This document shows positions 1 to 34,918 of a stretch of 34,918 nucleotides of DNA, piece by piece. The notes beneath the pieces are model-generated. The model was not told the origin of the DNA, did no database searches, and saw only the letters and a list, made by a program, of their open reading frames with translations. A program made the position numbers and the translations under genes. The DNA lies in assembly GCA_947581645.1 (NCBI GenBank), contig CANPVF010000154.1, positions 1 through 34,918 on the forward strand, written 5' to 3'. This stretch comes from Candidatus Caribbeanibacter nitroreducens (GTDB lineage Bacteria > Gemmatimonadota > Gemmatimonadetes > Palauibacterales > Palauibacteraceae). Numbering within the stretch: position 1 is the first letter of the stretch; every line of letters begins with the position of its first letter.

Positions 1-113
<113 letters not shown>

Positions 114-206
114 TTATGCGCTCACGCCGTCTCGTTCGTCATCGTCCGTCCGGGCCCGCCCGCGACCCTCGCTCGTCCGTCCGCGAGCGTCACGTCGGGT
201 CCCGCG

Positions 207-227
207 GCCCGCCGCGGGGCGGCGGGC
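207..227 (-). other. GC-rich hairpin between tRNA-Tyr and tuf
   Basis: A perfect 9-bp inverted repeat (GCCCGCCGC / GCGGCGGGC, 3-base loop) lies just downstream of tRNA-Tyr in the direction of transcription. No T-run follows, so it is not a standard intrinsic terminator. It could be a processing or mRNA-stabilising element at the 5' end of the tuf message. The function is inference. Confidence 0.45.
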
Positions 228-233
228 GCGAAA

Positions 234-317
234 TGCTGGGGGGAGGATTCGAACCTCCGAAGGCTGAAAGCCGGCAGATTTACAGTCTGCTCCGTTTGGC
301 CACTTCGGTACCCCAGC
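234..317 (-). tRNA. tRNA-Tyr (anticodon GTA)
   Basis: On the minus strand the sequence folds as a class II tRNA with a long variable arm. The 7-bp acceptor stem is GCTGGGG/CCCCAGC with discriminator A, the anticodon loop is CTGTAAA (anticodon GTA), and the T-arm contains GGTTCGAATCC. CCA is not encoded. It is the second gene of the tRNA-Thr / tRNA-Tyr / tuf unit. Confidence 0.97.
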
Positions 318-452
318 GCTGCTGGCTCCTGCGAGATGCCGGCGGCCGGAGCTCGCCGGGGAGGCCGGTTCGATCCGCGGGCCGATGTCCCGGGACCCGT
401 CCACGTCCCGGCTCACGGCCAGGTCGGGCTTCGCGTGCTCCTGAAACGTCGA

Positions 453-528
453 TGGAGCTGACGGTGGGACTCGAACCCACAACCTCCGGATTACAAATCC
501 GACGCTCTGCCCGTTGAGCTACGTCAGC
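453..528 (-). tRNA. tRNA-Thr (anticodon TGT)
   Basis: On the minus strand the 76-nt sequence begins GCTGACGTAGCTC and ends CGTCAGCTCCA. The acceptor stem is paired, the anticodon is TGT, the T-loop is GGTTCGAGTCC and the 3' CCA is encoded. It is the first gene of the tRNA-tuf unit and starts a few bases after the predicted transcription start of the promoter at 543-571. The 135-bp spacer to tRNA-Tyr contains no further tRNA that I could fold. Confidence 0.97.
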
Positions 529-542
529 AATTGGAGCCGGCC

Positions 543-571
543 AATATAGACCGGGGGACCGGGGGCGTCAA
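543..571 (-). promoter_or_regulatory. Sigma-70-type promoter of the tRNA-Thr/tRNA-Tyr/tuf unit
   Basis: On the minus strand, TTGACG (566-571) and TATATT (543-548) are separated by exactly 17 bp. Predicted initiation near 536 is just before the tRNA-Thr 5' end at 528. This is the strongest consensus promoter in the window, as expected for a stable-RNA/tuf operon. Confidence 0.85.
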
Positions 572-660
572 CTGCACGTCCGATGCCAGCGGCGTCTCGT
601 TCGGGACCCGCGACGCCGTAACCCACCGGGGCCCCTCGAGTTCCAGCTCGGGCCGGCCCG

Positions 661-2136
661 TCACGAGCCGACGGCGGCGAACTCCCCCTCCCGCAGCTTC
701 CAGCGGGTGGTCCCGTCCGGCGCGTCCTCGAGCTGGATGCCCCGCGCCTCGATCTCGTCGCGGATGGCGTCGGCCTCCTCGTAGTCGCCGCGCTCTCGCG
801 CCGCGGACCGGGCCTCCAGCCGCTCCTCGACCCAGCGGCGGAGCTCGGTCGGAATCGAGGACCGCTCCCGGTCGCGGAGGGAGAGGACGCCGAAGACCCG
901 ATCGAAGTCCTGCAGGACCGCGAGCACCGCGTCCCGGGCGTCGGCGGTGAGCCGCTCGCCGGAGCCGTCCAGGCGGCCGTTCCCCTGGCGCACCAGCTCG
1001 AAGATGGCGCCGCGGGCGTCGCTCACGTTCAGGTCGTCGTCCATGGCCGCCTCGAAGCCGCGCCGCGCCTCCCGCGCCAGCTCCGGCAGCTCCCCGGCGG
1101 GGCCGTCGGCGGCGTCCGCGTCGACCTCCGCCTCGCGGACCCGGCGCCGGAATTCCTCCAGCCGGTCCAGCGCCCGCTCCGCCTCGTCCAGCCCGTCCAG
1201 GGTGAAGTTCAGCTCGCTGCGGTAGTGCCCGCTGAGCAGGAGATACCGGATCGCCGAGCCCCGGTACCCCTTCTCCAGCAGGTCCGGGATCGTGTAGAAG
1301 TTGCCCAGCGACTTGGACATCTTCTCGCCCTCCACCAGCAGGTGCTTCGCGTGCAGCCAGAAGCGCACGAAGGGCTCGCCGGTGGCCCCCTCCGCCTGGG
1401 CGATCTCGTTCTCGTGGTGGGGGAAGATCAGGTCCACGCCGCCGGCGTGGATGTCGATGGTCGGGCCCAGCTCCTCCAGGGCCATGACCGAGCACTCCAG
1501 GTGCCAGCCCGGCCGTCCCGGGCCCCAGGGCGAGTCCCAGGTGGCCACCTCCCCCTCGTCGTCGCGATCGCCCCCCTTCCACAGCACGAAGTCCCGGGGG
1601 TCGTCCTTCTCGTAGACCTCGTCGCTCTCGGCCCGGCCGGCGCTCTCCAGCTGCTCCGGGTCCAGCTCCACCAGCTGGCCGTAGTCCTCGTACTCGGAGA
1701 TGGAGAAGTAGACGGAGCCGTCGCTCTCGTAGGTGAGGCCCGCCTCCTCGAGCTTCTCCACCAGCCGGATCATGGCGTCCACGGTCTCCGTGGCCCGGGG
1801 CGTGGCCTCCACGTCCTCGAGTCCAAGGGTCTCCCAGTCCTCGAAGAACATCTCCGTCACCGGGTCGGTGACCTCCTGGAGCGAGACGCCGCGCTCCAGG
1901 GCCTCGCGGATCGTCTTGTCGTCCACGTCGGTGAGGTTCATGACCTGCGTGACCCGGTACCCCTTCCACTCCAGGTAGCGGCGGAGGAGGTCCTCCCACA
2001 CGAAGGTCCGGAAGTTCCCGATGTGGGCCCGGTCGTAGACCGTCGGGCCGCAGGTGTAGTAGCGGACGTGCCCTTCCTCCAGGGGCTCGAACGGCTCCAG
2101 CGACCGGGTGAGCGTGTTGTGGAGTCGAAGCGCCAT
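661..2136 (-). CDS. cysS: Cysteinyl-tRNA synthetase
   Basis: Charges tRNA-Cys with cysteine in the cytoplasm (class I aminoacyl-tRNA synthetase). The 491-residue product has the family's normal length. Visible hallmarks are the zinc-ligand cysteine in YYTCGPTVYD (Cys29), the class I signature HIGN at 38-41, the VMNLTDVDDK segment, and the second signature KMSKSLGNFY in the middle of the protein. A C-terminal DALR-like helical region and a short tail follow. The ATG at 2136 is the first in-frame start; no clear Shine-Dalgarno precedes it. It reads away from the secreted-protein gene upstream, with a 136-bp gap that holds no clear terminator or T-box. Identification is secure. Confidence 0.97.
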   Translation of the reverse strand: MALRLHNTLTRSLEPFEPLEEGHVRYYTCGPTVYDRAHIGNFRTFVWEDLLRRYLEWKGYRVTQVMNLTDVDDKTIREALERGVSLQEVTDPVTEMFFEDWETLGLEDVEATPRATETVDAMIRLVEKLEEAGLTYESDGSVYFSISEYEDYGQLVELDPEQLESAGRAESDEVYEKDDPRDFVLWKGGDRDDEGEVATWDSPWGPGRPGWHLECSVMALEELGPTIDIHAGGVDLIFPHHENEIAQAEGATGEPFVRFWLHAKHLLVEGEKMSKSLGNFYTIPDLLEKGYRGSAIRYLLLSGHYRSELNFTLDGLDEAERALDRLEEFRRRVREAEVDADAADGPAGELPELAREARRGFEAAMDDDLNVSDARGAIFELVRQGNGRLDGSGERLTADARDAVLAVLQDFDRVFGVLSLRDRERSSIPTELRRWVEERLEARSAARERGDYEEADAIRDEIEARGIQLEDAPDGTTRWKLREGEFAAVGS

Positions 2137-2272
2137 CGGTGAGGCGGGGGCTCGTGGTCAGCGGGCTGCGGCGGGGCTCGGGATCGGGACGCCGTCGACG
2201 CGTCCGCGGCGCCGTCAGAGTCGCAAGAAGTCGGCCACGGCAGGAGCCGGACGGGTCAGCCGGAAGAGTCCT

Positions 2273-2956
2273 TCAGCTCCCGCCCGGGAACTCCCGCCTG
2301 CGCCACTCCCGGTACGCCTCCATCTCGGCGGCGTGCTCACCGGCCCACTCCTCCGCGCACCGGTCCAGGCGTGTCGCCCCCTCGGTCGCCAGATACGGTG
2401 CCAGCATCCCGCGCCGGTGGAGGAAGGCGATCTCGTCCAGCGGCGGGTAGGGAGGCGCGCCGTAGTAGATGCGGGCCACGGTCCACCCCCGGGCGAAGGC
2501 CTCCAGGAGCTCGACCTCGTCCGCCATCCGCTCCCGGCAGGAGGGCGTGGAGCCGTCGGGGTCGCGGGCCCGATACGCCTCCATCCGGGCCACCGCGTAG
2601 GCCCGGTAGGCCCGGTCCCCTTCACGCAGGTTGCCCGGCGTCGCCACGCGGGCCACCGAGTCGGAGCGGACCTCGATGGCGTTCCACGGGAGCGCGGTCT
2701 CGTACGCGCTGTCGGTGACGGCCGCGGAGAAGCCCGTGTAGTAGAGCACGTCCGGGTCCTGGACCAGCGTGTCGCCGTAGGCCCGGGTCTCCCGGAGCAT
2801 CTGCAGGAGGGTATCGCGGGGCACGTCCAGCTCCGCCCCCGACGGGGCCCGGAGCGGCTGCTGCCCGCGGGCGGCGTCCGGGACGGCGGCGGCCATCAGG
2901 AGCGCCGCGGCCCCCAGCGCCGTCGCGCGGACGAGGCGACGTCCCGGTCCGATCAG
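2273..2956 (-). CDS. Predicted secreted protein of unknown function (possible CTG start)
   Basis: I do not recognise this protein. The first in-frame ATG (2896) lies inside what looks like a signal peptide. In-frame upstream codons encode GRRLVRATALGAAALL, a positively charged n-region plus hydrophobic core that continues into MAAAVPDAARG and then QQ. No in-frame ATG, GTG or TTG explains this. A CTG at 2954-2956 does: it overlaps the TGA stop of the upstream DUF1232 gene as CTGA and has GGGGAG about 7 bases before it. With that start the protein has 227 residues. The mature part is rich in Glu, Arg and Tyr with two cysteines and no transmembrane segment. The ORF itself is well supported; the start is an inference, and ATG 2896 (207 aa) is the alternative. 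Confidence 0.7.
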   Translation of the reverse strand: MIGPGRRLVRATALGAAALLMAAAVPDAARGQQPLRAPSGAELDVPRDTLLQMLRETRAYGDTLVQDPDVLYYTGFSAAVTDSAYETALPWNAIEVRSDSVARVATPGNLREGDRAYRAYAVARMEAYRARDPDGSTPSCRERMADEVELLEAFARGWTVARIYYGAPPYPPLDEIAFLHRRGMLAPYLATEGATRLDRCAEEWAGEHAAEMEAYREWRRREFPGGS

Positions 2957-3435
2957 GTCCGGGCTCCCCGGGCGTCGGCGCCGTGCTCCGGCCCCTCCCC
3001 CGCACCCTCGTCGTCCATCCGCTCGGCGAGTCCGGCGAAGCGGAGCACGTCGTCGCCGGCGGTGTGGCCCAGGAGCTCCTGCTCCCGCCCCACCAGCTTC
3101 TGCGACAGCTCGTACACCGAGCCGTGCCCGCGCCAGCTCTCCTCCACCAGGTCCCAGCCCGCCTCCTCGCCGATGCGGGTGGCCACGTACGCGCAGCAGA
3201 AGATGTCGTCCAGGTAGCCGTAGCCGCCGAACTGCTCCTCGGGAATCACGTCGTCCGAGCTGACCAGGTAGGCGATGGCGGCGTCGACCCAGAGCCGGTG
3301 CCGGCGGGAGAGGCGGGGATCGTTCAGCATCCGGAACATCAGCATGGCGTACGACGGCGCCAGCAGCACCACGTCCCGGAGCGCCCCCGCGTACTTGCCG
3401 ACCTGTTCCTTCAGCAGCGTCAGGTAGTCCTTCAT
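2953..3435 (-). CDS. DUF1232 (YkvA-like) domain protein
   Basis: The 160-residue product has a DUF1232-type core: a helix DPRLSRRHRLWVDAAIAYLV followed by the family's D-x-IPE-like turn (SSDDVIPEE) and a second helix around YLDDIFCCAYVA. DUF1232 proteins are small, usually membrane-associated, and of unknown biochemical role. The N-terminus (LLAPSYAMLMFRML) is hydrophobic. The tail is acidic and probably disordered. I chose the internal ATG at 3435 (MKDYL) rather than the track's 3510 start because conserved-looking sequence begins there; Shine-Dalgarno support is weak. Its stop overlaps the candidate CTG start of the downstream secreted protein, which suggests translational coupling. Confidence 0.75.
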   Translation of the reverse strand: MKDYLTLLKEQVGKYAGALRDVVLLAPSYAMLMFRMLNDPRLSRRHRLWVDAAIAYLVSSDDVIPEEQFGGYGYLDDIFCCAYVATRIGEEAGWDLVEESWRGHGSVYELSQKLVGREQELLGHTAGDDVLRFAGLAERMDDEGAGEGPEHGADARGART

Positions 3436-3529
3436 CCTCGAAACCGTTGCTCGTGGCGGTGTCCGTCGGAAGGTCCGGTGAGCACGATTGATACCCCCCT
3501 CCCCGGGCACTGATCCCGGGGCGGGGCCG

Positions 3530-5395
3530 TCACTCCACGGTCACGCTCTTGGCCAGGTTGCGGGGCTGATCGACGTCGCAGCCCCGGCGCACGGCGATCC
3601 GGTAGGCCATGAGCTGGAGCGGCACGACCGTCAGGATCGGCTGCAGCATCTCCAGGGTCCGGGGCACCCGGATGATGTGGTCCACCTCGGCCGGCGGCGT
3701 CTGGCTGTCCTCCGTGGTGATGGCCACGACGCGCCCGCCCCGGGCCTTCACCTCCTGGATGTTGGAGACGATCTTCTGATAGACCGAGTCGGTGGGGGCC
3801 ACGAAGACCGCGGGCATCCCCTCCTCGATGAGGGCGATGGGCCCGTGCTTCATCTCGGCGGCCGGATACCCCTCCGCGTGCAGGTAGCTGATCTCCTTCA
3901 GCTTCAGCGCCCCCTCCAGGGCGATGGGGAAGTTGTATCCGCGCCCGAGGTAGAGGAAGTTCGGCTGCTCCGAGTAGGCCTCGACGATCTCGTCCAGGCT
4001 GCTGTCCTCCCGCTCGGCGTCCAGCACCCGCTGGACCTGGGCCGGGAGCTCCTGGAGGGCCGACACCACCTCGCGCCCCTCGAGGATGGACATGCCGCGC
4101 TCCCGGGCCAGCTTCAGCGTGATCAGGGCCAGCACGGTGAGCTGGCCGGTGAACGCCTTCGTGGAGGCCACGCCGATCTCGGGACCGCTGTGCGTATAGA
4201 CGCCGCCGTCGGTCTCCCGGGCGATGGTCGAGCCCACGACGTTGACGATGCCGATGGCCGTGGCACCGCGGCGCTTGGCCTCCCGCATGGCGGCCAGCGT
4301 GTCCGCCGTCTCGCCGGACTGGGAGATGGCGATCACGGCGGTGTCCTCGTCCACCACGGGGCTCCGGTACCGGAACTCCGAGGCGTACTCCACCTCCACC
4401 GGCATGCGGGCGTGCTCCTCGAGCATGTACTCGCCGATGAGCGCCGCATGCCAGCTGGTGCCGCAGGCCGTGATCACCATCCGGTCGGCGTCCTTCAGGT
4501 CGTCCCAGATCTCGTTCAGGCCGCCGAGCCGTGCGGTGCCCTCCTCCTCCAGCAGCCGCCCCCGCATGGCGTCCCGGATCGTGTCCGGCTGCTCGCAGAT
4601 CTCCTTGAGCATGAAGTGGTCGAAGCCGCCGCGCTCGATCTGCTCCAGGTCCCACGTGACGTGGCTGATCTCCTTCTCGATGGGCTGCGGCGCGCCGCCG
4701 TTCCCCCAGCCGGACATCTCGAGCGTCTCGTAGCCCTCGCGGTCCAGGATGGCCAGCTCCCCGTCCTCCAGGTAGATGACCTTCCGGGTGTGTCCGAGGA
4801 TGGCCGCCACGTCGGACGCCACGAACCGCTCGTCCCGGTCGCCGTCGGGGACGCCCACCAGGAGGGGCGCACCCTGGCGCACCGCGACGATCTTGCCCGG
4901 GTCGCGCTCGCTCACCACCACCAGCGCGTACGTGCCCTCCACCTGGGTGAGCGCGGCGGCCACGGCGTGCTCCAGGTTGTCCTCGTACGCCTCCTCGATC
5001 AGGTGCACCAGGACCTCGGTGTCCGTCTCCGACTCGAACTCGTGCCCCAGCTCCTGGAGCTTCGTCCGGAGCACGTCCTCGTTCTCGATGATGCCGTTGT
5101 GCACGAGGGCGATGGTGCCCGTGCAGTCGTGGTGCGGGTGGGCGTTGTCCGTGGTGGGGGCCCCGTGGGTGGCCCAGCGGGTGTGGGCGATCCCCATGGT
5201 CCCCTCCACCGGCCGGTCCTGGAGGAGGCGGGTGAGCCCGTCCAGCTTGCCCGCCTTCTTCCGGATCTGGAGGCCGGCACCGTTCTCGACGGCGACGCCG
5301 GCGGAGTCGTACCCCCGGTACTCCAGTCGCTTCAGTCCCTCCATGAGGAGGGGAGAGGCCTCCCGCTCCCCGACGTATCCGACGATTCCGCACAT
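3530..5395 (-). CDS. glmS: Glutamine--fructose-6-phosphate aminotransferase (isomerizing)
   Basis: Converts fructose-6-phosphate and glutamine to glucosamine-6-phosphate, the first committed step to UDP-GlcNAc, peptidoglycan and lipid A. The 621-residue protein starts MCGIVGYVG, where Cys2 is the Ntn glutaminase nucleophile. The N-terminal glutaminase domain has HTRWATHG and HNGIIEN. Two SIS sugar-isomerase domains follow (TACGTSWHAA, ISQSGETADT, KAFTGQL, EGALKLKEISY, HAEGYPAAEMKHGPIAL), and it ends KSVTVE, as typical for GlmS. It is 38 bp downstream of glmM on the same strand, so the two form one pathway operon. No glmS ribozyme fits in that short gap. Confidence 0.98.
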   Translation of the reverse strand: MCGIVGYVGEREASPLLMEGLKRLEYRGYDSAGVAVENGAGLQIRKKAGKLDGLTRLLQDRPVEGTMGIAHTRWATHGAPTTDNAHPHHDCTGTIALVHNGIIENEDVLRTKLQELGHEFESETDTEVLVHLIEEAYEDNLEHAVAAALTQVEGTYALVVVSERDPGKIVAVRQGAPLLVGVPDGDRDERFVASDVAAILGHTRKVIYLEDGELAILDREGYETLEMSGWGNGGAPQPIEKEISHVTWDLEQIERGGFDHFMLKEICEQPDTIRDAMRGRLLEEEGTARLGGLNEIWDDLKDADRMVITACGTSWHAALIGEYMLEEHARMPVEVEYASEFRYRSPVVDEDTAVIAISQSGETADTLAAMREAKRRGATAIGIVNVVGSTIARETDGGVYTHSGPEIGVASTKAFTGQLTVLALITLKLARERGMSILEGREVVSALQELPAQVQRVLDAEREDSSLDEIVEAYSEQPNFLYLGRGYNFPIALEGALKLKEISYLHAEGYPAAEMKHGPIALIEEGMPAVFVAPTDSVYQKIVSNIQEVKARGGRVVAITTEDSQTPPAEVDHIIRVPRTLEMLQPILTVVPLQLMAYRIAVRRGCDVDQPRNLAKSVTVE

Positions 5396-5433
5396 ATCTA
5401 GTGTCCTGCCGTCCAGTTCTCGATGTCTCGTCT

Positions 5434-6810
5434 TCAGTCTTCCCGGAGATGCAGCCGGGCCCAGGACGCCAGCTCCTCGGCCTCCTCGCGTCCCGGAGCC
5501 TCGGCCATGACCCGCACCACGGGCTCGGTTCCCGAGGGGCGCACGTGGACCCAGCGCCGCTCATCCGGCCATGCAAGGCGGAGGCCGTCCTGGCGGTCCA
5601 CCTCCGGCTGGCCGGGCGCGGCCTCCTCGGCGTCCCGGTACACCTCCTCCAGGGCACGTTCCGGCAGGTCCCCCTTCCAGCGCACCATATGATAGGAGGG
5701 CCACCGGCCCAGCAGGTCACGCAGCGGGCGGTCACGCTCGGCCAGCAGCTGGGCCACGAGCGCCGCGGCCAGCGGCGCGTCCCGGGTGGCATGGAGGTCG
5801 GCCAGCATGACGCCGCCGTTGCCCTCGCCCCCCACCGCGGCCCCGTGCTGGTGCATTCCCGCAGCGACGTTGGCTTCTCCCACCGGGGTACGGACCGTCC
5901 GGGCACCGTGACGGCGGGCGGCGTCCTCCACGACCTGGCTCGTGGAGAGATTCGTCACCACCGGGCCGGGGCGGTGGGCCAGGACGAGCTCCACGGCCAG
6001 CGCCAGGGTCCAGTCCTCTCCCACGGCCTCCCCGTCGGCGTCCACCAGCGAGAGGCGGTCCGCGTCGGGGTCCACCGCCATGCCCACGTCGGCGCCGTTC
6101 TCCCGGACGGCCTCACCCAGCGCGCCCAGGTGCTCGGCCGTGGGCTCCGGCTCCCGCGGGAAGCGGCCCGTGGGGTCCAGATGGATGCCGGAGACGCTGC
6201 ATCCCAGCCGGCGGAGCAGGCGGGGCAGGATCTCGCAGCCGGCTCCTCCCACGGGGTCCACGGCCACATGGAGGCCCCGGGCCGCGAGACGCTCCGGGTC
6301 CACGAGGTCCAGGCCCAGGATCCGCTCCACGTGGCGGGCCGACCAGTCCCCGCCCTCCTCCCGCCGGCCCAGCGCCGACCAGGGTGCGTACTCCGGACCC
6401 TCCTGGAACTGCTCCTGCACCCTCCGGCCCTCCTCGGGCGAGAGGAAGAGTCCGTCGGGGCCCACCAGCTTGAGGCCGTTCCAGGCCGGCGGGTTGTGCG
6501 AGGCCGTGAGGACGAGTCCGCCCGCGGCGTCGCCGTCCCCCACCGCCAGCAGCAGGCTCGGCGTCGGGCACACGCCGCCGTCCCGGACGTCCCAGCCCGC
6601 GGCGCGGAGGCCGGCGGCGGCGGCGTCCGTGAAGATCGGACCGGACGTACGGGTGTCGCGCCCCACCAGGACCGCCCCCTCGCGGCCGCCGGTGGCCCGG
6701 GCCAGGACGGATCCGAAGGCCGCCGCGTAGCGCGCCACGGACTCGGGCTCCAGCCCCGCGCCCACCACGCCCCGGATGCCGGATGCCGATACGATTCGCT
6801 CTTCTGCCAC
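5434..6810 (-). CDS. glmM: Phosphoglucosamine mutase-type alpha-D-phosphohexomutase
   Basis: Interconverts glucosamine-6-phosphate and glucosamine-1-phosphate, the step after GlmS. The 458-residue product shows the four hexomutase motifs in order: the catalytic phosphoserine loop TASHNP (Ser104), the metal loop DPDADR, the sugar-binding loop GGEGNGG and the phosphate loop RPSGTEP. The loop is GEGNGG rather than the GEQSGH of typical bacterial GlmM. That variant is usual in archaeal-type phosphoglucosamine/phosphoglucomutases, so substrate specificity is inferred mainly from the adjacent glmS. The GTG at 6810 is used because homology starts there (MAEERIVSASGIRG). The track's 880-aa ORF is an upstream read-through. 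A promoter lies about 50 bp upstream. Confidence 0.9.
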   Translation of the reverse strand: MAEERIVSASGIRGVVGAGLEPESVARYAAAFGSVLARATGGREGAVLVGRDTRTSGPIFTDAAAAGLRAAGWDVRDGGVCPTPSLLLAVGDGDAAGGLVLTASHNPPAWNGLKLVGPDGLFLSPEEGRRVQEQFQEGPEYAPWSALGRREEGGDWSARHVERILGLDLVDPERLAARGLHVAVDPVGGAGCEILPRLLRRLGCSVSGIHLDPTGRFPREPEPTAEHLGALGEAVRENGADVGMAVDPDADRLSLVDADGEAVGEDWTLALAVELVLAHRPGPVVTNLSTSQVVEDAARRHGARTVRTPVGEANVAAGMHQHGAAVGGEGNGGVMLADLHATRDAPLAAALVAQLLAERDRPLRDLLGRWPSYHMVRWKGDLPERALEEVYRDAEEAAPGQPEVDRQDGLRLAWPDERRWVHVRPSGTEPVVRVMAEAPGREEAEELASWARLHLRED

Positions 6811-6857
6811 GTCTGGAGGCCCTGTCGTAGGGGGAAAGATGCCGGGACGAGAGGAGT

Positions 6858-6887
6858 ACGCTACGCCTCCGTGGACGCGGTCGTCAA
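6858..6887 (-). promoter_or_regulatory. Candidate housekeeping promoter of glmM-glmS
   Basis: On the minus strand, TTGACG (6882-6887) is 18 bp from TAGCGT (6858-6863), followed by a roughly 40-nt leader to the glmM GTG. It resembles the other TTG.../TA...T promoters in the window. It lies in the 231-bp divergent gap between glmM and the transsulfuration gene; I found no convincing promoter for the opposite direction. Confidence 0.6.
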
Positions 6888-7041
6888 CGGCGTGTCGCCG
6901 TCGCCGGCGGCCGCCTAGCTTCACCGGGATCGTCCCCCGATCGCGGAGGGCGGCGGACCGCCGTCCGTCGACGGGACCGGACGCACGCCCGGAGAGCCCG
7001 GGCGAGGGCACGAGCGGACGCGAGCACTGGAGGGAGACGGC

Positions 7042-8202
7042 ATGGCAGACGGCGAGCAGGGATTCGGAACGCGGGCCATCCACGCCGGCCAGCGTCCGGA
7101 CCCGACCAGCGGGGCGGTGATGACCCCCATCTACCAGACGTCCACGTACGTCCAGGATGCGGTGGGGGAGCCCAGGGGCGGCCACGAGTACGCCCGCGTC
7201 ACGAACCCGACGCGGGGAGCGCTGGAGGGCAACCTGGCCTCGCTGGAGGCGGGACGGCACGGGGCCGCGTTCGCCTCCGGGATGGCGGCCATCGAGGCGG
7301 TGGTCAAGGGCGTCCTGAGCCGGGGCGACCACGTGGTGTGCGGCGCGAACGTCTACGGCGGCACGGACCGGCTCTTCCGGACCGTCTGGTCGCGCTTCGG
7401 GCTCGACTTCACCTACGTCGACACGTCCGACGTGGACGCCCTGTCCGACGCGATGCGGCCCGAGACCCGGCTCGTGCACGTCGAGACACCGACCAATCCC
7501 ATGATGGGACTGTCCGACCTCCGGGCGTGCGCGGAGGTGACCCACGACGGCGACGCCCTCCTGATGGTCGACAACACCTTCGCCACCCCCTACCTGCAGC
7601 GGCCGCTGACGATGGGGGCCGACCTGGTGGTCCACTCCACCACCAAGTACCTGAACGGCCACAGCGACGTCGTGGGGGGAGCCGTCGTCACCGACGACGA
7701 CGGGATCGCGGAGGAGCTCCGCTATCAGCAGAAGGCGGCCGGCGCCGTCCCCGGCCCCATGGACTGCTGGCTGGTGCTGAGGGGCACGAAGACGCTCCAC
7801 GCCCGGATGCGGGCGCACTGCGAGAACGCCGGACGGATCGCCGAGCACCTGGCGGAGCACCCGGAGATCGAGGAGGTCTTCTACCCCGGGCTCCCGGACC
7901 ATCCGCAGCACGAGCTGGCGCGGCGGCAGATGGACGGGTTCGGGGGGATGATCACCGTGGAGACCGGATCCGCGGACCGGGCGCGTCGCCTGGCCGAGGG
8001 GACGCGGGTCTTCGCCCTGGCCGAGAGCCTGGGCGGCGTGGAGAGCCTGGTGTCCGTGCCCGCGGCCATGACCCATGCCTCCGTCCCGGAGGAGAAGCGG
8101 CGGGCCATCGGTCTCACCGACGGCCTGGTACGCCTCTCGGTGGGCATCGAGGACCCGGACGACCTGGAGGAGGACCTGGATCGGGCACTGGCCTCACTCT
8201 GA
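7042..8202 (+). CDS. Cystathionine gamma-synthase / gamma-lyase family PLP enzyme
   Basis: A 386-residue Cys/Met-metabolism PLP enzyme. It begins with the typical GFGTRAIHAGQ. Further motifs are TPIYQTSTYVQ, YARVTNPTR, the PLP-ring stacking region ASGMAAI, the Asp of MVDNTFATPYLQ, and the Schiff-base lysine in HSTTKYLNGHSDVVGG. The C-terminal domain contains FALAESLGGVESL and RLSVGIED. The family covers MetB (O-acyl-homoserine to cystathionine) and cystathionine gamma-lyase (cystathionine to cysteine); the sequence alone does not separate them. The ATG at 7042 has a good Shine-Dalgarno (GGAGGGAG, 5 bases away). No pathway partner is adjacent: purD follows after 78 bp. Confidence 0.93.
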   Translation: MADGEQGFGTRAIHAGQRPDPTSGAVMTPIYQTSTYVQDAVGEPRGGHEYARVTNPTRGALEGNLASLEAGRHGAAFASGMAAIEAVVKGVLSRGDHVVCGANVYGGTDRLFRTVWSRFGLDFTYVDTSDVDALSDAMRPETRLVHVETPTNPMMGLSDLRACAEVTHDGDALLMVDNTFATPYLQRPLTMGADLVVHSTTKYLNGHSDVVGGAVVTDDDGIAEELRYQQKAAGAVPGPMDCWLVLRGTKTLHARMRAHCENAGRIAEHLAEHPEIEEVFYPGLPDHPQHELARRQMDGFGGMITVETGSADRARRLAEGTRVFALAESLGGVESLVSVPAAMTHASVPEEKRRAIGLTDGLVRLSVGIEDPDDLEEDLDRALASL

Positions 8203-8280
8203 GGCGATCGGTCCACGCGACGCACCGGCGTTCGTTCGAGCGAGCTTCACTTCCCAGACACGACACATGGAGTGGCCCGG

Positions 8281-9579
8281 ATGGAGAACCTTCTGATCGT
8301 CGGGAGCGGAGGCCGGGAGCATGCCCTGGCCTGGAAGCTCCACCGCGACGTTCCCGACGCCACGGTCCACGTGGCCCCCGGCAACCCGGGAACCGAGCAG
8401 ATGGGCGAGGGCGTGCGGAACGTCGACGTGCCGAGCTCCGACCTGGACGCCCTGGCCGACTTCGCCGAGACGCGCTCCGTGGATCTCACCGTCGTGGGGC
8501 CCGAGGCGCCGCTGGCGGCGGGCCTCGCGGACGTCTTCGCCGAGCGGGGGCTCCCCGTCTTCGGGCCGGGACGGGACGCGGCCCGGATCGAGTCCTCCAA
8601 GGCCTTCGCCAAGGAGCTGATGCAGCAGAAGGGCGTCCCCACGGCGGAGCACCGGACCTTCCGCGAGGCCGGGCCCGCCCGCGATCACCTGGAGCGGGTC
8701 GGTGCCCCCGTCGTGGTCAAGGCCTCCGGCCTGGCCGCTGGCAAGGGCGCCTACGTGTGCGACACTGTGGCGGAGGCCCGCGAGGCGGTGGACGAGATCA
8801 TGGTCCAGCGGAAGTACGGTGACGCCGGGGACCGGGTGGTCGTCGAGGAGTGCCTGGAGGGCGACGAGCTCTCGGTGCTCTTCCTGTCCGACGGCGAGCG
8901 GGCGGTGCCCCTGGTCCCGTCGCGCGACTACAAGCAGGCGTGGGAGGGCGACGAGGGGCCGAACACCGGGGGCATGGGGGCCTACGCCCCGGTGGCCGCG
9001 GCCACCCCGGAGCTGGTGGAGACCGTCCGGCGGGAGGTCGTCGGGCCCGTGCTGGAGGGGCTCGCCGAGCGAGGGACCCCGTACCACGGCGTGCTGTACG
9101 CCGGTCTCATGCTCACCGAGTCCGGCCCGCGCGTGCTCGAGTTCAACTGCCGGTTCGGCGACCCGGAGGCCCAGGTGATCCTCCCCCTCACCGGGGCCAG
9201 CCTGGCCGAGCCCATGCGCGCCGTGGCCCGCGGGGGCACGCTCCGGGGATGGCGTCCCGAGACGTCCTCCGGGGCCGCGCTGATCACCGTGCTGGCCAGC
9301 GGCGGCTATCCACGGGACTACGAGGTGGGCCGGGACATCGAGATCCCGGACGGGGTCGCCGGCCCGAACCGGCTCGTCTTCCACGCCGGCACCGACCGCG
9401 AGGACGGCCGCCTGGTCACCGGCGGCGGCCGCGTGCTGGGCGTGGTGGGGCTGGGGGACGACCTGGAGGAGGCCGCCGCGCTGAGCCGGGAGGGAGCGGA
9501 CCGGATCCGCTTCGAGGGCAAGCAGTGGCGCTCGGACATCGGCCACCACGAGCTGTCGCCGGACGCCACCGGCGCCTGA
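8281..9579 (+). CDS. purD: Phosphoribosylamine--glycine ligase (GAR synthetase)
   Basis: Catalyses step two of de novo purine synthesis: phosphoribosylamine + glycine + ATP to GAR. The product is about 432 residues, the usual length. It opens with LLIVGSGGREHALAWKL (N domain), then VVGPEAPLAAG, the ATP-grasp region VVVKASGLAAGKG, SRDYKQAWEGDEGPNTGGMGAY cut by the family's usual loops, and LEFNCRFGDPEAQ with metal-binding acidic residues. It ends with the PurD C-terminal domain. I prefer the ATG at 8281 over the GTG at 8272 because GGAG (8269-8272) sits 8 bases before it. It is followed after 35 bp by mutM on the same strand. Confidence 0.97.
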   Translation: MENLLIVGSGGREHALAWKLHRDVPDATVHVAPGNPGTEQMGEGVRNVDVPSSDLDALADFAETRSVDLTVVGPEAPLAAGLADVFAERGLPVFGPGRDAARIESSKAFAKELMQQKGVPTAEHRTFREAGPARDHLERVGAPVVVKASGLAAGKGAYVCDTVAEAREAVDEIMVQRKYGDAGDRVVVEECLEGDELSVLFLSDGERAVPLVPSRDYKQAWEGDEGPNTGGMGAYAPVAAATPELVETVRREVVGPVLEGLAERGTPYHGVLYAGLMLTESGPRVLEFNCRFGDPEAQVILPLTGASLAEPMRAVARGGTLRGWRPETSSGAALITVLASGGYPRDYEVGRDIEIPDGVAGPNRLVFHAGTDREDGRLVTGGGRVLGVVGLGDDLEEAAALSREGADRIRFEGKQWRSDIGHHELSPDATGA

Positions 9580-9614
9580 CGGACCCGGAGCCGGCCCCGC
9601 CCGCCGACGATCCC

Positions 9615-10445
9615 GTGCCCGAGCTGCCCGAGGCCGAAACCATCACCCGGGAGATCTCCGGCGACCTGCAGGACCGCCGGATCACGGCGGTACGGGTGAC
9701 CCACGACGACATCCTGATGAACCGGGAGGGGGAGGCCGCCTTCGCCCGGGACGTGGTGGGCCGGCGGGTGACCCGGGTCGAGCGCCGTGCCAAGTATCCC
9801 CTCCTCTGGCTGGACGACGAGCTGGTGCTGGAGGTGCAGCTCCGGATGACCGGCCGCCTCATGGTCCGCCGCGAGCCGCCCGACCCGTCGCGCTTCTCGC
9901 ACGTGGAGGTGGAGATGGACCTGGACGACGGGACGGCGACCCTCTACTACGACGACCAGCGACGGCTCGGGGGCTTCCGGCTGCTCACCGCGGAGGAGTG
10001 GACGGAGCGGGAGGGCGACCTCGGCCCCGAGCCCGTGGACCCGGAGTTCGGGCCGGAGCTCCTGGCCACGATCCTCGACGGCCGCAGGGCGGCGGTGAAG
10101 AACCTCCTCATGGACCAGCGGCGGCTGGCCGGGGTCGGGAACATCTACGCCTCCGAGTCGCTGCACCGCGCCGGAGTCGACCCCCGCAGGCCCGCCGGCT
10201 CCCTGGGGGCGGAGGAGACCCGGCGCCTCAGCCGCTCGCTGCAGGACGTGCTCGAGGCCGCCATCCGTCACTTCGGCACAAGCTTCCGGGACTACGTCGG
10301 CGCCGACGGCCGCCCGGGGGACTTCCAGAACCACGTGCTCGTCTACGGCCGGGAGGGAGAGCCCTGTCCCGGATGCGGGTCGCCGGTCCGGCGGATCGTC
10401 CAGTCCGGACGCAGCACCTTCTTCTGCCCCGACTGTCAGGCCTGA
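9615..10445 (+). CDS. mutM: Formamidopyrimidine-DNA glycosylase
   Basis: Removes oxidised purines such as 8-oxoguanine and FaPy from DNA and nicks the strand (base excision repair). The 276-residue product starts GTG-PELPEAET, so the mature N-terminal Pro2 is the catalytic nucleophile and Glu3 the second catalytic residue. The conserved Lys is in RRAKYPLLW, the helix-two-turn-helix segment contains LAGVGNIYASE, and the C-terminal zinc finger is CPGCGS...FFCPDC with the conserved Arg in GRSTFF. The track's longer ORF begins inside purD in another frame; the PELPE motif fixes the start. Its 3' end overlaps the convergent phosphodiesterase gene by 10 bp. Confidence 0.96.
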   Translation: MPELPEAETITREISGDLQDRRITAVRVTHDDILMNREGEAAFARDVVGRRVTRVERRAKYPLLWLDDELVLEVQLRMTGRLMVRREPPDPSRFSHVEVEMDLDDGTATLYYDDQRRLGGFRLLTAEEWTEREGDLGPEPVDPEFGPELLATILDGRRAAVKNLLMDQRRLAGVGNIYASESLHRAGVDPRRPAGSLGAEETRRLSRSLQDVLEAAIRHFGTSFRDYVGADGRPGDFQNHVLVYGREGEPCPGCGSPVRRIVQSGRSTFFCPDCQA

Positions 10446-10966
10446 TCCGCCTCGCCGCCGGTCGGCCGCCACTCCTCGCCGGACTCCAGGTCCCGGACCT
10501 CGACCTCCAGCTCGCCGTCCGGCAGGATCCGGAGCAGGGCGGCGGTCACGGGCTTGCGGAAGCGCTTCGGACCCGCGCTCCCGGGGTTCAGGAGCAGCCG
10601 CCCGTCCTCCCGCCGGTCCACCTTCGGGACGTGGCTGTGGCCGTGGACGACGACCCGGGCGTCGGGAAACCGATCGAGGAGGGACCCGAAGTCCGCCACG
10701 CGGTGCCCGTGGGCGACGGCGATCCTGACGCCGGCCACTTCCAGCTCCACGTCCTCCTCGACCTCCCGGCGCACGTCCCAACCGTCCACGTTCCCCTCCA
10801 CCGCCCGGAGCGGCGCCAGCGTGGCGAGATCGGTGAGGATCTGTGGATCCCCGACGTCGCCGGCGTGGAGGATGAGGTCCACGCCGCGGAAGAGGCGCAG
10901 GACCTCGGGCCGCAGCGTTCCGTGGGTGTCGCTGACCACGCCCACCGTGGTCGCTCCGTCCGTCAT
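10436..10966 (-). CDS. YfcE/MJ0936-type metallophosphoesterase
   Basis: A 176-residue calcineurin-like phosphodiesterase. All metal-binding motifs are present in order: VVSDTHG (DxH), HAGDVGD (GDxxD), GNVDGW (GNxD), AHGH and VHGHSHVP (GHxHxP), followed by the usual NPGSAGPKR. Relatives hydrolyse phosphodiesters such as bis-pNPP in vitro; the natural substrate is unknown. The ATG at 10966 is well placed behind GGAGGGAGGG (6-base gap). It is transcribed convergently with mutM (10-bp overlap, no room for a terminator) and divergently from the sigma-factor operon. Confidence 0.92.
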   Translation of the reverse strand: MTDGATTVGVVSDTHGTLRPEVLRLFRGVDLILHAGDVGDPQILTDLATLAPLRAVEGNVDGWDVRREVEEDVELEVAGVRIAVAHGHRVADFGSLLDRFPDARVVVHGHSHVPKVDRREDGRLLLNPGSAGPKRFRKPVTAALLRILPDGELEVEVRDLESGEEWRPTGGEADQA

Positions 10967-11084
10967 GTCGTTCCCTCCCTCCTCCGGTCGGTGTCCGGTC
11001 TCGCCCGCCCTGCCCGCGTTCGGATCCTCGGGGCCGACGGCGAGCTTCCCTTACGTTGCGTCACGTCTACGGGCTGTCGCCCGT

Positions 11085-11114
11085 TGAAACTCGTACCGGC
11101 CGCGCCCCGTAGGG
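11085..11114 (+). promoter_or_regulatory. ECF-sigma-type promoter P1 upstream of the sigma gene
   Basis: TGAAAC (11085-11090) and CGTAGGG (11108-11114) are separated by 17 bp, the layout of ECF promoters (GAAC-like -35, CGT-like -10). The same motif pair with the same spacing recurs at 11769-11798, just upstream of the anti-sigma gene. Autoregulation by the sigma factor encoded downstream is the likely reading. A start near 11119 would give a leader of about 45 nt before the GTG at 11166. Confidence 0.7.
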
Positions 11115-11165
11115 GGAGCCGGCGGGGAATGGTGCATCACCACGAACGAAGCGAGCGAGCGCCGG

Positions 11166-11771
11166 GTGGACTACGAGGCGCAGACAGACGAGGAGCTGGC
11201 CCAGCTGTGCGAGGGGGGCGACGAGCGCGCGGCCCGGGAACTCGTGTCCCGGTTCGAGCGACCCCTGTTCTCCCTCATCCGCCGCACGGTCCGCGACCAG
11301 GAGCTGGCCGAGGACCTGGCCCAGGAGGCCTTCGTTCGCGCCTTCAATCACCTGGACAGCTTCGATCCCAGCTACCAGTTCTCGTCCTGGCTGTTCAAGA
11401 TCGGCCACAACCTTGCCATCGACCACGTCCGAAAGAAGGGGCTGGACACGGTCTCCATCGAGGGCGCCCCCGACGCCGTGAGCCAGGAGCGGCAGGAGGC
11501 GACGTCCATCACCCTGGAGGCCCGGGGCGAGCGCCCGGACGAGGTCGCCGAGGCCCGGGCCCTGGGCGACGAGATCGAGGAGGCCATCGGCGAGCTGCGG
11601 CCCGAGTACCGGACCGCCGTCATGCTGCGCCACATCGAGGGCCACTCGTACCGGGAGATCGCCGAGATCATGGACACGCCGCTGGGCACGGTGAAGACGT
11701 ACATCCACCGTGCCCGCGGGGAGCTGCAGGACAGGCTCGCCCATCTCCGGCCCGAGGGGAGCGAGGCCTGA
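11166..11771 (+). CDS. ECF (RpoE-like) RNA polymerase sigma factor
   Basis: A 201-residue two-domain sigma factor. Region 2 is around DLAQEAFVRAFNHL / FSSWLFKIGHNLAIDHVRKK (the -10 recognition and core-binding helices). Region 4 contains LRPEYRTAVMLRHIEG and the HTH SYREIAEIMDTPLGTVKTYIHRAR. An acidic linker joins them; no extra C-terminal ECF domains are seen. The start is GTG 11166: an ATG at 11133 is out of frame, and Shine-Dalgarno support is weak. The next gene is a zinc-finger anti-sigma factor, the standard regulator arrangement. ECF-like promoter motifs lie upstream and overlap its stop codon. Confidence 0.95.
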   Translation: MDYEAQTDEELAQLCEGGDERAARELVSRFERPLFSLIRRTVRDQELAEDLAQEAFVRAFNHLDSFDPSYQFSSWLFKIGHNLAIDHVRKKGLDTVSIEGAPDAVSQERQEATSITLEARGERPDEVAEARALGDEIEEAIGELRPEYRTAVMLRHIEGHSYREIAEIMDTPLGTVKTYIHRARGELQDRLAHLRPEGSEA

Positions 11772-11798
11772 AACCTCTGAGCCACGGTCCCCGTAGGG
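11769..11798 (+). promoter_or_regulatory. ECF-sigma-type promoter P2, overlapping the sigma stop codon
   Basis: TGAAAC (11769-11774) and CGTAGGG (11792-11798) with a 17-bp spacer repeat the P1 motif. The TGA of the sigma gene is the first three bases of the -35 element. A start near 11803 would transcribe the anti-sigma gene (ATG 11827) and the two envelope genes separately from the sigma gene. Confidence 0.7.
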
Positions 11799-11826
11799 TG
11801 GGGCGAACCGAGGAGAGGATCAGACG

Positions 11827-12429
11827 ATGAACGAACAACGAACCCGACAGCACCTCGAGACGGAGGAGCTGGAGCGCGTGGCCATGCAGGAAGGCACGCT
11901 TCCGGCGCCGCGGCGGGAGCACCTGGACGGGTGTGCCCGCTGTCGCCGGGAGCTGGCCTCCCTGGAGGAACTGCACGTCGCGCTCTCGGGCCTCCCGTAC
12001 CACGCCCCGTCGCCGGGCTTCGCGGACGCCGTGATGAGCCGCGTCGACCTGGCGAAGCCGTGGTACGTGCAGCTGCTGACCCGGAACTGGACGCCGGTGG
12101 CCGGCGTCTCCGCCGGGGCCCTCGCCCTCGCGGCGATCGGGTTCTGGACCTGGCTGTTCACGCGGGGCGGAGTGGCCCTGGAGTCCGTCCTCTCGGTGGC
12201 GGCGGAGTGGGCCCGGACCGCGCTGTGGGACCTGGTCGTCGGCGCCGGACGCATCCTGGTCGACACCGGGATCGGCCCGACCGCGGTGGAGGCGGCGCAG
12301 TCGCTGACGCCGGGTGCGGCCGCGGCGATCCTGGCGGTCCTCGCCGTCCTCGGGACGCTGGCCTCGGTGACCGTCTTCAAGCTCATGGAACTCCCCGTGC
12401 CGGCCCTCGGCTCGGCGCGTCGATCATAG
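11827..12429 (+). CDS. Zinc-finger (ZAS) anti-sigma factor, membrane anchored
   Basis: A 200-residue anti-sigma factor that should hold the adjacent ECF sigma factor at the membrane. The N-terminal cytoplasmic domain has the zinc motif H32-x3-C36-x2-C39 in REHLDGCARC, the ZAS signature. Two hydrophobic segments follow: about residues 82-100 (VAGVSAGALALAAIGFWTW) and about 155-182 (AAAAILAVLAVLGTLASVTVF), with an amphipathic stretch between them. The ATG at 11827 follows GAGGAGAGGATC. It sits 55 bp after the sigma gene with its own candidate ECF promoter, and 11 bp before the next gene. The signal that releases the sigma factor cannot be read from the sequence. Confidence 0.92.
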   Translation: MNEQRTRQHLETEELERVAMQEGTLPAPRREHLDGCARCRRELASLEELHVALSGLPYHAPSPGFADAVMSRVDLAKPWYVQLLTRNWTPVAGVSAGALALAAIGFWTWLFTRGGVALESVLSVAAEWARTALWDLVVGAGRILVDTGIGPTAVEAAQSLTPGAAAAILAVLAVLGTLASVTVFKLMELPVPALGSARRS

Positions 12430-12440
12430 AAGGAGCAAGG

Positions 12441-14189
12441 ATGAGAGACTCGACCCGCACCATCCGGAGATCGGCACGCGCGTTCCTGGCGGCGGCCGCG
12501 GCGGTGGCCCTGGCATGGGCCGCCGGTCCGGGGGCCTCGCCGCTCCCGGCCCAGGCGCAGGAGGCCGCCGACACCGCCGTCGTGGAAGAGGTCTCCATTA
12601 CCGTGGGGCCCGACCGGGCGGCGCTCATGGCGGAGCTCTCCGACGGGACCGCGGCGGACATCGCCCTGGAGGACGGCGACGTCGTCGTGGGTGGAGAGAC
12701 CCGCGCCGGCTACACGCCGGGCGGCGAGCTCGAATCGGCCTGGCGCGAGTTCCTGCGGAACCGCGTCGATCCCGGCGGCGCCGACCTGGCCGCGTCCCTG
12801 GAGGCGTGGTCGCCGCCCTCCGGCGCCGACTCCGCCGCTGCCGACGCGCTGACCGCGGCCGTCGCCGAGCTGGCCGCGGTGGCGCAGAGGAGCGCGCCCA
12901 CCGCCGCCCCCGACACCGAGACCGCGGGCGAGGAAGAGAGCGCGGCGGCCGACACCGGAACGCTGACGGGGGAGGAGACCCGCGTGGCGCCGTCCGGCCG
13001 TCCCCTGGACGAGCTTCGGGACGGACTCCGGCGCCTCCGGAGCTCGCTGGAGCGGGTCGGACGCGGCGTGGGCGCCATGGGCGAGGCCTCCCTGGTCGTG
13101 CACGACGACTACGAGATCGAGGAAGGCCGGAGCGTGGCCGGTGACGTGGCGCTGCTCTCCGGTGAGCTCACGGTGGCCGGTGACGTGGGCGGCGACGTGC
13201 TGGTGCTGGACGGCGACCTGGTACTCGAGTCCACCGCCGTCGTCGAGGGCGACATCCTCCAGGTCGGAGGCTCCGTGACCAACCGGGGCGGGAGCATCGG
13301 CGGCGAACTCGTCTCCATCGGCGGCGACCGGGCCATCACCCGCGACATGGAGGAGTCCTTCGGCGAGCCGCCGGCGCCTCCCGAGGCGGACGACGACTGG
13401 GAGGAGCGCTACGGTCCGGACCGCGGCATCGGCTGGACCATCTGGGACAACCTCCGGGACGGGTTCAACAAGCTGTCGCTGACCATCAGCTTCTTCATCG
13501 TCCTGGCGATCTTCGGCGCCATCCCCCTCTACTTCGCCCGGGAGGAGTTCGAGGTCACCGCCGCCACGGTGCGGCACAGCTTCGTGCGCTCCTTCCTGCT
13601 CGGCCTGGCGGGACAGGTGCTCTTCCTCCCGGCCCTGGTCGTGCTCGCCGTGGGCATACTCACGGTGCCGCTCATACCGGTGTTCATGCTCGCCGTGGCC
13701 CTGGCCTTCGCCGGTGGCTACGTGGCCGTGGGCTACGCCGTCGGCGACCTGGTCCGGGAGCGGGGCTACGACTGGCTCCGGCGGCTGGCCTCCGGCCCGT
13801 ACCGGACGCTCCTCGTCGGCCTGGCGGCGCTCCAGATCCTGTACGTCGTGATCTCCTTCCTGGACTTCTTCGGCGGCGTCACCGGCCCGCTGTACGGCCT
13901 GGCCTGGGCCGGTGCCACGGTGGTGACCTGGATCGCCTTCACCGCCGGGTTCGGCGGCGTGGCGCTCTCCTACGCCGGCACGCGGGACGACTGGGCCGGT
14001 CCGGGCGGACCGGGCGGCGGGTCCACGCCGCCGGTGCCGCCGGCGGGCGACGAGTCCGCGCCTCCTCCGGGCCCCGAGACCGGCGGGCCGTCGCCCGATG
14101 AGGGCGCCGAGCCCCCCGTCTCGGGCCGGGATCCCCGGGAGCCGGGGGCGGGTGGCGCCCCGGAGGCCGGGGAGGACCGCCGTGCGTAG
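12441..14189 (+). CDS. Membrane protein with bactofilin-like (polymer-forming) segment
   Basis: A 582-residue protein in the sigma/anti-sigma operon. It has an N-terminal signal peptide (AFLAAAAAVALAWAAG...AQAQ) and an Ala/Glu/Thr-rich low-complexity exported region to about residue 200. A run of short beta repeats follows (GDVALLSGELTVAGDVGGDV, then GDLVLE / EGDILQVGG / GGELVSIGG), resembling the bactofilin right-handed beta-helix. Four to five transmembrane helices lie between about 345 and 520, and the tail is Pro/Gly-rich. Start ATG 12441 follows AGAAGGAGCAAGG. Bactofilin-like repeats fused to a membrane domain suggest an envelope scaffold or stress sensor; the exact function is unknown. 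Confidence 0.75.
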   Translation: MRDSTRTIRRSARAFLAAAAAVALAWAAGPGASPLPAQAQEAADTAVVEEVSITVGPDRAALMAELSDGTAADIALEDGDVVVGGETRAGYTPGGELESAWREFLRNRVDPGGADLAASLEAWSPPSGADSAAADALTAAVAELAAVAQRSAPTAAPDTETAGEEESAAADTGTLTGEETRVAPSGRPLDELRDGLRRLRSSLERVGRGVGAMGEASLVVHDDYEIEEGRSVAGDVALLSGELTVAGDVGGDVLVLDGDLVLESTAVVEGDILQVGGSVTNRGGSIGGELVSIGGDRAITRDMEESFGEPPAPPEADDDWEERYGPDRGIGWTIWDNLRDGFNKLSLTISFFIVLAIFGAIPLYFAREEFEVTAATVRHSFVRSFLLGLAGQVLFLPALVVLAVGILTVPLIPVFMLAVALAFAGGYVAVGYAVGDLVRERGYDWLRRLASGPYRTLLVGLAALQILYVVISFLDFFGGVTGPLYGLAWAGATVVTWIAFTAGFGGVALSYAGTRDDWAGPGGPGGGSTPPVPPAGDESAPPPGPETGGPSPDEGAEPPVSGRDPREPGAGGAPEAGEDRRA

Positions 14190-15096
14190 CGGCGCGCTCA
14201 CGGCCGGCGTCGGGGCCGCCCTCCTGCTCCTCGCCCTACCGGCGGGGGTCCGGTCGCAGGAGATGACGGAGGTCCGCACCGCCCGGCGTGACGTGGACCA
14301 GGCCGAGCGGATGGACGTCGAGGTCGAGTACGCCGCCGGGAGGATCACGGTGGACCGCGCCGACCCGGGCTACCTCTATCAGAAGTACGTCCGCTACGAC
14401 GCCTCGCGCTTCGAGCCCACGAGACGGTGGACCCGGGAGGACGGCTCCGCCCTCCTCGAGCTCGGCATGGAGAGCACCGGCGACGGGGGCCGCTGGATCC
14501 GGTGGGACGGCCTGGACATCGACTTCGACCTGGGCGGACTGGAGAACCTGAACGAGGCCAGCAGCACCCTGGACCTGGGGCTCTCCCGCTCGGTTCCCAC
14601 CTCCCTGAGCCTCAGGATCGGGGCGGCCGAGTCGACGCTCCGCCTGGGCGGCCTCCCCCTGACCTCGCTGAGCCTGGAGACGGGCGCCAGCGAGACGGAG
14701 CTGACGTTCGAGCGGCCGAACCCGGAGCGCATGGACCGGCTGGAGATCGAGGCCGGGGCGGCGTCGCTCCGGACCCGGAGCCTGGGCAACGCCCGCTTCG
14801 GCGAGCTCCGGCTGGAGGGAGGCGTCGGCGACGTCCGGCTGGACTTCACCGGCGAGTGGACCCGGGACGCCACGGCCACCGTGGAGGTGGGGCTCGGCTC
14901 CCTGCGCCTGGTCTTCCCGGAGGAGCTGGGCGTGAGGATCCGCCGTGAGAGCTTCCTGGCGTCCTTCGACGTGCCGGGCAGCTTCGAGCGGACCGACGAG
15001 GGCTACCGGAGCGAGAACTGGTCGTCGGCGGAGCATCGGCTGACGCTGGACCTGTCCTCCGCCCTGGGATCCGTACGGATCAGCGTCCGGGACTGA
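14182..15096 (+). CDS. Predicted exported beta-rich (DUF4097/toastrack-like) protein
   Basis: A 304-residue protein whose GTG start (14182-14184) overlaps the end of the previous gene by 8 bp, with GGAGG 6 bases upstream; this explains why the track's longer ORF was not used. It has a signal peptide (ALTAGVGAALLLLALPAGVRSQ). The mature part repeats short strands such as LSLRIGAAESTLRLGGL, LSLETGASETELTFE, LEIEAGAASLRTRS and LRLEGGVGDVRLDF. That resembles the beta-solenoid-like adhesin repeats of DUF4097/LiaF-type proteins. Together with the bactofilin-like protein it suggests an ECF-controlled envelope function. The family call is by pattern only. Confidence 0.7.
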   Translation: MRSGALTAGVGAALLLLALPAGVRSQEMTEVRTARRDVDQAERMDVEVEYAAGRITVDRADPGYLYQKYVRYDASRFEPTRRWTREDGSALLELGMESTGDGGRWIRWDGLDIDFDLGGLENLNEASSTLDLGLSRSVPTSLSLRIGAAESTLRLGGLPLTSLSLETGASETELTFERPNPERMDRLEIEAGAASLRTRSLGNARFGELRLEGGVGDVRLDFTGEWTRDATATVEVGLGSLRLVFPEELGVRIRRESFLASFDVPGSFERTDEGYRSENWSSAEHRLTLDLSSALGSVRISVRD

Positions 15097-15108
15097 CCCG
15101 GGGGCGGC

Positions 15109-16470
15109 TCAGCCCGCGGCCGGCCCCTCCCCCGATCCCGCGGCGGCGCCGGAGGGCTCTCCGTCCCGCTCTTCCGATCCGGCGTCCTCCCCGTCGGCGT
15201 CCTTCATCTCCTCCAGGCGCTCCGAGGTGCTGACGGCGATCTGGCGCAGGGCCTCACCCTCGGGGGAGTCCGGGCGTCCGATGACGGTGGGCATCCCCCG
15301 GTCGCCCTCCTCGCGCACCGCCACGCCCAGGGGCACGGCTCCCAGGAAGTCCATGGCCAGCGAGGCGGCCAGCTTCTCCCCGCCGCCGGAGCCGAAGATC
15401 TCGTGGGACTCGCCGCAGCTGGGGCAGACGAAGCCGCGCATGTTCTCCACCACCCCGGCCACGGGGACCTCCAGCTTCTCGAACATCCGGATACCCTTGA
15501 GCACGCCGCCCACGGCCACGTCCTGGGGGGTGGTCACCATGACGGCGCCCGTGACCTTGCACAGCTGCACCAGGGAGAGCTGGGCGTCGCCGGTGCCCGG
15601 CGGGAGGTCCACGACCAGGTAGTCCAGCTCGCCCCACTCCACCTGCTGCAGGAACTGCCGGACGATGCCCATGATGATCGGCCCACGCCACATGGCGGGG
15701 GTGTCCTCGTCCACGAGGAAGCCGATGCTCATCAGCTTCACGCCGTGGGCCTCGAGCGGAATCACCCGGTCGTCGGCCATGCGCGGCTTGTCGTGGACGC
15801 CGAACATGGTCGGGATGTCGGGCCCGTAGATGTCGGCGTCCAGGAGGCCCACGCTGTGTCCCTCGTCGGCCCACGCCGCGGCCAGGTTCGTGGCCACCGT
15901 CGACTTGCCGACGCCGCCCTTCCCGGAGCTCACCGCCACCACGTGTCGCACGCCCTCGAGCTCCTCGGCCTCGGAGGGGTGCCGGGACGCCTCCTCGCGG
16001 CTCACCGGCTCGGAGCCCGGCGCGGGGCCGCCCGGGCCGCCGGCCCCGGCCCCGGGCGCGCTCCCGGCACCGCCGTCACCGCCGCCCTGTCCCACGACCG
16101 GCAGGGATCGACCGCTGGCCTCCGGCGTCTCCGGTGCATTCCCGTCGTCCCCAGCCCCGTCGTCCCCACCGGCCGTCGCTCCCGCCGCGGGACCGGCGGC
16201 GTCCACGGTCTGCCGCTCGTCGTCCGCCGGCGAGCGGACCTCCACTCGCACCGAGCTCACCCCGTCCACCAGCGAGGCCGCGTTCCGCACCTCCGCCGCC
16301 AGGTCGGAGGAGTCGCGCGGGTCCAGGAGGAGACGAAACCGCACGTCGCCGTCGTCCGAGACCTCCAGGTCCCGGACCAGGCCGGCCGACACGACGTCGT
16401 CGTCGGCGCGGTCGCTGTGGACCCCGGACAGGGCGTTCTCCAGTTCCTCGATCAGCGTGTCCTTCTCCAT
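15109..16470 (-). CDS. mrp: Mrp/ApbC/NBP35-type P-loop ATPase, Fe-S cluster carrier
   Basis: Mrp proteins bind and transfer [4Fe-4S] clusters with ATP. The 453-residue product has an N-terminal DUF59/MIP18-like domain (about 1-80) and a long Gly/Ala/Asp/Pro-rich linker (about 82-170). The ParA-like ATPase domain has the deviant Walker A SGKGGVGKST (182-191), LLDADIYGPDIPTMFG, the Walker B-like DLPPGTGDAQL, and the cluster-ligand pair CPSC. The tail is acidic. The ATG at 16470 has a clear AGGAG 4 bases upstream. Its 3' end is 12 bp from the convergent toastrack-like gene. NifU-C lies 151 bp upstream on the same strand, fitting a shared Fe-S role. Confidence 0.93.
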   Translation of the reverse strand: MEKDTLIEELENALSGVHSDRADDDVVSAGLVRDLEVSDDGDVRFRLLLDPRDSSDLAAEVRNAASLVDGVSSVRVEVRSPADDERQTVDAAGPAAGATAGGDDGAGDDGNAPETPEASGRSLPVVGQGGGDGGAGSAPGAGAGGPGGPAPGSEPVSREEASRHPSEAEELEGVRHVVAVSSGKGGVGKSTVATNLAAAWADEGHSVGLLDADIYGPDIPTMFGVHDKPRMADDRVIPLEAHGVKLMSIGFLVDEDTPAMWRGPIIMGIVRQFLQQVEWGELDYLVVDLPPGTGDAQLSLVQLCKVTGAVMVTTPQDVAVGGVLKGIRMFEKLEVPVAGVVENMRGFVCPSCGESHEIFGSGGGEKLAASLAMDFLGAVPLGVAVREEGDRGMPTVIGRPDSPEGEALRQIAVSTSERLEEMKDADGEDAGSEERDGEPSGAAAGSGEGPAAG

Positions 16471-16621
16471 GCGGCTCCTCTCGTGGCCAGCTGGTTCTCG
16501 TTGCAGGGGGGATGGGGGGTCGGCGGTCCGGCGATCGGGAGCGCCGGGCGGGTCCCGGGAACGACGGTCTCTCGGTGGTCCGCCGCTCCGGCGACGGGGT
16601 GGGAGTCCGGCGTGCCTCGGC

Positions 16622-16885
16622 TCAGATGGCCTCGACGGTCCGGACGGCCGGGACCTCCATCCGGAGCCGCTGCTCGACGCCCGCCTTGAGCGTCATCATC
16701 GACATCGGACAGGCGTAGCAGGCTCCCACCATCCGGACCCGCACGCGTCCCTCGTCCTCCTCGAAGTCGACGAGCTCGATGTCGCCGCCGTCCTGGCGGA
16801 TGGCCGGACGGATGGAGTCGAGGACGGCCTCGATTCGCTCGCGGTCGCTGATCGTGGAGGTGCCCCCCGATGCGGGCTCGCTCAT
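16622..16885 (-). CDS. NifU C-terminal domain Fe-S scaffold protein
   Basis: An 87-residue NifU-C/Nfu-type domain. It has IRPAIRQDGGDIELVDF and the cluster-binding pair Cys56/Cys59 in GACYACPMS. Such proteins act as Fe-S scaffolds or carriers. I used ATG 16885 (MSEPASGG), where homology begins; the track's 16969 start would add an unlikely basic extension that spans the promoter. It sits upstream of mrp on the same strand and has its own promoter (16941-16969). Confidence 0.93.
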   Translation of the reverse strand: MSEPASGGTSTISDRERIEAVLDSIRPAIRQDGGDIELVDFEEDEGRVRVRMVGACYACPMSMMTLKAGVEQRLRMEVPAVRTVEAI

Positions 16886-16940
16886 GCTATCGCGGCGGCT
16901 CGGAGATTGGAGGATGCGGCCCGAACGGACCGCTCGGCGC

Positions 16941-16969
16941 AAGCTACCAACGGGTATTAACCCCGTCAA
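16941..16969 (-). promoter_or_regulatory. Sigma-70-type promoter of nifU-C/mrp
   Basis: On the minus strand, TTGACG (16964-16969) and TAGCTT (16941-16946) are exactly 17 bp apart. Initiation near 16934 gives a leader of about 50 nt to the nifU-C ATG. It lies in the gap before the penicillin acylase, which is transcribed toward it. Confidence 0.7.
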
Positions 16970-17023
16970 CGAGGGCGAGTTTCGATCTCGACCCGACGGC
17001 CGGCCGGGGGGCTCCGTCGGCCG

Positions 17024-19483
17024 TCACCGGGGCGTGAGCACGTAGCTGCGGCCGCCCTCCCGATCCTCGCGATCCCGCGGGAGGGAGACCGGAATCAGCT
17101 CCCCGCTCCGCCACCGCTCCGACATGTCGCGGTAGTGGTCGCTGAAGGGGTTGCCGCTCTGCCCCGTGGGCAGGAGGAAGCGGGCCTCGGGACCGTCGGG
17201 TCGCAGCTCCGCCACGAAACGCTCCGTGGGGCCGTAGTCGCTGATCCAGGGTGGCCTCCACGACTCCCCGCCGATCTCCTCCCAGCGGGCGTAGTCGTCC
17301 GGGCGCAGGGTGTGGGGGGCGCCCGGCCCCGGGTAGGGCCCCACGTCGAAGCCGAAGAGGGCGTCCAGCCACGCCACGCGTCCCAGCGGATGGCGGTGCA
17401 CCTCCCGGTGGAGCTCTCCCCAGGTCCGGCCGCGCACCGCCCCGACAGCGTCCTCCATGGCGGCCGCCTCCAGCTCGGCCAGCGTCTCCCGGTCCTCGGT
17501 GCCCACATCGTCCACCCAGGCGTCGCCGCCCTCGCCCTCCAGGATCCGGAGCAGCGCGCCGTCGGGGAAGTAGGCCCAGCGCCCGCCTCCCCCGTACTCG
17601 TCGGCGGCGATCCGGTCGCGGAGCGCGTAGAGCCACGCGTAGAAGAGCGGCGCGCCCCGGGCGGCCGTGTCCACCCTCCGGTCCCAGGCCGAGAGGACGG
17701 CCGCCGCCGAGTCGGCTCCGGCCCGCCGGGCGGCGGCCACGGCCCGGTCCCGGACCCGCGCCGCGAAGAGGCTCCGGACGTCGCGCGACAGGGAGGCCGT
17801 GGCGTCCGGCGTCCAGGACGCGGCTCCCGACAGGCGATCGACGAGCCGACGGGCCCGGAACGGGAGGGGATAGTCACCCCCCACCACGCCGTGCAGGCCC
17901 GGCGCCTGCAGGTTGTTGGCGGTGGCGAAGAAGCCCCGCTCCGGGTCCTCCCCAGCCGGGTGGGCGGCCGGTGGCCAGAAGCCTCTCCACCCTCCCTCCC
18001 AGCGCGACGCCGGCACCGGCAGCGCACCGGACCATCCCGGCCGCACCGGGATCCGCCCGCTCAGCCGGTACCCCACGTTCCCGCGGCTGTCGGCGAAGAC
18101 CACGTTCTGGTGCGGCGAGGCGAACTCCCGCACCGCGCTGTCGAAGGCGGCGGCCGTCCGCGCCCGGTTCATCCCCAGGAGCCCGCGCAGCTCTCCCGTC
18201 GTCTCGGCCGGGACCCAGCGGGCCGCCAGGGTCCCGTCGAGCCCCTCCACGGCGTCGGTGATCACCGGGCCGCGGGTGGTGGACCGCACGCGGTGGAGCA
18301 CGGGGCTCTCCCGACCGCGGACCCGTATCGTCTCGGGGCGGACGGCGAAGGGGCGGAGCGTGTCGCCGTCCCGGTAGCGCCGCCCCTCGGGGCCCACCTC
18401 CTCCCGGGCGAAATCGATGTCGTCCACCATGCCGTTGGTGAAGCCCCAGGCGACGCCGCGGTTGAAGCCGACGACGACGCCGGGAACCCCCGGGAGGGTC
18501 AGGCCTCCGGCGGCGTAGCCGCGCCCGGCCGAGATCGCGGCCAGGTACCAGGTGGCCGGCGCCCGGAGGCCCAGGTGCATGTCGTTGGCCACGATGGGAT
18601 GACCGCTCCGGGTGTGCTCGCCCCCCACGACCCACGCGTTCGACGCCCGGCGTGCCGACCGTCGGCCCAGGAAGGCGAAGGGGTCCCAGCGATCGGTCCC
18701 CTGCGACCGCGATCGGGCCGCCGTACCGGAGGCCGGGGCCGCGGCGGTGTCCCCCGCCGCGGGGAGCTCGATCCCCGCCGCGGTGGGCTCGACCCCCTCC
18801 GGCAGCGGCACGCTGTCCTCCAGGATCGTCGGCGCCCACTCCGGATAGCCGGCTTCCAGGAAGCGGAGCTTCTCCGGCGGGAGGACGCGCGAGGCGTTCC
18901 AGCGGGAGAGCTCGGTCTGCCAGAACGTCAGGTCCAGGGACATCACCTTTCCCACCGCCAGGCTGGCCCGGGCCGACCAGTTCCCGGGCTCGATCCCCAG
19001 GATCACGAACTCCGGCGGCCAGGCCCCCTCCCAGCTGCGGATCCGGGCGTTCACCCCGGCGGCGTAGGCGGACAGCAGGGCCCGCTCCCGCGGTTCCAGG
19101 GAGCGGAGCGCCCGGCCGGCGGCGCCCCACAGGTCCAGGGTCCGGGACAGCCGGTCCACCGGCAGCGCCTGCGCCCCGAAGATCTGCGCCAGCCGCCCCC
19201 GGGCCGACCTCTTCAGGAGCTCCATCTGCCACAGCCGGTGGCTGGCGTGGAGCCAGCCCTGGGCGAAGAGGGCATCCGGGAGCGTGTCGGCCCGGACGTG
19301 GGGGACCCCGTGGTCGTCGACCCGGACGTGGACCTGTGCCTCCGGTCCCCCTTCCGTGGACGACGGGACCTCCACGGCTCCGGAGGGCGACTGCAGGGAG
19401 GAGCGGAGGTAGAAGTAGCCGCCGGTGGCGGCGAGCCCGGCCAGCACGACGAGCGCGGCGGCGGCCGCGCCGACCCGCTTCAC
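17024..19483 (-). CDS. Penicillin acylase family Ntn-hydrolase, exported
   Basis: An 819-residue amidase/acylase made as a precursor that self-cleaves into alpha and beta chains. The signal segment is AAAAALVVLAGLAATGGYFYL (about 6-26). The alpha-chain region shows VRVDDHGVPHVRA and ALFAQGWLHASHRLWQMELL. The nucleophile is Ser281 in RRASNAWVVGG, the expected N-terminus of the beta chain after autoprocessing, followed by GHPIVANDMHL. The C-terminal region ends VLTPR. Relatives hydrolyse acyl-homoserine lactones, beta-lactam side chains or other N-acyl amides; the substrate here is unknown. The GTG start overlaps the stop of the upstream STAS protein as GTGA, so translation is probably coupled. 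Confidence 0.9.
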   Translation of the reverse strand: MKRVGAAAAALVVLAGLAATGGYFYLRSSLQSPSGAVEVPSSTEGGPEAQVHVRVDDHGVPHVRADTLPDALFAQGWLHASHRLWQMELLKRSARGRLAQIFGAQALPVDRLSRTLDLWGAAGRALRSLEPRERALLSAYAAGVNARIRSWEGAWPPEFVILGIEPGNWSARASLAVGKVMSLDLTFWQTELSRWNASRVLPPEKLRFLEAGYPEWAPTILEDSVPLPEGVEPTAAGIELPAAGDTAAAPASGTAARSRSQGTDRWDPFAFLGRRSARRASNAWVVGGEHTRSGHPIVANDMHLGLRAPATWYLAAISAGRGYAAGGLTLPGVPGVVVGFNRGVAWGFTNGMVDDIDFAREEVGPEGRRYRDGDTLRPFAVRPETIRVRGRESPVLHRVRSTTRGPVITDAVEGLDGTLAARWVPAETTGELRGLLGMNRARTAAAFDSAVREFASPHQNVVFADSRGNVGYRLSGRIPVRPGWSGALPVPASRWEGGWRGFWPPAAHPAGEDPERGFFATANNLQAPGLHGVVGGDYPLPFRARRLVDRLSGAASWTPDATASLSRDVRSLFAARVRDRAVAAARRAGADSAAAVLSAWDRRVDTAARGAPLFYAWLYALRDRIAADEYGGGGRWAYFPDGALLRILEGEGGDAWVDDVGTEDRETLAELEAAAMEDAVGAVRGRTWGELHREVHRHPLGRVAWLDALFGFDVGPYPGPGAPHTLRPDDYARWEEIGGESWRPPWISDYGPTERFVAELRPDGPEARFLLPTGQSGNPFSDHYRDMSERWRSGELIPVSLPRDREDREGGRSYVLTPR

Positions 19484-20103
19484 GGCCCGCCTTCCTCCCG
19501 GCCGTCCGGCTGCTGCCCGCCGGACGTATCGGAGAGCGTTCGCCGCAGGGAGACGTAGTGGCGGCGATCCGCCATCACCAGCCGACGGCGCGTGAGCCGG
19601 TCCAGGAGGCCCCGCACCTCCTCGACGGCTCGCTCCATCTCGCCGGCCACGTCGGAGGCCCCTGCCCGTCCCAGCCTCTGCACGGTCCTCCAGGCCGCCC
19701 GATCGTCTCCCTCCACGGCCCCGACCAGCATGGGGTCGCCGCCCGCGCTCTCCCCGGCCACGGCCAGCGTCCGCCGGACCAGGGCCGACTCCACCGGATC
19801 CAGGTGATGCTCCTCGAGGCCCCGGAAGAAGAACCACGTCTCCTCGAGCCCGTCCCGGGACCGGATCTCGTCCACGAGCTTCGCCACGACCTCGTCGGCG
19901 CAGCTGAAGTCGATGACCGCCACGTTCCGGAAGTCCAGGACGGCCACCAGCGGGCCGTCCGAGGCGACGATCTGCTCCCGGATGCTCATGCGCACGGCCC
20001 GGCCGGTGTGCCGGGTGACGAGATAGCTGTACAGGCTCGTCTCCGAGACCTCCGGCTGCAGGCCGCCGGCCCGCGGCGTCTCCCTGGCCTCGTCAGCGCT
20101 CAC
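19480..20103 (-). CDS. STAS-like protein with winged-helix-like C-terminus
   Basis: A 207-residue protein. Residues about 35-95 look like a STAS/anti-sigma-antagonist domain: PLVAVLDFRNVAVIDFSCADEV contains the beta-strand and a Ser67 at the position phosphorylated in SpoIIAA-type proteins. The C-terminal 50-60 residues (AWRTVQRLGRAGA... then EVRGLLDRLTRRRLV and YVSLRRTL) resemble a winged helix with a wing. I chose the GTG at 20103 because it has a strong GGGAGG upstream; 20133 is the alternative. It overlaps the STAS-ATPase by 11 bp and the acylase by 4 bp. A role as partner of the ATPase is inference. Confidence 0.6.
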   Translation of the reverse strand: MSADEARETPRAGGLQPEVSETSLYSYLVTRHTGRAVRMSIREQIVASDGPLVAVLDFRNVAVIDFSCADEVVAKLVDEIRSRDGLEETWFFFRGLEEHHLDPVESALVRRTLAVAGESAGGDPMLVGAVEGDDRAAWRTVQRLGRAGASDVAGEMERAVEEVRGLLDRLTRRRLVMADRRHYVSLRRTLSDTSGGQQPDGREEGGP

Positions 20104-21016
20104 GTCCGCCCCCCTCCCCGTCCCGCTCTTCACGTGCCGGGATCACGATCAGCACCTGGGCCCCCGGAAACTCCGGCAGCCCCTCCTCGGTCCCCGGAAT
20201 GTCGTCCCACTCGGGGACGCGCGCGATGGAGGCGTCGCCGCTCCGGATCCGGATCTCGCCGTTCCACCGGTCCACCTGCCGCCGTATGGCCTGGAGCCCC
20301 TGGCCCCGGCCGGGATCGTGGAAGCGGGATTCGCCCTCCAGGAATGCCGCCTCCAGCGCCTTCAGCGCGGACCAGCGGTCGCCGTACCGGCGGGCGTGCT
20401 CCTTCGCCAGCGACCCCTGGAACCCCACCCCCACGTCCATGACCGCCAGCACCACCACGTCCCGGCCCAGCCGCTCCTTCCAGTAGTAGGTCTGCGCGCA
20501 CACCCAGCCGTCGGCCTGGGCGTGCTCCAGCACGTTCTGGCAGACCTCCGACAGCATGACGCTGAACTGGATGACCGACGGCTTGGGGTGGCCCAGCTTC
20601 TTCTGGAGGATGGCCGACGCCCGGTCGCGGACGCGCTCCACCACCTGGTGAACGTCCCGGTGCGACCGGATGGGGGTGATCTCGAGCAGCGCGTCGGACT
20701 CCCGATGGGAGCGGCCGCTCCGCTCGGGGAGGTCGAACACCTCGGCCGCGTTCGGCCAGAAGTCCATTCGCTCCACGTAGCTGCGGACGTCCTTCGACTC
20801 CGGCCGCTCGATGCTGGGCGCCAGGCCCGTCCGCTCGCGGGCCACCTTGCCGGCGGCCAGGAGCCCCACCAGCCCGTACGGAGAGACCCAGCGGACCCGG
20901 CGGGTGTCGTAGATCACCCGCCCGTCCCCCGCCTCCGTGGCGCGGTTCGTCTCCTCCACGATCTCCTCGAATCCGTCCTGATCCAGGACGGACGGCACCG
21001 AGACCACCCGGCTCAC
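20093..21016 (-). CDS. STAS-like domain fused to a GHKL/HATPase domain
   Basis: A 307-residue protein. Residues about 1-100 form a STAS-like N-domain (VIYDTRRVRWVSPYGLVGLLAA). Residues about 110-295 are an HATPase_c domain with N box E157/N161 (SEVCQNVLEHA), G1 DVGVGF (194-199), G2 GRGQGLQAI (237-245) and a final strand QVLIVIPA. No phospho-acceptor histidine domain is present, so it is an anti-sigma-kinase-like ATPase, not a histidine kinase. The GTG start overlaps the kinase's TGA as GTGA with GGGGGAGGGG upstream. The next gene is a STAS protein, the usual partner arrangement. Confidence 0.75.
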   Translation of the reverse strand: MSRVVSVPSVLDQDGFEEIVEETNRATEAGDGRVIYDTRRVRWVSPYGLVGLLAAGKVARERTGLAPSIERPESKDVRSYVERMDFWPNAAEVFDLPERSGRSHRESDALLEITPIRSHRDVHQVVERVRDRASAILQKKLGHPKPSVIQFSVMLSEVCQNVLEHAQADGWVCAQTYYWKERLGRDVVVLAVMDVGVGFQGSLAKEHARRYGDRWSALKALEAAFLEGESRFHDPGRGQGLQAIRRQVDRWNGEIRIRSGDASIARVPEWDDIPGTEEGLPEFPGAQVLIVIPAREERDGEGGGRER

Positions 21017-22014
21017 GTCCCCTCCCCCGTCTCCAGAGTTCGCCCCGCGTCTCCCGTCTCCGCCACCGCCCGGCCCCCGCGACGCCGCGCGTTGCGGGCG
21101 GCCAACCGGTTGGCGCGCCGGACCGCCCCGTGCACCGGGTCCCCGGACAGGAGGGATCCGAAGCACGTGATCCCCCACACGTCGCCGCAGCCGGTGGGGT
21201 CCGGGTCGTCGACCGACTCCGACACCGGCTCCTCGCCGTCGACGACGCCTCCGGATCCTCCGCCGCCGGCCTCAGCGAGCTCGGGGGTGGCCGCCCACCG
21301 GGCGCCGCGGTCCCCCAGCGTCACGAGCACGGCCCGGGTTCGCCCGTCGGCCACCAGCTGCCGCGCCGTCTCCCACGGGTCCGTGCCCGGGCCGGCCAGC
21401 AGCCCGAGCTCGTCTTCGTTCACCTGGACAAAGTCGAAGCACGAGACCCATTCCGCACCCTCGTCCAACCGCCGGGAGCGGCGGACCCCGCCCGGTCCGA
21501 CGTCCAGGAAGAGGGAGTGAAGGTCGGCGTAGACGGGGCCCCCGACGACGTCCCGGAGCCGGCGCGCCACCGGGAGGTCCATCTCCCAGCCGGCGATGAA
21601 GTTCACGTACAGGGCGTCGCAGGAGGCCGCCAGAGGAACCAGCTCCTCCCGGCTCCATCCCGGGACGCCGCCGCTGAGACGCTCGGTGCGCTCTCCGGCG
21701 TCCCGGTAGCGGAGCTCCACCCGGTTGTTGGGCTCGTCGACGAAGCGCACCCCCTCCAGCGATCCGACCCGCTCCAGGCCGTCCAGCAGCTCGCGGGCCC
21801 TGCCCTGCATGTCCTTCCCCACCTTGATGATGGGAACGAGCGTCCAGCCGCGGGGTCCCGCGGCCTCGAAGGCGGAGAGGGCGTAGGCGATGCCGCCCCA
21901 CTCCTCCACGGGGGCGTCTCGCGTCGCGTCCCGGCCGTGGATGGTGTCCCACACCAGGGTGCCCACCACCCCGAGACGCCTGTGGTCGGAGCTCCCGGGC
22001 GTCCCGGTGGTCAC
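21013..22014 (-). CDS. PfkB/ribokinase-family carbohydrate kinase
   Basis: A 333-residue kinase of the PfkB family, which phosphorylates sugars or nucleosides with ATP. It has the N-terminal glycine-rich VVGTLVWDTIHG and EWGGIAYALSA, a central VNEDELGLL, and the C-terminal signature DPTGCGDVWG, whose last Asp is the catalytic base (usual DTTGAGD). A Ser/Gly/Asp-rich insertion (about 245-265) precedes it. The start is GTG 22014, only about 28 bp after lepA stops, with a weak Shine-Dalgarno. It is the first gene of a tightly overlapping set. Substrate is unknown. Confidence 0.85.
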   Translation of the reverse strand: MTTGTPGSSDHRRLGVVGTLVWDTIHGRDATRDAPVEEWGGIAYALSAFEAAGPRGWTLVPIIKVGKDMQGRARELLDGLERVGSLEGVRFVDEPNNRVELRYRDAGERTERLSGGVPGWSREELVPLAASCDALYVNFIAGWEMDLPVARRLRDVVGGPVYADLHSLFLDVGPGGVRRSRRLDEGAEWVSCFDFVQVNEDELGLLAGPGTDPWETARQLVADGRTRAVLVTLGDRGARWAATPELAEAGGGGSGGVVDGEEPVSESVDDPDPTGCGDVWGITCFGSLLSGDPVHGAVRRANRLAARNARRRGGRAVAETGDAGRTLETGEGT

Positions 22015-22042
22015 CGGCGGCGGCGCGGGCGCGCGGCCAGCT

Positions 22043-23848
22043 TCAGTCGCCCACCTCCAGCAGGGCCATGAACGCCTCCTGGGGCACGTCGACCGTGCCC
22101 ACCTTCTTCATGCGCTTCTTCCCCTCCTTCTGACGCTCCAGCAGCTTCCGCTTGCGGGTCACGTCTCCGCCGTAGCACTTGGCCGTGACGTTCTTGCGCT
22201 GGGCGGGGAGGGTCTCCCGGGCCACCACCTCGCTGCCGATGGCCGCCTGGATCGGGACCTCGAACATCTGCCGCGGGATCAGCTCCTTCAGCTTCTGCGT
22301 GACCTTCCGGCCCCGGTCGTAGGCGCGGTCCCGGTGCACGATCGTGCTCAGGGCGTCCACGGGATCCTTGTTGAGCAGGATGTCGAGCTTCACCAGGTCC
22401 GACTCCTCGTAGCCCACGGGCTCGTACTCCATGGTGGCGTAGCCGCGGGAGACGGACTTCAGCCGGTCGTAGAAGTCCAGGACGATCTCGGCCAGCGGGA
22501 GCTTGTAGACGATCTCCACCCGCTCCGGGTCCCGGTACCGCATGTCCTGGTACTCGCCCCGCCGGTCCTCGCACAGCTTCTGGATGTTTCCGATGTGGTC
22601 GTCGGGCGTCAGCATCCGGACCCGGACGTAGGGCTCCTCGACCTTCTCGATCTCGCCCCGGTCCGGGAACTTCGCCGGGTTCTCGACCTCGATCTGCTCC
22701 CCGTCGGTCAGCGTCACCCGGTACTCCACGTTCGGGATCGTGGTGATCAGGTCCAGGTCGAACTCCCGCTCCAGCCGCTCCTGGACGATCTCCATGTGGA
22801 GGAGCCCGTTGAAGCCGCAGCGGAAGCCGTAGCCCAGGGCCTCCGAGGTCTCGGGCTCGTACCGGAGGCTGGCGTCGTTGAGGCTCAGCTTCTCGAGGCC
22901 GTCGCGCAGGGCCTCGAAGTGATCGGACTCGGTGGGGTGGAGCCCGGCGTACACCATGGGCTTCACTTCCTTGTAGCCGGGCAGCAGCTCCTCGGCCCGG
23001 TCGCTGGCGTCCAGGATGGTGTCGCCGACCTTGGTGTCGTGGATCTTCTTGATCTGCGCCGTCAGGTATCCCACCTCGCCGGTGGAGAGCTCCTCGGTGG
23101 ACTGCATGCCCAGCCGCAGGTACCCGACGTCGTCCACCTCGTAGACGGAGTCGTTGGCGCCGAAGGTGATCTCCATGCCCGGGCGCACGACGCCGTCCAC
23201 GACCCGGATGAAGGGGACGGCCCCTCTGTACTTGTCGTAGAAGGAGTCGAAGATGAGGGCGCGGAGCGGCTCGTCGGTCCGGCCCGAGGGCGCCGGGACC
23301 CGCTCCACGACGGCCTCCAGGATCTGGTCGATGTTCGTCCCCTCCTTGGCGGAGGCCAGGATGACCTCCTCGGGCTCCTTGCCCAGCAGGTCACAGACCT
23401 CCATCCGCAGGTCCTCGGGCCGGGCCGAGGGCAGGTCGATCTTGTTGAGGACGGGGATCAGCTCCAGGTCGGCGTCCATGGCCTGGTAGAGCGTGGAGAT
23501 CGTCTGGGCCTCGATGCCCTGGGCGGCGTCGATGACCAGGAGGGCGCCCTCGCAGGCCGCCAGGCTCCGACTCACCTCGTAGGTGAAATCGACGTGCCCC
23601 GGGGTGTCGATGAGGTTGAGCTCGTACTCGTCACCGTCCTCTGCCGTGTACGGGAGCCGGATGGCGTTCAGCTTGATGGTGATCCCCCGCTCCCGCTCCA
23701 GGTCCATGGAGTCCAGGACCTGCTCCTTCATCTTCCGCCGCTCCACCGCCCCGGTGGCCTCCAGGAGGCGGTCGGCCAGCGTGGACTTGCCGTGATCCAC
23801 GTGGGCGATGATGGAGAAATTCCGTATGTGGTCCAGGTCGTTGGACAC
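22043..23848 (-). CDS. lepA: Elongation factor 4 (LepA) GTPase
   Basis: LepA/EF4 is a ribosome-associated GTPase that acts on stalled or initiating ribosomes. The 601-residue length is standard. Visible motifs are G1 [10 protein letters not shown]2 RERGITIK, G3 DTPGHVDF, G4 NKIDLPSA and the LepA-specific C-terminal basic segment [22 protein letters not shown]. The start is GTG 23848 ([12 protein letters not shown]). A PfkB kinase follows, rather than the signal-peptidase gene often found after lepA. The 189-bp gap upstream contains a possible -10 (TATCAT, 23969-23974 on the minus strand) but no convincing -35. Confidence 0.98.
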
Positions 23849-24037
23849 GGAGCTGTCAGACCTCTCGAGTCGGGGTGCGTTCAGCGGCTCTCGGGGCTCG
23901 TCCGGGGCGGCGGGTCCCGCGGACCGGGGCCCGGTCGCCCGCGGCCGGCGCGGTTCGGAACCGGGACAATGATACCGCGGCGTCCGGGCGCCGGTCCGAA
24001 CACCAGGGGACGGCCCGGTGCACGGCCGGCGGCCCGT

Positions 24038-24718
24038 TCAGGCCCGCGGGAAGCGGACGCGGAAGGGCCCCTCGCCGGTCGTGTCCGTCTCGACCTCCCC
24101 GCCGGCCCGGCGGGCCTGCTCCGCGAGCTCGTCCCGCTGTTCCCCGCTCTCCCACGGCCCCCCGGGGCCCACCTCGACCCAGGGCTCCTCGCCGGATCCG
24201 GCCGCCAGATAGGGCTCGTTTCCTTCGCGGGCCGCGTGCCGGGCCCCGGAGGCGGCGGCCAGGACCAGCGCCAGGAGCGCCCCTTCCCTGGCCCGGACCG
24301 ACAGGCCGTCGCCCTCCCCGTCGGCGTCCGGCAGGCGGAGCCGGAGCCCCTGTCCGTCCTCCCGCTCGTCCAGCCGGAAGGCGGCCGCCGCCTCCTGCAG
24401 GAACTCCGCCAGGTCGACCCCGGTCCGGGGCTCCTCGGGCGACCGCCGGGCCAGGGCGATGAGCATCCGGATGCGTCGGTCCACGAGCCGGATGTTCTGA
24501 TCCACCACGCCCGTCAGCCGCTCCGTCTCCTCCTCGTCCCCCTCCGCCGCCCGCATCCGGATCACCTCCAGGTTCACCGTCATGGCCTGGAGGGGGTTCT
24601 TCAGCTGGTGGGCGATCCGGTCCACCGCCTCGGCCAGCACCGAGCTCCCGACCTCGGCGCCGAGGCTCCCCGGGTCCTCCCCTCCGGGCACCGCCAGCCC
24701 GCCCTCGCGTTCGCTCAC
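24038..24718 (-). CDS. Degenerate histidine-kinase-like protein (HisKA-type helix, altered ATPase domain)
   Basis: A 226-residue protein. Residues about 28-52 match a HisKA H-box (RIAHQLKNPLQAMTVNLEVIR, His37). The second dimerisation helix follows. The C-terminal part is placed like HATPase_c but lacks a canonical N box (ALVLAAASGARHAA instead of ExxxN) and the D-x-G-x-G G1 motif. It may have lost kinase activity and act as a phosphotransfer protein or scaffold, like ChpT or Spo0B. The GTG start (24716-24718) overlaps the MBL gene's TGA as GTGA. The track's 286-aa start reads into that gene. No response regulator is nearby. Confidence 0.65.
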   Translation of the reverse strand: MSEREGGLAVPGGEDPGSLGAEVGSSVLAEAVDRIAHQLKNPLQAMTVNLEVIRMRAAEGDEEETERLTGVVDQNIRLVDRRIRMLIALARRSPEEPRTGVDLAEFLQEAAAAFRLDEREDGQGLRLRLPDADGEGDGLSVRAREGALLALVLAAASGARHAAREGNEPYLAAGSGEEPWVEVGPGGPWESGEQRDELAEQARRAGGEVETDTTGEGPFRVRFPRA

Positions 24719-25491
24719 AGCTCCACCACGAGGCCGTCGTGGGCGGGACGGACGCCCTCGGGCAGCCGCTCGGCCGTCTCCCCGTGTTCGAGACGATGCG
24801 TCATGTGCGTGAGGAACGTCCGCTCGGCGCCGATCCTGCGGGCGGCGTCCACGGCCTCCTCCACGTTGAAGTGGGTGGGATGGGGATTGCCGAACCACAG
24901 CGCGTTCACCGCCAGCACCCGGACCCCCTCCAGCAGGGGGAGCGCCTCCTCCGGGATCTCCTTGGCGTCGACGACCACCGCCAGGTCGCCCACCCGCAGC
25001 CCGTAGCTCGTGTAGCTGCCGTGCGGGCAGCCGAAGGGCGTGACCTCGAAGCCGGCGGCGCGAAAGGGCTCACGGTCGCGGAACGTCCGGAGCTCCAGGT
25101 CCGGGACCGTGCTGCCGGGGTCGGGCTCCACGTGCTCCGAGAAGACGTACGGGAAGCGGTCCCGGATCTCGTCCCGATACTCGTCAGCCACGTGCACCGG
25201 GAGCGCGTGCTCGGAGCGGAGCGTGAAGATCCGCAGGTCGTCCACGCCGTGCAGGTGGTCCGCGTGGGGATGCGTGATGAACACGGCGTCCACCTGCCGC
25301 ACCCCGGCCTCCACGAGCTGCAGCCGCAGCTCCGGTGGGGTGTCCACCAGGAGGCGCCGCCCCTCCTGCTCCACGAGCATGCCGTGGCGGGTGCGCCGGT
25401 TCCGGGGATCGTCGGAGCTGCAGACCTCGCACCGGCACCCGATGACCGGCACGCCGAAGGAGGTGCCGGTGCCGAGGAAGCGGACCTTCAC
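24715..25491 (-). CDS. PhnP-type metallo-beta-lactamase-fold hydrolase
   Basis: A 258-residue MBL-fold enzyme. It opens VRFLGTGTSFGVPVIGC with CRCEVCSSDDPRNRR, the cysteine-rich loop of PhnP-like phosphodiesterases. The metal motif HPHADHLHG follows, then FGCPHGSYTSYGLRVG, VVDAKEI and THMTHRLEHG. PhnP relatives hydrolyse cyclic phosphodiesters such as 5-phosphoribosyl 1,2-cyclic phosphate; the substrate here is unknown. The start is GTG 25491, where homology begins. The 749-aa track ORF is a read-through in the shadow of pyk. It lies 62 bp downstream of pyk and overlaps the next gene, suggesting one operon. Confidence 0.88.
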   Translation of the reverse strand: MKVRFLGTGTSFGVPVIGCRCEVCSSDDPRNRRTRHGMLVEQEGRRLLVDTPPELRLQLVEAGVRQVDAVFITHPHADHLHGVDDLRIFTLRSEHALPVHVADEYRDEIRDRFPYVFSEHVEPDPGSTVPDLELRTFRDREPFRAAGFEVTPFGCPHGSYTSYGLRVGDLAVVVDAKEIPEEALPLLEGVRVLAVNALWFGNPHPTHFNVEEAVDAARRIGAERTFLTHMTHRLEHGETAERLPEGVRPAHDGLVVEL

Positions 25492-25553
25492 GGCGCGCCG
25501 GCACTCCGCCGTGGCCGGCGCCGCGGCGGCGGGCTTGAACCGTCCACCCGCCG

Positions 25554-27002
25554 CTACAGCTCCTCGATCCGCATCATGTTGGTGGTCCCGGGAACGTGGA
25601 AGGGCACTCCGGCGGTGACGACGAAGCCGTCTCCCTCCTCCCCGAAGCCGGCACTCAGGGCCTCGCCCCGGGCCCGTCCCACCATCGTCCGGTAGCTGAC
25701 CTCGTCCCGCAGGAGAACGGGATAGACCCCCCAGACCAGGGCCAGCTGGTTGTAGGTGCGCCACTGGTCCGTGACGGCCAGGATCGGGACCGTCGGGCGC
25801 TGGGCCGACATGACGCGGGCGGTGAAGCCGCTCCGGGTCAGGGTGACGATGAACGGCAGGTCCAGCCGCTCGACGGCCTGCAGCGACGCGGCCGCGATGG
25901 CCGCCGACGTGGTCTGCTGGACCTCGGCGCGCTGCTCGCGCTCCCGCAGGGCGACACGGCCGGCCTCGGCTCCGCTCTCCTCCTCGGTCCGGCGTACGAT
26001 GCGCTCCATCGTCCGCACGGCCTCCACGGGATAGTCTCCGATGGCCGTCTCCCCGGAGAGCATCACGGCGTCGGTGCCGTCCAGCAGGGCGTTGGCCACG
26101 TCGGAGACCTCGGCCCGCGTGGGGCGCGGCTGGTCCGTCATGGAGTCGAGCATCTGCGTGGCGGTGATGCTCGGCCGTGCGAAGCGCTGTCCCTCCTGGA
26201 TGATCCGCTTCTGGACCATGGGGACCTCCTCGTAGGGGAGCTCCACCCCCAGGTCCCCCCGGGCCACCATGACGCCGTCGCTCTCCCTCAGGATCCCCGG
26301 GAGGTCGGAGAGCGCCTGGTCCTTCTCGATCTTGGAGATGATCAGCGTCTCGTCGCTGCACCGGTCGCGGAGGGCCCGCACGTCGTCGGACCGCCGAACG
26401 AAGCTCAGGGCCACGTAGTCGATCCCCAGCTCCTCGACGAACTCCAGGTCCTCCTCGTCCTTCGGCGTCAGGCTGGAGGCGCCCACCTCGACCCCGGGCA
26501 GGTTCATGCCCTTCTGCGCCCGGAGGAGCCCGGCCGTGCGGCACCGGGCCACGACGCCGGGGGGCTCCACCCGCTCCACCTCCATCTCGATCCTCCCGTC
26601 GTCCAGGAGGACCGTGTCGCCGGGCGAGAGGTCCTCGGCCAGGCCGGAGTAGGTCGTGGCGATGCACCGCTCGGGCGGGACCCCGGCGGCGCTCTCCGTG
26701 CCCTCCGGCACGAAGCAGTAGGTCTGGCCCTCCTCCAGATCCATGGGCCCGTCCAGGTCGCTGACCCGGATCCGCGGCCCCTGGAGATCGGCGACGACCG
26801 CCAGCGGCCTGCCGTACTCCCGGGCCAGGTCGCGCACCGTCTCGACGACGCGGACGGTCTGCTCGTGGGTGGCGTGGGAGAAGTTGAGCCGGACGGCGTT
26901 CATCCCCGCCTCGAACAGCTCGCGCAGCACGTCGGGCTCGGCGCTGGCCGGGCCGACCGTGCACACGATCTTGGCTCGTCTGAAGTCCGGTGCGGCCGTC
27001 AT
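25554..27002 (-). CDS. pyk: Pyruvate kinase
   Basis: Makes pyruvate and ATP from phosphoenolpyruvate and ADP, the last glycolytic step. The 482-residue protein has the usual length. Motifs are RRAKIVCTVGPAS, GMNAVRLNFSHATHE, ADLQGPRIRV, SKIEKDQAL with the catalytic lysine, ARGDLGVELPYEEVP and ATQMLDSM. The C-terminal allosteric domain (ILAVTDQ) follows and ends MMRIEEL. The start is ATG 27002 (MTAAPDFRRAKIV), not the 27269 ORF start, which runs through the leader. A promoter at 27196-27224 gives a leader of about 190 nt. The PhnP-like gene follows after 62 bp. Confidence 0.97.
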   Translation of the reverse strand: MTAAPDFRRAKIVCTVGPASAEPDVLRELFEAGMNAVRLNFSHATHEQTVRVVETVRDLAREYGRPLAVVADLQGPRIRVSDLDGPMDLEEGQTYCFVPEGTESAAGVPPERCIATTYSGLAEDLSPGDTVLLDDGRIEMEVERVEPPGVVARCRTAGLLRAQKGMNLPGVEVGASSLTPKDEEDLEFVEELGIDYVALSFVRRSDDVRALRDRCSDETLIISKIEKDQALSDLPGILRESDGVMVARGDLGVELPYEEVPMVQKRIIQEGQRFARPSITATQMLDSMTDQPRPTRAEVSDVANALLDGTDAVMLSGETAIGDYPVEAVRTMERIVRRTEEESGAEAGRVALREREQRAEVQQTTSAAIAAASLQAVERLDLPFIVTLTRSGFTARVMSAQRPTVPILAVTDQWRTYNQLALVWGVYPVLLRDEVSYRTMVGRARGEALSAGFGEEGDGFVVTAGVPFHVPGTTNMMRIEEL

Positions 27003-27195
27003 CTGCGGTAGGAACGGGCTGGAATCATGCGGATGTGGGTCGAGGTCGAAAGCGGGTCCCGCGCGGCACGGTCGCGTCCGGCGGCGGTCCTCCGGCCCGG
27101 GGAGTCGACTCCGCGGGGAGCCTCCGGGTCGGGCCCCTGGAATCGCCGGCAGCCGTGGAGCTCGCGTATGCAATCGCGCGTGCAGCGCCGGCGAA

Positions 27196-27224
27196 AGTCT
27201 AGCCGTTCCGCGGGGGGCGAGCAA
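27196..27224 (-). promoter_or_regulatory. Candidate promoter of pyk operon
   Basis: On the minus strand, TTGCTC (27219-27224) and TAGACT (27196-27201) are 17 bp apart. The predicted start lies near 27190, leaving a roughly 190-nt leader before the pyk ATG at 27002. Confidence 0.6.
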
Positions 27225-27259
27225 ACCCTTGCGCCCGCCTCGAACCGGGGCTCGAAGGC

Positions 27260-27288
27260 TTGTCGCCACCCCCCGTCGGGACTAGATT
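27260..27288 (+). promoter_or_regulatory. Candidate promoter of the first cold-shock gene
   Basis: TTGTCG (27260-27265) and TAGATT (27283-27288) have exactly 17 bp between them. Initiation near 27295 would give a leader of about 140 nt before the csp ATG, a length typical of cspA-like mRNAs whose leaders fold differently in the cold. Confidence 0.65.
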
Positions 27289-27435
27289 TTCGACCGATGA
27301 TCGATCGTACGGCGTACCGTGCAGCATCCGGTCGATGACCCGTCGAGTGATCCCACGCGGCGGGCCCTCTGGCGGACGAAGCCACTCCCCGCCGCGGAGG
27401 TCCGTCCCGGCAGTTTCCCTGCATCTGGAGGCACG

Positions 27436-27663
27436 ATGAGCCGAGTGACCGGTACGGTGAAGTGGTTCTCGAACCCGAAGGGATACGGGTTCATCGAGGA
27501 CGAGGACGGGCGCGACCTCTTCGTCCACTACACGGCGATCGAGGGCACCGGCTTTCGGTCGCTCGACGAGGGCGAGAGCGTCGAGTTCTCGGTCGAGGAG
27601 ACCGACCGCGGTCTCCAGGCCCGTGACGTGATACGCAACGACCAGACAGCCCCGGCCGGCTGA
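27436..27663 (+). CDS. Cold-shock domain protein
   Basis: A 75-residue CspA-family single-stranded nucleic-acid-binding protein and RNA chaperone. The RNP1 motif KGYGFIE and RNP2 DLFVHYTAI are intact, within [20 protein letters not shown] and the end strand GLQARDVIR. The ATG 27436 follows TGGAGG by 5 bases. It has a long leader from the promoter at 27260-27288. A second, longer cold-shock gene follows 60 bp downstream. Confidence 0.95.
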
Positions 27664-27723
27664 CGAACTGTCGCGGTACGCCGGTCGAGGCGACGACTCA
27701 GCAACACGGAAGGAGCAGGTTCG

Positions 27724-28122
27724 ATGGCTAGCAAGACCGGCAACGTGAAGTGGTTTTCGAACGAGAAGGGATACGGATTCATCGAGCAGGAGAACGGTGA
27801 GGACGTCTTCGTCCACCACTCGGACATCGAGGGCGACGGCTACAAGACGCTGAAGCAGGGCGAGACGGTCGAGTACGAGATCATCGAGGCCGACAAGGGC
27901 CCCAAGGCCCAGAACGTCGTCCGCAGCGACGGGGACGACGGCAACGGCGACGGCGGCGCGTCGGAGGAGCGGGAGTCCCGCGGCGAGTCGTCGGGACGGA
28001 ACGGCGGCTCGAGCCGGAGCGCGGCCTCGTCCGGGACGGAACGGGAAGAGCCGCAGGCCGACTCCAGCCTCGCCCGCCAGCTCCGAAAGAAGCTCAGCGA
28101 GCGGTTTCTGGGCGGAGACTGA
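27724..28122 (+). CDS. Cold-shock domain protein with C-terminal extension
   Basis: The 132-residue product begins with a complete cold-shock domain (about 1-68: [20 protein letters not shown] with RNP1, then DVFVHHSDI and GPKAQNVVR). A roughly 45-residue Gly/Ser/Glu/Asp-rich disordered stretch follows, then a basic amphipathic end, [13 protein letters not shown]. Normal CspA proteins stop after about 70 residues. The start ATG follows GGAAGGAGC. It is 60 bp after the first csp gene and could share its transcript. The extension may add RNA binding or protein contacts; that is inference. Confidence 0.9.
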
Positions 28123-28176
28123 ACGCGCGATTCCCGAGGAACAGGCCGGCCCCTCCGGGGTTGTACGAGGAGCGAC

Positions 28177-28212
28177 CAGCTCAACAGCTGTAGTTCAGCC
28201 AGATGGCTGAAC
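28177..28212 (+). other. Two adjacent hairpins in the rpsU leader
   Basis: CAGCT-CAAC-AGCTG (28177-28190, 5 bp) is followed by GTTCAGCC-AGAT-GGCTGAAC (28193-28212, perfect 8-bp stem, 4-base loop). No T-run follows, so these are not intrinsic terminators. They lie 75-110 bp before the rpsU start, in a place suitable for leader-mediated control or RNA processing. Function is not known. Confidence 0.5.
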
Positions 28213-28287
28213 GGAAACGAACGAAGGCGACGAGGACGCTGGCGGCGCTGCCCCGGTGCGCGTTGTTTTCACGACCCTCAGGAGGGG

Positions 28288-28479
28288 ATGTCTTTGGAGT
28301 ATCGAATCGGCAGGAACGAGGACCTGAACCGCGCGCTCAGGAAGTTCCGACGCAAGGTGCAGCGGGCCGGCATCTTCCGTGACATGAAGAGGATCCGCTA
28401 CTACGAGAAGCCCAGCGAGGCGCGACGCCGCAAGGAGAAGGCGGCCGCGCGCCGACGGCGACGCCGACAGAGGAACTGA
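28288..28479 (+). CDS. rpsU: 30S ribosomal protein S21
   Basis: A 63-residue S21 of the small ribosomal subunit. It has NEDLNRALRKFRRKVQRAGIFRDMKRIRYYEKPSEARRRKEKAAARRRRRRQ, with the typical ALRKFRRKV helix and a very basic tail. ATG 28288 follows AGGAGG by only 2 bases; a TTG six bases later would have a better 8-base spacing, so the true N-terminus is uncertain. It is followed by a strong terminator at 28539-28572. Confidence 0.95.
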   Translation: MSLEYRIGRNEDLNRALRKFRRKVQRAGIFRDMKRIRYYEKPSEARRRKEKAAARRRRRRQRN

Positions 28480-28538
28480 CGCGCCGCCGGACGGGCGCAT
28501 CGGACGGCCAGAGACAGAAGACGGCGGTCCGTGGACGG

Positions 28539-28572
28539 GCCCCGCCGACCCCCGAGGTCGGCGGGGCTTTTC
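28539..28572 (+). terminator. Intrinsic terminator after rpsU
   Basis: A perfect 12-bp GC-rich stem (GCCCCGCCGACC / GGTCGGCGGGGC, 5-base loop) followed by TTTTC. It is a textbook Rho-independent terminator for the csp/rpsU transcripts and stands just before the convergent HD-domain gene. The minus-strand side has no T-run. Confidence 0.92.
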
Positions 28573-28582
28573 TGTTGTGGCT

Positions 28583-29449
28583 CTACAGCTGGAAACGCTC
28601 CACCAGCTGCTTCTCCTCTTCCGCCTCGATGTGGGCTTCGACCTGCATGAACCGCTCGAGCCCGGACCCCGCGAGCTTCTTCCGCAGCAGCTGGTCCACC
28701 TGGAACACACCGGCCGAGTTGGTCATCTCCACCCGGACCCTCACGGGCGTCGCGTCCCCCTCCTCGATGTGCACCGACTCGATGGCCGCCGCCGACACCG
28801 AGTGGATGGAGGTGGAGCCGCGCTCGAAGGGGATCCTCGATCGTCCCTCCGCCATGTCCAGGGCGTCCGCGATCCGCAGGACCCCCGCCTCCACGGTCAG
28901 GGGCGTGCCGCCCGACCGGTGGGCGATGATGGCGTGCAGGATCTCCGACCGGAGGATGGTGTCCCGGGGCGGGTCGTAGAAGTCGCCCAGCAGCTCCCGC
29001 AGCTTGGGCTGGGCCACGAACAGCGAATAGGCCTCGTGGTCCTCCCGATGAATCGACATGCCCACGTCGTGGAGGAGGGCCGCCAGGACCACCGCGACCT
29101 CGGCGTCCTCCTTCTCCATTCCGTAGTCCCGCATGAGGCTGGACGGGATGCCCGCGTCCACCAGCAGGCGGAGGAGCTTGAGGGCGGAGTTGGCGACGAT
29201 CTGCATGTGCACGGGCCCGTGGTCGGACATGTTGAGCCGGTCCACGGCGTTCACGTTGGCCGCCACCCACTGGGCGTAGAGCTCGTCGTCCCCGTTCACC
29301 CGCTCCACCAGCTCCGCCAGCTTCGGGTTGTGCCGGGCCGGAACCCGGATCTCGATCCGGTCCTCGAAGCGCTCCTCGGGGGAGCCGGGCTCCGGCGGTC
29401 CGCTGCCCGGCGTCGAGCCGCCGCTTCCGCTCGTCTCGTCTTCGCTCAT
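28583..29449 (-). CDS. HD-domain metal-dependent phosphohydrolase
   Basis: A 288-residue HD-superfamily protein. The start is ATG 29449 (MSEDETSGS), with GGGAGA a few bases upstream; the longer track ORF lacks support. After a Gly/Ser/Pro-rich N-terminus (about 1-25), the HD motifs are HGPVHMQIVANSAL, LAALLHDVGMSIHREDHE and IIAHRSGG followed by IADALDMAEGR. The C-terminal part is an alpha/beta region with VRVRVEMTNSAG. HD enzymes hydrolyse phosphoesters, including nucleotides and cyclic dinucleotides; the substrate is unknown. It is 28 bp downstream of the aminotransferase, probably the same transcript. Confidence 0.87.
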   Translation of the reverse strand: MSEDETSGSGGSTPGSGPPEPGSPEERFEDRIEIRVPARHNPKLAELVERVNGDDELYAQWVAANVNAVDRLNMSDHGPVHMQIVANSALKLLRLLVDAGIPSSLMRDYGMEKEDAEVAVVLAALLHDVGMSIHREDHEAYSLFVAQPKLRELLGDFYDPPRDTILRSEILHAIIAHRSGGTPLTVEAGVLRIADALDMAEGRSRIPFERGSTSIHSVSAAAIESVHIEEGDATPVRVRVEMTNSAGVFQVDQLLRKKLAGSGLERFMQVEAHIEAEEEKQLVERFQL

Positions 29450-29477
29450 GGGTCTCCCGTCGTGGGCATCGCGTCCG

Positions 29478-30659
29478 TCAGAGGGAGGCGAGCCGCCCGG
29501 CGGCCTTCTCCAGCGTCTCCTCGGTCTTGCAGAAGGCGAACCGCACGAGGTCGCGTCCCCGCTCCGGATCGGAGAAGAAGCTCGATCCCGGCACCGGGGC
29601 GACACCGACCTCCCTCGTCAGCCAGCGGGCGAACTCGTCGTCGGGCAGGTCGCTCACGCCGGAGAAGTCCGCCAGGACGTAATAGGCCCCCTCGGGCCGC
29701 GAGCAGCGGAAGCCGGCCGCGGTGAGCGCCTCGTGCAGGATCTCTCGCCGGCGGCGGTAGTCCGCCTCCAGCCTCTCGTAGTAGTCCGCGCCGAGCTCCT
29801 CGAGGCCCGCCGCCACGCCCTCCTGCAGCGGCGCGGGGGCCCCGACGGTGAGGAAGTCGTGCACCTTGCGGATCGCGTCGGTGGCCTCCGGGGGCGCCAC
29901 GATCCACCCGATCCTCCAGCCGGTGATCGAGAACGTCTTGGAAGCACCGCTCACCGTGACCGTGCGGTCCCGCATGCCCGGGAGGGAGGCCATCGACCGG
30001 TGTTCCCCCTCGTACCAGATGTGCTCGTAGATCTCGTCCGTGAAGACGTAGGCGTCGTGCCGGCGACAGAGCTCCGCCACGCCTTCCATCTCCCGTCGGT
30101 CGAAGACCCGGCCGGTGGGATTGTTCGGCGTGTTGAGGACCACGGCCCGGGTCTGGTCTCCGAAGGCCCGCTCCAGCCGTTCGAGGTCGATGGTGCGGTC
30201 CTCGGCCAGCGGCACGAAGACCGGCTCGGCTCCGCAGAGCTCGGCGTCCGGACCGTAGTTCTCGTAGAAGGGCTCGAGGATGACGACCTCGTCCCCGGGA
30301 TTCACCAGGGCGAGAAAGGTGGAGGCCATGGCCTCGGTGGCCCCGCATGCGACGGTGATCTCGCGGTCCGGGTCGACGTCGAGGCCGTAGTGTTCGTCCT
30401 GGTGTTCGGCGATCGCCTCCCGCAGGCGGTCGCTGCCCCAGGTGATGGCGTACTGGTTGATGCCGTCGGCGATGGCGCGCTGCCCCTCGCGCTTGATCAG
30501 GTCGGGCGCGGGAAAATCCGGGAAGCCCTGCGCCAGGTTCACGGCTCCGTGCTTCCGGGCCAGGCGGGTCATGCCCCGGATCACGGACTCGGTGAATCCA
30601 TGGGTGCGCCGCGCCGTACCGGGGGGTGCGGTCGGCGCGCTCTCGTCTGCGGTCTCCAA
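29478..30659 (-). CDS. Class I PLP aminotransferase (KAT/methionine-type)
   Basis: A 393-residue fold-type I aminotransferase. It contains GAVNLAQGFPDFPAPD, NQYAITWGSDRLREAI, the PLP-contact NTPNNPTGRVF, the Asp of VFTDEIYEH, and the Schiff-base lysine in SGASKTFSITGWRIGW; a late Arg (LVRFAFCK) fits substrate carboxylate binding. The QGFPDF region is common in kynurenine/glutamine-phenylpyruvate/methionine aminotransferases; exact specificity is unknown. The likely start is TTG 30659, with GGGAGG 7 bases upstream. No in-frame ATG/GTG precedes the conserved N-terminus. Confidence 0.92.
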   Translation of the reverse strand: METADESAPTAPPGTARRTHGFTESVIRGMTRLARKHGAVNLAQGFPDFPAPDLIKREGQRAIADGINQYAITWGSDRLREAIAEHQDEHYGLDVDPDREITVACGATEAMASTFLALVNPGDEVVILEPFYENYGPDAELCGAEPVFVPLAEDRTIDLERLERAFGDQTRAVVLNTPNNPTGRVFDRREMEGVAELCRRHDAYVFTDEIYEHIWYEGEHRSMASLPGMRDRTVTVSGASKTFSITGWRIGWIVAPPEATDAIRKVHDFLTVGAPAPLQEGVAAGLEELGADYYERLEADYRRRREILHEALTAAGFRCSRPEGAYYVLADFSGVSDLPDDEFARWLTREVGVAPVPGSSFFSDPERGRDLVRFAFCKTEETLEKAAGRLASL

Positions 30660-30766
30660 GTGTGGGCCTCCCTGCTGGTTCCGGTGGACCGGGCGGGCGC
30701 CCCCGTGCCTCCATCGGCCGGACGGTCCGGCGGCGACGGGCCGGGACGACCCGGGCGTCACGGCGC

Positions 30767-30797
30767 AATATGCAGAGGGGAGGGGTGCGGGTGTCAA
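30767..30797 (-). promoter_or_regulatory. Candidate promoter of the aminotransferase/HD pair
   Basis: On the minus strand a perfect TTGACA (30792-30797) is 19 bp from CATATT (30767-30772). The spacing is longer than ideal, so the -10 assignment is uncertain. It lies about 110 bp before the TTG start. Confidence 0.45.
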
Positions 30798-30891
30798 CGC
30801 GGCGGCCGTCCCCCGAATCCCGGGGGAACGAACCCACCCCCACCGGAGTTTAAGATACACGACCCCCATCCCCAGCCGCCGGGAGGCCATG

Positions 30892-31506
30892 ATGAGTCGA
30901 CGAGAGGTGGAACGGCGGAAGTTTCGACAGGCGCTCGTCCCGGGACTCGTCCTCTCCGTCGTCGCCCACGTCCTCCTGCTCGGGCTCGGCGGCTTCGGCG
31001 TCCCCACCTGGACGGAGGCGCCGCCGGACCGGACCCGGGAGGACCGGGCCGAGGAGTGGGAGGAGGAGAGCCTCGAGGTCGTGAGGGTCCGCGCGCGTCC
31101 GTCCCGGGCCGCGAACGGTCCGGCCTCCGGCGCGACCTCCGCCCGTCCGGCGGAGCGGGCCGCGGCCAGCGCTCCCGCGCCGGTGGTTCGGGCACCGTCC
31201 GCCCGGGCCCTGGCCGCCGAGCCCGTGGACGTCCCCTCCGTCGTCGTGGCCGTGAGAGCCGAGGAGCGGGAGGAGCGCCTGAGCGCCTCGGACCTCGCCG
31301 CCCTCTTCCCGGGACGGAGCGAGATGCCGAAGCCCACGAGCCGGGCCGCCCGCGAGGCGTCCGGCGAGCCCCGCGACGCCGGGGATCGCTTCCGCGGGGT
31401 GCGCGGCACGCGCCGGGCCGGGCCCCGTGGCGGAGGCTGCATCGTTCGCCCCGGAACCGCCATCAACCGACGGTTCCCGGAGGGCATCACGATCGGCGGC
31501 GGATGA
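30892..31506 (+). CDS. TonB-N-like single-pass membrane protein of unknown function
   Basis: A 204-residue protein. A basic N-terminus (MSRREVERRKFRQ) precedes one transmembrane helix (LVPGLVLSVVAHVLLLGLGGF), then an acidic/Arg/Ala/Pro-rich periplasmic stretch. This resembles the N-terminal half of TonB-type proteins, but no TonB C-terminal receptor-binding domain is present. The last 30 residues (GGGCIVRPGTAINRRFPEGIT) look distinct, with one Cys. ATG 30892 follows GGGAGG by 5 bases; ATG 30889 is the alternative. The next gene starts 1 bp after its stop. Function is unknown. Confidence 0.65.
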   Translation: MSRREVERRKFRQALVPGLVLSVVAHVLLLGLGGFGVPTWTEAPPDRTREDRAEEWEEESLEVVRVRARPSRAANGPASGATSARPAERAAASAPAPVVRAPSARALAAEPVDVPSVVVAVRAEEREERLSASDLAALFPGRSEMPKPTSRAAREASGEPRDAGDRFRGVRGTRRAGPRGGGCIVRPGTAINRRFPEGITIGGG

Positions 31507-31507
31507 G

Positions 31508-32251
31508 ATGACCGGCGCCGGCCACCCACATCTGACGACCGCTCTCCTGGTCGCGGCGCTCCTAGTCGTCCCGGGTCGACCGCCCACCGGGCCGCGGCCG
31601 CCCGGGGTGACGTCCCTCCGGTCGCCGGCCCCGGCCGACACCATCGTCGACAGCTTCCACGGCTACGAGCTCGGCACGCCCGGAGACCGGATCGGGGAGA
31701 TCGACGTCTCCCGTCCGCCCGACGAGCGGGTGGACGGGCTCGAGGTCTACGCCCGGTCGCTCCGCTTCATCGCCATGCCCACCCGGGCCTACTTCTACCT
31801 GGACACGGCCGAGCATCGCCTCCGGCGCGGGAAACACCTCATCGAGCCGGACCCGGCGTCCTGCGTCCGCGAGCTCACGACGCTCCGGCTGATGGTCGCG
31901 GGCACCCACCCGGACCTCTCCGTCCGCGTCATCCGCGGGGCCGGGGCCGGGGGCGACACGGCGACCGTCCGGGGCGGCACGCCGCCGGTCCGCTGCCCCG
32001 CCTTCATGGAGGCGGAGGAGGCCCGCGGGTGGTCGGTCCTGTTCCGAAACCCCGAGACGGAGGCCGTGGAGGTCCGGATGGAGCTGTTTCGGCGCGACGG
32101 AAAGCCCCGGATCCTGGCCTGCTATCTGAACGAAAGCGACTGTGTATGGCCGGACTCCGTGGCGGTGGAGCCGGGGCCGAAGATGCTGGCTCCCGAGCGG
32201 GGACCGGACACCACGGAAGCGCGCGGAGAGCCCGGAGAGGAACGAGGATGA
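31508..32251 (+). CDS. Predicted exported protein of unknown function
   Basis: A 247-residue protein with a probable signal peptide (TTALLVAALLVVPG). The mature part includes LEVYARSLRFIAMPTRAYFYLDTAEHRL and four cysteines, two close together (ACYLNESDC). I do not recognise the family. ATG 31508 begins 1 bp after the stop of the TonB-N-like gene; its own stop overlaps the amidohydrolase start as ATGA. This suggests one co-translated three-gene unit. Confidence 0.65.
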   Translation: MTGAGHPHLTTALLVAALLVVPGRPPTGPRPPGVTSLRSPAPADTIVDSFHGYELGTPGDRIGEIDVSRPPDERVDGLEVYARSLRFIAMPTRAYFYLDTAEHRLRRGKHLIEPDPASCVRELTTLRLMVAGTHPDLSVRVIRGAGAGGDTATVRGGTPPVRCPAFMEAEEARGWSVLFRNPETEAVEVRMELFRRDGKPRILACYLNESDCVWPDSVAVEPGPKMLAPERGPDTTEARGEPGEERG

Positions 32252-33867
32252 GGGAGATGCACGGGAGGACGGCGGACGACGGCGAACTGCTGGTGGTGGC
32301 GGATCGGGTGCACACGATGCGCCCCGGCGGACCCGGCACGGCCCGCCCCCTGCCCGACGCGCTGCTCGTCCGGGCGGGCGACGTGGCCGCCGTGGGGCCG
32401 GCGGACGAGCTCCGGAAGGCCGTCCCGGAGGCGCCCGTCGTGGACCTCCGGGGGAGCGTGATCACGCCCGGCCTCACCGACTCTCACCTCCACCTGCTCG
32501 AGTGGGCCCGGGCGCGGCGCGAGGTGGACCTGAGCCGTGCCTCCACGCCGGAGGGCGCCGCCGAGGCCGTGGCCCGGGAGGCGCACGAGGCGGGAGAGGG
32601 ATGGATCCGCGGACGCGGCTGGAGCCGCCACAGGCTGGGCGGGTTTCCGCATCGGAGTGACCTCGACGCGCACCTGCCGGACCGGCCGGTGGCCCTGCAG
32701 AGCCACGACATGCACGCCCTCTGGCTGAACAGCGAGGCCCTCCGCCGGCTGGGCCTCGACGAGAACACGCCGGATCCCGCCGACGGCCGCCTGATCCGCG
32801 ACGCCGACGGCCGCCTCACCGGCGTGCTCCTGGAGAACGCCGTCCAGCTCGCCACGGAGGGCATCCCGGAGCCCGGGGACGAGCAGCTCCTGGAGGACGT
32901 GCGGGAGGCCCAGGCCGCCCTGCACCGCAGGGGCTTCACGGGCGTCCACTCCATCGAGATGCACGGATCCCGGTTCCGTTCCCTGCGCCTCCTCCGCCGT
33001 CTCCGGGAGCGCGACGAGCTGCGGCTGAGGGTCCTCCAGCACCTGCCGCACGGCCTGCTGGAGGCCGCCGTCGAGCTCGGTCTCCGCAGCGGCTACGGCG
33101 ACGAGCTCCTGCGCGTGGGGGCGCTGAAGTTCTTCCTGGACGGTACCCTCGGGTCCGGCACGGCGTGGCTCAGCGAGCCCGGGGCCCGGGCCGGGGCCGG
33201 CGAACCGTTGCTCTCCCCGTCGGAGTTTCGCGCCCGGGTCGAGTCGGCGGCGGCCGTCGGCCTCTCCAGCGCCGTGCACGCCATCGGTGACGAGGCCGTC
33301 CAGCAGGCCGCCGAGTGCCTGAGCGGGGCCGCCACCGGCGACCTGCCCATGCCTCCGCGCGTGGAGCACGCCCAGCTCGTCGATCCGGACCGGCTCTCGA
33401 GGGACCTGGCCACCGGGCTCGTCTTCTCGGTCCAGCCGGCCCATTTCTACTCGGACTGGCGCGACGCCGAGGAGCAGTGGGGGCCCGAGCGCTGCCGCGG
33501 GGCCTTCGCCTTCCAGACCCTGCTGGACCGGGACGGCACCCTGGCCTTCGGCTCCGACGCCCCGGTGGAGCCTCCGGACCCCGGCCGCGCGCTCTTCGCC
33601 GCCACGGCCCGGCGGGGCCTCGACGGCGAGCCGTCCGGCGGGTGGCACCCGGAGCAGCGGATCTCCGTCCGCGAGGCGTTCTGCGCCTACACCACGGGTC
33701 CCGCGGCGGCGGCCGGCGACGAGAACCGCTCCGGACGCCTGCTGCCCGGCTTCCGCGCCGACCTGGTGGCCTGGGACCGGGACCCGCTGTCGGCCGTGGG
33801 CCGGGGGCTGCTGGAGATGGAGCCCGTGGCCACGATGGTGGGCGGCGAGGTGGTCTGGCGCGGCTGA
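32248..33867 (+). CDS. YtcJ-like metal-dependent amidohydrolase
   Basis: A 539-residue amidohydrolase-superfamily protein. It has a beta-sandwich start (LLVVADRVHTM...LRGSVITPGLTDSHLHLLEW, with the HxH metal pair), the YtcJ-type LKFFLDGTLGSGTAWLS (conserved Lys), AVHAIGDEAV and RVEHAQLV histidines, and the final Asp in AFGSDAPVEPPDPG. The C-terminus LLPGFRADLVAWDRDPLS is typical of the family. Substrate is unknown; relatives act on amides and cyclic amides. ATG 32248 overlaps the upstream stop as ATGA, with GGAGAGG upstream. The track's longer ORF starts inside the previous gene. Confidence 0.9.
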   Translation: MREMHGRTADDGELLVVADRVHTMRPGGPGTARPLPDALLVRAGDVAAVGPADELRKAVPEAPVVDLRGSVITPGLTDSHLHLLEWARARREVDLSRASTPEGAAEAVAREAHEAGEGWIRGRGWSRHRLGGFPHRSDLDAHLPDRPVALQSHDMHALWLNSEALRRLGLDENTPDPADGRLIRDADGRLTGVLLENAVQLATEGIPEPGDEQLLEDVREAQAALHRRGFTGVHSIEMHGSRFRSLRLLRRLRERDELRLRVLQHLPHGLLEAAVELGLRSGYGDELLRVGALKFFLDGTLGSGTAWLSEPGARAGAGEPLLSPSEFRARVESAAAVGLSSAVHAIGDEAVQQAAECLSGAATGDLPMPPRVEHAQLVDPDRLSRDLATGLVFSVQPAHFYSDWRDAEEQWGPERCRGAFAFQTLLDRDGTLAFGSDAPVEPPDPGRALFAATARRGLDGEPSGGWHPEQRISVREAFCAYTTGPAAAAGDENRSGRLLPGFRADLVAWDRDPLSAVGRGLLEMEPVATMVGGEVVWRG

Positions 33868-33931
33868 GGACCGGCCGCTCCCGAGCTCGCGCGAGGGACC
33901 GGACCACCGGATCGCGGGGTCCGGGCGGGGC

Positions 33932-33960
33932 TTGCCGAACAAACACCGAAAGTATATCGT
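33932..33960 (+). promoter_or_regulatory. Candidate promoter of the radical SAM gene (near-leaderless)
   Basis: TTGCCG (33932-33937) and TATCGT (33955-33960) are 17 bp apart. The predicted start, about 33967, is only about 2 bases before the GTG at 33969, and no Shine-Dalgarno lies between. The mRNA may be leaderless. Confidence 0.55.
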
Positions 33961-33968
33961 ACGGCCCC

Positions 33969-34918
33969 GTGAGGAACCTGCCCATCCACGGCCGCGGCGC
34001 CGCCGACAACCCGCCGAACCGGTTCGAGCGCCTCTCCGTCTCCCGGGAGGCGTGGACCGAGGAGGAGGACCCCGACCCGGAGACGAAGCTCTACCGGGAC
34101 GAGACGCGGTCCGTCCTCGCCACCAACGACAGCCCCGACGTCCCGTTCGAGGTGAGCCTGAACCCGTACAGGGGCTGCGAGCACGGGTGTGTCTACTGCC
34201 TGAAGGGCGACACCCCGGTGCTGATGGGCGACGGCACTGCGCGTCCCATCCGGGACGTTCGGCCCGGCGACGAGATCTACGGCACTCAGAAGCGCGGCCA
34301 CTACCGACGCTACACCCGCACCCGCGTACTGGACGCCTGGCGGACGAGCAGTCGGGCGGTGCGCGTCACCCTCGCGGACGGGACGACGCTGGTCACCGGC
34401 GAGGACCATCGCCTCCTGACGCGACGCGGTTGGAAGTTCATGACCGGGACCGAACAGGGTGCGAAACGGCGTCCTCACCTGACGACCAACGATCAGCTGC
34501 TCGGCACGGGTGCCTTCCCGCCCCCGCCGGAGCAAGACGGTAGCTATGCGAGAGGCTATCTCTCCGGCGTGATTCGTGGGGACGGACACCTGGCCAGCTA
34601 CCGGTATGAGCGCGCGGGACGGACCCACGGGAACCAGCACCAGTTCCGCACGGAAGGAAACCTTGCCGGCCGACCCGTGAAGAGCGGCGCCGACCTGAAG
34701 GTCGAATCGATCGAGGAACTCGGGGTCGAGCTCCCGATGTACGACCTCACCACCGGTACCGGCGACTTCATCGCCGACGGCGTCGTGAGCCACAACTGCT
34801 ACGCCCGGCCCACCCACGAGTACCTGGGCCTGTCGGCGGGGCTGGACTTCGAGACCCGGATCTTCGTGAAGGAGGACGCCCCGGCCCTGCTCCGGGAGGA
34901 GCTGGAGGATCCCTCCTG
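33969..34918 (+). CDS. Radical SAM protein (Rv2578c/PA0069-like), interrupted by an intein; 3' end missing
   Basis: This open frame has no stop before the window end, so the ORF track omits it. From GTG 33969 it reads MRNLPIHGRGAADNPPNRFERL, the typical start of Rv2578c/PA0069-like (SplB-related) radical SAM proteins. The [4Fe-4S]/SAM motif is C70-x3-C74-x2-C77 in GCEHGCVYC. A 200-residue intein begins at that third Cys and ends before CYARPTHEYLGLSAGLDF; removal restores HGCVYCYARPTHEY. About 117 extein residues lie in the window. It follows the amidohydrolase after 101 bp with its own promoter. The enzyme's reaction is unknown. Confidence 0.9.
   Translation, partial: MRNLPIHGRGAADNPPNRFERLSVSREAWTEEEDPDPETKLYRDETRSVLATNDSPDVPFEVSLNPYRGCEHGCVYCLKGDTPVLMGDGTARPIRDVRPGDEIYGTQKRGHYRRYTRTRVLDAWRTSSRAVRVTLADGTTLVTGEDHRLLTRRGWKFMTGTEQGAKRRPHLTTNDQLLGTGAFPPPPEQDGSYARGYLSGVIRGDGHLASYRYERAGRTHGNQHQFRTEGNLAGRPVKSGADLKVESIEELGVELPMYDLTTGTGDFIADGVVSHNCYARPTHEYLGLSAGLDFETRIFVKEDAPALLREELEDPS
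34197..34796 (+). mobile_element. Intein in the radical SAM gene, with remnant of a LAGLIDADG endonuclease
   Basis: Exactly 200 codons, Cys1 to Asn200. Block A is CLKGDTPVLMGDGTARPIRDV, one residue longer than the quoted core CLKGDTPVLM. Block B is TLVTGEDHRLLTRRGW; it has GEDH where many inteins have TxxH. Block C-like RGYLSGVIRGDGHL is the first LAGLIDADG helix, but only about 30 residues separate it from the C-terminal splicing part, where full-length versions have about 150 or more. Block F is MYDLTTGTGDFIADG and block G is VVSHN followed by extein Cys. All splicing residues (Cys1, His-Asn, +1 Cys) are present. Codon use (AAA, GAA, CGT, TAT) is less GC-biased than in neighbours, fitting past transfer. 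Confidence 0.9.

Follow-up and report, generated by a model that had tools for sequence, protein, structure and literature searches.

ECF sigma factor systems are usually described as a single autoregulated operon of sigma and anti-sigma genes, read from a promoter at its head. The full SigW promoter consensus is TGAAAC-N16-CGTA. The SigW -35 box is ATTGAAACCTTT, which contains TGAAAC (PMC8103513). Promoters dedicated to the anti-sigma gene have also been described. In Corynebacterium glutamicum, the SigH-dependent promoter PrshA drives only rshA and has been proposed to shut down the response quickly (PMC3489674). The Escherichia coli rpoE-rseABC operon has two sigma-dependent promoters, rpoE P before the sigma operon and rseA P3 for the anti-sigma genes; rseA P3 lies inside rpoE, more than 230 nt before rseA, and its long leader is inhibitory (PMC8595263). 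Given these experimental precedents for both layouts (C. glutamicum PrshA and E. coli rseA P3), the kind of circuit that we describe here is already known. What seems new, relative to the searchable open literature, is a SigW-like family in which an anti-sigma promoter is universal across a phylum, the reverse of the arrangement in Bacilli.

We analyzed a 34,918-nt stretch of DNA from a Gemmatimonadota genome (the window), which carries a sigma/anti-sigma operon on the forward strand. The sigma gene (11166–11771, GTG start) encodes 201 amino acids, consisting of Sigma70_r2 and Sigma70_r4_2 joined by a short linker, as is characteristic of ECF (group IV) sigma factors. It scores above the cut-off of the sigma70-ECF model TIGR02937. 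Its best NCBIfam match is SigW, at 145 bits against a cut-off of 209 (NF007223), and it scores 130 bits against a cut-off of 243 for TIGR02948, so it falls below the SigW equivalog level with both models. The best relative with a solved structure is Bacillus subtilis SigW (5wuq, E 2e-29). By sequence, Bacillus SigW is the closest characterized relative of the window sigma.

The next gene (11827–12429), preceded by a likely ribosome-binding site (GAGGAGAGG, 11810–11818), encodes a 200-residue putative anti-sigma factor with an HxxxCxxC zinc motif and, by eye, hydrophobic segments. Its profile matches are weak (zf-HC2; an NCBIfam anti-sigma model at 3e-8, below cut-off). A cognate anti-sigma gene beside the sigma gene is typical of ECF systems, and here the assignment draws on the HxxxCxxC motif and on conservation of the neighbor in relatives. 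Gene 3 (12441–14189) encodes an exported or membrane protein of 582 amino acids with a weak bactofilin-like stretch. Gene 4 (14182–15096) encodes a protein with a LiaF-like C-terminal domain (LiaF-like_C, E 2.6e-5, below cut-off) and likely starts at the GTG at 14182, overlapping the stop of gene 3. On the other strand, a divergent calcineurin-like phosphoesterase gene (10436–10966) adjoins the sigma promoter region; by eye, similar sequence lies upstream of sigma in some relatives.

The initial annotation reported two copies of TGAAAC-N17-CGTAGGG flanking the sigma gene, with the sigma stop codon forming the start of the second -35 element. Both copies are exact, each with a spacer of 17 nt. 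The upstream site, P1 (11085–11114, forward strand), has its -35 element TGAAAC at 11085–11090 and its -10 element CGTA at 11108–11111, followed by GGG. The junction site, P2 (11769–11798, forward strand), has TGAAAC at 11769–11774 and CGTA at 11792–11795, again followed by GGG; the TGA at 11769–11771 is indeed the sigma stop, and 31 nt separate CGTA from the anti-sigma ATG. The TGA of P1 is an in-frame stop just 5' of the sigma ORF, so the sigma frame is open exactly from motif to motif. With the spacer relaxed to 16–18 nt, these are the only two matches in the window, and none of 100 shuffled windows gave a match. The further remark that no third copy was found applies inside the window; genome-wide, the same form occurs at nine sites. 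AAC/CGT-type promoters at the sigma factor's own operon are expected of ECF (group IV) members, and TGAAAC-N17-CGTA is found here at 11085 and 11769. At the sequence level, 11769–11798 is a cognate-type promoter directly 5' of the anti-sigma gene, as in the PrshA and rseA P3 circuits. The window also resembles SigW systems in having a TGAAAC...CGTA site upstream of sigma, with spacer 17; in the Bacilli loci that we analyzed, the spacer is 16 or 17.

To compare relatives, we gathered loci by protein similarity alone, using anti-sigma matches for related genomes and sigma matches for named genomes. Removal of near-duplicates left 40 Gemmatimonadota and 28 Bacilli loci; these come from related lineages and are not independent events, and Gemmatimonadota is represented here almost entirely by metagenome-assembled genomes. 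We searched for NGAAAC-N16-18-CGTA in two regions of 200 nt each, one spanning the sigma/anti-sigma junction and one upstream of sigma, and took expectations from dinucleotide shuffles. This search of relatives, proposed with the initial annotation, found the motif conserved together with the operon. It is present at the junction in all 40 Gemmatimonadota loci (0.035 expected), always with a spacer of 17, and upstream of sigma in 22 of the 40 (0.065 expected). Background windows elsewhere in the Gemmatimonadota loci gave 0 of 745 matches on the same strand and two on the other strand. In Bacilli the pattern is reversed: the motif lies upstream of sigma in 27 of 28 loci and at the junction in 0 of 28. 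Absence upstream means here that no GAAAC...CGTA was found; some of these loci have weaker forms such as CCAAAC-N17-CGTA. The longer CGTAGGG form, which was tried first in relatives, missed most junction sites because GGG is not conserved, and GAAAC-N17-CGTA is the better definition. Of the junction copies, 30 begin with T, 8 with C and 2 with A; of the upstream copies, 8 begin with T, 13 with C and 1 with G, which places the junction copy nearer to the consensus. On this comparative evidence, it is the internal copy that is conserved, the copy before sigma being optional.

The junction site keeps its place relative to the anti-sigma gene. Among the 33 loci in which an HxxxCxxC ORF was present, the -10 element lies a median of 32 nt from the anti-sigma start (interquartile range 31–34), whereas the site lies anywhere from -42 to +98 nt relative to the sigma stop. 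A constant distance to the anti-sigma start combined with drift against the sigma stop is the behavior expected of an anti-sigma promoter. A genus-level clade, g6 (11 loci among L098–L112), has the site embedded in sigma coding sequence, where it begins 42 nt before the stop and reads AGA AAC ... CTC GTA. The AGA and GTA codons are invariant in all 11 loci, while the rest of these sigma genes use AGA for 0 of 206 arginine codons and GTA for 1 of 130 valine codons. Synonymous divergence is also low at the embedded site. It is equally low at the gene start, so this is weak evidence by itself and the rare codon usage is stronger.

The explanation that we favor, and consider very probable, is that both sites are promoters for the SigW-like sigma and that P2, by driving the genes for the anti-sigma factor and the envelope proteins, provides negative feedback. 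From motif identity, genome-wide enrichment, conservation, spacing, distance to the start codon and SigW relatedness, all computed directly, we infer promoter activity, the identity of the sigma factor that reads the sites and the feedback function. P1 and P2 would act as -35/-10 promoters for RNA polymerase carrying the ECF sigma encoded between them. P1 would give positive autoregulation of the whole operon, and P2 a second transcript that lacks sigma and encodes the anti-sigma factor, the bactofilin-like protein and the LiaF-like protein. Envelope stress would free sigma from its membrane anti-sigma; the freed sigma would amplify itself through P1 and, through P2, yield more newly made anti-sigma and envelope protein than sigma, and this surplus would limit and then end the response. 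In lineages with no recognizable upstream site, sigma would drive its inhibitor and not itself. The initial annotation suggested autoregulation and a separate expression of anti-sigma and envelope genes; by comparison, both are well supported by the conserved motif, the fixed spacing and anti-sigma distance, and the SigW-like sigma. Several points count against this explanation: the anti-sigma gene is read from the sigma transcript as well, the window sigma is below the SigW equivalog cut-off, and another of the 19 sigma factors in the genome could read the motif.

The known systems each share part of this arrangement. Bacillus SigW-RsiW is similar in sigma sequence (5wuq), in the TGAAAC...CGTA promoter, in the zinc-type membrane anti-sigma encoded beside sigma and in its envelope targets, and differs in where the motif lies (upstream of sigma in 27 of 28 Bacilli loci, with no junction copy) and in the sub-cut-off SigW score of the window sigma. 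C. glutamicum SigH-RshA has a sigma-dependent promoter for the anti-sigma gene, as proposed here, but belongs to another ECF group (disulfide and heat stress) with another promoter motif, and sigH is transcribed from housekeeping promoters only (PMC3489674), whereas in the window a sigma-type site lies upstream as well. E. coli rpoE-rseABC has a pair of sigma-dependent promoters, again as proposed here; unlike rseA P3, the window site is at the stop codon, has a short leader and is found throughout the phylum (PMC8595263). A broader proposal, on which we are evenly divided, is that the SigW-like envelope sigma of Gemmatimonadota is wired mainly for induction of its inhibitor and only optionally for induction of itself. 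This would be a phylum-wide homeostat and the reverse of the Bacilli SigW layout, in which the junction promoter stays at a set distance from the anti-sigma start but shifts between positions inside and outside the sigma coding sequence. Every Gemmatimonadota lineage examined keeps the inhibitor promoter, and nearly half have no recognizable promoter before sigma, which makes feedback sign and strength a comparative trait that is open to direct testing. A promoter search confined to sequence 5' of sigma genes would overlook the conserved site.

Pattern searches of the whole genome (2.96 Mb, 199 contigs) provide a motif and a target list for the phylum. The nine sites of the CGTAGGG form become 15 when the motif is TGAAAC-N17-CGTA; reversed controls gave 0 for both. 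Among 60 related genomes, 59 carry motif sites, far above controls. At most of the other sites in the genome, an ORF with high GC3 begins 46–98 nt past the -10 element and usually has, by eye, a signal peptide or membrane segment. Candidate regulon members include an HlyD family protein (L001), a DUF4097 protein (L005/L220), CBM9 proteins (L006, and L212 with DUF5916), a DUF5694 protein (L222), a gene 3 paralogue (L003/L217) and, by sequence, an ABC-type ATPase (L218); further sites precede small membrane or lipoprotein-like ORFs. The L003 gene (from 7626) lies behind its own motif (C112:7545–7574) and is paralogous to the C-terminal membrane part of gene 3. At another site in the same genome (L002/L214, C73:2902–2931), the TGA of the -35 element is the stop codon of a long upstream gene that is TPR-like by eye.

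Such targets also fit a different purpose for P2, that it was selected mainly to raise the envelope proteins of genes 3 and 4, with extra anti-sigma a by-product of gene order and feedback not its purpose. Relatives of gene 3 come after the anti-sigma gene in most related loci, and the other motif sites precede genes for exported or membrane proteins. In all 40 loci, however, the promoter is before the anti-sigma gene and not between it and gene 3, and it is the anti-sigma start to which the distance is constant. We regard this purpose as possible but the less likely one; a double role of P2 is still compatible with the data.

It is very unlikely that the sites, as genuine promoters, are served by one of the other ECF sigma factors that the genome encodes. 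There are 19 sigma70_r2 proteins to choose from and AAC/CGT-type motifs are common to several ECF sigma factors (PMC8103513), but the motif flanks only the window sigma gene, the nearest characterized relative, SigW, uses this motif, and the junction site tracks the window-type operon across the phylum.

The shared stop codon could itself be functional, coupling termination of sigma translation to initiation at P2. Sigma ends at the TGA of the junction motif in the window, the g2/g4 clade, L107, L130 and L140, which together make 10 of the 40 loci and fall in several parts of the tree, and a TAG stop lies inside the -10 sequence CGTAG in L137 and in two loci titled Acidobacteria (L146 and L149). 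Placements relative to the stop change at least eight times on the sigma tree, a quick tree with many weak branches and four rows left out. Yet 29 of the 40 junctions show no overlap of either kind and still have the promoter motif, and what stays constant is how far the site lies from the anti-sigma start. Since the motif itself contains TGA in its -35 element and often TAG in its -10 element, overlap is easy packing. We ranked a special role for the overlap low because most relatives are without it, and coupling of this kind is very improbable. Reuse of the stop codon is one among several placements that can stand in for one another. It is recurrent but probably incidental, as suggested by a junction site that keeps its distance to the anti-sigma start while drifting against the stop; the common TGA is a sequence economy with no demonstrated function.

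A chance repeat, or the site of an unrelated DNA-binding protein, is scarcely credible given counts far above shuffles and reversed controls, a two-box spacing of strictly 17 and a constant distance to the start codon.

Three loci titled Acidobacteria (L146, L147 and L149) also have the junction motif. The layout may predate the phylum or have been transferred, or the bins may be misnamed. In the g6 clade, a conserved block, GCGCATATTGGTCG...GAGCCGTGTAGGGTGGG, lies about 80–110 nt upstream of sigma where the ECF motif is missing and is possibly another type of promoter for sigma. In the g4 clade (L089–L092), the region upstream of sigma has a conserved TTATGA[TC]GGGCCAAACGGATCAGCAACGT; TATGAT resembles a housekeeping -10 element, so sigma may be made constitutively in these loci.
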